64,000 bases of DNA from Loigolactobacillus coryniformis subsp. coryniformis KCTC 3167 = DSM 20001 (GTDB taxonomy: Bacteria > Bacillota > Bacilli > Lactobacillales > Lactobacillaceae). The stretch spans positions 1,364,001 to 1,428,000 of the forward strand of contig NZ_CP017713.1 in the NCBI RefSeq assembly GCF_002706425.1, given 5' to 3'. This document shows positions 1 through 64,000 of this stretch, one piece after another. Numbering within the stretch: the stretch's first letter is position 1; each line of letters begins with the position of its first letter. A program made the translations under genes and the position numbers. Below the pieces are notes generated by a model. The model was not told the DNA's origin. It was given only the letters and a program-made list of their open reading frames with translations, and ran no database searches.

Positions 1-291
1 CGCCATGCGTTCCGTCCTCGCGCATCGGAATGGCATCTAGCCAGCTCAGTCTCGTTTCCAGCTAAATTTCAATTTTAATATTAATTGATAACTATGGTGT
101 GCTAGACGGTAATCTGGGCGTTGTGTAAACGCTCTGGCGATTTTTATTTGCGTAAAGTCGTAAATACTGATTAAATAGATATATTTGAGGATCACGTAAA
201 ATTAAAATATAATTGAAACGTCGCTAAGTTAAAAATGCGGTTGTGGCCGTTTAACTGAAGGCGTAAATTACAGAAATGGATGAATGAACTG
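1..291. other. Intergenic region left of rnz, no gene seen
   Basis: All three plus-strand frames are closed within about 80 bases and no minus-strand frame could be assigned to a known gene. A short imperfect hairpin sits at about 2-34 (GCCA/TGGC and TTCCG/CGGAA arms), which could be the end of a palindrome or of an upstream transcription unit. A second hairpin (AGTTAAA at 227-233 pairing with TTTAACT at 250-256) lies in the untranslated leader of rnz. The left edge may cut an upstream feature. Confidence 0.4.
185..213 (+). promoter_or_regulatory. Predicted promoter of rnz
   Basis: TTGAGG at 185-190 and TATAAT at 208-213 with a 17-base spacer, a good sigma-A promoter. It lies about 80 bases upstream of the rnz start codon and would drive the rnz gene and probably the dehydrogenase gene behind it. 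Confidence 0.6.
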
Positions 292-1245
292 ATGGAACTA
301 GAATTTCTCGGCACTGGCGCTGGGTCGCCGGCGCGTTATCGTAACGTCACTAGTATTGCGTTGAAATTATTGGATGAACGCAATTCAGTTTGGCTGTTTG
401 ATGTCGGTGAGGGCACGCAGCAACAAATTTTGCGGACAGCGATTCGGCCGCGTAAAGTGGAAAAGATTTTTATCACGCATTTGCATGGCGATCATATCTT
501 TGGTTTGCCTGGATTTTTAAGTAGTCGTTCCTTCCAAGGCGGTAATCAGCCGTTGACGATCTACGGACCAAAAGGGGTGCGCGATTACGTGCAAACTAGC
601 CTGCGGGTATCGGATTCGCGGTTGACTTACCCGATCAAGTACGTGGAGATCACCGATAATATGCTGGTTTTCGAGGATGATACGTTTAAGGTCGAATGCC
701 GTAAATTAGATCATCGGATCGCTAGTTTTGGTTACCGGGTGATCGAAAAGGATCACACCGGCGAATTATTAGTCGATAAATTGCGTGCTGCCGGTATCAA
801 ACCGGGACCAGAATACGGTAAGATCAAAGCTGGGCAACCGGTGACCTTAGCGGACGGCCAAGTATTGCCTAGCAGCGATTTTATCGGCCCAGCGCAAAAA
901 GGGCGTATCGTGACCATTTTAGGTGATACGCGGCGAACGGCTAATTGCTTTACTTTGGCGGAAAATGCTGATGTGTTGGTCCACGAAAGTACGTTTGGCA
1001 AGGCTGATGGCCGGATGGCGTATAATTACTACCATTCTACCAGTACCCAAGCGGCGGAAGTGGCGAAAAAATCTCACGTTAAGCAGTTACTACTGACCCA
1101 TATTTCCGCGCGGTATGTCGGTAAAGCAGCTCACGAATTACAATCCGAGGCGCGACAGATTTTTCCGCATACTCGGGTGATGAAGGATTTCGATCAGGTG
1201 ACGATTCCATTGCAGAAGCAACAAACACAGGCAATCGCTAAATAA
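292..1245 (+). CDS. rnz: Ribonuclease Z (tRNA 3'-end processing)
   Basis: tRNase Z of the metallo-beta-lactamase superfamily; it cuts the 3' trailer from tRNA precursors in the cytoplasm. The protein opens with the family's typical [13 protein letters not shown] start, which is why the ATG at 292 (with GGATGA 8 bases upstream) is preferred to the in-frame ATG at 280, which has no ribosome binding site. The zinc-binding HLHGDH motif is at about residues 63-68, and the later GDT, HEST and C-terminal THISARY motifs are all present. The length of 317 residues is normal for the family. The SDR gene follows 24 bases downstream, and probably shares the transcript. No oddities. Confidence 0.95.
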
Positions 1246-1269
1246 TTTTGTGAAAGCGGGGCAAACTTA

Positions 1270-2061
1270 ATGAAATTAGCAAATAAAACCGTTTTGATCA
1301 CCGGCGCTTCGAGTGGCTTAGGGGCCGCGTTGGCGTACGCGGCGGCACGGCAAGGGGCCCAGTTAGTTTTGTGCGCACGCCGCAGCGAGCGTTTACGGCA
1401 AGTGGCGGCTCAAGCACGGGCATTGTCGGGGAGGCGGGTACTGGCGGTGCGGATCGATTTGACCCAGCCCGCACAGCTCGACCGTTTAATGACGGTGCTT
1501 AAGCAAAAAGTTGGCACCGTCGATGTGTTGATCAATAACGCCGGCGTTGGCTATTTTGAAAAGGCACTGGATCTACCGTTAGCCAAGGTCCAGCATTTAT
1601 TTCAATTAGATGTATTAAGTTTGATGCAATTAACGCAAAAGGTTGGCTTGACGATGGCAGCGCTGCGCCGGGGCATGATCGTCAATATTGCCTCCCAAGC
1701 CGGTAAATTAGTGACCCCGAAGGCGACCGTTTACGCGGCAGCTAAGGCAGCGGTGATTGCTTATTCCACTGGTTTACGGATGGAGCTGCGGCCGTTGAAT
1801 ATTCAAGTGTTAACGGTCAATCCTGGCCCGATCAAAACGGAGTTTGCCCATATTGCGGATCCCAGCGATCAGTATGCTCAGGCGGTGGCGGGAATCGCGT
1901 TGGACGCCGATCAATTAGCGGCGCGGATCATTCGGGCGATTGAAACTCAGCGTCGCGAATTAAATGCACCGTGGCCCATGGAAATTGCGGCCCGGTTACG
2001 GACGCTATTTCCGGCGATAGCTGATCGATTGATCGCCAGCCCATTATTTGATCGTAAATAA
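1270..2061 (+). CDS. Short-chain dehydrogenase/reductase (SDR)
   Basis: Classical SDR of 263 residues that uses NAD(P)H to reduce or oxidise an unidentified carbonyl or alcohol substrate. The Rossmann glycine motif TGASSGLG is at residues 11-18, NNAG at 89-92, and the catalytic Ser142, Tyr155 and Lys159 (YxxxK) are present; PGPIKT follows the active site as usual. The ribosome binding site (GCGGGG) is weak. The gene sits directly behind rnz, an arrangement seen in other lactobacilli, but that does not reveal its substrate. The annotation DltE-like would be a guess; only the fold and the catalytic residues are supported. Confidence 0.88.
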   Translation: MKLANKTVLITGASSGLGAALAYAAARQGAQLVLCARRSERLRQVAAQARALSGRRVLAVRIDLTQPAQLDRLMTVLKQKVGTVDVLINNAGVGYFEKALDLPLAKVQHLFQLDVLSLMQLTQKVGLTMAALRRGMIVNIASQAGKLVTPKATVYAAAKAAVIAYSTGLRMELRPLNIQVLTVNPGPIKTEFAHIADPSDQYAQAVAGIALDADQLAARIIRAIETQRRELNAPWPMEIAARLRTLFPAIADRLIASPLFDRK

Positions 2062-2145
2062 GAGATAATTTAGTGCGAATGTAGCTGAAAAAGCAGCGCT
2101 AAGCGTTTTTTCAACGCACAGGATAATGTTTTGGAGGAAGTTTAA

Positions 2146-2517
2146 ATGAAAAATCAATGGCGGCTTGTTCTTGTTTTATTGTTAGCGTTAGTGATCGTGA
2201 TTTTTGCGGTGTTAAACGTGGCACCAGTTACGGTTCATTTTGGTTTTGGTACCGCCAAATGGCCGCTGATCATCGTGATCATTGTGTCCTTACTGTTAGG
2301 TGCGTTGGTCACCGTTTTAGTGTCGACCATGAGTGCGTTAGGTCTGCGGCGGCAGGTTAAAACCTTGACCGCAGAGAAAAAGCAGCAAGAAACCGCGATC
2401 GACCAAGCGGTGGCCGAAGCAACGGCTAAGTTGAATACCCAGTTGGCGGAAAAAGAAGATCAGATCAATGCCTTGCAGCAGCAAGCATCATCCGCGGCGG
2501 CACCCAGCGATAAATAA
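2146..2517 (+). CDS. LapA-domain (DUF1049) small membrane protein
   Basis: A 123-residue protein with two hydrophobic segments (about residues 6-26 and 38-62) separated by a short loop VAPVTVHFGFGTAKWP, followed by an Ala/Gln/Glu-rich stretch (about 70-115) likely to form a cytoplasmic coiled coil. This layout matches the LapA (lipopolysaccharide assembly protein A) family, which in Firmicutes has no proven function because there is no LPS. A good GGAGG site lies 8-12 bases before the ATG. It precedes recJ by about 60 bases, the same order as in several lactobacilli. Confidence 0.8.
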   Translation: MKNQWRLVLVLLLALVIVIFAVLNVAPVTVHFGFGTAKWPLIIVIIVSLLLGALVTVLVSTMSALGLRRQVKTLTAEKKQQETAIDQAVAEATAKLNTQLAEKEDQINALQQQASSAAAPSDK

Positions 2518-2579
2518 ACAAGACTTTCAATCAGCTGGAATTTTGATATAATAGTTTGGTTGGGAGCGTGAAGTATTAA

Positions 2580-4916
2580 ATGAAATCCCGTTATACTTGG
2601 CAGTATTTGCCGCAGCCACGAGCGGCGTTAGTCACCGAGCTTGCTGAAAAGTGTCAATTGGCACCAGCAGTGATCCGGTTACTGATCAATCGTGGACTAA
2701 CTGATCAAACAACAATTGAAAAATTTTTAAATCCGGGAGTGGATCAATTGCATGATCCACTTTTATTATTTGACATGCAAAAAGCGGTTGACCGTATTCG
2801 TCAGGCAATTGAAGCTAATCAATTGATCACAGTGTACGGCGATTACGACGCTGATGGGGTCACCAGCACCAGTATTATGCTGGAAACGTTGGAATCCTTA
2901 GGGGCCAACGTCAATATTTATATCCCGGACCGTTTTAATGAAGGTTATGGGCCCCACGAATCTTCGTTTAAACAATTATTAGACGCCGGGACGCAATTGA
3001 TCGTTACCGTCGACAATGGGATCAGTGGCAACGCGCCAATCGCCTATGCGCAAGCACAAGGTGTCGACGTGATCGTCACGGATCATCATGAATTGCCGCC
3101 AGAGTTACCGCCGGCATTTGCAATCGTTCATCCACGCCATCCGCAAGGCCACTATCCTTTTGGTGACCTTTCTGGTGTTGGCGTGGCTTTTAAAGTCGCT
3201 AGCGCTTTGCTTGAGGAAACGGCTGTCGATAGTTTTGATTTGGCCGCCATCGGTACGATCGGGGATCTAGTCTCCCTGACTGATGAAAATCGTGCCCTAG
3301 TTACCCTAGGTTTGCAACAGTTGCAGCAGTCAACGCGCCCAGGGATCACCGCACTTTGTGAAGTCGCGGGGATCGAGCAAGCTAAGATCGATGAACAATC
3401 GATTGGTTTTGCGATCGCGCCGCGGTTAAATGCCTTGGGCCGCTTAGGTGATGCTAAAGACGGTGTCAAATTATTGACCACCTTTGATCCTGATGAAGCA
3501 ACTGAGTTGGCTAAATTTGTCCAAACGCAAAATGAGCGCCGCCAGCAATACGTTAAAGACATTGCCGCAACCGCAATGGAAATGGCGCAGACACCAGAAA
3601 ATCAGCAGCGGCAAACCTTGGTGTTGGCCCACGCTGATTGGCATGAAGGGGTGCTGGGGATCGTTGCTAGTCGGATCGTCGAAGCTACCGGCAAACCTAC
3701 TTTAGTGTTGACGGAACGCGAAGATCATACGTATAAAGGCTCTGGCCGTAGTGTGCAGGCGTTTAATTTATTTAACGCTTTGGACCAATACCGTGATTTG
3801 ATGATCAGTTTTGGTGGTCACCATATGGCGGCTGGCTTAGCGGTCACGGCGGATAATTTAGCCGCGTTAAGTGCGGGCCTAGAAGCTCAGGCTGATGCGG
3901 TTGATCTGCGGCACCAAGCCCATGATGCTTTGAAAATCGATTTGCAGTTACCGGTGCCGGAAGTGACGACTGACTTTTTGCAGGCTTGTCAGCAGTTGGC
4001 GCCATTTGGTACCGACAATCCGGCACCACAGATCGCCGTTACACCAGAAAAGGTGACTGACGTGCGCGCAATCGGTGCGGATAAAGCACATTTGAAATTT
4101 AAATTGACCGCGGCCAATGCTAATCTGGATGTGATCGCCTTTCAAAAGGGGCAATACGCTGAGGATCTTACCGCTGCCGATCAGGTGACAGTGGTTGGCG
4201 AATTAGGCGAAAATGTTTGGCAAGGCCGGCGGACGCTGCAGTTGCAGTTAACCGATTTTGCTACTAGCGGCATCGAGATCATCGATAAGCGAACGACTCA
4301 TTTGACCCGCCATTTATTCCAGTACACGGCCACCTATGTCTTCTTCTCGGCTAAATTACAGCAACAGCTTAGTGGCTATTTGCCGGTCGACGCAACGGCA
4401 GTTTCGGCGCATGAACCATTTAACGTGGTCGGCGACACCTTGGTATTAGTTGATCTGCCGACTGATTTGGCGGCTTTAGCAACGTTATTACAAGCGCATC
4501 AGCAGGAATATGACAAGCTGATCAGCTTCTTTTACATGGCGCACCCGGTTTATTTAGCGGGAATGCCGACACGAGCGGAGTTTGCGCGCTTATTTAAATT
4601 CACTACTACCCATCGCGGCATTAACCTGCGGACGCAATTGGCGACGCTGGCTAATTACTTACATTTGAAAAAAGAATTATTGATTTTCATGATTCAAGTG
4701 TTTTCTGAGTTGGGTTTTGTTAAAATAGTTGATGGCGTCATGGACGGCGTGGCGCAGCCAGCCAAGGCTGACTTGCAGTCCGCCGCCAGTTATCAGCAGC
4801 GTCAGCAGCAAATGACTGCTGAGCAAGTGCTAGTTTATAGTAACTATCAAGAACTTAAAAATTGGTTAAACGCACATATTGTGCCAGATGAAGGAGCGAA
4901 AAGCAATGTCAGTTGA
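2580..4916 (+). CDS. recJ: Single-stranded-DNA-specific exonuclease RecJ
   Basis: 5'-3' single-strand DNA exonuclease used in recombination and repair. The DHH-family motif DYDADG is at residues 88-93, the VTDHHE motif follows near residue 165, and the DHHA1 motif with GGHHMAAG lies near residue 415. The 778-residue length reflects the extra C-terminal RecJ_C-type domain found in Lactobacillales. The ATG at 2580 is preceded by GGGAGCG. The last 11 bases overlap the apt coding region, so the two genes are translationally coupled; recJ-apt adjacency is normal in Firmicutes. Confidence 0.96.
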
Positions 4917-5424
4917 TTTACATGATTATATCGCCAGCGTGCCAGATTTTCCGGAAAAAGGGGTCATCTTTCGCGATATTTCACCATTGATGGCTGATGG
5001 GGAAGCTTATCACGAAGCTACGGATCAAATTGCAGCCTACGCTAAGGATAAAGGTGTCGATATGATCGTTGGCCCCGAAGCGCGTGGTTTTATCGTTGGT
5101 TGTCCCGTGGCCTACAAATTAGGTCTGGGTTTTGCCCCCGCGCGTAAAAAGGGTAAGTTGCCGCGGCCAACGGTTTCGGCTAGTTATGGGTTGGAATACG
5201 GTAAATCAACCTTATATTTGCACAAGGATGCGATCAAACCAGGGCAAAAAGTCTTAGTCACTGATGACTTATTGGCAACTGGTGGCACGATCGCCGCAAC
5301 GATCAAATTAGTCGAAGATCTCGGCGGAATCGTTGTTGGTACAGCTTTCTTGATCGAATTAAAGGATCTGGGCGGCCGCGAAAAAATCAAAGATTATGAT
5401 ATGTTAGCTTTATTGCAGTATTAA
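4906..5424 (+). CDS. apt: Adenine phosphoribosyltransferase
   Basis: Converts adenine and PRPP to AMP in purine salvage. 172 residues. The PRPP-binding motif [13 protein letters not shown] is intact and the N-terminal region ([18 protein letters not shown]) is typical. The start was placed at the ATG of 4906, 9 bases after AAGGAG (4891-4896); the reading frame is open further upstream inside recJ but without a site. The gene ends the rnz-apt block and is followed by the repeat and bidirectional terminator at 5591-5630. Confidence 0.96.
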
Positions 5425-5429
5425 AAAAG

Positions 5430-5703
5430 TGTGTGACATAAGATCATAGACTTTTCTGAAATATGGTTAGCGTGAAACAGAGCAGGTTAGATGCCATTCC
5501 ATCTGGCCCGCGGAAGCATATACCAAATTTAGTGGTGTGGTCGTCAATAATGGTTGCATAACTAAAAATAGTACAAGTTGTACGCAAAAATACCAGTAAA
5601 AACAGCTAAACCTGTTTTTACTGGTATTTTGTTTAGAAATGATTCGATTGATTTTAAAATTGCGAATGACTAAGCTTGAAGATAATGCAAAATCATACTA
5701 ACT
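5430..5703. repeat. Intergenic palindromic repeat, copy A (empty site)
   Basis: This stretch between the convergent genes apt and mvaS is repeated, diverged but clearly alignable, at 15640-16057. Shared blocks include TTCTGAA followed by a TGGTTAG.GTGAAACAG segment, GGTTAGAT...CATTCC, ATCTGGCC, a TGTACGCAAAAATACCAGTA block with its hairpin, and a final TAAAATTRCGAAT...AAGCTT block. It contains a hairpin GGTTAGATG/CATCTGGCC with loop CCATTC at about 5486-5508. Copy B has a 154-bp insertion exactly in that loop, so this copy represents the empty site. It begins GTGTGACATAAG, like the palindromes at 24059 and 62832. Confidence 0.75.
5591..5630. terminator. Bidirectional terminator between apt and mvaS
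   Basis: Perfect 15-bp stem: TACCAGTAAAAACAG (5591-5605) and its complement (5612-5626), loop CTAAAC, then TTTTG on the plus strand and an A-rich 5' side that gives a U tract on the minus strand. It lies between convergent genes and is nearly duplicated at 15951-15986, where the one stem change leaves a G-U pair, so pairing is kept. Confidence 0.8.
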
Positions 5704-5801
5704 AAGCATTTAGCCCAATTAATTATTCAATGTTCAGTTATTGCCGGAATGGAACCTAACCAGAGAATAAACTGATCACTTATAGTCAAGGTTTTTTTTT
5801 G

Positions 5802-6968
5802 TTACTGTTTACGATATTGCCGTTGGTGTGCTTTGATTCCGGCCAAAACGTATGGCGCGGGGTCATGGCTTAAATCTAGTTCAACGGTGCTGCCATCGGT
5901 CGGTAATTGTTGTTGGAAGATTTTTTCATAGGTCGGCACATCAACTTGCTGACGTGCGGCAAACATTTTTTGATGTTGTTCAGGCAACAAGGCTTGTTTG
6001 AAGTTGGCCTGCAGAATGCCGCTGAAAAATTCGCTGACGGCGCCGGAACCATAGCTGAATAAACCGAGGCGGTCACCAGCTTTTAAGGTGGTGGTATTTT
6101 CCAACAGCGACAGTAAACTCAAATATAATGAGCCGGTGTATAAATTACCGACGATCTGATTATATTGGCGTGAATCTTCAAAGTTGGCGCTCAGCCGTTG
6201 TTGGTCAGCTTCTGTTGCTTGAGGTAAAATCGAGCGCAAGGCTTTGAGGCCCATTTTGGTATAGGGTAAGTGGAAAGCTAGGGCGGCAAAGTTAGCTAAG
6301 GTCATGCCGCTTTGTTCGCGGTAAGCATCGAAGACTTCGTTGAAGAAATCAACGTACATGTGACCAGAGTAGTGGCCGTCGACTTTTGCTTCGGTGGCGT
6401 AGTTAGGCCGCCAGAAGTCCATGATATTTTCGGTCAATACGGTGCTGTCTTCTTCTAAGGCCAAGATCCGTGGGTCCTTGCTGATGATCATCGCCACCGC
6501 ACCGCCGCCTTGGGTTGGTTCACCGGCGTTACCGATGCCGTAGCGGGCAATGTCGCTGGCGGTGATCAGGACTTTTTTGTCGGGATGTAAGGCGATGTAA
6601 CCGCGAGCTAACTGTAGTGCTGCGGTCGCGGAATAGCAGGCTTGCTTGACTTCAAAAGCGCGGACTTGCCGTGGCAGGTCGAGCAAACTTTGCAGGTAAA
6701 CGGCGCCGGATTTTGACTGATCGATGCCAGATTCTGAGGCGAAGATCACCGTGTCGATCTGTTGGCGATTTTCCGGGGTCAGAATCTTGGCGGCTGCATT
6801 GGCGGCTAAGGTGACGCTATCTTGTGTCGGCGGGATCACCGCCATCTTTTTTTGACCGATGCCGATCAAGTATTTGTTGGGATCTTCATTGCGCGCATGC
6901 GCTAACTCAGCCATATCAATAAAATAATGGCTGGTGTGGAAGCTGATTTGGTCAATACCAATTTTCAT
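5802..6968 (-). CDS. mvaS: Hydroxymethylglutaryl-CoA synthase
   Basis: Condenses acetyl-CoA and acetoacetyl-CoA to HMG-CoA, the entry to the mevalonate route to isoprenoids, which feeds uppS at 40908. 388 residues. Catalytic Glu79 (FASESGID), Cys111 (KQACYSAT) and the active-site His (FHLPYTKMG, near 233) are all present. The start is the ATG at 6968, with AAGGAG 10 bases upstream on the minus strand; the open frame extends 8 codons further without a better site. It follows the membrane protein gene at 7003-7404 by 34 bases in the same direction. mvaE is not in this window. Confidence 0.95.
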   Translation of the reverse strand: MKIGIDQISFHTSHYFIDMAELAHARNEDPNKYLIGIGQKKMAVIPPTQDSVTLAANAAAKILTPENRQQIDTVIFASESGIDQSKSGAVYLQSLLDLPRQVRAFEVKQACYSATAALQLARGYIALHPDKKVLITASDIARYGIGNAGEPTQGGGAVAMIISKDPRILALEEDSTVLTENIMDFWRPNYATEAKVDGHYSGHMYVDFFNEVFDAYREQSGMTLANFAALAFHLPYTKMGLKALRSILPQATEADQQRLSANFEDSRQYNQIVGNLYTGSLYLSLLSLLENTTTLKAGDRLGLFSYGSGAVSEFFSGILQANFKQALLPEQHQKMFAARQQVDVPTYEKIFQQQLPTDGSTVELDLSHDPAPYVLAGIKAHQRQYRKQ

Positions 6969-7002
6969 TACGTTGGAACTCCTTATATACATAGGTCTAG
7001 TT

Positions 7003-7404
7003 TTAATAGCTGCTATTTTGTTCTTGCGGGCTGGCTTGGTGCAAGCGGGCTTTGTGTTTAGCCGTTTTTTGCGTTAATAGGATCGCGCCGATCAATAAAA
7101 GTGAAGGCACCAAGGCAACTGAGGGGAGCAACCAGAAAATTAGGAAGGCGCCGATCCCAGCAATATTAGCCAGCAACATGGCCGGAATTTGGAATGCTCG
7201 TAAATACGAGATCAGGTGCAAACCGATACCGATCCAAGTAAAAATGGCTAAATGGCTTAACAGAGCAGCCCGCGCGGCCATAAAGTTGTCGACGTGAAAT
7301 AGCGGCAAGATGTGACCGATGCCCAGCACCGCACAGCTAAGCAATAAGAATAACATAAATAAAGTGTCATATAAACCTGGTAATTTGAGCAACGAAATTT
7401 TCAT
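7003..7404 (-). CDS. Hypothetical membrane protein upstream of mvaS
   Basis: A 133-residue integral membrane protein with about four hydrophobic segments (LYDTLFMLFLLLSCAVLG..., a central helix starting SHLAIFTWIGIG, and two more around AMLLANIAGIGAFLIF and ALVPSLLLIGAILL) and a basic, Gln-rich C-terminal tail. The start is ATG at 7404 with GAGGTG 6 bases upstream; a GTG three codons earlier lies inside that site and is unlikely. It is the first gene of a probable two-gene unit with mvaS. I do not recognise a family; a link with isoprenoid synthesis is only suggested by position. Confidence 0.7.
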   Translation of the reverse strand: MKISLLKLPGLYDTLFMLFLLLSCAVLGIGHILPLFHVDNFMAARAALLSHLAIFTWIGIGLHLISYLRAFQIPAMLLANIAGIGAFLIFWLLPSVALVPSLLLIGAILLTQKTAKHKARLHQASPQEQNSSY

Positions 7405-7572
7405 GGTAGCCACCTCGGGTCAAAGATGAATTTATTATTAGTATAGCAGAGATTCAGAATCGTGAAAGATTTTTACTAAGGGAAATCGCTATTCTTACAA
7501 AATAGTTCATGCTATGATGTGACTAAGAACAGTTAGATCAATCAGTGGTTCAAAGCCAAAGGAGGGTTAATA

Positions 7573-7914
7573 ATGGAAGAAGTGGTTGCACAAAATGTGG
7601 TACCAGCCGAGGTAAAGGGTTGGAACTGGGGCGCGTTTGTTTTTAATATTTGGTGGGGGATCGGTAACAAAACTTATTTGCCGTTATTATGTTTAGTGCC
7701 GCTGTTCAATATCGTGTGGATTTTTGTCTGTGGCTTCAAAGGTAACGAGTGGGCGTGGAAAAGCAACGATTATCCCGATGTAGCGAGTTTTAAACGGGTG
7801 CAGGCAACGTGGAATCGTGCCGGGTTGGTTTCGTTTATTGTCAGCGTTGCGGCGATCATCCTGTATTTGATTTTCTTCGCTGCAATTTTAGCCAGTCTGC
7901 CCGATTATTTCTGA
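7573..7914 (+). CDS. Small membrane protein of the KGWNWGAF...GNEWAW type
   Basis: A 113-residue protein with a soluble N terminus, the segment KGWNWGAFVFNIWWGIGNKTY, hydrophobic helices at about 40-58 and 84-106, and the conserved GNEWAWKS block between them. Proteins of this pattern are widespread in Firmicutes and are often labelled ribonuclease G in databases, without catalytic residues to justify it; I treat it as a membrane protein of unknown function. A strong AAAGGAGG site precedes the ATG. Confidence 0.75.
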   Translation: MEEVVAQNVVPAEVKGWNWGAFVFNIWWGIGNKTYLPLLCLVPLFNIVWIFVCGFKGNEWAWKSNDYPDVASFKRVQATWNRAGLVSFIVSVAAIILYLIFFAAILASLPDYF

Positions 7915-7930
7915 TTGGGGGTAATGGCTG

Positions 7931-8050
7931 ATGACATTGGATTTAGTGGTACCGACGCTGGCGTACCAGCAACGGCGGCCATCTAACCTGATCGCTCTAA
8001 ATTTTAGTAAGCATTATCGGCCGGAAACAGTCGTGGTCGTGTTATACTGA
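7931..8050 (+). pseudogene. Short ORF, possible remnant of a GNAT acetyltransferase
   Basis: 39 codons from ATG to TGA. The first residues, MTLDLVVPTLAYQQ, resemble the usual opening of a lactobacillar GNAT acetyltransferase family, but the remaining sequence does not continue that fold and ends at once. GGGGG lies 10 bases upstream. It could be a decayed acetyltransferase gene or a chance frame. It ends 40 bases before the cytochrome b5-like gene. Confidence 0.3.
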
Positions 8051-8090
8051 AATTAAGCGTTATAAAAATTCTAATTTAGGAGTGATCAGT

Positions 8091-8327
8091 TTGGCAGAAA
8101 AAACTTTTTCTAAGGAAGAATTGGCACAATATGATGGTAGCGATGGCAAAAAAGCGTACGTTGCTATTGATGGTTTAGTTTATGATGTGACTGACGTGAA
8201 GCCTTGGGCCGGCGGCAAGCATCATGGACAAACGGCAGGGCAAGATCTTTCGACCGTGATCACGAAAGCCCCACACAAAAAATCGGTACTCGCAAAATTA
8301 ACCGTGGTTGGTAAGTATACCGGCTAA
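8091..8327 (+). CDS. Cytochrome b5-like heme-binding domain protein
   Basis: A 78-residue stand-alone cytochrome b5/steroid-binding domain: FSKEELAQYDG at the N terminus, YVAIDGLVYDVTDVKPWAGGKHHGQ, and the C-terminal TVVGKYTG. The usual HPGG heme ligand region is replaced by WAGGKHHGQTAGQDLS, the form common in bacterial single-domain proteins, where heme binding is not always shown. No signal peptide or membrane anchor is visible, so it should be cytoplasmic. The TTG at 8091 is chosen because AGGAGTG lies 6 bases upstream; an in-frame GTG at 8082 overlaps that site. A terminator follows at 8353. Confidence 0.8.
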   Translation: MAEKTFSKEELAQYDGSDGKKAYVAIDGLVYDVTDVKPWAGGKHHGQTAGQDLSTVITKAPHKKSVLAKLTVVGKYTG

Positions 8328-8352
8328 TAAAGACCAGAAAGATAAAGTTGGT

Positions 8353-8390
8353 ACTCCTAGTGTTAAAGCCAAACACTAGGAGTATTTTTG
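8353..8390 (+). terminator. Terminator after cytochrome b5-like gene
   Basis: Perfect 12-bp stem ACTCCTAGTGTT / AACACTAGGAGT with a 7-base loop, followed by ATTTTTG. Confidence 0.85.
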
Positions 8391-8474
8391 TGATTAAAAT
8401 TTTAGTTATATGTGATTTAATATACTTTGAATTAGATTTATTTAGCAATGGCTATTTTAAAATTCTAATTGATA

Positions 8475-8503
8475 TTGAAAGAAAAATCACATACCTGTAT
8501 AAT
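8475..8503 (+). promoter_or_regulatory. Promoter of the secreted flavin reductase gene
   Basis: TTGAAA at 8475-8480, 17-base spacer, TATAAT at 8498-8503: one of the strongest sigma-A promoters in the window, set in A+T-rich DNA about 35 bases before the start codon. Confidence 0.7.
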
Positions 8504-8537
8504 ATCATTATATAAAAACAGGGGGTTACAAATAATT

Positions 8538-10028
8538 ATGAAGAAAATTAGGGGTATGACGTTTTTCTCCGCCGCGCTATTATTGACATCTAGTATGCTA
8601 GGGATAGCACAAGGTGTTTCAGCTGCGGATAAAAGTGATGTTACGACAAGTGCTTCCAAAACAGAATATACATCGGCAAAGGATCTAAAGAAAAAATATG
8701 ATGTGATCATTGTTGGTGCTGGGGGTGCAGGGATGTCAGCAGCTTTGGCGGCTAAGCAAAAAGGTTTAAAACCGGTAATTTTAGAGAAGATGCCGATTGC
8801 CGGCGGAAATACGTTAAAAGCTTCTTCGGGAATGAACGCTTCAGAGACAAAAGTGGAAAAGGCCAATGGGATAGTTGATAGTAATGAGCAATTCTATCAA
8901 GAAACACTAAAAGGCGGCCATAACAAGAATGATAAGGCATTATTGCATTACATGGTCAACCATTCTGCTAGCGCTATTGATTGGCTGGATAGCATGGGAA
9001 TGAAACTAGATAAATTGACTATTTCCGGTGGTATGAGCGTTAAACGAACGCATCGTCCACATGATGGTTCAGCAGTCGGACAATATTTAGCTACTGGTTT
9101 ATTACGTAATATTAAAAAAGACAAGATTCCATTGATAGTTAATGCGGATGTCACAAAAATTACGGAAAAAGACGATCAAGTTTCTGGTGTTAAAGTTGTC
9201 ATTAATCAAGATAAGACAAAAACAGTTAAAGCAAAAGCAGTTATTGTCACTACCGGCGGCTATGGGGCTTCCAAAGCAATGATCAAAAAATATCGACCTG
9301 ATCTAGCTAAGTACGTAACGACCAATGCAGCGGGGACAACTGGCGATGGAATCAAAATGATCCGGCAACTCGGCGGCTATACAGTTGATATGAAGCAAAT
9401 TCAAATTCACCCAACTGTTTATCAAAAACCAGCTTATTTGATTGGTGAGGCAACACGGGGTGAAGGCGGTATTTTAGTTAATAAATCTGGTGATCGTTTT
9501 ACCAATGAGTTAAATACACGAGATAAGGTATCGGCAGCCATTAATGGTCAGAGCGGTAAAATGGCTTACGTTGTTTTCGATGCTGGTGTTAAGGCACGTT
9601 CAGCCGCAGTTGATCAATATATTAAAAAAGGATTCACAAAGCAAGCTGATACGGTTGAAGATTTGGCTAAGAAAATCAATGTTCCCGCAGCTGAGTTACA
9701 GAAAACAATAACGACATGGAATCAAGATGTTGCTGCGAAGAAGGATAGCCAGTTTGAACGGACAACCGGCATGGAACATCAACTCAATCAAGGACCTTAC
9801 TATGCGATTCCTATTGCACCAGGGATTCATTATACAATGGGTGGTGTGAAGATTAATACTAAGACCCAGGTATTAAAGAAATCCGGTAAGGCTATTCCTG
9901 GTCTATATGCTGCTGGTGAAGTGGCTGGTGGTTTACATGGTTACAATCGAATTGGTGGTAATTCTGTTGCCGATATAATTATTTTTGGTCGACAGGCAGG
10001 TGAGCAGGCCGCAGCTTATATAAAATAA
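8538..10028 (+). CDS. Secreted FAD-dependent fumarate reductase-like flavoprotein
   Basis: A 496-residue FAD enzyme of the fumarate reductase/flavocytochrome c family with a Sec signal peptide (MKKIRGMTFFSAALLL... cleaved after about GVSA, residue 27). The FAD-binding motif VIIVGAGGAGMSAA is near residue 60. Fumarate-reductase signatures are all present: RGEGGILVNKSGDRF, then NELNTRD, HYTMGGV and NRIGGNS, giving the Arg and His substrate residues. The FMN_bind domain of flavinylated relatives is absent, so its electron donor must be another protein. The gene has its own promoter and terminator, is visibly richer in A+T and AAA/ATT codons than its neighbours, and so may have been acquired. Urocanate or another acrylate-type acceptor cannot be excluded. 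Confidence 0.85.
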   Translation: MKKIRGMTFFSAALLLTSSMLGIAQGVSAADKSDVTTSASKTEYTSAKDLKKKYDVIIVGAGGAGMSAALAAKQKGLKPVILEKMPIAGGNTLKASSGMNASETKVEKANGIVDSNEQFYQETLKGGHNKNDKALLHYMVNHSASAIDWLDSMGMKLDKLTISGGMSVKRTHRPHDGSAVGQYLATGLLRNIKKDKIPLIVNADVTKITEKDDQVSGVKVVINQDKTKTVKAKAVIVTTGGYGASKAMIKKYRPDLAKYVTTNAAGTTGDGIKMIRQLGGYTVDMKQIQIHPTVYQKPAYLIGEATRGEGGILVNKSGDRFTNELNTRDKVSAAINGQSGKMAYVVFDAGVKARSAAVDQYIKKGFTKQADTVEDLAKKINVPAAELQKTITTWNQDVAAKKDSQFERTTGMEHQLNQGPYYAIPIAPGIHYTMGGVKINTKTQVLKKSGKAIPGLYAAGEVAGGLHGYNRIGGNSVADIIIFGRQAGEQAAAYIK

Positions 10029-10037
10029 TAAAGTCAA

Positions 10038-10065
10038 AGCGTGATCGATTAGGTCACGCTTTTTT
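10038..10065 (+). terminator. Terminator after flavin reductase gene
   Basis: Stem AGCGTGA / TCACGCT (10038-10044 and 10054-10060) followed by a run of six T. Confidence 0.8.
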
Positions 10066-10147
10066 CTGGCATTAAATTACATGCGTTTTATTATCTTTAC
10101 GCCGCTTTCCTTGTTATGCTGGAAGAAAAGTTAAGGAAGTGATTGCA

Positions 10148-10255
10148 ATGACCAAACGGCTATGGCGCAATGTGTTGATCGGTCTATTGTTAGGCTTGTT
10201 CGTTGTGATCGTCGGGTACTTGGCGTTATTGATCCACGCGGTGGCGATCATTTGA
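10148..10255 (+). CDS. Predicted 35-residue single-span membrane peptide
   Basis: ATG at 10148 with AAGGAAG 8 bases upstream opens a 35-codon frame: a basic start MTKRLWRN followed by about 25 consecutive hydrophobic residues (VLIGLLLGLFVVIVGYLALL...). This is the profile of a real small membrane peptide or of a type I toxin-like peptide. The gene stands alone between two terminators. No homologue is recognised by eye. Confidence 0.5.
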   Translation: MTKRLWRNVLIGLLLGLFVVIVGYLALLIHAVAII

Positions 10256-10269
10256 ATTATTGGCCGGCG

Positions 10270-10298
10270 TAGACACCAATTAAATGAAGTGCTAAACT
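10270..10298 (+). promoter_or_regulatory. Predicted promoter of the MATE exporter gene
   Basis: TAGACA (10270-10275), 17-base spacer, TAAACT (10293-10298). Transcription would start near 10305, just before the palindrome at 10315 and the terminator-like hairpin at 10329. Confidence 0.5.
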
Positions 10299-10314
10299 TA
10301 TAAAATAATAGATA

Positions 10315-10378
10315 AATGAAATTTCATTCCCCAGTGCAGCGCGGTGTGTTTAGCCGTGTTGTCTGGGGGTGTTTTTTT
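10315..10378 (+). promoter_or_regulatory. Operator-like palindrome and terminator in the MATE leader
   Basis: A perfect 14-bp palindrome AATGAAATTTCATT (10315-10328) is followed at once by a long hairpin: CCCCAG...CTGGGG closing an inner CAGCGCGG/CCGTGTTG stem, then seven T (10372-10378). It lies between the predicted promoter and the exporter start, so transcripts would meet an intrinsic terminator before the gene. A 31-codon frame from ATG 10316 to TGA 10411 runs through the hairpin and overlaps the exporter start, which would suit translation-coupled attenuation, but it has no clear ribosome binding site. Confidence 0.5.
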
Positions 10379-10397
10379 GAAGGGACGGTTTATTTGG

Positions 10398-11732
10398 ATG
10401 AAAATGGATGAGATGTTTGCCCGGGCGCCGATTCCCAAAGTGTATATGCAGTTGGCGCTGCCGGTGGTGTTGGGGATGGTGGCCAGTATGGTCTACAATC
10501 TGGCCGATACATTTTTTGTCGCCCAAACCGGGAATGCGGATCTGGTGGCGGGAATCGCGTTAGGGACACCGCTATTTTCATTTATGCTGGCAGTCGGTGA
10601 TATTTTTGGCCTTGGCGGTAGCGCGGCGATCTCACGCCTGTTGGGGCAAAAGGCGCATCAGGCCAGTGCTCACTTAAGTAGTTTTTGTTTTTACGCGGCG
10701 ATCGCTTTTAGTTTAGTGCTGACGGTTTTGATGCTGGTGTTTGAGCGGCCAATTTTAGGCATGCTCGGGGTAACGGCGGCGACTTATCAGTATGCGGCTG
10801 GCTTTTACCGGATGATGGCGCTGGGGTCGACTTTTATTATCGTCTCATTGGTGCCAGGGAATATTATTCGCACCGAGGGGTTGGCAACTAAATCAATGAT
10901 CGCCACGCTGACGGGGACGTTGTTGGCGATCGTGCTCGATCCGATTTTTTTGTTTGTCTTGGATTGGGGTGCGGCTGGCGTTGGCTTAGCTAACGTGCTT
11001 GGTTACGCGGTCAATACGACGATGTTGGTTTATTTTATGGTCAAAGATTGCCAGATCCTATCGTTATCGCCAAAATTATGGCGGGTCAGCTGGGCCGACG
11101 TGCGGACGATTTTAAATATTGGGATTCCGGCGTCGTTGACTAACTTTATGCAAAGTTTTGGCGTCATGTTGTTGAACAATTATCTGGCGCTTTACGGGGC
11201 GGTGGCGATCGCGGCAATGGGCATCGTGTTGAAAATTTACATGGTGGTGATGCTGATCATGGTCGGCTTTGCCTTTGGGGCGCAACCGTTGATCGGCTAC
11301 AACTATGGTGCCGCTAATAAAGCCCGCTTTCGGGCAATCGTCCGTTTTGATTTTATGGTCGAGGTGGTCTACGCTTTGATCTGCGCGGTGATCTTGATGA
11401 TCTTTGCGCCGCAGTTAGTGGCGTTATTTATGGATAAACCAGCGATTGTTACTATGGGTACCAAAATGTTGCGGCTGTTGCTGGCGACGGCACCGTTTAT
11501 TGGCGCGATCCTAGTATTTACCACCTTATTTCAATCGATCGGTAAAGCCAGTGGGGCCTTGATCATGGCGATCACTCGTCAAGGGATCGTTTTTGCGATT
11601 GTGATCGTGCTCCTGGCGCGATTGTTTGGTTTCCAAGGTGTGATCATGGCCCAACCAGTTGCTGACGTCGTGACGTTTTTGATCGGTTACTGGTTGTATC
11701 GTCAATTAGTGGTCAAAAGTGAAGCAAAATGA
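10398..11732 (+). CDS. MATE family multidrug/Na+ antiporter
   Basis: Integral membrane exporter of the MATE family, 444 residues with about twelve hydrophobic segments in two related halves; it expels drugs or metabolites in exchange for Na+ or H+. Family features: PKVYMQLALPVVLGMVASMVYNLADTFFVAQ near the N terminus, GLGGSAAISRLLG, and the second-half repeat beginning ILNIGIPASLTNFMQS. The ATG at 10398 (AGGGA 12 bases upstream) is preferred; the frame is open to 10344 but that part overlaps the leader hairpin. ATG 10404 is an alternative. See the leader at 10315-10378 for likely regulation. Confidence 0.9.
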   Translation: MKMDEMFARAPIPKVYMQLALPVVLGMVASMVYNLADTFFVAQTGNADLVAGIALGTPLFSFMLAVGDIFGLGGSAAISRLLGQKAHQASAHLSSFCFYAAIAFSLVLTVLMLVFERPILGMLGVTAATYQYAAGFYRMMALGSTFIIVSLVPGNIIRTEGLATKSMIATLTGTLLAIVLDPIFLFVLDWGAAGVGLANVLGYAVNTTMLVYFMVKDCQILSLSPKLWRVSWADVRTILNIGIPASLTNFMQSFGVMLLNNYLALYGAVAIAAMGIVLKIYMVVMLIMVGFAFGAQPLIGYNYGAANKARFRAIVRFDFMVEVVYALICAVILMIFAPQLVALFMDKPAIVTMGTKMLRLLLATAPFIGAILVFTTLFQSIGKASGALIMAITRQGIVFAIVIVLLARLFGFQGVIMAQPVADVVTFLIGYWLYRQLVVKSEAK

Positions 11733-11832
11733 TAGCTGAAAATGCTTAAAAAGATTAGAATAACGGCAATAAAGTTTACCTGACCGTTTGTTGGTCAATG
11801 CTTTTTATATTTTGCTGATCGGAGATGCGGAT

Positions 11833-12777
11833 ATGTTAGCAATTATTGTAGGTTTAGCCATTGGGATCGGGTTACCGATGCAGACAAGTATTAATTCGCG
11901 CTTACGTCGTGCAATTGGGTCGCCTTATTTAGCCTCACTGATCTCATTTGCGATCGGGACGCTATTTTTGCTGGTTATGACGTGGCTCATGCGGCATAGT
12001 TTGTTATTTAGCTGGTCTTTATTTACCAGTCAGCCGTGGTGGTTGTGGATCGGTGGTATTCTTGGTGTCATTTATTTAACCGGGAATATTCTCTTATTCC
12101 CTAAATTAGGTAGTGTGCAAACGGTGATCATGCCGGTGTTAGGCCAGATCCTAGCCGGCTTATTGATCGATAATTTCGGTTGGTTCTCATCGCCACAAAA
12201 GCCATTATCGCTGACCCGGGTATTGGGTGCAGTATTGGTGCTGCTAGGCGTACTCGGCGTGGTGGCGCTTGATGGCTGGTTGGAGCGGCGGCATGATCGG
12301 TTGGACGCTGCGCCGAAAACTAATTCAGGTGAACTGTGGTTGTGGCGCGCGTTTGGCGTTTTAGCAGGGATGTTAAGTGCCGTTCAGACTGCGATCAATG
12401 GTCATTTAGGTCAGGTGTTGCATTCAGCGGTGGCCGCGGCTTTGGTCTCCTTTTTGGTGGGGACTTTAGGCTTGGTCCTGGTGGTGTTGGCGCTGCGGCC
12501 TAAATGGCAGTTAACCGCGCAAAAGCGGGCTACGGCGCCGTGGTGGATGTGGCTGGGCGGCATTGTTGGTGCATTATTTGTGCTCGGCAATGCATTCCTA
12601 GTACCACAAATTGGAACCGGCTTGGCAGTGGTGATCGTTTTAGTTGGCTTGATGATCGGCAGTTTGTTGATCGATCAATTCGGGTGGCTCGAATCGCAAC
12701 GTAATCCACTGACCTTAGCCCAATTGCTCGGTTTGATCGTGATGATCGCCGGCGTGGCACTGATTCGCTTATTCTAA
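11833..12777 (+). CDS. DMT superfamily transporter, DUF606 (YdcZ-like) duplicated
   Basis: A 314-residue membrane protein with about ten helices built from two copies of the DUF606 unit: the first contains GLPMQTSINSRLRRAIGSP and the second SAVQTAINGHLGQVLHSAV; both halves repeat the W-W-G-I-G pattern and a LLIDxFGW motif. Substrate unknown. ATG 11833 is chosen because GGAG lies 8 bases upstream (11821-11824); the frame is open earlier. An inverted repeat TGACC/GGTCA (about 11782-11798) lies upstream and could be an operator. Confidence 0.85.
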   Translation: MLAIIVGLAIGIGLPMQTSINSRLRRAIGSPYLASLISFAIGTLFLLVMTWLMRHSLLFSWSLFTSQPWWLWIGGILGVIYLTGNILLFPKLGSVQTVIMPVLGQILAGLLIDNFGWFSSPQKPLSLTRVLGAVLVLLGVLGVVALDGWLERRHDRLDAAPKTNSGELWLWRAFGVLAGMLSAVQTAINGHLGQVLHSAVAAALVSFLVGTLGLVLVVLALRPKWQLTAQKRATAPWWMWLGGIVGALFVLGNAFLVPQIGTGLAVVIVLVGLMIGSLLIDQFGWLESQRNPLTLAQLLGLIVMIAGVALIRLF

Positions 12778-12788
12778 AAGTCAAACCG

Positions 12789-12818
12789 CCGACATTTGGC
12801 GGCCAAGTAGGCTATAAT
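12789..12818 (+). promoter_or_regulatory. Predicted promoter of the aldo/keto reductase gene
   Basis: TATAAT at 12813-12818 with CCGACA 18 bases upstream. The -10 box is perfect, the -35 box is partial; a CCGCC/GGCGG inverted repeat overlaps the -35 side. Confidence 0.45.
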
Positions 12819-12858
12819 GAAATAGAACGAATGATTTCGGAAAGGTCGCGATTTTAAG

Positions 12859-13698
12859 ATGCAAAAGAAGTTTACCTTTGATTCTGATTTAACGGTCGAT
12901 CGGTTAGGCTATGGCACGATGCAATTACCTGGTAAAGGCGTTTGGGGCCCTGCCGCCGATGCTAAAAAAGCTGCCGCGGTTATCACGACGGCAATTGACA
13001 ACGGGGTTAATTTTATCGATACGGCTGATTCTTACGGGCCGTTTTTCGCGAACTTGTATTTAAAGGACGCGCTGCAACAACGGCCTAATAGCAAAGTGAT
13101 GGTGGCAACTAAGGTCGGTTTCACGCGCCAAGGCCCTAATCAGTGGACCGCGGTAGGCAATCCTGCTTATTTGCGCCAACAAGTTGAATTGAACTTGTTT
13201 AGTTTAGGCTTGGATCACATTGACTTGTTGCAGCTGCACCGCATTGACCCAAATTTCTCGATCGAGGAACAAGTCGGTGAATTGGCCAAATTGCAACAAG
13301 AAGGTAAGATCAAGCATATCGGCTTGAGCCAAGTTTCGGTGGAACAGATCAAAGCTGCGCAAAAGGTGGCGCCGATCGTATCCGTACAAAATCGGTATAA
13401 TTTGATCGATCGCGCGGATGAAGACGTGTTGAACTACGCCGAACAACAGCACATGGCGTTTATCCCGTGGTTCCCCTTGGCGACTGGTAAGTTGACTAAA
13501 GGCAATACCTTGTCTTCATTGGCAGAAAAGTATGACGCTACGCCAGCACAGATCGCTTTGGCGTGGTTGCTTAAACGTTCCGACGTGATCTTGCCAATTC
13601 CGGGCACCAGCTCAGAAGAACACGTTAAGCAAAATATTGCGGCACAAGAAATCGAGTTAGAAGACGCCGATTTTGATCAATTAAGTAAGCTCGCGTAA
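12859..13698 (+). CDS. Aldo/keto reductase
   Basis: NAD(P)H-dependent aldo/keto reductase of 279 residues with a TIM-barrel fold. The catalytic tetrad is visible: Asp and Tyr in DTADSYGP, Lys in VATKVGF and His in LLQLHRID; the C-terminal cofactor segment IPGTSSEEH is present. The substrate is not predictable. The gene has its own promoter and a strong terminator at 13705-13748, so it appears to be transcribed alone. Confidence 0.9.
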   Translation: MQKKFTFDSDLTVDRLGYGTMQLPGKGVWGPAADAKKAAAVITTAIDNGVNFIDTADSYGPFFANLYLKDALQQRPNSKVMVATKVGFTRQGPNQWTAVGNPAYLRQQVELNLFSLGLDHIDLLQLHRIDPNFSIEEQVGELAKLQQEGKIKHIGLSQVSVEQIKAAQKVAPIVSVQNRYNLIDRADEDVLNYAEQQHMAFIPWFPLATGKLTKGNTLSSLAEKYDATPAQIALAWLLKRSDVILPIPGTSSEEHVKQNIAAQEIELEDADFDQLSKLA

Positions 13699-13704
13699 CG
13701 CGTT

Positions 13705-13748
13705 GCCCCACCAACTCAGTGTGTTAGCTGAGTGGTGGGGCTTTTTTT
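13705..13748 (+). terminator. Terminator after aldo/keto reductase gene
   Basis: Long G+C-rich stem GCCCCACCA.ACTCAG / CTGAGTGGTGGGGC with a TGTGTTAG loop and seven T. A strong intrinsic terminator; the macrodomain gene follows 33 bases later. Confidence 0.9.
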
Positions 13749-13780
13749 ATCACGTTCATACAAAGATGGAGGGAAATTCG

Positions 13781-14287
13781 ATGATCCAAATTATTCAAGG
13801 GGATATTACGCAGATGCAAGTGGATGCGATCGTGAATGCGGCTAACACCACGTTACTGGGTGGTGGCGGTGTTGATGGTGCGATCCATCGTGCCGCGGGG
13901 CCGGAGTTGTTGGCGGCGTGTCGCCAGTTGCATGGCTGTGCCACCGGTGAGGCTAAGATCACTGCGGGGTTTCGTTTGCCGGCTAAATTTGTGATCCACA
14001 CGCCGGGACCGATTTGGCGTGATGGCACCCAAAGTGAAGCACAATTGCTGCATAATTCTTACGTCAATAGTCTGGCGTTAGCAGCGGCCCATGATTGTCA
14101 AACGGTGGCCTTTCCGTCGATCAGTACCGGCGTTTACCGTTATCCGTTGGCGCAGGCCGCTAAAATTGCGCTGACCACGATCCGTGATTTTTTGGCGACA
14201 AATACAGTGGTCAAAACGGTGACGCTGGTGTGCTTTGATCCCACTACTTTGGCGGCTTATCAACAGGTGTATCGGGAAATTGTATAG
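13781..14287 (+). CDS. Macrodomain protein (ADP-ribose / O-acetyl-ADP-ribose hydrolase type)
   Basis: 168 residues, a stand-alone macrodomain close to the YmdB/TTHA type, which deacetylates O-acetyl-ADP-ribose and removes ADP-ribose from proteins. The motifs VNAANTTLLGGGGVDGAIH (about residues 18-36) and PSISTGVYRYP are intact. The ATG at 13781 follows GGAGGG by 7 bases; the open frame upstream runs back through the terminator and is not coding. No sirtuin or ADP-ribosyltransferase gene lies beside it, so its partner is not shown by context. Confidence 0.92.
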   Translation: MIQIIQGDITQMQVDAIVNAANTTLLGGGGVDGAIHRAAGPELLAACRQLHGCATGEAKITAGFRLPAKFVIHTPGPIWRDGTQSEAQLLHNSYVNSLALAAAHDCQTVAFPSISTGVYRYPLAQAAKIALTTIRDFLATNTVVKTVTLVCFDPTTLAAYQQVYREIV

Positions 14288-14319
14288 TTAATTAATATAC
14301 AATGGATGTACTTTGATCT

Positions 14320-14328
14320 ATTCTATAC
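14320..14328 (+). repeat. Target-site duplication, left of IS982-family element
   Basis: ATTCTATAC directly before the left inverted repeat; the identical 9 bases follow the right inverted repeat at 15312-15320. Confidence 0.8.
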
Positions 14329-15311
14329 ACGCGTGGTGCTAGTTCGTCATAAAATCAAAAAAGCCTAAATTGTATACCAATATCGTCAATTCAATCTTTA
14401 ATTGAAAACCAAATAGACTACGGGTGAGATTGGTTTCAATCCCAAATTGCTGGGCTAAAATTGAAAAGCGTGACTCTATTGTCCGCCGTAACGCCTTGAG
14501 TTGACGCTTATTATGCTATTTAGCACCTTTCATATTAGAACGATAAGGCGTCCATAAGTTATAGCCTAGGGCCCTAAAACTGGTCTTGAGTTTTTTCCCA
14601 ACATAACCAACATCGGCCAAAATATTGGGACAAGGACAACCGCTAATTAGCTCAGGCGCTACCTTAGCATCATGAACTGAGGCTGCCGTGATCACATAAT
14701 TCAGAATATAGCCATTAGCCGTGACGACCATGTGGGTTTTAAACCCATAAAATGGCATTTTCTTGGTGGCATTATAGCCAATGTTGGCCTTCCCAGCAAA
14801 AATTCTAACTCTGAAATTACGAACTTTGGCACATAGTGGGTTGGGTAAACTGTCGATAATCGCTAGGTCGCCCGAATGAGCATAATCCTTAGTGATACCT
14901 GAGCGAATGGTATTGACTACTGCCAGTAATTGTTGCGCGCGGCGGTTGAAACGTGAACGTGATACCACCATTTGCCGCGGCATAAACGCTGCCATCAGAT
15001 AATAGAAGCGGCGTTGCGATTGAATTCCCAGTGTGACTTGTAAGCACAGTAAAGCTAAAAGTTTAATATCAGTAATTTTAGTATGTTCAACGTTGCGCCG
15101 CTCAATGACGCTACGCGGACAATAACGCTGATAAAGCAATGAACATAACTGGTAAAAGTAATGGAAACTAACTTGTAATTCGTGACGATTTTGCTTAAAC
15201 TTGAGGTGGTTCAACACAGTTATTACTCCTTTTAAGTTTTGTCACTTATGAGTCTAACTGGGTTGGACTTTTTTGTTAAATTTCTAAATGTTACAAACTA
15301 GCACCACACGT
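14329..15311 (-). mobile_element. IS982-family insertion sequence
   Basis: 983 bp bounded by 15-bp inverted repeats: ACGCGTGGTGCTAGT at 14329-14343 and ACTAGCACCACACGT at 15297-15311 (one mismatch). It is flanked by a 9-bp direct duplication ATTCTATAC. The size, the repeats and the encoded transposase fit IS982. The intact duplication points to a fairly recent insertion, although the transposase now has a stop codon. It sits just before the -10 region of the antitoxin gene at 15353. Confidence 0.88.
14339..15217 (-). pseudogene. IS982-family transposase, interrupted by an in-frame stop
   Basis: The reading frame from ATG 15217 gives 233 residues of an IS982 transposase (start MLNHLKFKQNRHEL; DDE aspartates in AIIDSLPNP and ILADVGYVG) and stops at a TAG at 14516-14518. 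The same frame continues for 58 more codons (HNKRQLKALRRTIESRFS... to GFFDFMTN) and ends at TAG 14339-14341, where the family normally ends. The third catalytic residue, the Glu of RRTIESRF, lies beyond the premature stop, so the short product should be inactive. A single CAG-to-TAG change would explain it. Confidence 0.88.
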
Positions 15312-15320
15312 ATTCTATAC
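15312..15320 (+). repeat. Target-site duplication, right of IS982-family element
   Basis: ATTCTATAC, identical to 14320-14328. The duplication also supplies the first bases of a TATACT box (15316-15321) likely to serve the antitoxin gene. Confidence 0.8.
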
Positions 15321-15352
15321 TTAGAATCTAAATACGTGAGGAGGAAGTTCTG

Positions 15353-15616
15353 GTGCACGAAGCTAAAACAAAAAAAATCGCAATTTCATTTAAAGTCGAT
15401 CAACATGATAAAGAATTGGCGACCGAAATTTACAAAAATCTAGGCTTGAATTTGTCAACTGCTTTTCAAATGTTTTTAAAAAAGTCAATTGCGGAAGGTG
15501 GCTTACCTTTTGATGCGCGTGATCCATTTTATAGCCAGGCTAATATTGAAAATATTCTCGCTTCAAAAAAACAGCTTGATGATGATCAAGGGGCGGTGAG
15601 CGAAGGAGATCAGTAA
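15353..15616 (+). CDS. RelB/DinJ-family antitoxin, without a partner toxin
   Basis: 87 residues. KKIAISFKVDQHDKELATEIYKNLGLNLSTAFQMFLKKSIAEGGLPF is the ribbon-helix-helix plus linker typical of DinJ antitoxins, which repress their own operon and bind a YafQ/RelE toxin. The GTG start is preceded by GAGGAGG. No toxin follows: after an AAGGAG site (15603-15608) there is an ATG at 15624 with only seven codons before TGA, and then the repeat element begins. The toxin seems to have been lost or replaced. Confidence 0.85.
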   Translation: MHEAKTKKIAISFKVDQHDKELATEIYKNLGLNLSTAFQMFLKKSIAEGGLPFDARDPFYSQANIENILASKKQLDDDQGAVSEGDQ

Positions 15617-15699
15617 GAAATCATGAAAAGTCTGCTTAATGTGTGAGACTCTTTCTGAAGTGTGGTTAGGGTGAAACAGAATTGGTTAGATTTCATTCC

Positions 15700-15853
15700 A
15701 GCGCAAGTGGACGGAACGAGTGGCGGTTTGGCGAGCTAACTTTTCCAGTTCAAAGCAAAAGCGGGTGGAAAAGTGGATCTCGCCAATACCGCATAGTTGT
15801 AAATGGTAAAACCCACCATTAACAACTATCGACACATCTGGTCCACTTGCGCT
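15700..15853. mobile_element. 154-bp structured insertion with perfect terminal inverted repeats
   Basis: Bounded by 13-bp perfect inverted repeats AGCGCAAGTGGAC (15700-15712) and GTCCACTTGCGCT (15841-15853). Inside are two long hairpins: arm 1, GCGGTTTGGCGAG (15723-15735) with CTCGCCAATACCGC (15779-15792), extended by CTTTTCC/GGAAAAG (15740-15746 and 15767-15773); arm 2, ATAGTTGTAAATGGT (15793-15807) with ACCATTAACAACTAT (15815-15829), 14 of 15 paired. Together they form a three-way junction. Copy A of the surrounding repeat lacks it, and CATTCC/CACTCC border it like an imperfect 6-bp duplication. It has no convincing gene. It could be a MITE-like element or a structured RNA gene. Confidence 0.7.
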
Positions 15854-15950
15854 TCCACTCCATCTGGCCGCAGTGGCACATGTCAGACTTAATTGTATTG
15901 CCGTCAATTGTCATTACACAATTCAAAATAGTTCAAGCTGTACGCAAAAA

Positions 15951-15990
15951 TACCAGTAGAAACAGTTAAATCTGTTTTTACTGGTATTTT
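15951..15990. terminator. Bidirectional terminator, second copy
   Basis: TACCAGTAGAAACAG (15951-15965) pairs with CTGTTTTTACTGGTA (15972-15986), one G-U pair, loop TTAAAT, then TTTTG. Near copy of the terminator at 5591-5630. Confidence 0.8.
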
Positions 15991-16057
15991 GTTTAGAAAT
16001 AATTTGCTTGATTCTAAAATTACGAATTATCAAGCTTAAAGGTAACATATTAGCACA

Positions 16058-16270
16058 CTAATTAACGACCACGCTGGCGATGTCGTTGCGGTGCAGTTTG
16101 GTGTGGCCGCAGCTGGAGGTGATGATGTATTGTTCGGCCGCGCCGATGTTGAAAAAGTTGCGGGCGGTGGTGTTGATCACGGCGTCATCGGTGATTACTT
16201 GAACGTTGTGGACTTGTTCTAAAATTAATTGTTCGCCGGAGTGCAGCAGTAGCGTTAGTGTTTTGACCAT
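16058..16270 (-). CDS. Hypothetical 70-residue protein
   Basis: From ATG 16270 (AAGGAGC 9 bases upstream on the minus strand) the product starts MVKTLTLLLHSGEQLILEQV and is rich in beta-type alternation, with one Cys-Gly-His (SSCGHTKL) near residue 52. There is no signal peptide or membrane segment. The open frame continues upstream, but without a site. It is divergent from the ArsR regulator gene with a 170-bp shared upstream region, so it may be its target. No family recognised. Confidence 0.6.
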   Translation of the reverse strand: MVKTLTLLLHSGEQLILEQVHNVQVITDDAVINTTARNFFNIGAAEQYIITSSCGHTKLHRNDIASVVVN

Positions 16271-16440
16271 TTTGTAAGCTCCTTCATTTTTGTCATATCT
16301 ATAAGATAAGCCGGATGAAGTTGATAAGCAAAAATAACGCATAGGCAGCTCCGTCTCGATTTGCTTTCTCAATGTGGTTTTTTGGCGGCTAAGCGGTTAG
16401 ACTAGGAGCATGCGTTTAAACTTATGAACGGAGGTGGTGA

Positions 16441-16785
16441 ATGACAATGGACAAGCAAGCAACTTTAGCGGCAATCACGCAGGGGTTTGTGCAATCGCAA
16501 AGCCTGTTATTGGCTTTAGGGGATGAAAATCGGCAGTTGCTCATTATTGCCTTATTGCGTTTTGGCTGTGATGGCGCGCGGGTCGGGGCACTGACGGCGC
16601 AGACGCATTTATCACGGCCGGCGGTGTCGCATCATTTAAAAATATTGAAGGACGCTGACTTGGTGACGTTACGCAAAGAAGGGACCAAGCATTATTATGC
16701 GGTGAATCCCAACGGCAACTTCGCGGTGATCCAATCAACAACAGCTATGATCCAAGCTTTAGCGGTAACGTCTAAAGTTCCATGA
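16441..16785 (+). CDS. ArsR-family winged-helix regulator
   Basis: 114 residues with the ArsR/SmtB DNA-binding fold: LLLALGDENRQLLIIALL, then LSRPAVSHHLKILKDADLVTLRKEGTKHYYAV as recognition helix and wing. The usual metal-binding Cys residues of the ELCVCDL motif are absent (here a single Cys in RFGCDGAR), so it probably senses something other than a thiol-bound metal. GGAGG stands 6 bases before ATG 16441. An imperfect dyad CGTT...AACG (about 16413-16430) upstream could be its operator, controlling itself and the divergent 70-residue gene. Confidence 0.85.
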   Translation: MTMDKQATLAAITQGFVQSQSLLLALGDENRQLLIIALLRFGCDGARVGALTAQTHLSRPAVSHHLKILKDADLVTLRKEGTKHYYAVNPNGNFAVIQSTTAMIQALAVTSKVP

Positions 16786-16957
16786 AACCCAAGTTCAAAA
16801 CCGGATGTTCAGGGAGGGGATGATGTTTATTGTACGGCATCACTGTCCACGGATGAAACGAACTTAATTCAAGCGTTGCTTCTCACTGGATCTTGCCTAT
16901 TTTATGTGTTCTAGGGTACACAAATTAAGCCTTAGTTAGTCTGATTTTTCAGAATAT

Positions 16958-18403
16958 CTAGGCTGCTGTTGGTAATTGAGACTGCGCTAGTTCAATTAGC
17001 GCCAGCCATTTGTCCGGCATTCGTTCAAACGGTTTGAGTTGTGGTAACTCAACAGGAATGCGGTAATGCAGTGCTTCATGAGGCCGCAAGAAGTTATAGG
17101 CCGCTGAATAAAGTGCCGTGTAACTCGCTGAACCTGTGGCAGAGCCAAAGCCGGTACTGGAACGATAATTTTCTTTGTAGGAACGATTCAAGCGCTCAAT
17201 GGTTTGCTTTAAGAAGCGGTACTCACGACTGATCTCATCTTTGTTTTCAAGACCAACAACCTGGTGAATGCCAAACTTGATGCCCTGTTGTGCAAAATAG
17301 ATCTGGGCAACTTGGTAGATCGGATTCGCGTCAACGACGAAGTTAAGCTTCTCAGGGATCTGAGGCATCTTTTGGAGGACTTGGTTGATCGCAATGACCG
17401 CTGATTCGGTTGTGCGATTAGGGGTCACGTAGTCGGCGAGAATGAGCTTACACTTGGCGTCGTAGAAGTAGAAGATATAGTGCCACTTGTCTTTCACGCG
17501 CACGTAAGTCTCGTCACCAACAATCTGATCGGACAGTGCGTAAGGATAATTCGCCCAGAAAGGCCGGACAACAGCGGCTACCGCCATTTCGTAGTTATGG
17601 ATTGTCTGGTGTGAGATTTTAACGCCATGGATATCGTACATGATCGCCGCGGTTCGCCGCGCTGACAGACCATAGTTGATGTGATAGGTCAGCACCAAGC
17701 CCAGCACTTCAGGGCTGGCTTGAATCCGATCGAGGTCTACCGGTGCTTGGATCGGCGATTCTGGCGCAATGCCTTTAAGTTCAAAGTTGTAGGTTCGCCA
17801 AGTGTAGCGCACCTTGTGGGCAGTTGGATGGACGTTGAAGTCAGCGACTTCAGCCGGTGACATTGCGGCGATCGCACCAAGGCGAAAAGCGCACTTATCG
17901 TTGTAACAACACCAGACGTCGAACTTGGTCCGACGGTTGTGAATACTCAGGCGATTCTGGCAATAAGGACAACGTAAAGCGACCGTCTTATTCTTCTCGG
18001 CGTGACCATCTTGAAACTTGAACTGACAGACCTTGCACCGTAGCTGACCGCCAGCACCGTTATTGGCGTAAAGATAGTCCTGTGGTGCCGAGCACCGCGG
18101 ACAGTCTTGCGCCGCAAAGCTGATTGGTTTACGCCGCCTGACTGGCAGTATCGGCTTACCGTTCTTTTCAAGCGACTCAGCGATCAACTGCTGGTAGTCG
18201 AGGGCTTCAGAACCGATATCAGCTTGAAGTAGTGGGACTTTCTCATCGACCTGAAATTGGTTAAAACGCTTGAATACCGGTTTATCAGCGCTTGGCAGCC
18301 GTGAATGATCAAAGATCTCAGCCAACTGAGCTAAAAGGATCAAAATAATTTGTCTTTGGAGCTTGATTATTAGAACTAAATAGGCTATTAATGGTGTATG
18401 CAC
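16958..18403 (-). CDS. Large DDE transposase with zinc ribbons (IS6/IS240-type core)
   Basis: About 481 residues from GTG 18403, which has AAGGATT just upstream; the frame is open to 18445 but with no site there. Near residues 100-170 there are Cys pairs (CPRCSAP, CKVCQFKF, CPYCQNRL, CCYNDKC) forming zinc ribbons, then a helix-turn-helix region (NYGLSARRTAAIMYD), then a DDE core: VGDETYVRVKDKWHYIFYFYD, NFVVDANPIYQ and a later Glu. The IS ends are not clear: GGGTACACAAA near 16914 and a GGTACTGTCAAA-like end near 18522 are candidates. It probably inserted behind the ArsR gene. Confidence 0.8.
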   Translation of the reverse strand: MHTPLIAYLVLIIKLQRQIILILLAQLAEIFDHSRLPSADKPVFKRFNQFQVDEKVPLLQADIGSEALDYQQLIAESLEKNGKPILPVRRRKPISFAAQDCPRCSAPQDYLYANNGAGGQLRCKVCQFKFQDGHAEKNKTVALRCPYCQNRLSIHNRRTKFDVWCCYNDKCAFRLGAIAAMSPAEVADFNVHPTAHKVRYTWRTYNFELKGIAPESPIQAPVDLDRIQASPEVLGLVLTYHINYGLSARRTAAIMYDIHGVKISHQTIHNYEMAVAAVVRPFWANYPYALSDQIVGDETYVRVKDKWHYIFYFYDAKCKLILADYVTPNRTTESAVIAINQVLQKMPQIPEKLNFVVDANPIYQVAQIYFAQQGIKFGIHQVVGLENKDEISREYRFLKQTIERLNRSYKENYRSSTGFGSATGSASYTALYSAAYNFLRPHEALHYRIPVELPQLKPFERMPDKWLALIELAQSQLPTAA

Positions 18404-18546
18404 TCGAATCCTTCTTTCTGGATTTTCTTGTTGTTCGCACACCAAGAATACCAGAAAAAGACGTTCGGGTGTTTTTTAATATTCGGAAATTAATAACAAA
18501 AACGAGGTACGTTTGACAGTACCGCTTTAGCACAGGAGGAAAATTA

Positions 18547-19563
18547 ATGACAAAAACAATGCAAGCCATGCAAATCAAACAATATGGTCAGGTACCAGTT
18601 AGTGCAACACAAGTGTCGCTGCCAGCGGTAGGGGCGACGGATGTTTTAGTGGCGATTCGCGCTGCCGGGGTCAATCCAATCGATACTAAGACCCGTGATG
18701 GCGAAGTAAAACTGTTGGTCGCGCACCAAATGCCGTTGACACTAGGGCACGAATTTGCCGGCGTGGTGGCGGCGGTTGGTCGCGACGTGCAGCAATTTAA
18801 AATTGGTGATGAAGTTTATGGGCGGCCCCGTGATGCACGTATCGGGACGTTTGCGGAATACATTGCAGTGGATGTCGCTGATATTGCCTTGAAGCCGCAG
18901 TCGTTATCCTTTGTTGAAGCGGCGTCGTTGCCGTTGGTGGGGTTGACTAGTTATCAGGCGTTGATCGATTTGGTGCAGCTCAAGCCGGGGCAGAAAGTGT
19001 TGATCCAAGCTGGTGCCGGCGGTGTCGGTACGATCGCGATCCAATTGGCGAAATATTTAGGCGCGTACGTGGCGACCACTGCTAGTGCCAGCAGCGCACC
19101 GTTAGTCAAAAAATTAGGCGCTGATCTGGTGATCGACTATCATCAGCAGTCATTCGACGAAGTGCTGCACGATTATGATCTGGTGTTTGATACCCTAGGT
19201 GGCGTTAATTTGCGCAAAGCGTTCACGATTTTAAAACCCGGTGGTAACATCGTGTCGGTCAGTGGCTTACCGAACGGGCAATTTGGCCGCCGGCGTCACT
19301 ATAGTTGGTGGAAAACGTGGCTGTTCAGTTTGGCGACGCTGAATTTAACTCGGTGGGCCCACAAATACCACGTGACCTATCAGTTTTTGTTCATGCAAGC
19401 CAACGGCCGCGAATTAGCCGAATTGACGGCCTTAGTTGAACAGGGCAAATTACAACCGCAGATCGACCGCGTTTTTCCGTTAGCCCAAACGCAGGCTGCC
19501 TTGGACTATGTGGCCCAGGGGCGTGCTCACGGTAAAGTGGTGGTGACGGTAGCCGCAGAGTAA
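18547..19563 (+). CDS. NAD(P)-dependent quinone oxidoreductase (zinc-independent MDR)
   Basis: 338 residues of the medium-chain dehydrogenase family. GHEFAGVVAAVGRDV is the N-terminal catalytic-domain signature, and GAGGVGTIAIQLAKYLGAYV is the nucleotide-binding Rossmann motif (about residues 157-176). The catalytic zinc cysteines of alcohol dehydrogenases are missing, pointing to the quinone reductase/zeta-crystallin branch. CAGGAGG precedes the ATG. Its upstream DNA contains a TTGACA at 18511-18516, close to the probable end of the transposase element, but no -10 box at the right distance. Confidence 0.88.
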   Translation: MTKTMQAMQIKQYGQVPVSATQVSLPAVGATDVLVAIRAAGVNPIDTKTRDGEVKLLVAHQMPLTLGHEFAGVVAAVGRDVQQFKIGDEVYGRPRDARIGTFAEYIAVDVADIALKPQSLSFVEAASLPLVGLTSYQALIDLVQLKPGQKVLIQAGAGGVGTIAIQLAKYLGAYVATTASASSAPLVKKLGADLVIDYHQQSFDEVLHDYDLVFDTLGGVNLRKAFTILKPGGNIVSVSGLPNGQFGRRRHYSWWKTWLFSLATLNLTRWAHKYHVTYQFLFMQANGRELAELTALVEQGKLQPQIDRVFPLAQTQAALDYVAQGRAHGKVVVTVAAE

Positions 19564-19594
19564 GCGGGATGCGTGATCACTGCGGGGACACCTT

Positions 19595-19623
19595 TTCATG
19601 CGGGCGCCGTTTCCTGTTATAAT
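19595..19623 (+). promoter_or_regulatory. Predicted promoter of the GT8 operon
   Basis: TTCATG (19595-19600), 17-base spacer, perfect TATAAT (19618-19623), 35 bases before the GT8 start codon. Confidence 0.5.
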
Positions 19624-19658
19624 AAATTCATTCAGTTATAAAGCAGGTGAATTGAAGC

Positions 19659-20510
19659 ATGATCAATTTGTTATTTGCCATTGATGACCGCATGACCGCG
19701 CAATTATTGACGACGTTGTATTCAATCGTGGTCAATACGCCACAAAAGCAGTTTACTGTTTACGTGATCCAGAAAGAAGTGCTATCGGCCACGCCGCAGA
19801 TCGAGGCTTTTTGTGCGCAAATGGGGCTACGTTATCGGCCGTTGGTGGTGGGGGCTACTTTTGTGGCTACGGCACCGGTTACGGAGCGTTATCCGGAGAC
19901 GATCTATTATCGCTTGCTGGCGCAACGATATTTGCCGGAATCCGTGACGCGCATCTTATATTTGGACGTGGATATATTGGTGCTCAACGATTTGACGCCG
20001 TTATATGAATATGATCTGGGCACTGATTTGTACGCCGCCGCCAGTCATAATGCGTTGAGCCGCAATTCATTCAATCAGTTGCGACTGGGCAACTATGAAG
20101 CAGAAAGTTACTTTAACTCTGGTGTGCTGCTATATAATTTGCCAGCAGTCCGGGCACAAGTCAAAGTTGCGGCGATCGCAGATTACATTCAAACTAAAAA
20201 AATGGCGCTATTTTTGCCAGATCAAGATATTTTGAACGGTTTGTACGGACACCAGATCCAAAAAATTCCCGATGAGTTATATAATTTTGATGCGCGGCGT
20301 AGTCGCTTTTATTACGCCTTGAGTAGCGGTCAGTGGAATCTAGATTGGGTGATCACAAATACGGTGATCTTGCATTTCTGTGGGCGCGATAAGCCGTGGA
20401 AAAAAGATTACCACAATCGTTATGCTGGCTTGTATAAGCATTATGCGCTGCGAGCCCAGCGCGTGCTAAAAAGGAGTGATCATGATGATCAAAGTAGCCC
20501 AATTAAATGA
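19659..20510 (+). CDS. Glycosyltransferase family 8 protein
   Basis: 283-residue retaining glycosyltransferase of family 8, using a nucleotide sugar (often UDP-glucose or UDP-galactose) to modify cell-surface glycans. The Mn2+-binding DxD is YLDVDILV (Asp103, Asp105), the family's YFNSGVLLYNL and DQDILNGLY motifs are present, and the C terminus has HFCGRDKPW, the HxxGxxKPW motif. No membrane segment. First of four closely packed genes; its end overlaps the GNAT gene by 29 bases. Confidence 0.9.
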   Translation: MINLLFAIDDRMTAQLLTTLYSIVVNTPQKQFTVYVIQKEVLSATPQIEAFCAQMGLRYRPLVVGATFVATAPVTERYPETIYYRLLAQRYLPESVTRILYLDVDILVLNDLTPLYEYDLGTDLYAAASHNALSRNSFNQLRLGNYEAESYFNSGVLLYNLPAVRAQVKVAAIADYIQTKKMALFLPDQDILNGLYGHQIQKIPDELYNFDARRSRFYYALSSGQWNLDWVITNTVILHFCGRDKPWKKDYHNRYAGLYKHYALRAQRVLKRSDHDDQSSPIK

Positions 20511-21006
20511 TTTACCGGCGCTAATGACGTTTTATAACGATTTGATCGTGGCGATGGCGCAGACCGCCTTTCCGTCCGGCTGGCAAAAAGGGGTCTATCC
20601 CGATGAAAATTATGTACGTACGGCAATTGTGCATGGCGAGTTATTTGTCAATTGGCAGGACGACAAAATCGTTAGTGCGATGGTGTTGAACAGCGTGGCA
20701 AATGATGGTTACGCGCAAGCAGCGTGGGCGGTGGCGGATACTGGTGACAATATTTTGCTGATCCACACCCTGGGCGTCAGTCCAGCGCTGCAAGGCCGCG
20801 GAATTGCCCAACAAATGGTTAATTTTGCGATTGCTTATGGGCGGAAAATGCACAAACGAGCAATTCATTTGGATGCGTTAGCGACTAATTTGCCGCCACA
20901 AAAGCTTTATTTGAAATGTGGCTTTAATTATATTGCGACATTGTCGCTATTTTACGCCGATACTGGTTGGACTGATTTCTTACTATATGAGTTGGTGCTG
21001 GGATGA
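20482..21006 (+). CDS. GNAT-family N-acetyltransferase
   Basis: About 174 residues. The acetyl-CoA binding signature LHTLGVSPALQGRGIAQQMV-like segment (LIHTLGVSPALQGRGIAQ) is near residue 95, followed by AIHLDALATNLPPQKLYLKCGF, the usual fourth motif. Substrate unknown. AAGGAG (20471-20476) precedes ATG 20482 by 5 bases; ATG 20485 is equally possible. It overlaps the GT8 gene upstream and shares ATGA with the next gene. Confidence 0.88.
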   Translation: MMIKVAQLNDLPALMTFYNDLIVAMAQTAFPSGWQKGVYPDENYVRTAIVHGELFVNWQDDKIVSAMVLNSVANDGYAQAAWAVADTGDNILLIHTLGVSPALQGRGIAQQMVNFAIAYGRKMHKRAIHLDALATNLPPQKLYLKCGFNYIATLSLFYADTGWTDFLLYELVLG

Positions 21007-21458
21007 AACGGTTAAAAATTTATTTTGCGGCCGCGATTCGCGGTGGTCGCACCGATGCAGCCCGGTATCAGCAGTTGATCGCTTTTTTGCAGACGACACA
21101 TCAAGTGCTAACTGAGCATATTGGCGCGACAGACTTGACGGCGACAGGTGAGACGGCCTTGACTGATGCGGAAATCTATCAGCGCGATCTTCACTGGCTA
21201 ACCACCTGCGATGTGGTGGTGGCGGAAACGACCCAACCTAGTTTAGGCGTGGGTTATGAATTGGCTTATGCTGAAAAAATCGGCAAGCCGGTACTTATTT
21301 TGCAGCAACAAGGGCCACAAAAACTTTCGGCGATGATCAGCGGCGCTCCGTATTTTCAGCGGGTGTTTACTTATCGTACCGTGGCTCAGGCGCAGACGAT
21401 CCTTCAGCGCGAACTTGGCTTCATTAGCGGCACTAAACCGCCGAAAATGATAGAATAA
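21003..21458 (+). CDS. 2'-deoxynucleoside 5'-phosphate N-hydrolase (DNPH1/Rcl-like)
   Basis: 151 residues of the nucleoside deoxyribosyltransferase superfamily, Rcl branch: MKRLKIYFAAAIRGGR at the N terminus, EIYQRDLHWL, CDVVVAE, and the catalytic Glu in TQPSLGVGYELAYAEK (Glu86). Known members split deoxynucleoside monophosphates (including modified dUMP or dCMP derivatives) into base and deoxyribose 5-phosphate, cleaning the nucleotide pool. Start overlaps the GNAT stop (ATGA). It is followed by another nucleotide N-glycosidase-type gene. Confidence 0.85.
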   Translation: MKRLKIYFAAAIRGGRTDAARYQQLIAFLQTTHQVLTEHIGATDLTATGETALTDAEIYQRDLHWLTTCDVVVAETTQPSLGVGYELAYAEKIGKPVLILQQQGPQKLSAMISGAPYFQRVFTYRTVAQAQTILQRELGFISGTKPPKMIE

Positions 21459-21487
21459 CAGTAATGCTATTGAAATGAGGGATGAAC

Positions 21488-22069
21488 TTGAAGCGAATTG
21501 CAGTTTATTGCGGCGCCGCAGCGGGTAATGACCCCGCGTACCAGCAGGCCACGCTCCAGCTGGCGGACTGGTTAGTGGCTAATCAATTGGAGCTGGTCTA
21601 CGGCGGCGGTGGCGTCGGGTTGATGGGGCTCTTGGCCAATGAGGTACTGACCGCTGGTGGCAAAGTCCATGGCGTGATGCCTAAGGAACTGGCTGACCGT
21701 GGTACGGCGTTGACCAAACTGACTGATTTACAGATTGTCGCCAACATGTCGGTACGCAAACAAACGATGTTGACGCTGGCCGATGGCTGCATTGCGCTCC
21801 CTGGCGGCCCGGGCACGTTAGAAGAGATCATCGAGGCCTTTTCCTGGGCGCGGATCGGCGACAACGATAATCCTTGTGTGTTCTATAATGTGGCCGGCTA
21901 CTACGATCCGCTGCGGCAAATGTTTGACGACATGACGGCGAAGGGCTTTTTAACCCCAGCCGACCGGCAGAAATTGCTTTTCAGCGATTCGTTGGCGGAA
22001 ATTTTGCCGTTCATGAACAGCTACGTGCCGCCAAAAGTACGGACCTATCCGCAAGCTAGTGGCTTGTAA
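21488..22069 (+). CDS. LOG-family nucleoside 5'-monophosphate phosphoribohydrolase
   Basis: About 193 residues of the LOG/YvdD family, which releases the base from AMP or cytokinin-type nucleotides. The nucleotide-binding YGGGGVGLMG and the catalytic LPGGPGTLEEIIEAFSWARIG motif (PGGxGTxxE) are intact. The TTG at 21488 lies 6 bases after GAGGG (21477-21481) and is preferred; the ATG two codons earlier directly abuts that site. A terminator follows at 22091. Many bacterial LOG proteins were long misnamed lysine decarboxylases. Confidence 0.87.
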   Translation: MKRIAVYCGAAAGNDPAYQQATLQLADWLVANQLELVYGGGGVGLMGLLANEVLTAGGKVHGVMPKELADRGTALTKLTDLQIVANMSVRKQTMLTLADGCIALPGGPGTLEEIIEAFSWARIGDNDNPCVFYNVAGYYDPLRQMFDDMTAKGFLTPADRQKLLFSDSLAEILPFMNSYVPPKVRTYPQASGL

Positions 22070-22090
22070 AAGCGCTTGGCCCTAAAATTT

Positions 22091-22126
22091 AGTACTGCTG
22101 ACTATGTGGTCGACAGTACTTTTTTA
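22091..22126 (+). terminator. Terminator after the LOG-like gene
   Basis: AGTACTG (22091-22097) pairs with CAGTACT (22114-22120), inner GAC/GTC, then TTTTTT. Ends the GT8-GNAT-DNPH1-LOG operon. Confidence 0.85.
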
Positions 22127-22215
22127 TGGCAAATTTACAGGTCTGGGGCCATTTGTTAGCCGTTTTCAATAAAATACGTTAAGCTAGTTCTTGTGTTTAT
22201 AATCGAAAGTAAAGA

Positions 22216-23091
22216 ATGGGAATGAAAACGATGAATCTATTTTTAATGTTACTACCAGCAATTGCGTGGGGGATCTTACCGTTAGCGGTGGCCAAGGTCA
22301 AAGGGCAGCCGATCAATCAAATCTTCGGGACCGCCGTCGGGACTTTGTTGGCTAGCGTGGTGGTTTTTCTAGTCATGCGGCCGTCGATCTCAACGCTTAA
22401 TTTTATTTTAGCGATGGTGACCGGGGCGTTTTGGGTCATGGGTCAGTTAGGTCAATACACTGGCTTCCGTGAGCTGGGCGTTTCGCAGACGATGCCGATT
22501 TCCACTGGTTTGCAGTTAGTGGGGACATCGCTGATCGGTGTTTTGATTTTTGGCGAATGGGCCAGCACCAGCGCTAAATTATTTGGTGCGCTGGGTATCG
22601 TGCTTTTGATCGTCGGCAGTATTTTTACCGCGGTGCATGATAGTGGAATCCAGCAGGAACCGAATCCGCGGCGCAAGAGCACTTTAGTCATGCTGGTATT
22701 GACGACGATTGGGTTTCTCGTTTTTAACACGATCCCCAAAGCAATGAGTTCGTCTGGCTTGGCGATCTTTCTGCCGGAATCGATCGGCATGGTGCTGGCG
22801 GTGTTAGCTTACGTGGCGGTCACGCGGCAACCGCAAGTGCTACGGGCTAAAGCCAGCTGGCAAAGTGTATTGGCGGGGTTGATTTTTTCCGTGGCGTCAG
22901 TCAGTTACATTTTGTCGGTGCGGGCCAACGGGGTCAACTCGGCGTTTGTCGTCTCACAGCTGTCGGTGGTACTATCCACGTTAGGCGGGATGCTGTTTCT
23001 GCACGAACATAAAAGTCGCCGTGAGTTGATCTTTACCTTGCTGGGACTGGTTTTGATCGTCGCCGGCGCAATCACGACCACCATGTTTTAG
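22216..23091 (+). CDS. GRP-type sugar (glucose/ribose) uptake protein, GlcU family
   Basis: Membrane transporter of about ten helices in the GlcU/RbsU family (drug/metabolite superfamily), taking up glucose or ribose by proton symport. The family's PAIAWGILPL, GAFWVMGQLGQYTGFRELGVSQTMPISTG and SVASVSYILSVRANGVNSAF segments are clear. The exact start is uncertain: ATG at 22216, 22222 or 22231 are in frame; the last (MNLFLMLLPA) matches the family's usual start. The LysR regulator gene follows 26 bases downstream and may regulate it. Confidence 0.88.
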   Translation: MGMKTMNLFLMLLPAIAWGILPLAVAKVKGQPINQIFGTAVGTLLASVVVFLVMRPSISTLNFILAMVTGAFWVMGQLGQYTGFRELGVSQTMPISTGLQLVGTSLIGVLIFGEWASTSAKLFGALGIVLLIVGSIFTAVHDSGIQQEPNPRRKSTLVMLVLTTIGFLVFNTIPKAMSSSGLAIFLPESIGMVLAVLAYVAVTRQPQVLRAKASWQSVLAGLIFSVASVSYILSVRANGVNSAFVVSQLSVVLSTLGGMLFLHEHKSRRELIFTLLGLVLIVAGAITTTMF

Positions 23092-23117
23092 CGGTGGGTC
23101 AATAATGGGAGGCAAGC

Positions 23118-23996
23118 ATGGAAATTCGACTGTTAAAATATTTTGTGACTATCGCTGAGGAAGGGACGGTTTCGCGGGCGGCGCAAGTGCTGCACATCAC
23201 GCAACCAACCTTGAGTCGCCAGTTGAAGGAACTGGAAGCCGACCTGGATACCGAACTGTTCACCCGCCAGAAAAATCGCCTGCAACTGACCGAAGCGGGG
23301 TTATTTTTAAAAAGTCGCGCTGAAGAAATTCTTGAATTAACGGCGCAAACGCAGCAGGAATTTCTCGACCGTAAAAAGCAGTTATTCAGTGGTCACATTA
23401 GTATCGGGTGTGTCGAAGCTGACAATTCGGATACGATGTCGCTGATGCTGGAGGAATTTATCGCCGATTATCCGGCGGTGACTTTCAATATTTATACGGA
23501 GACCAGTGATGATATCGTTGAACGCTTGGACAAAGGCCTGATCGATCTGGCGATTTTGTTGGAGCCGATCAACACGGAAAAATACCATAAGATCGTGCTG
23601 CCACGCACCGAGCGTTGGGGGCTATTGGTGTCCAACGAGTCCTTTTTGGCGGAAAGTGCGGCAATTCAGCCCGTTGATCTGATCGGTACGCCGCTGTTGG
23701 TGTCCAACCGCGCCGACGTGCAGCAATTAGTCGCGGATTGGGCGGGCCGCCCGCTAGACGAGCTGAATATTATCGGTAATTTTAATTTAAGTTTCAACAT
23801 TATTTCGTTAGTTGAACGCCAGATCGGCGCCGCAGTCTGCATCGAAGGGGCGCCTGGCTATGGTAGTGCCACGAAATTTATTCCCTTTGCGCCGACTGTG
23901 CAGACCAATTGCGTCTTAGCCTGGCGCCGTGAACGGGAAACGTCGCCGGTGGTGCGCGAATTTATTCGTTATTTCCGGACTGCATTTGTTAAATAA
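23118..23996 (+). CDS. LysR-family transcriptional regulator
   Basis: 292 residues. N-terminal winged helix: MEIRLLKYFVTIAEEGTVSRAAQVLHITQPTLSRQLKELE (residues 1-40), followed by a periplasmic-binding-type effector domain from about residue 90. GGGAGG precedes the ATG. It lies directly behind the GlcU-type gene in the same direction, rather than divergent as most LysR genes, so its target is not certain. The palindromic element at 24059-24169 lies downstream. Confidence 0.9.
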   Translation: MEIRLLKYFVTIAEEGTVSRAAQVLHITQPTLSRQLKELEADLDTELFTRQKNRLQLTEAGLFLKSRAEEILELTAQTQQEFLDRKKQLFSGHISIGCVEADNSDTMSLMLEEFIADYPAVTFNIYTETSDDIVERLDKGLIDLAILLEPINTEKYHKIVLPRTERWGLLVSNESFLAESAAIQPVDLIGTPLLVSNRADVQQLVADWAGRPLDELNIIGNFNLSFNIISLVERQIGAAVCIEGAPGYGSATKFIPFAPTVQTNCVLAWRRERETSPVVREFIRYFRTAFVK

Positions 23997-24058
23997 ACGG
24001 AAAATCGACTGAGGCTGTCTTTACATTTTTAACGGGAATACCTAAAATGAATGCAAGA

Positions 24059-24169
24059 GTGTGACATAAGGCGCCCAGCTTTTGAGCATTAGCCTAGAGC
24101 GGCGAATAATTCACGCAGTGGATTATTTGACGATCGTAGCTAAGCGGAAAAAGTTGCCTTATATCGCAC
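24059..24169. repeat. Palindromic element, copy 1 (behind the LysR gene)
   Basis: 111-bp imperfect palindrome: GTGTGACATAAGGC (24059-24072) against GCCTTATATCGCAC (24156-24169), with further pairing of the CAGCTTTTGAGCATTAGCC arm and the AGCTAAGCGGAAAAAG arm. It shares the terminal motif and an AGCCTAG block with the elements at 38292 and 62832. No gene inside. Confidence 0.7.
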
Positions 24170-24272
24170 GTTTTGGCTATATTGTTCGGAAGTACAAAGA
24201 AGGAGTTGGACGTAAATTACTTATGCCACAACTCCGGTAACGATTTTGAGTTTGACAGAAAGGATCGTGTCA

Positions 24273-24536
24273 ATGACGTCTCTTGTAATGGCGGCAGCTT
24301 TAAGTACCAACGCAAAAATTGGGCTCGCGGTCGGCGCCGTCGTTTTTGTCCTTTTGTTCTTTAAGTTGATCGCCGGCTTTATCCGCTTTTGTTTCCGGCA
24401 TCCGTTTATTTTTATTTTATTGCTACTGTGCGGCGGCTTAGGCTTTATCTTCAATTTTCTGCTGGCCGGCGTGGCCATTCTGGCAGTAGTCGGCGGTGGC
24501 TTGGCGTTTTTTGTACTAAATGAATTTAATGGTTGA
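24273..24536 (+). CDS. Hypothetical small hydrophobic protein
   Basis: 87 residues from ATG 24273, with AAAGGA 8 bases upstream (the open frame begins earlier at 24246 without a site). Two to three hydrophobic segments: AKIGLAVGAVVFVLLFFKLI, then FIRFCFRHPFIFILLLLCG, and a Gly-rich C-terminal AGVAILAVVGGGLAFFVL. Likely a membrane protein; no family recognised. Ends at a good terminator. Confidence 0.6.
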   Translation: MTSLVMAAALSTNAKIGLAVGAVVFVLLFFKLIAGFIRFCFRHPFIFILLLLCGGLGFIFNFLLAGVAILAVVGGGLAFFVLNEFNG

Positions 24537-24546
24537 TTTTTGGCTA

Positions 24547-24591
24547 AACACTTACCAAACAGGGTGCCGACTGTTTGTGTAGGTGTTTTTT
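24547..24591 (+). terminator. Terminator after small hydrophobic protein gene
   Basis: AACACTTAC/GTAGGTGTT outer stem (one G-U), inner AAACAG/CTGTTT, then six T. Confidence 0.8.
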
Positions 24592-24685
24592 AGTTAACAG
24601 TCCACTTGTGAAAAAAGCGGTATAGAAAAGGTACAATTAATTCTACCAGAGATATATACAAAGCGTGAATTGGAGGCGCATCTAG

Positions 24686-24868
24686 ATGACTGATAAAGAA
24701 GAGGCCGAGCGAATCATGGCTAAATATCACCGCGATTTTGGCACCTTTTCGCAAAATGCGACCCGCAAAGAGTATCGGTTTGTGCTGCGTTATGTTGCTG
24801 GGGAAGCCCACCGCAAGCAACGTGAAATTGCTGGTTTGAGTAATGACGTAGATACAAATAAGGACTAG
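24686..24868 (+). CDS. Hypothetical 60-residue soluble protein
   Basis: Charged, helical small protein: MTDKEEAERIMAKYHRDFGT, then RKEYRFVLRYVAGEAHRKQREIAG. GGAGG lies 11 bases before the ATG and a terminator follows at once, so this is likely a real gene. Function unknown. A candidate promoter (TTGTGA near 24606, TACAAT at 24632-24637) has an over-long spacer. Confidence 0.65.
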   Translation: MTDKEEAERIMAKYHRDFGTFSQNATRKEYRFVLRYVAGEAHRKQREIAGLSNDVDTNKD

Positions 24869-24885
24869 TGATTCGCAATTAAAAT

Positions 24886-24928
24886 AGCCGTCACGCAACT
24901 GATTGTTAGTTGGGTAGCGGCTGTTTTT
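24886..24928. terminator. Terminator between convergent small genes
   Basis: AGCCG...CGGCT outer stem with CAACT/AGTTG inner stem, then GTTTTT. Confidence 0.8.
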
Positions 24929-24942
24929 AGTTCAATAACTTT

Positions 24943-25368
24943 TTATCTGATCAGCACAACTTTGGCAGAATCTTTCAGCGATTGTTCAAACTGATCGATA
25001 GCGACTGATAAATCAGTTTGAATTAAATTGTTATTCATAGGCGAACGCTCTAAAAAGGCAATATTATAGGTTGCTGGTGTGGTCGGTTTTGGAATGTAAA
25101 ATAAATAATAATAATCAGGATCAAGCAATAATAATTCTGGTTTTATGAGCTTATCATTTAATCTGATCTGCGCATTTTGATCAACCAATGCGGTTGCGGT
25201 TGTTGGTGTTTTGCAAACTTGATCTAAAAAACGCGTCTCCAATCGCTTAAAATCTTTATTCTTGAAGTGGTGCGTCATTAGCAGAAATACGATTATCAAA
25301 TAGATATTAAGATACAATCTGAGTGAAGGGGCAATCAAGAAATACTCGATCAGGGCAGTCGGAATCAA
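24943..25368 (-). pseudogene. Hypothetical protein, 5' end cut off by an IS element
   Basis: 141 codons from a TTG at 25368, with two hydrophobic stretches near the start and a soluble, lysine/aspartate-rich remainder. There is no ribosome binding site at the TTG. The same frame is open upstream through 22 more codons (including LDHFKTVRRYGVITNA) right to 25434, and its stop codon TAG (25435-25437) is made by the first bases of the IS element. So the original start was lost when the IS inserted or recombined. No family recognised. Confidence 0.65.
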
Positions 25369-25434
25369 AACGATAATTGCATTAGTGATGACACCATATC
25401 GCCGTACCGTTTTGAAATGATCAAGCTTATTCTG

Positions 25435-26999
25435 CTAAAGGTTGAAAGTTAATATTTCCACTTAAGCCCTGATCTGTTAGGACTTTTTTGCTACAAAAAT
25501 AGACATGAAACCATTCACATCTGTATACTTAAAGCGTCTAAACAAAAACCATACAGAGGAGTTTCATGCCTATGTCTACTATACAATACAATGACACTGA
25601 TATTCATCATTCTTTTGCTCATTTTTCAAAATTGGTCCATCTCTCCGCTATTTTGCGTCGTGTCAATATCCATAAATCGCGCGGTATTAAAACTGAACGC
25701 TTATTTGAATGGTTATTGACCACCATCTTTAATCGCTACTCCATTTTTAGAGCAGAAAAGGCTAACGATTTTTCAAAACGAACTGTTCGCAATTGTCTAA
25801 ATGATCCACATATTAATTGGCAACGGCTGGTTCAGCTATTAGCGATCCATTTGATCCAATACGTGCAACATTTTACCGATCCAAGACGGCGACAAGCCTT
25901 GATCATTGATGATTCATTGTTTAAACGTGAATTTTCACGCAAAACTGAATTATTAGCTCGTGTTTTTGACCACGACAAACAGCAGTATTTTAAAGGCTTT
26001 AGGACACTAACTTTAGGCTGGAGTGACGGCAATACTTTTTTACCGCTGAACTTTGCCTTGATGTCATCAAGCCACGCCAAAAATCGGTTTGGGCACCTTA
26101 AGTCCAGTGATCAACGATCACTGGCCGCGAAACGACGTACACAGGCAACCCGTAAAATGACCGATGTCGCTTTAGAATTAGTAGATGATGCAATCAAATC
26201 CGGCATCAAGGCCAAGTACGTCTTATTCGATAGCTGGTATGCATCACCGCGTATGTTTGCGGCATTGCTAAAACGTCATTGTCATGGGATTGGTATGTTG
26301 AAAAAAACTAAAAAAGTCTATTTTCGTTATCGTGGCCGAGAAATGGATATTAAGACTTTATACACTAACTTACGGCGCAGTAAATGGCCAATTAAGGATA
26401 GCTATCTATACAGTCCAATCGTCACATTTGAAGTTGATGGCGAAAAAATCCCAATGAAGTTAGTCTTCGTAACCAAACGTGGCCAGGCTGATCAATATCT
26501 TGTGTTGGCGACCACAATGACTGACCTAAGACCAGAAGCAATCATTCAGATGTACGGTCGGCGTTGGCAGATCGAATGTTATTTTAAAGTCGCTAAACAA
26601 TACCTGCAATTTGATCAGACTCAAGTCCAAAGCTATGATGGACTTTGCGGTCACCTAGCAATGGTCATGTTAAGCTATGACGTCCTTGCATTGGCGCAAC
26701 GTGAAAATACGGACGACAGGACGCTGGGTGACTTATTCTTCGATTATGGACGACCGTTGCCTGATATTAAGTTAGTAAGTGCGTTGAATTGGCTGATACA
26801 AACAATTACTGGTCTAGGTGAAAAACTCGACATGGCGGTTGAAACATTAACTATTATTTTTGACGAATTTATAAAAGCATTACCGAATAGCCTGGCCAGG
26901 CTACTCGGTAATGCTCAATGAAGTGGAAACTAGTAATATATCGTGCCATAACCGTTTGACATCAATGGTTACGGTCTATTTGATACTTTCAACCTTTAG
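25435..26999 (+). mobile_element. IS4-family insertion sequence
   Basis: 1565 bp bounded by 15-bp perfect inverted repeats CTAAAGGTTGAAAGT (25435-25449) and its complement (26985-26999). It holds one transposase gene. No convincing target duplication is seen in the flanks (TTATTCTG left, TAGTGAAT right), so recombination between copies after insertion is possible. Confidence 0.85.
25566..26921 (+). CDS. IS4-family transposase
   Basis: 451 residues, apparently intact. DDE residues are in ALIIDDSLFKREFS, KYVLFDSWYASPRMF and the YGRRWQIECYFKVAKQYL segment (the Y-(2)-R-(3)-E-(6)-K signature of IS4). GAGGAG precedes ATG 25566; a second ATG lies two codons later. The last 40 bases of coding sequence form an almost perfect 19-bp inverted repeat (GCATTACCGA...TCGGTAATGC), which may stop transcription coming in from outside or folding of the mRNA end. 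Confidence 0.92.
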   Translation: MPMSTIQYNDTDIHHSFAHFSKLVHLSAILRRVNIHKSRGIKTERLFEWLLTTIFNRYSIFRAEKANDFSKRTVRNCLNDPHINWQRLVQLLAIHLIQYVQHFTDPRRRQALIIDDSLFKREFSRKTELLARVFDHDKQQYFKGFRTLTLGWSDGNTFLPLNFALMSSSHAKNRFGHLKSSDQRSLAAKRRTQATRKMTDVALELVDDAIKSGIKAKYVLFDSWYASPRMFAALLKRHCHGIGMLKKTKKVYFRYRGREMDIKTLYTNLRRSKWPIKDSYLYSPIVTFEVDGEKIPMKLVFVTKRGQADQYLVLATTMTDLRPEAIIQMYGRRWQIECYFKVAKQYLQFDQTQVQSYDGLCGHLAMVMLSYDVLALAQRENTDDRTLGDLFFDYGRPLPDIKLVSALNWLIQTITGLGEKLDMAVETLTIIFDEFIKALPNSLARLLGNAQ

Positions 27000-27032
27000 T
27001 AGTGAATAATTATAGTCGCTAATTTTCGGTAA

Positions 27033-27057
27033 CAGCGCTTTACGGCGCTGCTTTTTT
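27033..27057 (+). terminator. Terminator to the right of the IS4-family element
   Basis: CAGCGC (27033-27038) pairs with GCGCTG (27045-27050), then CTTTTTT. It has no gene of its own now; it may have ended a gene lost when the IS element entered. The 130 bases up to the tRNA promoter show no coding frame. Confidence 0.7.
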
Positions 27058-27136
27058 ATTTGTTAGTTGCTGGATTTAAGTGATTCGCTATTTTGGCAAC
27101 TGAATGTTTACTAAACCTTTTGCATAAAAAAACACT

Positions 27137-27164
27137 TTGCAACGTGGCGGTCTTTTGCTATAAT
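27137..27164 (+). promoter_or_regulatory. Promoter of tRNA-Ser
   Basis: TTGCAA (27137-27142), 16-base spacer, TATAAT (27159-27164), 12 bases before the tRNA. Confidence 0.75.
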
Positions 27165-27176
27165 ATACTTTGTTGT

Positions 27177-27264
27177 GGAGAGTTGGCAGAGTGGTAATGC
27201 AACGGACTCGAAATCCGTCGAACCGGCTTATACCGGCGCGCAGGTTCAAATCCTGTACTCTCCT
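27177..27264 (+). tRNA. tRNA-Ser (anticodon CGA)
   Basis: Class II tRNA with a 7-bp acceptor stem GGAGAGT/ACTCTCC, D arm GGCAGAGTGGTAATGC, anticodon loop CTCGAAA on the stem ACGGA/TCCGT giving anticodon CGA (reads UCG), a long variable arm with CCGG/CCGG, and a TTCAAAT T loop. CCA is not encoded. The base at the discriminator position (27264) is T, not the G usual for serine tRNAs. It has its own promoter and terminator. Confidence 0.93.
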
Positions 27265-27283
27265 TAAATAAATTCTATTTTGC

Positions 27284-27318
27284 GCGAGGTTAGCTAAACT
27301 GCTAACGTCGCTTTTTTT
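27284..27318 (+). terminator. Terminator after tRNA-Ser
   Basis: GCGA.GTTAGC / GCTAAC.TCGC stem with loop TAAACT, then seven T. Confidence 0.85.
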
Positions 27319-27401
27319 ATATACAGATCGATAGTGGTGTTTGTACGATCAGAGAAGATCGATGATACACCTATAGTCTGATATGATGCCCTTAACCATT
27401 A

Positions 27402-27410
27402 TGGTATAAT
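27402..27410 (+). promoter_or_regulatory. Extended -10 promoter before the YiiX-like gene
   Basis: TGGTATAAT, an extended -10 element with no good -35 box, 45 bases before the start codon. A 36-base hairpin (GGTGT/ACACC closing CGATC/GATCG, about 27337-27373) lies upstream. Confidence 0.45.
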
Positions 27411-27454
27411 CGGTCGGACTTCTAATTAACAGTGAGCTAGAGTGGGGCAAAATA

Positions 27455-28528
27455 ATGCGGGATTTGGTAACTGAACGAAAATTCATGAACATGATCGTCT
27501 GGGTCGTTTTGTTAGGGATGGCGTTTTTTGGCACGTTGCCGATTTTTATCTTAGTTTACGTCTTTTTGGCGATGTTGATGATCATGCGCACTTGGCTGGG
27601 GCGGGCGTTACGCCGGGTGAAGATCACGACTTCGCTAGTGTACTTATTGATCATGGTGCTGCAGATCACCTTTAGCAGTGCGGTGATCTTCCGCCAACAT
27701 ATTTACTTAGGCGCCGGCTTTTTCAGCCGTGTATTCGGCACATTGCTAGTATTAGCGCCATTATTGGCTGAGCGGATGCTGATCATTCGCCAGGATACTG
27801 ATTTTTATTTACCGTCGATCAAGGAAGCAGCGACGCTGAGTTTTTCTGAGTTCAATGCACAAAAAGACGCCGTTATCCATTCAGTGCAGAGCTTGGGCAA
27901 GGTTAAGCAAGCACTGGCGGTGGATAAGTTGATGCCGCTGTTTACCGATTTGAAGCGCCACAGCTCGATGCGCTACATCAATGACGGTTCGCTGACTCAA
28001 AGCTATTTTGACTCGGTGGCGGCAACAATGGCCGATCCGTACATTTACATCGTTATCTCTAACACCGGCAGCAATGCCAGTGAATTGATCTCGTTGTTCA
28101 CCCAAAAACAGTACAATCACGCGTCGCTGAGTTTTGACCGTGACTTGCAGACGATCATTAGTTATAATGGTGGCGAAAATGTGTATCCACCGGGTTTGAA
28201 CCCAGAAATGGTCGCTGCGTTCCATCAAAAAAGTGACGCCTCGGTGCTAGTTTATCGCTTGGCGACCACGTTGGCGCAAAAGCAACAGATCGCCGCAAAG
28301 ATCAAGCAGATCAACCAGACCGGTAGCGCCTATAACATTATTGGCTTGGTGGTCAAACGCTCATTGCGGCCCAATATTATGTTCTGTTCACAGTTTGTCT
28401 ACCAAATGTTACGCCTCAGCGGCTTGGCCTACTTTACCAAAGCCGATGGCAACGTGAAACCAACTGATTTGGTGGAGTTAGATTACTATAAAAAACTTGA
28501 TTTTTGTTATGAAATTAAATTTAACTAA
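27455..28528 (+). CDS. Membrane-anchored permuted NlpC/P60 (YiiX-like) cysteine hydrolase
   Basis: 357 residues. Three hydrophobic segments (about 13-42, 60-80 and 92-110) anchor the N terminus. From about residue 195 a papain-type fold in the circularly permuted YiiX/YebB order is suggested: PYIYIVISNTGS, QYNHASLSFD with the catalytic His222, and MFCSQFVYQMLRLSG with the catalytic Cys311 near the end. Members hydrolyse amide bonds in peptides, cell wall or lipids; the substrate here is unknown. The tail domain appears cytoplasmic or extracellular depending on topology. It forms a two-gene unit with the gene 13 bases downstream. Confidence 0.75.
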   Translation: MRDLVTERKFMNMIVWVVLLGMAFFGTLPIFILVYVFLAMLMIMRTWLGRALRRVKITTSLVYLLIMVLQITFSSAVIFRQHIYLGAGFFSRVFGTLLVLAPLLAERMLIIRQDTDFYLPSIKEAATLSFSEFNAQKDAVIHSVQSLGKVKQALAVDKLMPLFTDLKRHSSMRYINDGSLTQSYFDSVAATMADPYIYIVISNTGSNASELISLFTQKQYNHASLSFDRDLQTIISYNGGENVYPPGLNPEMVAAFHQKSDASVLVYRLATTLAQKQQIAAKIKQINQTGSAYNIIGLVVKRSLRPNIMFCSQFVYQMLRLSGLAYFTKADGNVKPTDLVELDYYKKLDFCYEIKFN

Positions 28529-28541
28529 GGGATGATATTAT

Positions 28542-28913
28542 ATGCAAGCAGCATTTATTTTCGATTCACCTATGATCGCTAAGTTGCCCGCCGAGACGGT
28601 AGTTTATCTGCCTGGCACCCGTGACCACACGGTACAAGTTGCTGGTCACGAGGTTCATTACATCAAAGTTCCAGGCTACGTTAAATTCGGCGATCACTTG
28701 ATCAACTTTTTTGTCCGTAAACTCCTTAAGATCACCAATGTGCCCGAATATTTGAATATGTTAAGCTTCGTTTATTTCTCACACATGGCGGCTTTTTACC
28801 TGCTGCAAAATGACTACGAGCACTTGCTATTTGCCAGTGACGAGCTTAAGCAAAAAGTCCTGCTACAAACGAAGCAGGCGGCATATACCGCGCGCGCCAC
28901 GGTGATCGCGTAA
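28542..28913 (+). CDS. Hypothetical protein, partner of the YiiX-like gene
   Basis: 123 residues; GGGATG precedes ATG 28542. No clear membrane span, though residues 75-88 (MLSFVYFSHMAAFYLL) are hydrophobic. The order of features is an N-terminal beta-rich part (VVYLPGTRDHTVQVAGHEVHYIKVPGY) and a helical C-terminal part. I recognise no family. Tight linkage and a shared terminator suggest it works with the upstream membrane hydrolase, for instance as a regulator or immunity-like partner; that is inference only. Confidence 0.65.
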   Translation: MQAAFIFDSPMIAKLPAETVVYLPGTRDHTVQVAGHEVHYIKVPGYVKFGDHLINFFVRKLLKITNVPEYLNMLSFVYFSHMAAFYLLQNDYEHLLFASDELKQKVLLQTKQAAYTARATVIA

Positions 28914-28916
28914 TAC

Positions 28917-28960
28917 AAAAAATGAGTTGTCCCAGCAAATTGCCGGACAACTCATTTTTT
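28917..28960. terminator. Bidirectional terminator
   Basis: AAAAATGAGTTGTCC / GGACAACTCATTTTTT, a 15-bp perfect stem usable on both strands, between the YiiX-like operon and the convergent PAS gene. Confidence 0.9.
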
Positions 28961-29396
28961 ATTTATATTTTTTGGTCAGCTTCATTAGTTTCAATAAATT
29001 ACCGATCCAAGTGGTTTTAGTATATTCAGTCACATCTTCGGTGACTTCAATACAGCCGACGTACTCGCCAGCAGGGTTATGTAGGGCGTAAAAGGCCATG
29101 TGCACTTGTTTGCCGCGAATTGGGACAGTCATCGCAACTTTACCGGTGGCGCCGTCGTGCATTTCCGCCAGCACTTGTTTAACGCGGCCAGCACTATGCG
29201 CTGGATGAACGTCTAACACGTGATGATTTAACTTGCTAGGATCGCGTTTAAATAAGCGGTGGCTGTTGTTGGAGTACCAGCGGACGATATCGTTTTCGTC
29301 GATAAAATCAAATTCTTGGTCGATCGTGGCAAAAATGGCATTGAGCTGCTCTAAACGCAAACTGCCAGTTGCTAACTCAACGGTTGGTTGTGTCAA
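28959..29396 (-). CDS. PAS-domain sensor protein
   Basis: 145 residues, a single PAS domain: LEQLNAIFATIDQEFDFIDENDIVRWYSNNSHRLFKRDPSKL at the start, HHVLDVHPAHSAGRV, and the C-terminal beta strands HMAFYALHNPAGEYVGCIEVTEDVTEY. This resembles the PAS part found at the end of DUF438 proteins, which bind heme or flavin in some cases; no output domain is attached. TTG 29396 is the start, with AGGAGG 8 bases upstream. Divergent from the hydrolase gene at 29582. Confidence 0.8.
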   Translation of the reverse strand: MTQPTVELATGSLRLEQLNAIFATIDQEFDFIDENDIVRWYSNNSHRLFKRDPSKLNHHVLDVHPAHSAGRVKQVLAEMHDGATGKVAMTVPIRGKQVHMAFYALHNPAGEYVGCIEVTEDVTEYTKTTWIGNLLKLMKLTKKYK

Positions 29397-29581
29397 TTCA
29401 GTTTCCTCCTATGTATCACATTAGTTATAGCTTAGCATAGCTTACTAGGTGAACTGAATAAGGGAAATGACTAATCTATTGCGGGACAAAATAGTTGCAT
29501 TCGCTTACATAAATATTTTACAGTAGTAGCGCAAGGAGGTGTTACAATAAACTTAGAGATTCTAAATGAGGTGAATGCAAT

Positions 29582-30361
29582 TTGACGCTAACAATTAAAA
29601 AAGATATTCAATACGCAGCTGGTTTAGCTTTAGACTGGTATCAGCCGCAAGGGCAATCATTGAAAGGATTATTGATTGCCATTCATGGTGGTGGTTGGTT
29701 TCAAGGTGATAAGGCTAAAGACGCTGACGTTGCGCAATGGTTAGCTGAACAGGGTTATTTAGTAGTGGTACCAAATTATCGGTTAGCACCGAGCTATAAA
29801 TTCCCGGCACCACTGTTGGACATGAATCGCTTATTTAACTGGTTGCAACAAAATGCACCCCAAGTACCGCTGGCAGCAATTGGGGCCTCAGCTGGTGGTA
29901 ATTTAGCTGTGGAGTTGGGTTTGAACTACGGTATTCCGGCGGTCTCATTGTCAGGAATTTTGGACATTGCCCATTGGTTGACAACGCATCCCGCTGTAGT
30001 CGCTAAACCGCGGCAAACTGCTGATTTATTGGATAAATTAGACAGTGCGGTCATTAATCAGGCTGGGACCGATGAAAGCTTTTATAAGTGGTTTATCACC
30101 AATTATGTCACTGATGAACAGTCACGGGCGGCAACTCCCTACCAGCACGTTAGTTCTGCCAGTGGCCCAATGTTGTTGATCAACTCGCTGGATGAATTTG
30201 TGCCGATCACTGGGGTAGTGCGCTTGAGTCAGCGGTTAACCCAGGTCAAAGTGCCAGTAGAAACGATCAGCTTAACCGGTAGTCGCCACGGTAAAGCGTA
30301 TTTTGATGAAGTGAAAGCAAATATTTTACTGTTCTTACAACGTTATTTAACTAAGGAGTGA
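29582..30361 (+). CDS. Alpha/beta hydrolase (HSL/esterase type)
   Basis: 259 residues. Oxyanion-hole motif HGGGW (residues 35-39), nucleophile GASAGG (Ser103), acid in SLDEFVP and His in SRHGKAYF complete the triad. This is the hormone-sensitive-lipase/carboxylesterase pattern, acting on short-chain esters. The TTG at 29582 follows GAGGTG by 7 bases. The isochorismatase-type gene follows 6 bases later, so the two are co-transcribed. Confidence 0.87.
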   Translation: MTLTIKKDIQYAAGLALDWYQPQGQSLKGLLIAIHGGGWFQGDKAKDADVAQWLAEQGYLVVVPNYRLAPSYKFPAPLLDMNRLFNWLQQNAPQVPLAAIGASAGGNLAVELGLNYGIPAVSLSGILDIAHWLTTHPAVVAKPRQTADLLDKLDSAVINQAGTDESFYKWFITNYVTDEQSRAATPYQHVSSASGPMLLINSLDEFVPITGVVRLSQRLTQVKVPVETISLTGSRHGKAYFDEVKANILLFLQRYLTKE

Positions 30362-30367
30362 CGCAAT

Positions 30368-30991
30368 ATGACCAGTGAACCACGCCGTGATCCACTTAAG
30401 GATGAATTGTTGACCCCAGAAAATTCGGCTTTTTTGTTAATTGATTATCAACCAACGCAGATCAATTCGATCAACTCGATCAACCGTGCGGAGTTGATCC
30501 GTAACGCGATCAGTACCGTTAAATTGATCAATACGTTTAAAATTCCGACGGTTTTATCGACCGTCAACGTGGCTACGACCATGAATCAAGAAACGATTCC
30601 AGCAATCAAAAAGTTATTGCCTGGTGTACCTAGTTATGATCGCACAACAATCAACGCTTGGGAAGATCAAGAATTTTACGCCGCAGTTAAAAAAACTGGC
30701 CGTAAAAATTTGATTATTGCCGCACTTTGGACCGAAGCTTGTTTGACTTTTCCGGCGCTGGATGCACTACGTGAAGGCTATAATGTTTTCCCAGTGGTCG
30801 ATGCCGTTGGTGGCACTTCAGTAGTCGCACATGAGGCAGCTTTACGGCGGATCGAACGGGCGGGCGCACAGCCGACAAGTATCGCGCAATTAGCTTGTGA
30901 GCTACAACGAGATTGGAATCGGCATGACACTTCATCTGAATTTGCCCAAGATCTAGCCGACGCGGGTATTTTTCTCCGTTTAACTAAATAA
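30368..30991 (+). CDS. Isochorismatase-family cysteine hydrolase
   Basis: 207 residues with the family triad: Asp26 (LLIDYQ), Lys near 113 (GRKNLIIAAL) and Cys125 (WTEACLTFPA). The cis-peptide before the Cys and the DAVGGTS segment are typical of YcaC-like amidohydrolases. The substrate is not known; nicotinamide or a carbamate are possibilities in the family. AAGGAG lies 9 bases before the ATG. It shares a terminator with the esterase gene. Confidence 0.87.
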   Translation: MTSEPRRDPLKDELLTPENSAFLLIDYQPTQINSINSINRAELIRNAISTVKLINTFKIPTVLSTVNVATTMNQETIPAIKKLLPGVPSYDRTTINAWEDQEFYAAVKKTGRKNLIIAALWTEACLTFPALDALREGYNVFPVVDAVGGTSVVAHEAALRRIERAGAQPTSIAQLACELQRDWNRHDTSSEFAQDLADAGIFLRLTK

Positions 30992-30998
30992 GATCAAA

Positions 30999-31036
30999 GA
31001 AGAACGCACAATTAAATGTGGCGTTCTTCTTTTTTT
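30999..31036 (+). terminator. Terminator after isochorismatase-like gene
   Basis: GAAGAACGC...GCGTTCTTC stem with inner CACA/TGTG, then eight T. Confidence 0.9.
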
Positions 31037-31093
31037 AGTCACTGGATTAGCCCGTCAGTCGCCCCTCTGAGCGGAGTGGCTTTAAGAATAGGA

Positions 31094-31122
31094 TTTACTT
31101 CTAGCTGATTTATTGATACAAT
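31094..31122 (+). promoter_or_regulatory. Promoter of the 62-residue gene
   Basis: TTTACT (31094-31099), 17-base spacer, TACAAT (31117-31122). Confidence 0.55.
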
Positions 31123-31161
31123 ACTTGGCTGGTGATAAATTATAAAACGGAGGTGAGTGGG

Positions 31162-31350
31162 GTGAATCAATGGATCTATGTGGTCTGTTATCAGAATTCA
31201 ACGGCAGCGGCGCCGGCCTTTGAAGTATTGCGCGCCTACCGTAGTGAAAAGCGGGCGCAGGAAATCGTGGCGTTGTTGACCGCGACGCCATTTGAGCGCC
31301 ACTCATTGACAACTGGGCATTACCTGTACCACAAAATTCCGTTAGCTTAA
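31162..31350 (+). CDS. Hypothetical 62-residue protein
   Basis: Starts at GTG 31162 (product start MNQWIYVVCYQN), 6 bases after GGAGGTG; the frame is open further upstream without a site. It has the beta-alpha-beta look of a small soluble protein (IYVVCYQ, AFEVLRAYRSEKRAQEIVALL, HYLYHKIPL). It has its own promoter and runs towards lexA. No family recognised. Confidence 0.6.
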   Translation: MNQWIYVVCYQNSTAAAPAFEVLRAYRSEKRAQEIVALLTATPFERHSLTTGHYLYHKIPLA

Positions 31351-31359
31351 TTCAAGGTT

Positions 31360-31388
31360 AAAAAAAGCCTTGGCACTAAATGCCAAGA
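31360..31388 (-). terminator. Terminator of lexA
   Basis: On the minus strand CTTGGCA / TGCCAAG with loop TTTAG, followed by GCTTTTTTT. Confidence 0.8.
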
Positions 31389-31397
31389 CTGATTAGG

Positions 31398-32018
31398 TTA
31401 CATATGATTACGGTATAAGCCAACCACTTTACCAAGGATCGTGACTTGCTGTAAGATAATGGGCGCAAAAGTATCATTTTCCGGCTGTAAGCGAATATGA
31501 TCACTTTCGCGGAAGAGCCGCTTGCACGTGGCTTCGTTTTCGGCCGTCATGGCAATGACAATATCGCCGTTGTCGGCGGTAGCTTGTTTGCGCACAATGA
31601 CTTGATCGCCATCTAAGATGCCAGCGTTGATCATACTTTCACCACGAATGGTCAGCATGAACAGATCTTGTTCGGTATCGTCAAGATCAGGTGGGATCGG
31701 GAAAAAGTCAGTGGCTTCTTCAACCGCCAAAATCGGTTCACCGGCCGTGACCGTTCCTAAAACTGGAATACGGGCGGGGGCAATTTTTAAGGCTTTCAAA
31801 CCAGCGTCAGTCAATTCGATTGCCCGCGGTTTAGTAGGGTCTTTTTGGAGTAAGCCTTTTTTTTCTAAACGAGCTAAATGTCCGTGAACGGTGGATGTTG
31901 ATGATAGGGAGACCGCGGCGCCAATTTCGCGCACCGTTGGCGGATATCCTTTCTCAGCCACGCATTCATGAATGAAACGTAAGACTTCTATTTGTTTGGG
32001 TTCATGCGTTTTGATCAT
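31398..32018 (-). CDS. lexA: SOS repressor LexA
   Basis: 206-residue repressor of the DNA-damage response that cleaves itself when RecA is activated. The N-terminal winged helix has [31 protein letters not shown]; the cleavage bond is Ala92-Gly93 (GTVTAGEP); the catalytic Ser128 (RGESM) and Lys166 (ATCKRLF) are present. ATG 32018 is preferred, with GAGGTG 6 bases upstream; an ATG six codons earlier contains that site in its own coding sequence. It is divergent from ynzC across a LexA box. Confidence 0.96.
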
Positions 32019-32055
32019 GGTTGACACCTCAGTCATATTTTATTAATTTTAGTGT

Positions 32056-32090
32056 AGCATACTCATTCACTCATTTCAAACAAATGTTCG
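32056..32090 (-). promoter_or_regulatory. lexA promoter with overlapping LexA (SOS) box
   Basis: The box at 32077-32090 reads CAAACAAATGTTCG, 12 of 14 bases matching the Firmicutes consensus CGAACATATGTTCG. On the minus strand it covers the -35 box TTGTTT (32078-32083), with TATGCT (32056-32061) as -10 at a 16-base spacing, so LexA would block its own promoter. Confidence 0.8.
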
Positions 32091-32171
32091 GCCTGTGATT
32101 GTTGGTTTAATCAGTTTTCACGCCGTATTTGATGTCAAATTGAGCTGATATTGTGAAAGGTGACTTTAATA

Positions 32172-32408
32172 ATGGAAAATAAATATCTCAAACGAATCAA
32201 CGAATTAGCCCGTAAAGCTAAAGCGGACGGATTAAATGCCGATGAACAGGCAGAGCAAAAGCGTCTGCGCCAGGCCTACGTCAAGGAATTCCGCGAAGGA
32301 CTGCGCCAACAGATCGAACAAACGCAGATCTTCAACAAAAAAGGCCAAGAAACCACGCCCAAAAAGGTCCAAGAGATTCAACGTAAAAATGGCTGGCGTA
32401 AGGACTAA
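32172..32408 (+). CDS. ynzC: DUF896 family protein YnzC
   Basis: 78 residues, helical: MENKYLKRINELARKAKADGL, then LNADEQAEQKRLRQAYVKEFREGLRQQIEQTQI and PKKVQEIQRKNGW at the end, all diagnostic of the YnzC family of B. subtilis, where it belongs to the SOS-controlled yneA-yneB-ynzC operon. Here it is the first gene divergent from lexA and yneA/yneB are absent. Start is ATG 32172; AAAGGTG lies upstream. An IS element follows. Confidence 0.9.
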   Translation: MENKYLKRINELARKAKADGLNADEQAEQKRLRQAYVKEFREGLRQQIEQTQIFNKKGQETTPKKVQEIQRKNGWRKD

Positions 32409-32492
32409 GTCAATTTGCTGTAACCTATTTCTTTTTTCAATGGATCTAGGCGAGACTTGAAAGGTCAAACCACCTTTTAGCCTGCGCTTTAA

Positions 32493-32499
32493 TTTGGTT
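32493..32499 (+). repeat. Target-site duplication, left of IS at 32500
   Basis: TTTGGTT, repeated at 33984-33990. Confidence 0.75.
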
Positions 32500-33983
32500 C
32501 AGCACTTTACAGCTTTTCACTGACCCCCGACCAACAAGAAGCCAACCACTGAATCACCACTTTGGCCGGTGTTGTTTTTAACCGCCTTTGCACTTGCCGC
32601 GCTAAACTAGCCAAAAACAGCGCCGCTTGAATTTGCCGACTTAACCAGAGTTTGCGTTCACGCAAACTTTTGGTTACCAAAAAAGCTAAACTAGGTTGGG
32701 TCAATGGCAATACGATCATCAAGGTATACGCCGTATTCAATAAATGATGATCGGCTTCAATCTTGGCTACTGAACGCACGGCGTAATCACCGAAGTGCCA
32801 GAATGTTTTCATTTCATAAAAATAGGTCTCGATCGCCCAACGTTTTTGATAGTAGGCCAACGCTCGTAGCGCTGGCGCAGGGGCGCTGGTCTCCGGCGTC
32901 CGATAGGTGAGCTGGGTCGGATCAACGGCTAGGGTTTCGGTTGTGATCGCCGCTAATTCTTCGGGCGCGCTCGTCGCCATGAACAGACGACAAGTCGTCT
33001 TGCGTTGTACGCGGATCATGTAAACTGGCTGGGGCATCAAGCGTGTCAGACACCGCACTATACCGATCTGATCTCCGGCCGAACAAAGATTTAATGCAAT
33101 ATTTCCCAAATGGATCTGGTCACCATATTTCCGCGGCCGACCGCGCTTACCGGTGCGTTTGGGTAAGCCAAACATGGCGGTATCTTTACGCACATTGGCG
33201 ATCATAGCTAGATTAGGTTGCGTCATGACCAGTTGGTTGATCTCAGCTTTGGGATACCAACTGTCACACAGTAGGAACACTTGTTGGTCGCTGGCGATCG
33301 ATTTCAAAGTCGTCTTGATCATTTGCGCCGCTTGCTGGTATTTGGTCGCCTGTTCCGCCTGATAAAGGTGCGTGGCTAACGGCAAGAACGTATAAACTGG
33401 CTGGTCATCTTGGTCCCGCTGTGTTGGGATCATCAGACCTAAAGTAACGAAATCATGGGCATTGACGAGCCGCTTACCCGTATGTGCGGCGTGATCGAAT
33501 AGATATTTGACGCCGGTAAATTTGTGGCCGAACTTGGGTTGGACCGTGTCATCCAGAACCAATAATAAGGGCAAGTCCTGACAAGTAGTGGGAATCAAGG
33601 TCAGTAAATACGTCAAGTTGCGCACTTCTAACTGTGGCAAGTGGTTACCGATCACTGCCAAAGCCCGATAAAACGTGTTCAAAGAATGCTTCGTCACCCG
33701 GCCCAGAAATTGTTCAAATAAGTGGCGGATCGAGTGGCGGTCACCGATCACTAACAACGCTAGACACAACCAAAAATAGTTAAGGCCCATTGGCTTAGAC
33801 AAGCCAGCCGCTTTTAAATCAGAAAAATAGGCGTGGAGGGTGGTTAAAAGTGATGATTTTTGATAAAATGAGTTCAACACGAATCCTTCTTTCTAAATGG
33901 TTTTTTGTCGAACTCATTTTAGCAAAGAATAGGCATTCGTGCCTTTTTATATCCAAATTTTTTTAAAAAGCTGTAAAGTGCTG
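32500..33983 (-). mobile_element. Insertion sequence of the IS4 superfamily
   Basis: 1484 bp bounded by 18-bp perfect inverted repeats CAGCACTTTACAGCTTTT (32500-32517) and its complement (33966-33983), with a 7-bp target duplication TTTGGTT. It separates ynzC from yneF and lies about 75 bases before the yneF start codon. Confidence 0.9.
32507..33880 (-). CDS. IS4-superfamily transposase
   Basis: 457 residues, intact. DDE-type: LLLVLDDTVQPKFG, VFLLCDSWYPKAEI and YYQKRWAIETYFYEMKTFWHF carry the catalytic Asp, Asp and Glu. GTG 33880 is the start, with AAGGATT just upstream, the same leader as the transposase at 18403. The stop codon lies within the terminal repeat, so the gene fills the whole element. 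Confidence 0.9.
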   Translation of the reverse strand: MLNSFYQKSSLLTTLHAYFSDLKAAGLSKPMGLNYFWLCLALLVIGDRHSIRHLFEQFLGRVTKHSLNTFYRALAVIGNHLPQLEVRNLTYLLTLIPTTCQDLPLLLVLDDTVQPKFGHKFTGVKYLFDHAAHTGKRLVNAHDFVTLGLMIPTQRDQDDQPVYTFLPLATHLYQAEQATKYQQAAQMIKTTLKSIASDQQVFLLCDSWYPKAEINQLVMTQPNLAMIANVRKDTAMFGLPKRTGKRGRPRKYGDQIHLGNIALNLCSAGDQIGIVRCLTRLMPQPVYMIRVQRKTTCRLFMATSAPEELAAITTETLAVDPTQLTYRTPETSAPAPALRALAYYQKRWAIETYFYEMKTFWHFGDYAVRSVAKIEADHHLLNTAYTLMIVLPLTQPSLAFLVTKSLRERKLWLSRQIQAALFLASLARQVQRRLKTTPAKVVIQWLASCWSGVSEKL

Positions 33984-33990
33984 TTTGGTT
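33984..33990 (+). repeat. Target-site duplication, right of IS at 32500
   Basis: TTTGGTT, identical to 32493-32499. Confidence 0.75.
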
Positions 33991-34060
33991 CCTGCCTTTT
34001 AATTTGCCTAATAATTGTGTAAAATAAATAAATGAGATCGTTTTGAAAGGGGAAAACAAC

Positions 34061-34285
34061 GTGGGAATGTACATTCTGATTTTTGTGATCGGTGCTGCAC
34101 TCGGTGTCATCGGCGGTTTCTTTGGCGCACGGCAGTATATGAAGAAATATTTGCAAGACAATCCGCCAATCTCTGAAGATATGATGCGGACAATGATGAT
34201 GCAAATGGGCCAAAAACCTTCTGAAAAGAAGTTGAACCAAATGATGGCTTCAATGAAAGCTCAATCGCGTAAAGCAGGTAAATAA
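34061..34285 (+). CDS. yneF: YneF family (UPF0154) small membrane protein
   Basis: 74 residues: one N-terminal membrane span ([25 protein letters not shown]) followed by the conserved [38 protein letters not shown] tail that defines UPF0154. GTG 34061 is the start, 8 bases after AAAGGGG (34046-34052); ATG 34067 is too far from it. The gene order lexA-ynzC-yneF echoes B. subtilis. A bidirectional terminator follows. Confidence 0.92.
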
Positions 34286-34290
34286 AAAAA

Positions 34291-34324
34291 CGATCGCCTA
34301 AGTAATTAGGCGGTCGCTTTTTAT
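34291..34324. terminator. Bidirectional terminator between yneF and plsC
   Basis: CGATCGCCTAA / TTAGGCGGTCG stem with a GTAA loop, then CTTTTT on the plus strand and a run of A on the 5' side that serves the minus strand. Confidence 0.85.
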
Positions 34325-34935
34325 TTGGGAATGTATTTAAAGTTAGGATCGATCTCCGCATCGAGCTGTTTAAAGGCAGCTTGCATTTGATCATCGATCG
34401 CTGCCATGCCGTCTTTATCCATTTTTTGCTTACGGTCAATGTAGATCGGTTCGCCAAAGCGCACCGTGATCCGTTTGCGCGTGAAAAGACGTTTAAAGGT
34501 TAGCGGCCCTTGATAAACCGTGGGCACCAGCGGTACGCCACTCATGCGGGCGATCACTAACGCACCACCTTTTAATTCAGCCGAGTGGCGGGTGCCAGAA
34601 GGAAACATGATCAGCGATAAGTCACCTTTTTTCAAAATTTTCACCGGTGTCTTGATCGCCGAGGGACCAGGGTGAGCGCGGTTAACTGGAAAAGCGTTGG
34701 CGTGCACCAGGATAAAGCGAATGATCGGATTTTTAAATAGTTCTTCCTTGGCCATGAAGGAGAATTTTTTCGGGCTGCCAGCTAGGGCGTAGTAGATCGG
34801 ATCAAACCAAGTTCGATGCGGACCGACTAGGATATAAGCGCCTTTTGGCAGCACTTCTTTATTTTCATAATGAGCGTTACCGTTGATCAGCCAAACCAGG
34901 CCGCGAACAACGGCGCGAATAAAAGTATAAAACAT
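34321..34935 (-). CDS. plsC: 1-acyl-sn-glycerol-3-phosphate acyltransferase
   Basis: 204 residues. Adds the second acyl chain to make phosphatidic acid at the membrane, the substrate of CdsA (41710). The HX4D motif is PHRTWFD (near residue 39), and the second motif FPSGTRH is a variant of FPEGTRS, with Ser for the usual Glu. The third motif VPLVPTVYQGP is present. GGAAAGG precedes ATG 34935 on the minus strand. Functional identity is good, though this short form is one of several in lactobacilli. Confidence 0.88.
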   Translation of the reverse strand: MFYTFIRAVVRGLVWLINGNAHYENKEVLPKGAYILVGPHRTWFDPIYYALAGSPKKFSFMAKEELFKNPIIRFILVHANAFPVNRAHPGPSAIKTPVKILKKGDLSLIMFPSGTRHSAELKGGALVIARMSGVPLVPTVYQGPLTFKRLFTRKRITVRFGEPIYIDRKQKMDKDGMAAIDDQMQAAFKQLDAEIDPNFKYIPK

Positions 34936-35046
34936 AATTTGGTTCCTTTCCGTGCTTAATTTATTTCATTATACCAAAAAATTGCAAATTGACTTGTTTT
35001 TTCATTTGAGTTTCGCTAATCTGGTCAAAGAAAGCGAGGCGTAATC

Positions 35047-35784
35047 GTGTTAAAAGCCGATGAACGGATCGATCAACTTTACAGTCAAGATATCAAAATC
35101 ATTCAAAGCCCCAGTGTTTTTTCCTTTTCGCTAGATGCGGTGCTACTGGCGGATTTTGCGGTGGTCAAGCCGCGCAGTCGCAGCGTTGATCTTTGTGCAG
35201 GCAATGGCGCAGTCAGCTTATTTCTGAGCCGTAAAACCGCGGGGCCAATCGCGGCAGTGGAATTACAACCACGGCTGGCGGATATGGCCCAGCGCTCGGT
35301 GGCGTTGAATCAATTAACTGACCAAATCACGGTCCACCAACTGGATCTTAAGGACACCTTTAGTCAGATCGCCAAGGATAGCGTTGATGTGGTCACGTGT
35401 AACCCGCCATACTTCCCACCACTAGCCACGAGCAAGAAAAATCCCAATCCGTATTTGGCAATTGCTCGTCACGAGATCACCACCTCACTGGAAGCAATAT
35501 TGAAAATAACCAGCGGCTTACTGAAAATGAATGGCAAAGCTTTTTTTGTTTACCGGCCTGATCGCTTTAATGAATTTATCACTAAAGCAGCAGCGTGGCG
35601 TTTACAAACTAAACGTGTCCGTTTCATCCATCCCAAAGCCGACCGCGAAGCCAATATGGTGCTGATCGAGCTGATCAAGGATGGTCGCCCCGGTGGCCAG
35701 CGCTTTTTACCGCCATTAACGGTTTATGATCAAAATAATCAATACTTACCAGAAGTCAGGCGATTATTATATGGCGACAACTAA
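35047..35784 (+). CDS. tRNA1(Val) (adenine-N6)-methyltransferase-like, TrmN6/YabB
   Basis: 245 residues, SAM-dependent methyltransferase of the YfiC/TrmN6 family. Motif [16 protein letters not shown] (about residue 48) binds SAM, and NPPYFPP (about residue 118) is the NPPY motif of N6-adenine methylation. GTG 35047 is the start, with GAGG 8 bases upstream. Its last 14 bases overlap the GIY-YIG gene, the same pairing as yabB-yazA in B. subtilis. Confidence 0.88.
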
Positions 35785-36055
35785 AAAATTTTATTTTTAC
35801 GTTTTACTCTGTGCTGACAACACTTTATATGGTGGATTTACCACTGACGTTACAAAACGGGTTGCCACCCATAACGCTGCTAAAGGTGCCAAGTATACCA
35901 AACCAAAAACGCGGCGACCGGTGAAATTGCTTTTTCACGAAGAATTTACCACAAAAACCGCGGCATTACAGGCTGAATGGCACTTTAAACATCAGCCACG
36001 GGAAGATAAGCTAGAATTCTTACAAAAGCATGGCGTTCAGGTAAGGTTACGATAA
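35771..36055 (+). CDS. yazA: GIY-YIG domain protein YazA
   Basis: 94 residues comprising a whole GIY-YIG nuclease domain: [21 protein letters not shown] (the GIY and YIG positions appear as YVL and LYGG), then [26 protein letters not shown] and [14 protein letters not shown] with the basic and Glu residues. ATG 35771 is used; the frame open upstream is within the methyltransferase gene. UvrC-like single-domain proteins of this type have no clear role. Confidence 0.88.
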
Positions 36056-36061
36056 AATTTT

Positions 36062-36110
36062 CTGAAATCAGTAAATTTAGCTTTACCTATTTTCAGTAAA
36101 TGCTTATAAT
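36062..36110 (+). promoter_or_regulatory. ldhD promoter with an overlapping dyad
   Basis: TTTACC (36082-36087), 17-base spacer, TATAAT (36105-36110). An inverted repeat, CTGAAA...GTAAA (36062-36075) against TTTAC...TTTCAG (36082-36096), covers the -35 box, and TCAGTAAAT occurs twice (36068-36076 and 36093-36101), 25 bases apart. This looks like a regulator site. Confidence 0.6.
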
Positions 36111-36143
36111 GTAAAAGGACTATGAAGGGAGCAATCACATATT

Positions 36144-37136
36144 ATGAAGTTTATTGTTTATGGTGTTCGTAAAGACGAAGAAGGTTATGCACATAACTGG
36201 TCAAAGGAAAACAAGATCGACGTTAAGCTTGTTGCTGATTTATTAAATAAAGAAACAGTTAAGTTAGCTAAAGGCTACGACGCAATCATTGCTTATCAAC
36301 AATTGCCTTATGACAAAGAAATCTTTACTACTATGAAAGAATACGGTATTAAAGATTTATCAATCCGTAACGTCGGTGTTGATAACATTCCTACTGATGC
36401 AGCTAAAGCAAACGGGGTTCGCATTACGAACGTACCTAGCTACTCACCAAGTGCCATTGCTGAATTGGCAATCACTGGTTTGATGCAGTTACTTCGTCGG
36501 ACACCAGAATTCAACGAAAAACTCGCTAAAGGTGACTTCACTTGGGAACCAGATATTGCCCGTGAATTACACACAATGACCGTCGGTGTCGTTGGTACAG
36601 GTCGTATTGGCCGTGCCGGCATCAACATCTACAAAGGTTTTGGCGCTAAAGTTATCGGCTACGATGTATTCCGTAACCCAGAACTTGAAGCAGAAGGTAT
36701 GTACGTTGACACATTGGACGAATTATACGCCCAAGCTGATGTCATCACATTGCACGTACCAGCCGTTAAAGAAAATCATCATATGATCAACAAAGATTCC
36801 ATTGCTAAGATGAAAGATGGTGTCATCATCATCAACACTGCCCGCGGTGAATTGATCGAATCTAAAGACTTATTAGCTGGCTACAAGTCAGGTAAAATCG
36901 GTGGTGCCGTACTTGACGTTTACGAAAACGAAGTTGGTATCTTCAACAGCGACTTTACTGGCAAAAAAGTGCCAGATGCAACTTTAGTTGAATTAATGAA
37001 ACAACGCGACATCTTGGTTACACCACACGTTGCTTTCTACACGGAAACAGCCGTACGTAACATGGTCGACGTTGCCTTAGATTCTGCTAAGAGCATGATC
37101 GAAAAAGGCGAAAGCCGTAACGAAGTTAAATTCTAA
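36144..37136 (+). CDS. ldhD: D-lactate dehydrogenase
   Basis: 330 residues; reduces pyruvate to D-lactate with NADH, regenerating NAD in fermentation. Rossmann motif GVVGTGRIGRAGINI (near residue 152), catalytic Arg in NTARGELI, Glu in DVYENEVGIF and His in VTPHVAFYT. The HNWSKEN and RNVGVDNIP segments are as in Lactobacillus D-LDH. Codon choice is strongly biased (AAC, GAA, CGT), as in highly expressed genes. GGGAGC precedes the ATG, and it has its own promoter and terminator. Confidence 0.96.
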   Translation: MKFIVYGVRKDEEGYAHNWSKENKIDVKLVADLLNKETVKLAKGYDAIIAYQQLPYDKEIFTTMKEYGIKDLSIRNVGVDNIPTDAAKANGVRITNVPSYSPSAIAELAITGLMQLLRRTPEFNEKLAKGDFTWEPDIARELHTMTVGVVGTGRIGRAGINIYKGFGAKVIGYDVFRNPELEAEGMYVDTLDELYAQADVITLHVPAVKENHHMINKDSIAKMKDGVIIINTARGELIESKDLLAGYKSGKIGGAVLDVYENEVGIFNSDFTGKKVPDATLVELMKQRDILVTPHVAFYTETAVRNMVDVALDSAKSMIEKGESRNEVKF

Positions 37137-37154
37137 TTTAACGTTTACTAACAA

Positions 37155-37184
37155 AAATTCGTTCCCTCGGGAGCGGATTTTTTT
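37155..37184 (+). terminator. Terminator of ldhD
   Basis: AAATTCGTTCCC / GGGAGCGGATTT stem with two G-U pairs, then a run of T. Confidence 0.8.
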
Positions 37185-37222
37185 GTTTCTAAGCGTCATT
37201 TTGGCAAAAACATAAAAAGTAG

Positions 37223-37251
37223 TTGCGTCACAACTGGTTTTACGGTAAACT
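37223..37251 (+). promoter_or_regulatory. Promoter of rpsB
   Basis: TTGCGT (37223-37228), 17-base spacer, TAAACT (37246-37251). The transcript would carry a leader of about 115 bases with a CTTGCA/TGCAAG hairpin and two tandem AGG sites (GGGGAGG near 37344 and TAGGAGG near 37360), as expected if S2 protein controls its own mRNA. Confidence 0.6.
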
Positions 37252-37372
37252 ATTACTCGGTGCTTTAAGGCATCACAATTCACACCTTGCGCGATAATAA
37301 GCGTGGTGCTTGCAGTGCAAGTTCACTTGTTAATTGACCGCAGGGGAGGAAAAAACCTAGGAGGAAACAAAT

Positions 37373-38197
37373 ATGTCTGTTATTAGTATGAAACAATTGC
37401 TTGAAGCCGGCGTTCATTTCGGTCATCAAACACGTCGTTGGAATCCAAAAATGAAGCCTTACATCTTCACTGAAAGAAACGGTATCTACATCATTGACTT
37501 GCAAAAGACTTTGAAATTAGTTGATAACGCTTATGACTTCATGAAGAACACGGCTGCTGATGGCGGTATCGTCCTTTTTGTTGGTACAAAGAAGCAAGCA
37601 CAAGATTCAATCGCTGAAGAAGCAACTCGTGCTGGCCAATTCTACGTTAACCATCGTTGGTTAGGTGGGACTTTGACTAACTGGCAAACCATCCAAAAAC
37701 GGATCGCACGCCTAAAGGAAATCAAACAAATGGGCGAAGATGGCACATTTGATAAGTTACCTAAGAAGGAAGTTTCACAGTTGAACAAACAACGTGAAAA
37801 ACTTGAAAAATTCTTAGGCGGTATCGAAGATATGCCTCGTATCCCAGACGTCTTGTTCATTGTTGACCCTCGCAAAGAAAAGATCGCCGTTCAAGAAGCA
37901 CAAAAATTGAACATTCCGATCGTTGCTATGGTTGATACTAACAGTGATCCAGATGACATCGATGTTATCATCCCATCAAACGATGATGCTATCCGTGCCG
38001 TACGTCTGTTAACTTCTAAGATGGCTGACGCTATCGTTGAAGGCCGTCAAGGTGAAGAAGCAGAAGCCGCTGCACAACAAGCAGCAGCTGCAAGCGAAGC
38101 ACCAGCAGAATCAGCAGCAGCTGATGATGAAGCACCAAGCAAAGAGAGCTTACAAGATCTACAAAAAGCTGTCGAAGGCAAAAACGCAAACAAATAG
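37373..38197 (+). CDS. rpsB: 30S ribosomal protein S2
   Basis: 274 residues. [27 protein letters not shown] at the start and the [17 protein letters not shown] region near residue 195 are diagnostic. The C-terminal tail (about residues 225-274) is an Ala/Glu-rich extension beyond the core. TAGGAGG precedes the ATG at a good distance. It is followed by a strong terminator-like hairpin before tsf, which is often co-transcribed with it. Confidence 0.97.
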
Positions 38198-38227
38198 CAT
38201 AAAATCAATTTTAAATTGAGTGATTTA

Positions 38228-38286
38228 GGGCTGTCTCAAAGGTTAGGCACAATCTGCAAGCCTTATTTACGAGGCGGCCCTTTTTT
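38228..38286 (+). terminator. Terminator-like hairpin between rpsB and tsf
   Basis: GGGCTGTCTC (38228-38237) pairs fully, with two G-U pairs, with GAGGCGGCCC (38271-38280), then six T. An inner TTAGGC/GCCTTA part extends the stem. It should reduce or stop transcription from rpsB into tsf. Confidence 0.7.
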
Positions 38287-38291
38287 GTGGA

Positions 38292-38394
38292 GTGTTTTGG
38301 AAAAGCGTTTAGATTATGGAGTGTAGCCTAGTTAGGCAATAAGAGACATGAAATGGCTCGTTTGACTCATGCAATAATCTGCTTTTCCAAACAC
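38292..38394. repeat. Palindromic element, copy 2 (between rpsB and tsf)
   Basis: 103-bp imperfect palindrome with ends GTGTTTTGGAAAAGC (38292-38306) and GCTTTTCCAAACAC (38381-38394) and inner TTAGATTATGGAGTG / CATGCAATAATC arms. Its middle shares AGCCTAGTT, AATAAGAGACA and TGGCTCGTTT with the copy behind dnaK (62832). Confidence 0.75.
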
Positions 38395-38460
38395 GTTCGC
38401 GCTCACTCAAGCCCCAAAAGCGTTCAAAATAAGCAGTTATTAAATAGGAGGTTGTACACA

Positions 38461-39345
38461 ATGGCAACAAAGATTACAGCGGCACAAGTTAAGGAATTAC
38501 GTGAAAAATCCGGCGCCGGCATGATGGCAGCTAAGAAAGCCTTAGTTGCTGCTGACGGTGACGTTGAAAAAGCAATGGAAGCTTTACGTGAAAAAGGCGT
38601 AGCAACTGCAGCTAAGAAGAGTGGCCGTGTGGCTGCTGAAGGTTTAGCTGATGTTGCCGTTAACGGTGATGTTGCAGCCATCGTTGAAGTCAATGCTGAA
38701 ACTGACTTCGTTGCCGGCAACAAAGATTTCCAAAGCTTAGTTCAAGCAATCGCTGACACGATCGCTGCTAACCAACCAGCTGACATGGATGCTGCCAATG
38801 CAGCTAAAATGGCTGATGGCAAGACCGTTGCTGAAGCAGTCATCAACGCTACTGCTACGATCGGTGAAAAGATCAGCTTCCGTCGTTTTGCTTTATTAAC
38901 TAAAACAGCTAATGGTCATTTCGGTTCATACCGTCATATGGGTGGTAAGATCGCTGCTTTAACTCTTTTAGAAGGTGCTGATGACGAAGCAGCTAAAGAC
39001 GTTGCAATGCACGTTGCTGCCATCAACCCACGTTACGTTTCACGCGAAGACGTACCAGCAGACATTATGACTGCTGAAAAAGCAAAATTAAAAGAAGAAG
39101 CTTTACAAGAAGGCAAGCCAGAAAAAATCGTTGAAAAGATCGTTGAAGGTCGTTTGAACAAATTCTTGGCTGAAATCAGCTTAGACGATCAAGAATTCGT
39201 TAAGGATTCTGATCAAACCGTTGATCAATTCGCTAAATCAAAAGGCGGCAAAGTTGTCAACTTTGTTCGTTATGAAGTCGGCGAAGGCATCGAAAAAGTT
39301 GAAAAAGACTTTGCGGCCGAAATTCAAGCTGAATTAAACAAGTAA
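38461..39345 (+). CDS. tsf: Elongation factor Ts
   Basis: 294 residues; the guanine nucleotide exchange factor of EF-Tu. [24 protein letters not shown] starts the UBA domain; [11 protein letters not shown] and HMGGKIAAL are the EF-Ts signatures, and the C-terminal half ends in the coiled coil region. ATG 38461 is used with AGGAGG 7 bases upstream; the frame open upstream runs across the palindrome and is not coding. No good promoter was seen, so transcription may pass from rpsB. Confidence 0.97.
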
Positions 39346-39359
39346 GCATTCGTAATTTT

Positions 39360-39391
39360 AGGGAACGCAGACCCCTGCGCTCCCTTTTTTT
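39360..39391 (+). terminator. Terminator of tsf
   Basis: AGGGA.CGCA / TGCG.TCCCT stem with an A and C bulge, then seven T. Confidence 0.75.
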
Positions 39392-39481
39392 AAGGTCAAA
39401 CGGGCTTAGATATGCTAGAATGGAATAGGAAACTCTTACAGTCAGATAAACAATTAATGGTGAAGCAGGAGGAAGCAGTTC

Positions 39482-40207
39482 ATGACGAAAATCAAGTATA
39501 AACGGGTGGTCCTTAAAGTCAGTGGTGAAGCACTCGCCGGCGACAAAGGTTTCGGGATCAACCCACCGATCATTAAGGATGTTGCTAAGGAAATCAAGGA
39601 AGTTTACGCCCTAGGTGTACAAATCGCGATCGTCGTTGGCGGTGGCAACATTTGGCGTGGACAAACAGGCGCTGAAATGGGCATGGAACGTGCACAAGCT
39701 GATTACATGGGGATGCTAGCCACAGTAATGAACGCATTGGCGCTACAGGATAACTTAGAACAACTTGATGTCCCAACACGGGTACAAACTTCAATCGAGA
39801 TGCGCCAAATCGCTGAACCTTATATTCGGCGGAAGGCGATTCGTCATTTGGAGAAAGACCGGGTCGTTATTTTTGCTGCTGGTACTGGTAACCCTTATTT
39901 CTCAACCGATACAACTGCTGCTTTACGTGCTGCTGAAATCGATGCCGATGTTATTTTAATGGCAAAGAACAATGTAGACGGTGTTTACTCAGCTGATCCA
40001 AACAAGGATGCGAGTGCAACTAAGTTTGAGCAGTTAACACATTTGGATATTATCGACAAAGGGTTAAACGTCATGGATTCCACGGCAAGCACCTTGTCAA
40101 TGGACAATGATATTCCGTTGGTCGTCTTTAACTTAAACGAATCGGGCAACATTAAGCGCGTCGTTGAAGGTGAACAGATCGGCACAACAATTAAAGGGGA
40201 GAAATAA
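39482..40207 (+). CDS. pyrH: UMP kinase
   Basis: 241 residues; phosphorylates UMP to UDP. The amino-acid-kinase motifs are present: [26 protein letters not shown], and [20 protein letters not shown] (the NPYFTTD-like motif that defines bacterial UMP kinase). GGAGGAAG precedes the ATG. frr follows one base after its stop codon, as in most bacteria. Confidence 0.96.
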
Positions 40208-40208
40208 T

Positions 40209-40769
40209 ATGGCTCAAGATCCAGCAATTGCAGAAGCACAACAAAAAATGGTCAAGGCTGAAGAAGCTTTGCAACGTGAATTAGGTCAGATCCGTGCCGG
40301 CCGCGCTAACGCCAGCATTTTGAATCGGGTCACCGTTGATTATTATGGTGCACCAACACCAGTTAATCAGTTGGCAACGATCACGATTCCTGAAGCACGG
40401 GTTTTGATGATCACACCATACGATAAATCAACTTTGAAAGAGATCGAACGGGCAATTTTGGCTTCTGATCTTGGTTTGTCACCAGCTAATGATGGGACGG
40501 TTATTCGTTTAGTGATCCCACAATTAACTCAAGATCGGCGTGAAGAATTAGCTAAAGATGTCAAAAAACAGACGGAAGAAGCTAAAATTGCGATTCGGAA
40601 TATTCGTCGTGATGCGATTGAAAACATGCGTCGCCGGGAAAAGAATAACGAATTAACCGAAGATGATCTGCACGAATTAGAAGAAGAAACACAAAAGATC
40701 ACCAATGCAGCAACTAAGAAACTTGATGAAATTGCTGCTACTAAAGAAAAAGAAATTTTGACTGACTAG
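40209..40769 (+). CDS. frr: Ribosome-recycling factor
   Basis: 186 residues; with EF-G it splits the ribosome after termination. [31 protein letters not shown] at the start and the long helical hairpin to the end ([19 protein letters not shown]) are typical. ATG 40209 with AAAGGGGAG upstream; the frame open upstream overlaps pyrH. A good terminator follows. Confidence 0.97.
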
Positions 40770-40780
40770 ACACATTGATG

Positions 40781-40807
40781 GCCGCGGCAAAATGTCGCGG
40801 CTTTTTT
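40781..40807 (+). terminator. Terminator of pyrH-frr
   Basis: GCCGCG / CGCGGC stem (40781-40786, 40796-40801) then six T. Confidence 0.85.
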
Positions 40808-40839
40808 GTTGGCGTATGACTGATTTAATTGGGAATTAA

Positions 40840-40868
40840 TGGTCAGCCCAGCGCTTTTTTGATACAAT
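40840..40868 (+). promoter_or_regulatory. Promoter of uppS operon
   Basis: TGGTCA (40840-40845), 17-base spacer, TACAAT (40863-40868), upstream of uppS-cdsA-rseP-proS. Confidence 0.55.
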
Positions 40869-40907
40869 TAAGATTAGTTTGAAAATTTAGAAAGCAGGCG
40901 CTAATCT

Positions 40908-41672
40908 TTGTTCTCATTTGGAAAAAAACAGCAAACCACGCCCGTAACGCTAGATCCTAATCGAATTCCCGCGCATATTGCGATCATCATGGATGGTAAC
41001 GGCCGCTGGGCTCAACAAAAGCACCGGCCCCGCGTCTTTGGTCATCGTGAAGGTATGGAAACCGTTAAGCGGATCACTCGGCATGCTAGCGACTTAGGTG
41101 TTAAAGTCCTGACGTTGTACGCTTTCTCAACTGAAAATTGGAAACGACCCGATGACGAAGTGAATTATTTGATGCAGTTACCGGTTGATTTCTTTGATAC
41201 TTTTGTCCCTGATCTGATCAAACAAAATGTTCGGGTCAACGTGATGGGATACGTGGATCAATTACCGGCGAAAACGCAAAAAGCAGTGCGCGCGGCGATG
41301 GTCGACACGGCACAAAATACTGGTATGGTGCTTAATTTTGCTTTAAATTACGGTAGCCGGGCGGAGATCGTCACCGCTGTTCAAAAATTAGCAGCCCAAG
41401 CGGCGACTGGTGAGCTTGATCCAGCAACGATCGACGAACAAAAAGTCGCTCAAGCATTGATGACAGCCAATTTAGGTGAATACGCCGATCCTGATCTATT
41501 GATCCGCACTAGCGGTGAAGAGCGAATCTCTAACTTTTTATTGTGGCAGATTGCTTACAGTGAATTGGTATTCACCGATGCACTGTGGCCAGATTTTGAT
41601 GATCAAGAACTTGAGGCAGCGATTCTAGCCTATCAACGGCGTGATCGGCGTTTTGGCGGCATTAAAAAGTAA
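40908..41672 (+). CDS. uppS: Undecaprenyl diphosphate synthase
   Basis: 254 residues; makes the C55 lipid carrier of cell-wall synthesis from farnesyl and isopentenyl diphosphate. [11 protein letters not shown] near residue 27 carries the catalytic Asp; [23 protein letters not shown] and [19 protein letters not shown] are the other family motifs. TTG 40908 is the start; the site upstream (AGGCG) is weak. cdsA follows 37 bases on. Confidence 0.96.
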
Positions 41673-41709
41673 AAATTAATTATTTAGTGGAAAAAGGAGT
41701 GTTACCTGA

Positions 41710-42492
41710 ATGCGACAACGTGTTATAACTGCAGTTATTGCATTAATTATTTTTATCCCGATCGTGTTACTCGGTGGGGTCACTTATGATATCATGGCCA
41801 TTGTCCTAGGCTTAGTTGCAATGTCCGAGATCTTCATTATGCGTAAGAAAATCATCGTCTCACTGGAGGCCTTACTTGGCGGTCTAGCGGTGTTAGCAAT
41901 CATGATACCTAATTCATGGTTACCAGCCGGCACCAATCGTTTATTTATCTTTTACCTGATCGTTATGCTAATGTTAGTCAACATGGTATTTTCTAAAAAC
42001 CGGGTCAACTTTGATGACGTTGGTGTGACTAGCTTGGCGGCCGTTTATATTGGACTTGGCTTTCATTATTTCATTGCCGCACGGCAGGAAAGTTTAATGA
42101 TGCTGTTTTATATTTTGTTCACAATTTGGGCAACTGATATTGGTGCTTACCAAATTGGGCGCAAGTTAGGCAAACACAAGTTAGCCCCACAAGTTAGTCC
42201 CAATAAAACTTGGGAAGGGTCTATCGGTGGGACGCTTTGTGCGGTGATCATCGGCGGCATCTTCGTGGCCTTTGTACCTGAGATCCAACTGTATTCACTA
42301 CCAACCATGATCCTGTTCACATTGATCTTTTCGATTTGCGGCCAGTTAGGCGACTTAGTGGAATCATCTTACAAACGGCATTACGGTGTTAAGGATTCCG
42401 GTAAGATTTTACCAGGACATGGTGGTATTTTAGATCGTTTTGATAGTCTATTGTTCGTTTTGCCGATCGTACATCTGTTTACCTTGATCTAG
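41710..42492 (+). CDS. cdsA: Phosphatidate cytidylyltransferase
   Basis: 260 residues with about seven membrane segments. Makes CDP-diacylglycerol from phosphatidic acid. The family signature is at the C-terminal end: KRHYGVKDSGKILPGHGGILDRFDS (S-x8-D form). AAAGGAG lies 10 bases before the ATG. A small hairpin (GTGCT/AGCAC) lies before rseP, without a T run. Confidence 0.95.
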   Translation: MRQRVITAVIALIIFIPIVLLGGVTYDIMAIVLGLVAMSEIFIMRKKIIVSLEALLGGLAVLAIMIPNSWLPAGTNRLFIFYLIVMLMLVNMVFSKNRVNFDDVGVTSLAAVYIGLGFHYFIAARQESLMMLFYILFTIWATDIGAYQIGRKLGKHKLAPQVSPNKTWEGSIGGTLCAVIIGGIFVAFVPEIQLYSLPTMILFTLIFSICGQLGDLVESSYKRHYGVKDSGKILPGHGGILDRFDSLLFVLPIVHLFTLI

Positions 42493-42539
42493 AGTGCTCG
42501 GCTTTCTAGCACACTCTAGTCAGAGAAAGGGGCAATTCT

Positions 42540-43814
42540 GTGGAGACCTTAATTGTATTTATACTGATATTCGGTGCGATCGTGATCGTACACGAATTTG
42601 GCCATTTCTACTTTGCCAAGCGGGCCGGCGTCTTGGTGCGCGAATTTTCAATCGGCATGGGGCCTAAACTCTTAGCCAAACGTTATAATGGCACAACCTA
42701 TACACTACGTTTACTGCCCTTGGGCGGTTATGTGCGGATGGCGGGCATGCAGGATGACGAAGATGATGAGCTACAACCAGGGACACCGGTGACATTAACG
42801 TTGAACGCTGATCAAAAAGCCACTCGGATCAACGCCAGTCAAAAAGTTTTACTAAATGACGGGATCCCCTTTGAAATTGCCCAAAGTGATCTGCAAAAGG
42901 ACTTATTTGTTAGCGGTTATGAAAATGGTGATGAGGATAACTTAAAACGGTATCCAGTCGATCATGACGCCACGATCATTGAAAAAGGCGGCACTGAGGT
43001 ACAAATTGCCCCCATTGATGTCCAGTTTCAGTCGGTGTCGATTTTACGACGCATGATGATCAATATTGCTGGGGTGATGAATAATTTTATTCTCGGGATC
43101 TTGACCTTTATGTTGGTGGCCTTTTTAGCTGGTGGTGTCGCCCGTTCGGACTCCAATCAGTTAGGTGCGATCCAGCCAGATTCAGTTGCGCAAAAAGCTG
43201 GCTTAAAAAGCGGTGATCAAGTCACTGCGGTCAACAATAAGAAAACGGCGACTTTTATTGACGTTGCTGAACAAATCAATCAATATCCGAATAAACGGAT
43301 CAGTTTGACCGTGGTTCGTGACGGTAAGACGAGTACGGTCAAACTAACGCCGAAAGCAACCACTAGTAATGGTGAAAAGGTCGGTGTGATCGGGGTGGCC
43401 GTGGCGCAGGATCATTCGCTAGGCGCCAAAGTCACGTACGGCTTTACCTACACTTGGCAAATTCTAACGAATACGCTAAGCACACTAGGTGGCATGTTTG
43501 TCCATGGCTTTAATATCAATAATTTTGGCGGCCCAGTGGCGATGTACTCGATGACATCACAAGCCACTAAGATGGGCTTTACCACGATCTTGAATTTAAT
43601 GGGCTTATTGTCGATCAGTATCGCGATCATGAATTTACTACCCATACCGGCTTTGGATGGTGGTAAATTATTGTTGAACATCATTGAAGCAATCCGGCGT
43701 AAACCGATGGACCCAGAAAAAGAGGGCATCATTACCTTGATCGGTTTCGCGTTGATGTTATTATTGATCATTGCCGTTACCTGGAACGATTTTCAACGCT
43801 TTTTCATGCGCTGA
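42540..43814 (+). CDS. rseP: Site-2 membrane zinc protease RseP/RasP
   Basis: 424 residues. Intramembrane metalloprotease that cleaves anti-sigma factors and signal peptide remnants. HEFGH at residues 19-23 gives two zinc ligands, NLLPIPALDGGKLL near residue 372 the third, and a PDZ domain lies between (about 215-290). GTG 42540 is the start; AAAGGGG lies 9 bases upstream. proS follows after a small hairpin (CGTAGCG/CGCTACG, 43845-43868). Confidence 0.95.
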   Translation: METLIVFILIFGAIVIVHEFGHFYFAKRAGVLVREFSIGMGPKLLAKRYNGTTYTLRLLPLGGYVRMAGMQDDEDDELQPGTPVTLTLNADQKATRINASQKVLLNDGIPFEIAQSDLQKDLFVSGYENGDEDNLKRYPVDHDATIIEKGGTEVQIAPIDVQFQSVSILRRMMINIAGVMNNFILGILTFMLVAFLAGGVARSDSNQLGAIQPDSVAQKAGLKSGDQVTAVNNKKTATFIDVAEQINQYPNKRISLTVVRDGKTSTVKLTPKATTSNGEKVGVIGVAVAQDHSLGAKVTYGFTYTWQILTNTLSTLGGMFVHGFNINNFGGPVAMYSMTSQATKMGFTTILNLMGLLSISIAIMNLLPIPALDGGKLLLNIIEAIRRKPMDPEKEGIITLIGFALMLLLIIAVTWNDFQRFFMR

Positions 43815-43848
43815 GCGGATTTAAAATTAATTAAGAAGTAAAACGTAG

Positions 43849-45600
<1,752 letters not shown>

Positions 45601-45664
45601 TTTCGCGCGTAAAATTTCAAGTCGCTTCGAGTTGACCTAAACGTAAATTGAGTTAAACTAAATT

Positions 45665-45750
45665 GTGTTTGGAAAATACTACCAGTTAGTTTTTACCGCC
45701 AATTTAGCGTCAGTGTGTTTGAAAAGGCAAGTTACTTTTTCAAACACACT
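45665..45750. repeat. Palindromic element, copy 3 (behind proS), with two nested hairpins
   Basis: The left end GTGTTTGGAAAA (45665-45676) matches the 38292 copy and pairs 11 of 12 with TTTTTCAAACAC (45736-45747). An inner copy of that arm, AGTGTGTTTGAAAA (45712-45725), pairs perfectly over 14 bp with the same right arm (45737-45750), so two hairpins compete for one arm. No U tract follows. Confidence 0.65.
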
Positions 45751-45767
45751 TTAGAATAAAGCGGATA

Positions 45768-45829
45768 AGAGTGGAACGGTAAGCACCACGGTTTAGCAAA
45801 TGGCTGAGCCTCACCGTTCGACTCTTTTC
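45768..45829 (+). terminator. Terminator before polC
   Basis: AGAGTGGAACGGT / ACCGTTCGACTCT (one mismatch) with an inner AGC/GCT stem, then TTTTCTT. It ends the uppS-proS unit or acts in the leader of polC. Confidence 0.7.
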
Positions 45830-45855
45830 TTATTAAGTTTGGAAGGATGGCTGCG

Positions 45856-48800
45856 TTGAGTTTAAACGAGATTGAATTATTTAATAAACTGCGCGAGCAG
45901 ATCAAGTTAGAAGTCACTGCTGAAAATGAACATTTTTTCACGGATGCTAAAGTCAATAAAGTGGTGGTCCATCAGCGTTCGCGTGTTTGGCAATTCCACT
46001 TAGAATTTGCGGATATTTTACCCTATCCGTTGTTCATTGACCTCGGTCAGCACTTGCAACAAGCCTTTAGTGAGATTGCCAAGATAAAATTAACGATCCA
46101 AACGCGATCGCCGCAATTAACTGATCAAAATTTAGGCGATTATTGGACTTATGTGGTCAAAACCAGTGGGATCACGTCGTCGCTGATCCAAGAACTGTGT
46201 GAAAAAGAGCAACCGTACTTGGACGACGGCCGGGTCATGCTGTTAGCCGATAACGAGATCGTTAAGAATTTTTTGACGACGCAAGCGTTAGGGCCAATTG
46301 AAGATACTTATGTTGATGTGGGTTTTCCTAAATTATCGATCCACGCCCTGATCGACGAATCAGCATCACAAGCTAAAATTGAGGCGTTTCAAGCAGCTAA
46401 AGCGAAAAAGGATGCGGCGATGGCCCAACAAGCGGCGGCATCATTGCAGCAAGCTGCCCAACAGCGACAGCAGCAACAAGCTAGCGAGAAGACGATCAGT
46501 GGCCCGATTACAATGGGTCGCGCGATCAATCCTAATGAACCTGTCCGCCAGATGATCGATATTCAAGAAGAAGAAAATTCCTTAGTGATCGAAGGCTACG
46601 TCTTTGATCTAGAAATTCGGGTGTTGCGCTCGAAGCGCCAATTATTGATCTTTAAGATGACTGACTACACATCCTCATTCACCGTCAAAAAGTTCTCCCG
46701 TAATGATGAGGACGAAGCACTGTTTGCGGCGATGAAAAAGGGGATCTGGGTCAAGGTCAAAGGGAGCGTTCAAGAAGACAACTTTATGCGTGATTTGGTG
46801 GTCAACGCTCGTGACGTCCAAGAAGTCAAACACGCTGTCCGCCAAGATACTGCGCCGGAAGGTCAAAAGCGGGTCGAATTGCATTTACATTCGAATATGA
46901 GTCAGATGGATGCGACCAATAGTATTTCTGATTACGTTGCCCAAGCAGCTAAGTGGGGGCAAAAAGCGATCGCCATCACCGATCATGCTGCCTTGCAGGC
47001 TTTTCCCGAAGCCCACAATGCCGGCAAGAAAAACGGCGTTAAGATTTTGTACGGCGTCGAGGCTAACTTAGTTGATGATGGTGTGCCGATCGCCTATAAC
47101 TTGGATCATACACCGTTAAATGACGATACGGAATATGTGGTTTTTGATACCGAAACAACTGGGTTATCAGCGGTTTACGATTCGATCATTGAATTGGCTG
47201 CCGTTAAAATGAAAAACGGTGAAGTGATCGCCGAGTTTGAGGAATTTATCGACCCCGGGCATCCGTTGTCGGAAACGACGATCAATTTGACCAGTATTAC
47301 GGACGACATGGTCCGTGGCACCAATACCGAAGAAGAAGCATTCGCTAAGTTTCAGAAATTTTACGCGGGCACTGTATTAGTCGGGCATAACGTCACTTTT
47401 GACGTGGGCTTTTTAAATGCTGGCTTTGGCCGGCATAATATGGGGCAGATCGACGTACCGGTGATCGATACTTTGGAATTAGCCCGGATGCTGCATCCTG
47501 AGTTTAAGAACCATAAGTTGGATTCGTTGGCCAAGCGCTTTAAAGTCAGTTTGGAACACCATCACCGGGCCAATGCCGATGCTGAATCGACTGGGCATTT
47601 GTTGTATATCTTCTTGAAGGAAGCTAAGCAACACTACCAGATGGAATTTGTTGATCAATTAAATGATCGTGTCGGCGAAAATGAAGCGTATAAGCAGGCA
47701 CGGCCGTTCCACGCGGTTTTATTGGCGCAGACTCAAGCTGGCTTAAAAAACTTGTTTAAGTTAGTTTCGCTATCGATGATCAAGTACTTCTACCGCATTC
47801 CACGGATGCCGCGTAGTTTGGTCAATCAGTATCGCGAAGGTATTCTGATTGGTTCGGCTTGTTCTAGTGGTGAAGTTTTTACCGCCATGATGCAAAAAGG
47901 CTACAATGAAGCGCGGGATAAGGCGAAGTTTTATGACTACCTTGAAGTCATGCCTAAGCCCGTCTATGCACCGTTATTGGAGCGTGAATTAGTCAACAAC
48001 AATGGCGACTTAGAAGATATTATTCGTAATATCGTCAAGATTGGCGAGGAATTACAGCTCCCAGTTGTGGCGACTGGTGATGCGCACTATTTAAACCCAG
48101 AAGATAAGATTTACCGTAAGATCTTGATTAATTCGCAAGGTGGGGCTAACCCGCTCAACCGGATCAATTTGCCGGACGTTCATTTCCGTTCGACCGATGA
48201 AATGCTGAAGTCATTCCAATTCCTTGGCGATCAAGTGGCGCAGCAATTAGTCGTCACTAATCCGAATGCGCTGGCTGATCGGATCGATGAGATCTCGCCG
48301 GTCAAAGACAAACTGTACACGCCGAAAATGCCTGGTGCGGAAGATGATATCAAGAATATGACCTACACGTTAGCGCATAAATTATACGGGGAAGAGTTGC
48401 CGGAGATCGTTGCTGCTCGAATCGACCAAGAATTGAAAAGTATTATCGGTAACGGGTTTGCGGTCCATTATTTGATCGCGCAGAAGTTAGTGTACAAAAG
48501 TAACAAAGACGGTTATTTAGTTGGTTCCCGGGGATCTGTCGGTTCAAGTTTAGTGGCCTTTTTGGCGGGGATCACTGAGATTAACGCTTTGCCACCACAT
48601 TATCGCTGTGCCCAATGTCATTATTCAGAGTTTTATACTAAAGGTGAATATGGCTCTGGCTATGATTTACCGGATAAAAAGTGCCCGAATTGCGGCGCTG
48701 AGCTGGAAAAAGACGGTCACGATATTCCTTTCGAAACTTTCTTAGGTTTTACCGGGAACAAAGTGCCGGATATTGATTTGAACTTCTCTGGTGACTACCA

Positions 48801-50205
48801 GCCGATCGCCCATAACTACATGAAAGTGTTGTTTGGCGAGAATAACGTCTTCCGTGCCGGGACGATCGGTACCGTGGCCGATAAAACCGGTTACGGTTAC
48901 GTTAAAGCTTACGAGCGTGATACCGGCCAAACTTATCGTGGCGCCGAAGTTGACCGTTTGGCTAAAGGCACTACCGGCGTTAAACGGACCACTGGGCAGC
49001 ATCCCGCGGGTATTTTGATCGTCCCTGATTACATGGATATTTATGATTTCACGCCGATTCAGTATCCAGCCGATGACCAAAACGCATCGTGGCGTACCAG
49101 TCATTTTGATTTCCACTCGATCCATGACAATATTTTGAAAATGGATATTCTGGGCCATGATGATCCAACGATGATCCGTAAACTTCAGGATCTGTCGGGG
49201 ATCGAACCAAAATCGATCCCACCAGTTGACCCCAAAGTTATGTCGTTATTTTCAGGTACCGATGTTCTCGGCGTCACACCAGAGCAGATCGGCTCCAAAA
49301 CGGGGACGTTAGGCATTCCTGAATTTGGGACGCGTTTTGTTCGGGGCATGTTGGAAGAAACTAATCCGACGACCTTCTCTGAATTGCTGCAGATCTCTGG
49401 TTTATCTCACGGGACCGACGTGTGGTTAGGTAACGCCGAGGAATTGATCCAAAAGGGGATCGTCACTTTGAAAGACGTTATCGGTTGTCGTGATAATATC
49501 ATGCTGGATCTGATCCACTATGGGATGGATGCATCGATGGCGTTCAATATTATGGAACACGTGCGTAAGGGCCGCGGTATCCCCGATGATTGGCAGCAAG
49601 CGATGCGCGATAACGGTAACGTGCCCGATTGGTACATCGATTCATGCTTGAAGATCAAGTATATGTTCCCGAAGGCCCATGCGGCGGCGTATATTTTGAT
49701 GGCGCTACGGGTGGCGTACTTTAAAGTTTATTACCCGATTTTGTACTACGCGGCCTATTTCACTGTCCGGGCGGATGATTTTGACCTCGTGGCAATGTCG
49801 CGCGGGAAAGACGCAGTCAAGTCAGCGATGAAAGAGATCACTGATAAAGGTATGGACGCTTCGGCTAAGGAAAAGAACTTGCTGACCGTGTTAGAATTAG
49901 CCAACGAAATGTTGGAGCGCGGCTTTAAGTTTGAAATGGTCGACATCACCCGTTCTGATGCGGCTGAATTTTTAATTGAGGACGACGGCAAAACGTTGTT
50001 AGCGCCATTCCGCGCAGTGCCTAGCTTAGGCATGAACGTCGCCAAGCAGATCGTATCGGCGCGCGAAGAAAAACCATTCTTGTCTAAAGAAGATTTAAGT
50101 AAGCGCGGGAAAGTGTCGAAAACATTGATCGATTACTTGACTGAAAATCGCGTCTTGGAAGATTTACCAGATGAGAATCAGTTATCCCTGTTCGATATGA
50201 TGTAA
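45856..50205 (+). CDS. polC: DNA polymerase III PolC alpha subunit (Gram-positive type)
   Basis: About 1449 residues, the main replicative polymerase with built-in proofreading. An OB domain precedes the PHP domain ([14 protein letters not shown]), which is interrupted by a DEDDh 3'-5' exonuclease ([12 protein letters not shown], about 430-590). Palm residues include [10 protein letters not shown], and a Cys4 zinc site (CAQCHYSEF ... CPNCGAEL) lies before it. TTG 45856 is preferred, 9 bases after GGAAGG; the ATG at 45847 abuts that site. It lies alone between terminators. Confidence 0.97.
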
Positions 50206-50218
50206 ATAAGCGTGTAAG

Positions 50219-50247
50219 TTGCGTCAGAACCGAATTTGTGGTAATAT
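50219..50247 (+). promoter_or_regulatory. Promoter of the rimP-nusA-infB operon leader
   Basis: TTGCGT (50219-50224), 17-base spacer, TAATAT (50242-50247), which also overlaps a TATAAT at 50245. Transcription would start near 50255, just before the attenuator. Confidence 0.55.
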
Positions 50248-50265
50248 AATGAATGTATTTAGAGA

Positions 50266-50340
50266 CTTTGGTCGAGTGAGCAGCGATGCTCACTCTTTTT
50301 ATTGGATAAAGTGAGTTTTACCAAAGGCAAAAACGTTGCC
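50266..50340 (+). promoter_or_regulatory. Candidate attenuator in the rimP leader
   Basis: Terminator: GAGTGAGC (50274-50281) with GCTCACTC (50288-50295) then TTTTT. Alternative fold: CTTTGGT (50266-50272) with ACCAAAG (50320-50326), enclosing CTCACT (50289-50294) with AGTGAG (50310-50315). The second pairing uses the 3' side of the terminator stem, so the two are mutually exclusive. A GGCAA/TTGCC hairpin follows at 50326-50340. Transcription factor NusA, encoded here, acts at just such sites. Confidence 0.5.
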
Positions 50341-50479
50341 AGTACAGTATTTAGCGCAACAATGCACCATTATTGAGCAGCAATTGTTCTACGTTTAATA
50401 GGACTTTTAAGCTTTTTTAAAAAGATTAGGGGAATTATTTTGCCGGAACAAACTAAAATTGCGAAAAGGAGGCAATGGT

Positions 50480-50953
50480 TTGAGCTCGGTTGTTGAAAGA
50501 GTCCAAGATGTTGTCCAACCAATCGTGGACAGTCATCAATTTGAATTAGTTGATATTGAATTTGTTAAAGAAGGTAAGAGCTGGTACTTACGGGTTTACA
50601 TTGATAAACCTGCCGGCATTACCCTTGAAGATTGTGCTATGATCAGTGAAAAAATTAGTGAAACGCTGGATTCAATGGATCCGGACCCGATTCCGCAAGC
50701 TTACTATCTAGAAGTTTCGTCGCCAGGCGCTGAACGACCTTTAAAAAAAGAAGCTGATTATCAGCGCGCTTTAAATAGTTACATCCATATTTCATTGTAC
50801 CAAGCAGTTAATGGGACAAAAATTTATGAAGGTACTTTGACGGCGGTAACGCCAGAAGAGCTAACGTTGTCAGTTAAAATTAAAACTCGGCGTAAGGAAT
50901 TTACATTTGCGCGTAAACAGATCGCGCAAGCTAGATTAGCCATCGAATTTTAA
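50480..50953 (+). CDS. rimP: Ribosome maturation factor RimP
   Basis: 157 residues; needed for 30S subunit maturation. Family motifs include [39 protein letters not shown] and [18 protein letters not shown] 50480 is the start, 7 bases after AAAAGGAGG (50464-50472); the open frame from 50459 lacks a site. First gene of the nusA-infB operon; preceded by a long leader with a possible attenuator. Confidence 0.95.
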
Positions 50954-50972
50954 TCGGGAAGGAACAATTACC

Positions 50973-52142
50973 ATGAGCAAGGAAATGTTAAGTGCATTAG
51001 ATGCCCTTGAGTCTGAAAAAGGCGTTAAAAAAGAAGTTGTCATTGAGGCGCTGGAAGCTGCATTAGTCTCGGCTTACAAGCGTAATTATGGTCAAGCACA
51101 AAATGTGGAAGTTGAATTTGATCAGAGAAAAGGCGACATTCACGTTTATGCGGTTAAAGAAGTAACGGACGAAGTGTTCGATTCACGTTTAGAAGTTAGC
51201 CTAAAGGAAGCTTTGGCAATCAACGAAGCTTACGAAGTCGGCGATGATATTCGTTTTGAAGTCACACCAAAAGATTTCGGACGGATCGCTGCCCAGACGG
51301 CTAAGCAAGTCATCATGCAACGAGTTCGTGAAGCGGAACGTAGCATTATTTATGATCAATATATCAAGTATGAAAATGAGATCATGCAAGGGGTCGTGGA
51401 ACGTCGCGACAGTCGGTATATCTACGTTAATTTAGGCAAGATCGAAGCTATTTTGTCTAAGAGTGACCAAATGCCGAACGAACATTACGAACCGCATGAT
51501 CGCATCAAAGTTTATGTGACCAAAGTTGAAAATACACCAAAAGGACCACAAGTCTACGTTAGTCGGACTCATCCGGATCTAGTTAAACGGTTATTTGAAC
51601 AAGAAGTTCCGGAGATCTATGATGGCACGGTGGAAATTGTGTCAATCGCTCGTGAAGCCGGCGATCGGACTAAAATGGCTGTTCGCAGTCATGACGCCAA
51701 CGTTGATTCGGTTGGGACCTGTGTTGGCCCACGTGGTCAGCGGGTACAAGCCATCGTCAATGAATTATCCGGTGAAAACATGGATATCATTGAATGGGTG
51801 GACGATCCAGCTGAATACATTGCGAATGCATTGAATCCAGCCCAAGTCGTTGATGTCACTTTTGATCCTGAAAATGACAAAGCCGTTACGGTGATCGTGC
51901 CTGATTATCAATTATCATTAGCCATCGGTAAACGGGGCCAAAATGCGCGTTTAGCTGCCAAGCTAACGGGTTATAAGATTGATATCAAGTCAGAAACTGA
52001 GGCTGATGAATTGGCTAATACTGCGTCAACGACTGAAGCTGCACCTGCTGAAGAAGCAGCTTCTGCGGCAGAGCCAGAAACGGCGCCAGCAACTGATGAC
52101 GCGCCAACTGTCCCTGATGACGCAGCTGATTTAAACGACTAA
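50973..52142 (+). CDS. nusA: Transcription termination/antitermination factor NusA
   Basis: 389 residues: N-terminal RNA polymerase-binding domain (1-125), S1 domain (about 135-200; GVVERRDSRYIYVNLGKIEAIL), then two KH domains (with GTCVGPRGQRV and LAIGKRGQNARLA). The C-terminal tail of about 50 residues is Ala/Glu/Asp-rich and low in complexity. GGAAGGA precedes the ATG. It modulates pausing and intrinsic termination. Confidence 0.97.
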   Translation: MSKEMLSALDALESEKGVKKEVVIEALEAALVSAYKRNYGQAQNVEVEFDQRKGDIHVYAVKEVTDEVFDSRLEVSLKEALAINEAYEVGDDIRFEVTPKDFGRIAAQTAKQVIMQRVREAERSIIYDQYIKYENEIMQGVVERRDSRYIYVNLGKIEAILSKSDQMPNEHYEPHDRIKVYVTKVENTPKGPQVYVSRTHPDLVKRLFEQEVPEIYDGTVEIVSIAREAGDRTKMAVRSHDANVDSVGTCVGPRGQRVQAIVNELSGENMDIIEWVDDPAEYIANALNPAQVVDVTFDPENDKAVTVIVPDYQLSLAIGKRGQNARLAAKLTGYKIDIKSETEADELANTASTTEAAPAEEAASAAEPETAPATDDAPTVPDDAADLND

Positions 52143-52163
52143 TCAACGGAAAAGGAGCAAAAC

Positions 52164-52475
52164 TTGAGTATGAAACCAAGAAAGATCCCGATGCGTAAAG
52201 ATGTCGTCAGCAATGAAATGAAACCAAAAAAAGAAATGGTCCGTGTGGTTCGCAGCAAAGAAGGCGAAGTCGCAATCGATCCGACTGGTAAAAAGTCGGG
52301 CCGGGGCGCTTACGTTTCACTTGAACCCACTGCCGTTGAAGAAGCCGCAAAAAAGCATATCTTAGATAAGGCTTTGAATGCCACCGTTGACGATGATTTT
52401 TATAGCGAACTATTAGCTTATGTGAAACATCAAAAAGCGCGTAAAGAACTTTTTGGCGATAAAAATGGAAAATAA
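52164..52475 (+). CDS. ylxR: YlxR family (RnpM) RNA-binding protein
   Basis: 103 residues. The DUF448 domain is shown by PRKIPMRKDVVSNEMKPKKEMVRVVR and GRGAYVSLEPTAVEEAAKK. In B. subtilis YlxR (renamed RnpM) binds RNase P RNA. TTG 52164 is the start (AAAGGAG 6 bases upstream). It overlaps ylxQ by 11 bases. Confidence 0.92.
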   Translation: MSMKPRKIPMRKDVVSNEMKPKKEMVRVVRSKEGEVAIDPTGKKSGRGAYVSLEPTAVEEAAKKHILDKALNATVDDDFYSELLAYVKHQKARKELFGDKNGK

Positions 52476-52770
52476 TCAAAAAGCACTAAACCTGCTAGGA
52501 TTAAGTTTACGAGCAGGTGCATTGACAATGGGTGAAGGCTTAGTTTTAAAAGCGATCCAGCAACAGAAAGTGATGTTGGTGTTGGTCGCAGCTGATGCTA
52601 GTCAGGCAACACGTGATAAATTTAGCGCTAAAGGCGATTTTTATCACGTACCAGTAATAACAGCCTTCACGAAGGAAGCAATGAGTCAGGCGCTAGGCCG
52701 ACCGCGTACGATCGTTGGGATCACCAACGCCGGGTTTGCCCGCCGACTTATTGCCTTACTGAAAACGTAG
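52465..52770 (+). CDS. ylxQ: L7Ae-family ribosome-associated protein YlxQ
   Basis: 101 residues, L7Ae/L30e/S12e/Gadd45 fold: [40 protein letters not shown]. It binds K-turn RNA in the family; its role in bacteria is not settled. ATG 52465 is used, inside the end of ylxR. infB follows 13 bases on. The order nusA-ylxR-ylxQ-infB is universal in Firmicutes. Confidence 0.92.
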
Positions 52771-52783
52771 GGAGCGTGAAGAT

Positions 52784-55327
52784 ATGGGTAAAAAACGTAT
52801 CTACGAATTAGCGAAAGAATTAGATGTCCAATCAAAAGTAGTGATTGATCGGGCGAAAAAAGCTGGAATCGATATTAAGAATCATATGTCCACGATTGAC
52901 GATGCGCAAGAAAAAGTATTGCGTAACGCGATCAGTGGCGGAAAGGTGGCCAATACGCCAAATACTCAGCCGGTGGATCACACCAAAAAGGCAGCGCCAG
53001 CACCTCAGGCAGCACGCCCACAACAACCGACGCGTAACGAACACAGTCATGACGCGCATACACCTGCACATAATGACCGTGATCGCAACCAACCAAACCG
53101 GAATTACCAAGGCCAACACAGTAACAACAACTCAGGCCAACGTAGTAATCAAAACCAGCATGGTAACAACAATCATTCACAAAATCGTAATGATCGTTAT
53201 AACCATAATAACAACCACAATAACAAGCCACGGGTATCAGCTAGCAATAACCGGGTAGCACCAAACCCACAAAATCGCGCTGATAACCGGGCACCAGTAA
53301 ATGCAGCAAAACCAATCAGTTCGGCTAATTCTACGGTAAGAAGCAGCAATAACCGTAATCAAGGTACCGTTGGCGGCAACACTGCTGGTGGTAATCGTAA
53401 TAGTAGCAGTCGCTTTGGTAACAATAATAGTAACCGTGGCGGCCGTGGTGGTAACAATCGTTTTGGTGGCAATGCTGGCGGCGGTCGTTTCAACAAGAAG
53501 CGCAATCGTCGTAACAAACGCCAGAACCATTCTGTTACGCCACCAACAACGCGGAAAGAACGGGCTTTGCCAGAAGTATTACAATACACTGAAGGCATGA
53601 ACGTTCAAGATATCGCTAAGTTGATCCACCGTGAACCAGCCGAAATCATCAAAAAATTATTCATGATGGGCGTTATGGTTAACCAAAACCAGTCGTTAGA
53701 AAAAGATACGATCGAAGTTTTGGCAGCGGATTATGGCATCAAAGCTGAAGAAAAAGTTCAAGTAGATATTTCTGATTTGGATAAATTCTTTGCTGCTGAA
53801 GAAGCGAATACTAGTTATCAAGAAAAGCGGCCACCAGTTGTTACGATCATGGGGCACGTCGATCATGGTAAAACAACCTTGCTGGATAAGTTACGCCATA
53901 CTAGTGTGACTGAAGGCGAAGCCGGCGGGATCACCCAAGCAATCGGTGCTTATCAAGTTAAGTCGAATGATCGTTTGATCACGTTCTTGGATACCCCAGG
54001 ACATGCGGCCTTTACTGATATGCGTGCACGTGGCGCTGATGTGACTGATATTATTGTTTTAGTTGTTGCCGCTGATGATGGCGTAATGCCACAAACGATT
54101 GAAGCCATTAACCATGCGAAAGCAGCTAATGCGCCAATTATCGTTGCGGTCAACAAAATCGATAAACCGAATGCTAACCCGAACCATGTGATGGAACAAT
54201 TGACTGAATATGAATTGATTCCTGAAGACTGGGGTGGCGATACGATCTTCGTTCCAATTTCAGCTAAGTTTGGTAAGAACCTAGATGAATTATTGGAAAT
54301 GATCTTATTGGAAGCTGACATGCTGGAATTGAAAGCCAATCCTAAGCAAAAAGGTGCCGGTACGGTTATCGAAGCGCGTTTGGATAAAGGTAAGGGTGCT
54401 GTCGCATCGTTATTAGTTCAACAAGGGACTTTACGCATCGGTGATCCAATCGTTGTCGGTAACACGTTTGGTCGTGTCCGCGTTATGACTAATGACCGTG
54501 GTCGTCGGATCAAAGAAGCTAAGCCATCAACACCAGTAGAAATCACTGGTTTAAGTGATGTACCAGAATCAGCCGATAAGTTTATCGTCTTTGATGACGA
54601 AAAAACAGCACGGGCTGCTGGTGAAGAACGGGCTAAACAAGCTGTTTTGGCTCAACGTAACCGGACGAAGCATGTCACATTGGACAATTTGTTTGAAACC
54701 ATGCAAGAAGGTCAACTTAAAGAAGTCGATATTATTATCAAAGCTGACGTTCAAGGTTCAGTTGAAGCTTTAGCTAATAGCTTGCAAAAAATCGATGTTG
54801 AAGGCGTGCGGGTCAATATCATCCATGAAGCCGTTGGTGCGATCAATGAAAGTGATGTCACCTTAGCTGCTGCAAGTAACGCGGTTATCATCGGTTTCAA
54901 CGTTCGTCCAACACCACGGGCTAAAGACCAAGCTAGCACCGAAGACGTTGATATCCGCTTGCATAACGTTATCTACAACGCAATCGATGAAGTAGAAACT
55001 GCGATGAAAGGGATGCTCGAACCAACTTACCGCGAGAAGGTTATCGGTCAGTTAGATGTACGGCAAACCTACAAAGTTTCTAAAGTTGGCACGATTGCTG
55101 GCTTTATCGTGACTTCAGGTGTGGTCAAACGTGATTCTGGCGTTCGCTTAATTCGTGATGGCATTGTCGTTTACGAAGGTAAGATCGCTAGCTTGAAGCA
55201 TTTGAAAGACGACGTTAAAGAAGTCAAACAAGGTTTCGAAGGTGGCTTAATGATCGAAAACTACAACGACGTCAAGGAAGGCGACCAAATCGAAGTCTTC
55301 ATCATGGAAGAAGTTCCCGTCGAATAG
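52784..55327 (+). CDS. infB: Translation initiation factor IF-2
   Basis: 847 residues. The N-terminal IF2N domain (1-50) is followed by a long linker (about 65-250) very rich in Asn, Arg, Gly and Gln. The GTPase has [12 protein letters not shown] (G1), DTPGHAAF (G3) and NKIDKP (G4) around residue 355, then IF2 domains II to IV to the end. GGGAGCG precedes the ATG. The Asn-rich linker with many NNN and NHN runs is longer and more skewed than usual. Confidence 0.97.
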
Positions 55328-55478
55328 TTTTAGATACGTTTAGACCATAATTGTGTAATAGGGCCATGTTTCTTGCGGCGAGTAGTTTGCCACAAGAATG
55401 GTCACCGACTGGAACATCAAAATTTATTAGTGTATTTGGCTAATAAATCACCTTAATTGTGTAATAGGAGGTAGCGTA
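55328..55478. other. infB-rbfA spacer with hairpins and a direct repeat
   Basis: A 14-bp direct repeat AATTGTGTAATAGG occurs at 55349-55362 and 55455-55468; the second copy runs into the AGGAGG ribosome binding site of rbfA (55466-55471). Between them lie a hairpin CCAT..CTTG.GGC / GCC.CAAG.ATGG (55364-55401) and a perfect ATTTATTAG/CTAATAAAT hairpin (about 55421-55447). No gene. Confidence 0.6.
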
Positions 55479-55832
55479 ATGGCACAATATCGGATTGGCC
55501 GTGTTTCCCAAGAAATTCAAAAGGAAACAACGGACATTTTATTGAAGCGTGTGCGTGATCCCCGGGTCGCAGGCGTCACCATCACTGGCGTTAACGTCAC
55601 TGGCGATTTACAGCAAGCGACGATCTACTACAGTATTCTTTCTGACAAAGCCGGCGACGGTGAAAAAGCACAGCGCGGCTTAGAGAAGGCTACCGGCTTA
55701 ATTCGGATGGAATTAGGCCAACGGATTCGCTTATTTAAGATTCCTGAACTGACTTTTGCTCGGGATGAATCTGTTCAGTACGGTAATCGAATCGATGAAC
55801 TGATCAATCAGTTACATCGGGAAGAGCGTTAA
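55479..55832 (+). CDS. rbfA: Ribosome-binding factor A
   Basis: 117 residues; binds the 30S subunit during late maturation and cold adaptation. IGRVSQEIQKETTDILLKRVRDPRVAGVTITGV and the PELTFARDESVQYGNRIDELI end are typical. AGGAGG lies 7 bases before the ATG. Confidence 0.95.
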   Translation: MAQYRIGRVSQEIQKETTDILLKRVRDPRVAGVTITGVNVTGDLQQATIYYSILSDKAGDGEKAQRGLEKATGLIRMELGQRIRLFKIPELTFARDESVQYGNRIDELINQLHREER

Positions 55833-55843
55833 GTTAAAATTTA

Positions 55844-55881
55844 GCAGACCTTGAGCAATTTTGCTTCAGGTCTGTTTTTTT
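55844..55881 (+). terminator. Terminator after rbfA
   Basis: CAGACCTTGAGC / GCTTCAGGTCTG stem (one G-T bulge region) then seven T. Ends the rimP-rbfA operon. Confidence 0.85.
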
Positions 55882-56007
55882 GCGCTATTTTGTTGGCCGA
55901 CTAGTGACCAGGCTAAATGTGCTATAATGATTTAGTTTGTAAGAGTCATGAAGATTAAGACTTTTACGGTGAGATAGCCATGTGAATCATGAAGGCGGAG
56001 GAAAATA

Positions 56008-56922
56008 ATGAACGGAATTCTACCACTATATAAACCACGCGGCATGACCAGCCACGATTGTGATGCCCAACTGCGGCGCTTATTTCATACGCGTCGTGTC
56101 GGTCATGGCGGCACATTGGACCCAAATGTGGACGGGGTGCTACCGATCTGTATTGGGACTGCCACTAAGGTCGTTGACTATTTGGTGGCCGGCGGCAAAA
56201 CTTATCAGGGTGAGGTAACGTTGGGTTTTGCGACCACGACTGAAGATCTGGATGGTGAGGTGGTTGAAAAAACACCACTCACCGCTGGCTTTAGTACGGC
56301 TCAGATCGATGCGCAAATGCAAACTTTTATTGGAACGATCACGCAGATCCCGCCGATGTTTTCTGCGGTTAAGGTTAAAGGTCGCCGGCTGTATGACTAT
56401 GCTCGGGCTGGTGAAACTGTCGAACGGCCACAACGGCAAGTGACGCTAACTGATTTTAAACGCTTAAATGAACCAGAATTTGACGCGGTTGCCGGGACAC
56501 AGAAGTTTCGTTTTGAGGTCAGCTGTTCTAAAGGGACATATGTGCGTACTTTAGCCGTTGATCTTGGCCGTAAACTAGGTGTTGCGGCGGTGATGTCAGC
56601 ACTGACTCGGGTACAAAGTGGTGGCTTTACTTTAGCCGATACGATTGATCTGGATACCGTGGCAAAATTAAGTGCTGAAGATAAATTGGCAACGATTTTG
56701 CGCCCAATGGAGACGGCCCTAAGCGCTTATCCACAAGTTGAGTTAACGGCAGAACAGTGGGCAAAGGTGCAAAATGGCGCCTTTTTACCGCGAGCGGAAT
56801 TGACACAATTAGATGAAGTGATCGCGTTAGTTTATGATCAAAAAATCAAGGCCCTTTATCAACCGCATCCAGAGTACCCGCACTTATTTCAACCAGTTAA
56901 AATGTTTCTGGCAAATGAATAA
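56008..56922 (+). CDS. truB: tRNA pseudouridine(55) synthase TruB
   Basis: 304 residues. Makes pseudouridine 55 in the T loop of tRNAs. The catalytic Asp is in VGHGGTLDPNVDGVLPI (residues 31-47), TYQGEVTLG and VRTLAVDLGRKLG follow, with a C-terminal PUA-like part. GGAGG precedes the ATG; a perfect TATAAT (55933-55938) lies upstream with no clear -35 box. Confidence 0.95.
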   Translation: MNGILPLYKPRGMTSHDCDAQLRRLFHTRRVGHGGTLDPNVDGVLPICIGTATKVVDYLVAGGKTYQGEVTLGFATTTEDLDGEVVEKTPLTAGFSTAQIDAQMQTFIGTITQIPPMFSAVKVKGRRLYDYARAGETVERPQRQVTLTDFKRLNEPEFDAVAGTQKFRFEVSCSKGTYVRTLAVDLGRKLGVAAVMSALTRVQSGGFTLADTIDLDTVAKLSAEDKLATILRPMETALSAYPQVELTAEQWAKVQNGAFLPRAELTQLDEVIALVYDQKIKALYQPHPEYPHLFQPVKMFLANE

Positions 56923-56949
56923 TTCTATTTAGATTGGAGTCAAGGTTTA

Positions 56950-57906
56950 ATGAAGATCGTACGAATTCATCATCCATATACTGTCGATCAAATTAGTGCG
57001 ACGCCAGTGATTTTGGCGTTAGGCTTTTTTGATGGGGTGCATCGTGGTCACCAGACTGTGATCAAACGGGCCGCGACCATTGCCCGGCAACGGCAAATAC
57101 CCTTAGCGGTGATGACCTTTAATCAGCATCCTGGCTTGGTATTCCACCAATTGGATGCCGAACAAATGAAGTATTTAACGACGCCTGCGATGAAAGCTGA
57201 TTTGATGGCGCAATTAGGTGTCGATATTTTATATATTGTGGAGTTTACGTCTGCGTTTGCGGCATTATCACCCGCTGATTTCGTGGATCAATACATTGTT
57301 GGACTGCACGCTCAAGTAGCGGTTGCTGGTTTTGACTATACTTTTGGTCCTGAGCAGGCGACGATGCAAGATTTACCCCGTTATGCCAATGGGCGTTTCG
57401 ATGTGGTTGAGGTCGCTCAGCAGCAAGATAATGCGGCTAAAATCAGTTCAACGCGGATCCGGGCAGCAATTAAGGCTGGCGATGTGGATCAAGCAAATCG
57501 GCTGTTAGGTTATCCCTACCGCAATGTGGGCGTCGTGGTACATGGCGTGGCCCGTGGGCGAACGATCGGCTTCCCCACACTGAATTTAGCAATCGATCCT
57601 GCACAACATGTGCCGGGGATCGGTATTTATGCGGTTAAATTAGCCATTGCTGGCCGCTGGTACACTGGCATGACTTCGATTGGCCGTAATGTAACTTTCG
57701 GTGATGATAACGCAGTTACAGTTGAGATCTATGTTTTAGACTTTGATCAAATGGTCTACGGGGAACAGGTACAAGTTGCGTGGTTCTCGCGGCTACGCGG
57801 GGAAATAAAATTTGCGGATGCTACTGGCTTAGTTCAACAATTACAGCAAGATAAACAGCATACTCAGGACTATTTTACTCAGCATAGTGGGCAGGTGACA
57901 CTATGA
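56950..57906 (+). CDS. ribF: Bifunctional riboflavin kinase / FAD synthetase
   Basis: 318 residues. The N-terminal FMN adenylyltransferase domain has LGFFDGVHRGHQTVI (about residue 25) and TRIRAAI; the C-terminal riboflavin kinase domain has GRTIGFPTLNL and the GIYAVKL and TVEIYVLDF strands. Makes FMN and FAD, needed here by the flavoprotein at 8538. The stop overlaps the next gene's ATG (ATGA). Confidence 0.96.
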   Translation: MKIVRIHHPYTVDQISATPVILALGFFDGVHRGHQTVIKRAATIARQRQIPLAVMTFNQHPGLVFHQLDAEQMKYLTTPAMKADLMAQLGVDILYIVEFTSAFAALSPADFVDQYIVGLHAQVAVAGFDYTFGPEQATMQDLPRYANGRFDVVEVAQQQDNAAKISSTRIRAAIKAGDVDQANRLLGYPYRNVGVVVHGVARGRTIGFPTLNLAIDPAQHVPGIGIYAVKLAIAGRWYTGMTSIGRNVTFGDDNAVTVEIYVLDFDQMVYGEQVQVAWFSRLRGEIKFADATGLVQQLQQDKQHTQDYFTQHSGQVTL

Positions 57907-59045
57907 CCGGTGCCTATATCCACATTCCTTTTTGTGAGCATATTTGCTATTACTGTGATTTCAACAAAGTTTTTTTGGCAGGACAACCGGTAGATGATTA
58001 TGTGGATTGTTTGTTACAAGAAATGTGCTTAGTTACGGCCGCTCATCCTGAAAAAACAATTGATACGTTATATGTCGGCGGCGGCACACCGACAACCTTG
58101 ACGCCGGCGCAATTAGATCGTCTACTAACCGGTATGCAGGAGATTTTACCTTTTACTGGTCAAGAATTCACTTTTGAAGCCAATCCCAATGATCTACTAA
58201 CTACGGATAAACTAGCGGTATTGCATGCCCATGGTGTTAACCGTTTAAGTATCGGAGTGCAGTCATTTAATGATGACGTGTTGAAAAAGATTGGGCGAAT
58301 CCATCGTAGCGCTGATGTTTATACGGCGATTGCAAATGCACGTAAAGTTGGTTTTGAAAACATCAGTATTGACTTAATTTTTCGCTTACCGGGTCAAAGT
58401 ATGGCTGATTTTACCGATAGTTTGGATAAAGCGATTGCGCTGGATCTACCACACTATTCAACCTATTCATTGATTCTGGAACGAAAAACAGTTTTCTATA
58501 ATTTAATGCGGCAGGGTAAATTACATTTACCTTCAGAAGATGTTGAAGCTGATATGTATGAGTTGGCTTTGGAAAAATTTGCGGCTGCGGGACGACCTCA
58601 GTATGAGATCAGTAACTTTGCACGACCAGGCTACGAATCACAACATAATTTGACCTACTGGCGCAATGACAATTATTTCGGCTTTGGTGCCGGTGCCAGT
58701 GGTTATTTAGGTAAGGAACGTTACCAAAATTTTGGTCCGATCCAACAATATTTAACCCCGCTACATGAGGGACACGTGCCTGTCTTGCAACGGCATGTCT
58801 TGCCGCGTAGTGAACAAATCGAAGAAGAAATGTTTCTTGGGTTAAGAACGGTTGCTGGTGTCGACAAAGCACGCTTTGCCGCTAAATTTAGTTTACCGAT
58901 GGCAGAACTCTATGGGACGACGATCGCTGAATTAGTGGCGCGTGGGCTGTTAGCAGAGGATGAGCAACATATTCATTTAACCCGACGTGGTGAATTTATG
59001 GGGAATGAAGTTTTTCAAGCTTTCTTATTGGATGACGAAACTTAG
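57903..59045 (+). CDS. hemW: Radical SAM protein HemW (heme chaperone type)
   Basis: 380 residues; CEHICYYC (residues 11-18) carries the CxxxCxxC iron-sulfur site, with GGGTPTTL and NRLSIGVQSF downstream. Related to coproporphyrinogen III oxidase HemN but of the HemW branch, which carries heme and does not oxidise. Its place before hrcA is typical of Firmicutes. The start overlaps ribF by 4 bases. Confidence 0.93.
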   Translation: MTGAYIHIPFCEHICYYCDFNKVFLAGQPVDDYVDCLLQEMCLVTAAHPEKTIDTLYVGGGTPTTLTPAQLDRLLTGMQEILPFTGQEFTFEANPNDLLTTDKLAVLHAHGVNRLSIGVQSFNDDVLKKIGRIHRSADVYTAIANARKVGFENISIDLIFRLPGQSMADFTDSLDKAIALDLPHYSTYSLILERKTVFYNLMRQGKLHLPSEDVEADMYELALEKFAAAGRPQYEISNFARPGYESQHNLTYWRNDNYFGFGAGASGYLGKERYQNFGPIQQYLTPLHEGHVPVLQRHVLPRSEQIEEEMFLGLRTVAGVDKARFAAKFSLPMAELYGTTIAELVARGLLAEDEQHIHLTRRGEFMGNEVFQAFLLDDET

Positions 59046-59156
59046 CCATTTGTAGCGCAACTTTAACCCTGGAAAGTGAGCGGGTTTTTAGTGCTGAGCG
59101 ATTTCTCCGTCGTAAGACTGATTTTGGATAATTTAGCGGAAAAACCAGCTGTTGCC

Positions 59157-59222
59157 TTGACTTAAACGTGTGGAGTTGGTATATTAATAATTGTGTTAGC
59201 ACTCAAATGTATCAAGTGCTAA
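59157..59222 (+). promoter_or_regulatory. hrcA operon promoter with CIRCE operator
   Basis: TTGACT (59157-59162), 17-base spacer, TATATT (59180-59185); CIRCE at 59196-59222 reads TTAGCACTC-N9-AAGTGCTAA, one mismatch from the TTAGCACTC-N9-GAGTGCTAA consensus. HrcA bound there would block the start of the operon until heat shock. Confidence 0.92.
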
Positions 59223-59237
59223 AAAGAGGTGGTTCGA

Positions 59238-60278
59238 ATGCTGACCAAGCGACAACTGGTTATCTTAAAGGAAATCGTCCGTTTGTATACTGAAAGTGGT
59301 CAGCCTGTCGGTTCTAAAAAGCTGCTCGACCAACTACCCATGCATGTCAGTTCAGCAACCGTTCGTAACGAGATGGTCCGTTTAGAAGATATGGGTTTGA
59401 TTGAAAAAACGCATTTGTCTTCAGGGCGGGTACCATCGACTAAAGGGTATCGTTACTATTTAGATCATTTAGTTGAACCAAGTAGTGTTGATGCCAACGA
59501 TTTAGCGGTGATCGAAACGTCATTTGATCAAAGCTATCATCAAATTGATCAGATCATTGCGCAGTCAGCCAAGATTCTTTCGAGTTTGACGAGTTACACC
59601 GCTATTTCATTAGGCCCTGAGTTACGCGATGCACGGTTAACTGGTTTTCGGCTAGTTCCTTTAGGCGACCAGCAAGTTATGGCGATTTTAGTCACTGATA
59701 ACGGGGCGGTGGAGAATCAAATCTTCAATGTTCCCCGGGAGCTGGATAGTGAGAGCTTAGAGAAGGCCATTCGAATTATCAATGATCAATTGGTCGGTTT
59801 ATCGTTGACTGGCGTGATCAAGCGTCTGCATAGCGATATTCCCCAGCTTTTGACCCAATATCTGATCACGCCAACTGGCTTTTTGGATATTTTTGGTAAC
59901 GTCTTGAAAAAGGCGGCCCAGGAACGCTTTTATGTGGACGGTAAGATGAACTTGATCAATCCGGCCACCGTCAAAAATGTTGATCAATTGAAATCATTGT
60001 ATAGTTTGATCGATCAAAACGATGATTTAGCTAAATTGATCGGTGTCCCTGATCGGTCCATTGAAGTGCGACTTGGTGACGAACTAACTAGCGATTTACT
60101 GCGTAACTTTAGTTTGATCACTGCCACTTATGACGTGGGCGATCACGGCAAAGGGATGATCGCATTATTAGGTCCCACAAGTATGCCATATTCACGGATG
60201 ATCGGTTTACTCGATGTTTTCCGCGAAGAATTGGCTAAAAAAATAACTGATTATTATACCCATCGCGGGGATGAGTGA
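59238..60278 (+). CDS. hrcA: Heat-inducible transcription repressor HrcA
   Basis: 346 residues. It represses the class I heat-shock genes by binding [36 protein letters not shown] is the N-terminal winged helix; [30 protein letters not shown] is diagnostic. ATG 59238 with AGAGGTGG upstream; GTG 59229 is within that site. Confidence 0.96.
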
Positions 60279-60297
60279 TCATTGGAGGTGAATTTGT

Positions 60298-60939
60298 TTG
60301 GCTAAAAATGAACAAGCCGCAGCTGAAGATGCTTTAGCACAAAACGCTGATTTTCCTTCAGAGAAGGATTTAACGGCAAGCACAGCACCTAAGAGTGCCA
60401 GCGCAACTTCTGCAACAGCTGATTCAGCCGCGGATTCAGCAACTGATGCCACTGCAGAAGCAACTTCTGCGGCAGCAGATCCACAAGCTGAGCAGATCAA
60501 GACGTTACAAGAAAAAGTTGACGCGACGGAAGACAAGTATTTACGGGCAGAAGCTGAAATTCAGAATATGAATACACGTTTCAAAAAGGAACGCGAGCAA
60601 TTGCTTAAGTATGAAGGTCAGGATCTGGTAAAGGATATTTTACCAGTGATCGATAACTTGGAACGCGCCTTAGCAGTTGATGTCAATGATAAGAACGGTG
60701 AACAATTGAAGAAGGGTGTCCAAATGGTTTATGATCATTTGGAACGGACTTTGAAAGATCATCAGATCATTGAGATCGCGGCTGCCGATCAGGCCTTTGA
60801 TCCGACCATTCACCAAGCGGTACAAACCGTTGCTGTGGAAGGTGATCAAAAACCTGATACCGTGGTACAGGTATTACAAAAGGGCTATAAGCTCAAAGAC
60901 CGCGTCTTACGACCAGCAATGGTCGTTGTCGCACAATAA
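60298..60939 (+). CDS. grpE: Nucleotide exchange factor GrpE
   Basis: 213 residues; releases ADP from DnaK. The first 65 residues are Ala/Ser/Asp-rich and disordered-looking, followed by the coiled coil (ATEDKYLRAEAEIQNMNTRFKKER) and the C-terminal beta domain (VQVLQKGYKLKDRVLRPAMVVV). TTG 60298 is used, 7 bases after GGAGGTG. dnaK follows. Confidence 0.95.
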   Translation: MAKNEQAAAEDALAQNADFPSEKDLTASTAPKSASATSATADSAADSATDATAEATSAAADPQAEQIKTLQEKVDATEDKYLRAEAEIQNMNTRFKKEREQLLKYEGQDLVKDILPVIDNLERALAVDVNDKNGEQLKKGVQMVYDHLERTLKDHQIIEIAAADQAFDPTIHQAVQTVAVEGDQKPDTVVQVLQKGYKLKDRVLRPAMVVVAQ

Positions 60940-60971
60940 AAATAAAAATTGGTAAAAGAGGTTAGAAATTT

Positions 60972-62828
60972 ATGGCTAAAGTAATTGGTATTGACCTCGG
61001 GACGACTAACTCAGCCGTTGCCGTTCTTGAAGGTAACGAACCAAAAATCATTACAAACCCAGAAGGTAACCGGACAACACCATCCGTTGTTTCTTTTAAA
61101 AATGGTGAAACACAAGTTGGTGAAGTGGCTAAACGCCAAGCAATCACTAACCCAAATACAGTTGCTTCGATCAAACGTCATATGGGCGAAGCTGGCTACA
61201 AAGTTGATGTTGATGGCAAATCTTATACCCCACAAGAAATCTCAGCAATGATCTTGCAATATATCAAGAAATTCTCTGAAGACTATTTGGGCGAAGAAGT
61301 TAACGATGCGGTTATTACCGTACCGGCATACTTTAATGATAGCCAGCGTCAAGCAACTAAAGATGCTGGTAAGATCGCCGGCTTGAACGTACAACGGATC
61401 ATCAACGAACCAACTGCTTCTGCCTTAGCTTATGGCTTGGACAAAGGCGATGCTGATGAAAAAATCTTAGTTTACGATTTAGGTGGCGGTACATTTGACG
61501 TTTCTGTACTTGAATTAGGCGACGGTGTCTTCGAAGTTCTTTCAACTAATGGTGATACACACCTTGGTGGTGACGACTTTGACCAAAAGATCATCGATTG
61601 GTTAGTTGCTGAATTCAAACAAGATAATGGCATCGATCTTTCTAAAGATAAGATGGCCTTACAACGTTTAAAGGATGCTGCAGAAAAAGCTAAGAAAGAC
61701 TTATCTGGTGTTAACGAAGCTCAGATCAGCTTGCCATTTATTTCTGCTGGTGACGCAGGTCCATTGCATTTGGAGAAAACTTTGACTCGTGCTAAATTCG
61801 ACGAAATGACTGCCGATTTAGTTGCCCGGACTAAAGTACCATTTGATAATGCTTTGCGCGATGCTAAATTAAGCTTAGGCGACATTGATAAAGTCATCTT
61901 AAACGGTGGTTCTACACGAATCCCAGCTGTTCAAGAAGCCGTTAAACAATGGACTGGTAAAGAACCAGATCGTTCAATCAACCCTGATGAAGCCGTTGCC
62001 TTAGGCGCTGCTGTTCAAGGTGGGGTTATTACTGGTGATGTTAAAGACGTTGTTTTACTTGACGTTACGCCATTGTCATTAGGTATTGAAACTATGGGCG
62101 GTGTCTTCACTAAGTTGATCGATCGTAACACAACGATCCCAACCAGCAAGTCACAGGTCTTCTCAACTGCTGCTGATAACCAACCAGCCGTTGATATCCA
62201 TGTCTTACAAGGTGAACGGCCAATGGCAGCTGACGATAAGACCTTGGGTCGTTTCCAATTGACTGACATTCCTGCTGCACCTCGTGGTGTACCTCAGATC
62301 GAAGTTAAATTCGATATCGATAAGAACGGTATCGTTAACGTTTCGGCCAAAGATATGGGCACCCAAAAAGAACAAAAGATCACGATCAAGAGTTCTTCAG
62401 GTCTTTCTGATGAAGAAATCGAACGGATGCAAAAAGAAGCCGAAGAAAATGCTGAAGCCGATAAGAAGAAGAAAGAAGAAGTTGATTTACGTAATGACGT
62501 TGAACAACTCCTCTTCACAACTGATAAGACTTTGAAAGAGTTGAAAGGCAAAGTATCCGATGACGAAATCAAGAAAGCAGAAGATGCTAAGGATGCTTTG
62601 AAGAAGGCTCAAGAAGAAAACAACTTGGACGACATGAAGGCTAAACGCGACGATTTGAATAAGATCGTACAAGATTTATCCGTTAAAATGTATGAACAAG
62701 CTGCTAAAGAGCAACAAGCTAAGGGCGGCGACGCTGCAGACCAAGCAACTGGTGATGCTAAGAAAGATGATGACAACACCGTTGATGGTGACTTTGAAGA
62801 AGTCGACCCCGATAAAGATAAAAAATAA
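60972..62828 (+). CDS. dnaK: Chaperone protein DnaK (Hsp70)
   Basis: 618 residues. ATPase motifs: [14 protein letters not shown] at the N terminus, [14 protein letters not shown]-like [19 protein letters not shown], and [12 protein letters not shown]; the Gram-positive form lacks the long DnaK insertion of E. coli in the N-terminal part. The substrate-binding domain ends in the acidic tail [19 protein letters not shown] lies before the ATG. Confidence 0.98.
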
Positions 62829-62831
62829 AGA

Positions 62832-62943
62832 GTGTGCCATAAGGCGGTCAGCTTCTGGAATATAACCTAGTTTGTTAATAAGAGACACAGCGTGGCTCGT
62901 TTTGCAAACGTAGTTATATGGAAGAAATTGCCTTATAAAACAC
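62832..62943. repeat. Palindromic element, copy 4 (behind dnaK)
   Basis: 112-bp imperfect palindrome, ends GTGTGCCATAAGGC (62832-62845) and GCCTTATAAAACAC (62930-62943), with a TGGAATATAACC arm against GTTATATGGAA. Middle shares AACCTAGTT, AATAAGAGACA and TGGCTCGTTT with the 38292 copy. Beyond it an inverted CAAAACGAGC (62955-62964) could extend the pairing. Confidence 0.75.
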
Positions 62944-62985
62944 GTTTATGCTTAACAAAACGAGCAGTATATCTTTTCCAACAAG

Positions 62986-63017
62986 AAGCCAAAGCCATCG
63001 CGGCTTTTGGCTTTTTG
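62986..63017 (+). terminator. Terminator between dnaK and dnaJ
   Basis: AAGCCAAAGCC / GGCTTTTGGCTT stem with loop ATCGC, then TTTGTTTT. Confidence 0.85.
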
Positions 63018-63035
63018 TTTTAATCTATGGTATGC
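63007..63035 (+). promoter_or_regulatory. Possible own promoter of dnaJ
   Basis: TTGGCT (63007-63012) and TATGCT (about 63031-63036) with an 18-base spacer, overlapping the terminator. No CIRCE is present, so dnaJ may also depend on read-through. Confidence 0.35.
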
Positions 63036-63131
63036 TTGATGAAGTTTTTAATGGTAACGGAGTGCAGTTTGACGCTTGTTTTGGCAAGTTTCGTCAAATT
63101 TGCGTAAATTTCTAGGAGGTTCTTAATACGC

Positions 63132-64000
63132 ATGGCGGATAAAGATTATTATGAGACTTTAGGGGTTAGCCGCGACGCCTCACAAGATGAAATAAAACGC
63201 GCCTACCGTAAGCTTTCAAAGAAATATCATCCTGATTTAAACAAGGCACCAGATGCTGAACAGAAATTCAAGGATATTTCGGAAGCTTATGAAGTTTTAG
63301 GTGATGCTGATAAACGTGCGCAGTATGACCAATATGGTTCAGCTGGTCCACAAGGTCAAGGTGGCTTCGGCGGCTTTGGTGGTGGCCAAGACTTTGGTGG
63401 TTTTGGTGGCGGTCAAAGCTTTGGCGGTTTTGACGATATTTTCAGTCAGTTCTTCGGTGGTGGCGGTGGTCAACGCTCAAATCCAAACGCACCACGGCAA
63501 GGATCTGATCTGCAATACCAGATGGATCTTAAGTTTGAAGAAGCGGTTTTTGGTAAAGAAACCACGATCTCTTATACCCGCGAAGCGATGTGCCATACTT
63601 GTAATGGGACTGGCGCTAAACCAGGGACAACACCTGATACTTGTCATAAATGTCATGGCTCTGGCTATATTCAAGTCACACGGCAAACGCCATTAGGTCG
63701 GATGCAATCACGTGAAGTCTGTGATGTTTGTCATGGTACCGGTAAAGAAATCAAAGAAAAGTGCCCAACTTGTCATGGCTCTGGTCACGAAGAAGAACGC
63801 CATAGTGTTAAAGTCAAAGTCCCAGCTGGGGTTGAAGATGGCCAACAAATGCGTTTGTCGGAACAAGGTGAAGCGGGAGAAAACGGTGGCCCTTACGGCG
63901 ATCTATTCATTGTTTTCCGCGTGGCACCAAGTGATAAATTTGAACGTGACGGTGCTGAGATCTATTTAGAAGTGCCGATCAGTTTTGTCCAGGCAGCTTT
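63132..64000 (+). CDS. dnaJ: Chaperone protein DnaJ (C-terminal end outside window)
   Basis: The first 289 codons of DnaJ, cut by the window's right edge. The J domain has [30 protein letters not shown] with the HPD motif; a Gly/Phe-rich linker with GGFGG repeats follows; then four zinc motifs [24 protein letters not shown] and CPTCHGSG, and the start of the C-terminal domain ([15 protein letters not shown]). AGGAGG lies upstream of the ATG at 63132. Co-chaperone of DnaK. Confidence 0.97.

What the first reader, a model, noticed from the sequence alone, without database searches (positions are those of the whole stretch)
15700..15853. Three-armed 154-bp element inserted in the loop of a repeated hairpin
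The sequence has 13-bp perfect terminal inverted repeats and two internal long hairpins (about 20 and 15 bp), giving a three-way junction. The surrounding repeat exists without it at 5430-5703, so the insertion is shown by comparison, not by assumption. It sits exactly in the apical loop (CATTCC|ATCTGG) of a palindrome, with CATTCC/CACTCC on the two sides. Insertion into palindrome loops is known for some IS110-type elements, but this element has no transposase. It may be a non-autonomous mobile element moved by a transposase elsewhere, or a mobile structured RNA.
Basis: partly seen in the sequence, partly recalled or inferred. Interest (0 to 1): 0.75.

Follow-up and report, generated by a model that had tools for sequence, protein, structure and literature searches.

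The report
Mobile repeat with paired Y-shaped ends
The 154-base hairpin is one of two mirror-image Y-shaped halves of a probably mobile, transposase-free DNA repeat that is scattered through several groups of lactic-acid bacteria, has landed in the loops of transcription stop signals in one group of species, and looks conserved as folded DNA rather than as RNA.

Summary
In detail: window 15700-15853 folds into an outer stem and two arms (z -8.3). The 154 bp are not a separate element but one half of a larger repeat (mostly 500-900 bp) whose complete copies carry a second, diverged, inverted Y-shaped domain. DNA matches occur in 6 of 8 genus genomes. Stems covary while unpaired boxes stay conserved, but at well-paired positions G-T does not exceed A-C, unlike an SRP-RNA control; so the structure is most likely kept as DNA. 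In two Loigolactobacillus species the rejoined flanks are terminator hairpins (0 of 10,000 permutations), with 8-bp duplications in several copies. Copy A's site is a bare terminator in two sister species, so copy A is itself an insertion; its missing cores look like deletions, not an empty site. An ISL3-type transposase is the inferred mover in that genus. In G323, the richest genome, neither terminator targeting nor duplications were detectable. Closest known kind: composite MITE-like repeats such as pneumococcal BOX.

The parts
15700..15853 (+). Left Y-shaped domain (three-way junction) of the repeat, copy B: outer stem 15700-15712/15841-15853, arm 1 about 15723-15792 (internal loop CTAAC/GTGGAT), arm 2 about 15793-15829, then CGACAC
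   Evidence: fold z -8.3; model hits of 174.8 bits with R1 and 135.6 bits with R2; 27-copy alignment
15684..15691 (+). 5' strand of the second outer stem, GGTTAGAT
   Evidence: read; pairs with 15862-15869
15694..15699 (+). CATTCC box, unpaired flank of the domain
   Evidence: (C)ATTCC-type box recurs in the genus and at several distant loci
15854..15861 (+). TCCACTCC box, unpaired flank of the domain
   Evidence: TCCAYTCC-type box recurs
15862..15869 (+). 3' strand of the second outer stem, ATCTGGCC
   Evidence: read
15647..15660 (+). Left end motif of copy B, GACTCTTTCTGAAG (cf. GGTTCTTTCTGAAG)
   Evidence: by comparison with copies in G002/G004
15946..15990 (.). Terminator-like hairpin in the middle of the repeat (AAAAATACCAGT..ACTGGTATTTT); near copies elsewhere in the genome
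15870..16058 (+). Middle part of copy B; no right domain was found after it, so the copy looks truncated near the minus-strand ORF 16058-16372
5425..5800 (.). Copy A with the halves of the terminator it sits in, downstream of the phosphoribosyltransferase gene (4879-5424); both Y domains missing, single CATTCC at 5495-5500 and single GGAATGG at 5746-5752
   Evidence: the orthologous site is a bare terminator in G003 and G004
5586..5630 (.). Terminator-like hairpin in the middle of copy A
1..26 (-). Edge of a third copy whose left domain lies at genome 1363872-1364026, minus strand, mostly outside the window

Best explanation
It is a non-autonomous, MITE-like repeat of Lactobacillaceae. Its distinguishing part is a pair of inverted Y-shaped (three-way-junction) DNA domains, one on each side of a middle of about 170-450 bp. 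Shown here: dispersed copies in several genera; paired inverted domains; covarying stems with conserved unpaired boxes; no RNA-like G-U bias at well-paired positions; in two Loigolactobacillus species, insertion into terminator hairpins, with 8-bp duplications in several copies; an interspecies empty site for copy A. Inferred: in that genus an ISL3-family transposase acting in trans on the GGYTCTTT-type ends moves it. The Y domains act as folded DNA (cruciform, or single strand during replication) bound by the transposase or a host protein, which keeps them paired and inverted. The middle terminator-like hairpin replaces the terminator that insertion breaks. The core-less copies A, L039, L037 and L032 arose by slippage deletion between the direct repeats (CATTCC..CAYTCC, GGAATGG..GGAATGG) that flank each hairpin.
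For: Copies: 6 of 8 genus genomes match the 173-base query, 2 to 22 matching pieces each; 26 of 397 family genomes match R1; 17 of 18 chosen genomes match R2, G323 with 150 of the 150 candidates scored. Paired inverted domains in Loigolactobacillus, G323, G297, G292 and, by listed coordinates, G360. Covariation in 89 distinct G323 domains: 919 cells changed on both sides, score 0.578 against 0.179 shuffled and 0.035-0.093 slid. G-T/A-C at pairs >=85% Watson-Crick: 22/22 in G323, 4/9 in Loigolactobacillus left domains, 24/41 in the mixed set, 1/5 in 22 G292 domains; SRP control 19/0; Fisher p 8e-5, G323 against SRP. Terminators: rejoined flanks of 14 copies -15.7 against -8.9 kcal/mol, 0 of 10,000 permutations; 8-bp flanks alike at >=7 of 8 in 5 of 14 against 0.5% of mismatched pairs. 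Empty site. ISL3 copies of the own genome have GGCTCTTT/GGTTCTAT ends; of the four with both ends in view, three have identical 8-bp flanks, one of them in a terminator-like hairpin (by eye).
Against: Counting all pairs of the Loigolactobacillus left domains, G-T is 47 against 9 A-C: one pair is G-U in 27 of 27 and another U-G in 16 of 27, else U-A; both are what an RNA would allow, and the >=85% filter leaves them out. ISL3 transposases occur in 8 of 8 genus genomes, including G001, where no domain was found among 150 scored candidates. The end similarity to ISL3 is short (14 of 22, by eye); two ISL3 copies with both ends in view, L244 and L249, lack matching 8-bp flanks. In G323 neither terminator targeting nor target duplication was detectable in 27 copies, and its ends differ. 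No autonomous copy was found. In G292 arm 1 lacks the CTA/GGAT boxes. Template-switch correction of hairpins could maintain complementarity without selection.
Confidence: 0.6

Rival explanations
1. The Y domain is a structured RNA (regulatory or catalytic) spread by a mobile repeat.
For: Very stable fold, covariation and conserved unpaired boxes are what structured RNAs show. In the Loigolactobacillus left domains all pairs together give 47 G-T against 9 A-C, 43 of the 47 from two pairs: G-U in 27 of 27, and U-G in 16 of 27 with U-A in the rest.
Against: No G-U excess over A-C at pairs >=85% Watson-Crick in three lineages, while an SRP control shows 19:0; in G323 all pairs give 29:112. The two domains of a copy lie on opposite strands. 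No Rfam family reached its threshold over the core; the best hit inside the core has E 2.9. Gene context in G323 is mixed: 18 co-directional, 6 convergent and 3 divergent of 27 resolved, 2 more unresolved, genes being plain ORF calls.
Confidence: 0.13
2. One reading: the 154-bp core is its own mobile element that inserted into the loop of an older palindrome, and copy A is the empty site.
For: Copy A lacks exactly the core; CATTCC/CACTCC could be a 6-bp target duplication; L039 and L032 also show one CATTCC and no left core.
Against: The core with similar flank boxes occurs in other genera; the right domain is the inverted partner in complete copies; L037 keeps a stump of the right domain, so deletion happens. 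Slippage between direct repeats at the foot of a hairpin is an established route (general knowledge).
Confidence: 0.12
3. No function in the structure: quasi-palindrome template switching during replication keeps the arms complementary, and the repeat is an inert MITE.
For: Equal G-T and A-C is also what template switching would give; hairpins are prone to it (general knowledge).
Against: Asymmetric internal loops and junction boxes stay unpaired and conserved: 23 of 45 unpaired columns are >=90% identical in G323 against 18 of 88 paired; the contrast is weaker in G292, 34 of 47 against 48 of 76. Several boxes are shared between left and right domains and with other genera (by eye). Correction alone would tend to erase them.
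Confidence: 0.2
4. The repeat has been co-opted as a spare bidirectional transcription terminator at gene ends.
For: Insertion into terminators in Loigolactobacillus; a terminator-like hairpin in the middle of several copies.
Against: It does not explain the paired Y domains; in G323 18 of 27 resolved copies lie between co-directional genes and no terminator targeting was seen.
Confidence: 0.15

Closest known systems
Pneumococcal BOX (with RUP and SPRITE), PMC3049150 (passages seen)
   Same: Composite, modular, strongly folding intergenic repeat; BOX and RUP are said to have terminal inverted repeats and target duplications; the repeats cluster and insert into one another
   Different: BOX is boxA/boxB(n)/boxC, 67-637 bp; here two inverted Y domains with conserved boxes in several genera, insertion into terminator hairpins, and a DNA-type mismatch pattern. 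Sequence relationship not tested directly
MITEs in general, e.g. QMITE2 of Coxiella (PMC10969869, passages seen)
   Same: Inverted-repeat ends, short direct repeats, many copies, stable fold, presumed mobilisation by an IS in trans
   Different: Mostly 500-900 bp with two paralogous inverted three-way junctions under structural constraint
ISL3-family insertion sequences (family traits recalled; copies read)
   Same: GGYTCT ends and 8-bp duplications; one copy in this genome sits in a terminator-like hairpin
   Different: The repeat carries no transposase, its end matches over 14 of 22 positions, and other genera have different ends
REP palindromes and IS that insert into them (PMC1525189, search listing only)
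   Same: Palindrome-related insertion, intergenic dispersion
   Different: Not a short REP; no RAYT-type transposase was tested for
T-shaped inverted terminal repeats of adeno-associated parvoviruses (recalled, a lead only)
   Same: A stem carrying two short arms, present at both ends in inverted orientation
   Different: No relation in sequence, host or gene content is claimed; domains here are subterminal and lie in a bacterial chromosome

Membership tests
MITE (non-autonomous transposon) | Multiple dispersed homologous copies | tested here: met
MITE (non-autonomous transposon) | Terminal inverted repeats | tested here: met
   GGTTCTTTC..GAAAGAACC-like ends in G002/G004; CTAGTG-like start at both ends of some G006/G007 copies (by eye); weak in G323
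MITE (non-autonomous transposon) | Target-site duplication | tested here: inconclusive
   8 bp in several G002/G004 copies; not detected in 27 G323 copies
MITE (non-autonomous transposon) | Empty sites in relatives | tested here: met
   copy A only: bare terminator at the orthologous site in G003 and G004, with no match to copy A's DNA there and no domain at any of the 8 loci. In G002 the downstream sequence differs and the G006 locus ends early
MITE (non-autonomous transposon) | No transposase gene of its own | tested here: met
   judged by length only: 14 copies of 308-909 bp and 27 G323 copies of 375-896 bp; their small ORFs were not scanned for families
ISL3-derived element | Ends and target duplication like the resident ISL3 | tested here: inconclusive
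   8-bp duplication and GGYTCT start shared, rest of the ends weak
ISL3-derived element | Mobilised by an ISL3 transposase | not testable with these tools
   needs a transposition assay
Rfam RNA family | Score above a curated threshold | tested here: not met
Structured RNA | G-U pairs tolerated far more than A-C | tested here: not met
   well-paired positions; exception: all pairs of the Loigolactobacillus left domains, 47:9, from two pairs
Pneumococcal BOX | Homology to boxA/boxB/boxC | not tested
   only an R2 search over 295 genomes of the order: 5 hits, all in this family
IS110/IS1111 element | DEDD transposase gene and its guide RNA | not tested
   the measured copies are short; a link in trans was not examined

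The most novel reading that the evidence does not exclude
A transposon class whose end recognition is by DNA shape. Each end carries a three-way-junction domain that must fold (cruciform or single strand) and is read by a protein through conserved unpaired boxes, while the sequence of the stems is free to change. The T-shaped ends would work like the inverted terminal repeats of parvoviruses, but inside a bacterial chromosome, and across several genera they would be coupled to different outer ends.
Probability: 0.2. Interest if true: 0.85.

Novelty: new variant of a known kind. Interest (0 to 1): 0.6.

Why it matters
Branched structure under strong covariation is usually taken as the mark of a functional RNA. 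Here the same pattern appears with the mismatch symmetry of DNA, in a repeat with at least 150 domains in one genome, so it offers a natural test set for how folded DNA is recognised and maintained. It also gives a concrete case of mobile DNA that lands in terminator hairpins, with an interspecies empty site, and a caution for RNA-family discovery: check G-U against A-C before calling a covarying structure an RNA.

Tried and rejected
Known RNA family: rejected, no Rfam hit above threshold over the core and only weak hits at E<=10. Plasmid or phage location: no match to 15640-16060 in the plasmid or phage collection. Spread beyond the family: R2 over 295 genomes of the order hit 5, all Lactobacillaceae, with only 10 candidates scored per genome, so absence elsewhere is weak evidence. 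Of the 117 stretches found with a 16-base pattern in public genomes (80 listed, the rest) many come from unrelated organisms and I took those for chance without testing them; the three from other lactobacilli genera (L097, L129, L138) gave no R1 match at E<=0.05. Autonomous partner: none found; ends and domains in the loci read gave no conserved long element, but no systematic genome-wide search for one was made. Terminator targeting and target duplication in G323: not found. The SRP control failed twice because minus-strand loci were not turned and worked with 29 of 30 sequences (one empty). ISL3 presence as a predictor: not useful. Papers: 8 searches showed no description of this repeat in the rows listed; three lists were cut (15 of 88, 15 of 256, 10 of 60,435), and the library holds open-licence papers only. 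PMC2267715 (passages) names stem-loop repeat families of other Firmicutes; I did not compare their sequences.

Selections: 11 of 24 candidate end pairs were kept by eye and 3 were added by hand (L025, L030, L039). One search repeats the test with 11 of the 13 dropped pairs put back: still 0 of 10,000 permutations. For two L199 pairs there the right end was moved inward so that the flank fitted; two other L199 pairs were left out. L025 shows the 8-bp repeat only when its end positions are shifted by one or two bases and counts as 0 of 8. One search used 89 of 90 G323 domains. G323 regions were chosen for hit density, so 90 matches in 388,740 bases (one domain counted twice because two regions overlap) is not a genome-wide density.

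Mended on the second reading: wording of the two G-U pairs (one fixed, one in 16 of 27), the all-pairs count 47:9, the place of GGAATGG in copy A, the middle length, and several scopes. 

Full report
WHAT WAS CHECKED. The 154 bases at 15700-15853 are as described: a 13-bp outer stem and two arms, folding at -75.6 kcal/mol against -42 for shuffles (z -8.3). Copy A at 5430-5760 lacks them and reads CATTCC|ATCTGG.

THE ELEMENT IS LARGER. A 173-base query hits 7 of 41 genomes, 6 of them among the 8 genomes of the genus; matching pieces: own 2, G002 9, G003 6, G004 22, G006 11, G007 7; the seventh genome, G022, has a 23-base fragment. G001 and G005 have none, though the broader model R2 finds 6 domains in G005. 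Similarity between loci runs far beyond the core, up to about 800 bases. Complete copies read: left end, CATTCC, left Y domain, TCCAYTCC, a middle that in several copies holds a terminator-like hairpin, then a second Y domain in the opposite orientation, GGAATGG, right end. The right domain is a paralogue: the model built only from 27 left domains (A1, R1) finds it on the other strand (for example L005 at 128 bits, L003 at 122 bits).

MODULARITY. In some copies the junction carries further arms at fixed places, or arms are swapped: one arm after GTG or CTG in several G002 and G004 copies, another insert in arm 2 of G006 and G007 copies. This resembles the modular BOX repeats of pneumococcus (PMC3049150, passages).

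BREADTH. R1 finds relatives in 26 of 397 Lactobacillaceae genomes, 7 of 40 genera, with 7 candidates scored per genome. The broader R2 (63 sequences) hits 17 of 18 chosen genomes, 1 to 150 each, G001 none; in G323 all 150 scored candidates matched, so its count is a lower bound. Over 295 genomes of the order R2 hits 5, all Lactobacillaceae, including two further genera. The weakest genera (best E about 1e-8 to 1e-3) are less certain. Inverted pairs of domains recur in G323, G297 and G292, so the pairing is older than one genus. No match in the plasmid and phage collections.

DNA, NOT RNA. On 89 distinct G323 domains 90.4% of cells form standard pairs, 919 cells changed on both sides, covariation score 0.578 against 0.179 for shuffles and 0.035-0.093 for slid structures (the alignment was fitted to the structure, which favours it). 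RNA helices tolerate G-U far more than A-C; DNA has no such preference for one strand. At pairs >=85% Watson-Crick the G-T to A-C counts are 22:22 (G323), 4:9 (Loigolactobacillus left domains), 24:41 (mixed set), 1:5 (22 G292 domains), against 19:0 in 29 SRP RNAs of the same family (Fisher p 8e-5 for G323 against SRP). At >=60% it is 29:95 in G323 against 56:5 in SRP, but part of that A-C excess sits in a few columns. Against this reading: over all pairs the Loigolactobacillus left domains give 47:9, because one pair is G-U in 27 of 27 and another is U-G in 16 of 27 and U-A in 11; the filter excludes both. All pairs give 77:68 in the mixed set and 29:112 in G323. Unpaired columns are more conserved than paired ones in G323 (mean identity 0.83 against 0.71) and slightly in G292 (0.90 against 0.87), with boxes GTG, CTA, GGAT and CGACAC in G323; G292 lacks the CTA/GGAT boxes in arm 1. 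Conserved unpaired boxes argue against simple template-switch correction as the whole story.

MOVEMENT. In G002 and G004 (and one copy of the own genome, L039) the ends are GGTTCTTTCTGAAG-like. Joining the flanks of 14 copies gives mean -15.7 kcal/mol against -8.9 for mismatched flanks, 0 of 10,000 derangements; the best of them (L004, L010, L016, L025, L039, L200) are hairpins with A- and T-tracts, that is, intrinsic terminators, while L003, L030, L181 and L182 fold weakly. The 8-bp flanks are identical in L004, L010 and L016, alike at 7 of 8 in L003 and L030, identical in L025 when the ends are shifted by one or two bases, and do not match in others (L182 1 of 8, L200 2 of 8). The result stands when dropped candidates are restored. 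At copy A's site, between a phosphoribosyltransferase gene and an HMG-CoA synthase gene, G003 and G004 have a bare 11-bp terminator; no domain was found at this site in any of the 8 genus genomes, and copy A's DNA has no match there in G003 or G004. So copy A is an insertion into a terminator. In G323 the same tests are negative in 27 copies, and the ends differ.

WHO MOVES IT. ISL3 transposases occur in 8 of 8 genus genomes. The own genome's ISL3 copies begin GGCTCTTTGTCAAA and end (reverse) GGTTCTAT. Of the four with both ends in view, L236, L248 and L257 have identical 8-bp flanks and L244 does not; L257 sits in a terminator-like hairpin; L249 of G004 has no matching flanks (by eye). This makes an ISL3-type transposase the best candidate in this genus; it is not shown, and the transposase is also present where no repeat was found.

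COPY A AND DELETION. Each Y domain is flanked by direct repeats (CATTCC..CAYTCC on the left; GGAATGG..GGAATGG on the right). Copies A and L039 lack both domains, L032 lacks only the left one, L037 keeps a stump of the right one. Deletion by slippage at the foot of a hairpin explains all four; insertion of the core with a 6-bp duplication is not strictly excluded.

VERDICT. Observation confirmed; interpretation partly supported. It is, as far as my searches go, an undescribed and widespread MITE-like repeat family whose hallmark is a pair of inverted Y-shaped domains that behave like conserved folded DNA. How the Y domains work is inferred, not shown.

Noticed in passing
window 14516-15217 minus: 233-aa protein with transposase DDE-domain matches (PF13612, PF01609), near copy B.
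   Followed up: no
window 16958-18445 minus: 495-aa protein with DDE_Tnp_IS240/IS66-type matches; the stretch from about 16764 to 16956 has eight near copies at 93-96% elsewhere in the own genome, probably an insertion-sequence end.
   Followed up: partly
window 15353-15616 plus: RelB-type antitoxin gene (PF04221) directly before copy B.
   Followed up: no
L176, L183-L190, L199, L200; L018, L022, L027: Extra structured arms inserted at fixed junction positions of the Y domain, one of them (CGACTTGAACT..GCGACAGTG) twice in L190.
   Followed up: partly
G292 contig C1, 1420000-1479999 (L350-L352): 14 Y domains in 60 kb, against 65 found in the whole 2.8-Mb genome (capped search); reason unknown.
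   Followed up: no
L271 10692, L287 14032, L289 245: A second repeated motif in G323 (TGCCAGAGTCCGTTAC..) resembling the element's left end.
   Followed up: no
L263 9210, L274 3308, L262 2180 in G323: Left ends that occur twice, about 180-350 bases apart, before a single right end.
   Followed up: no
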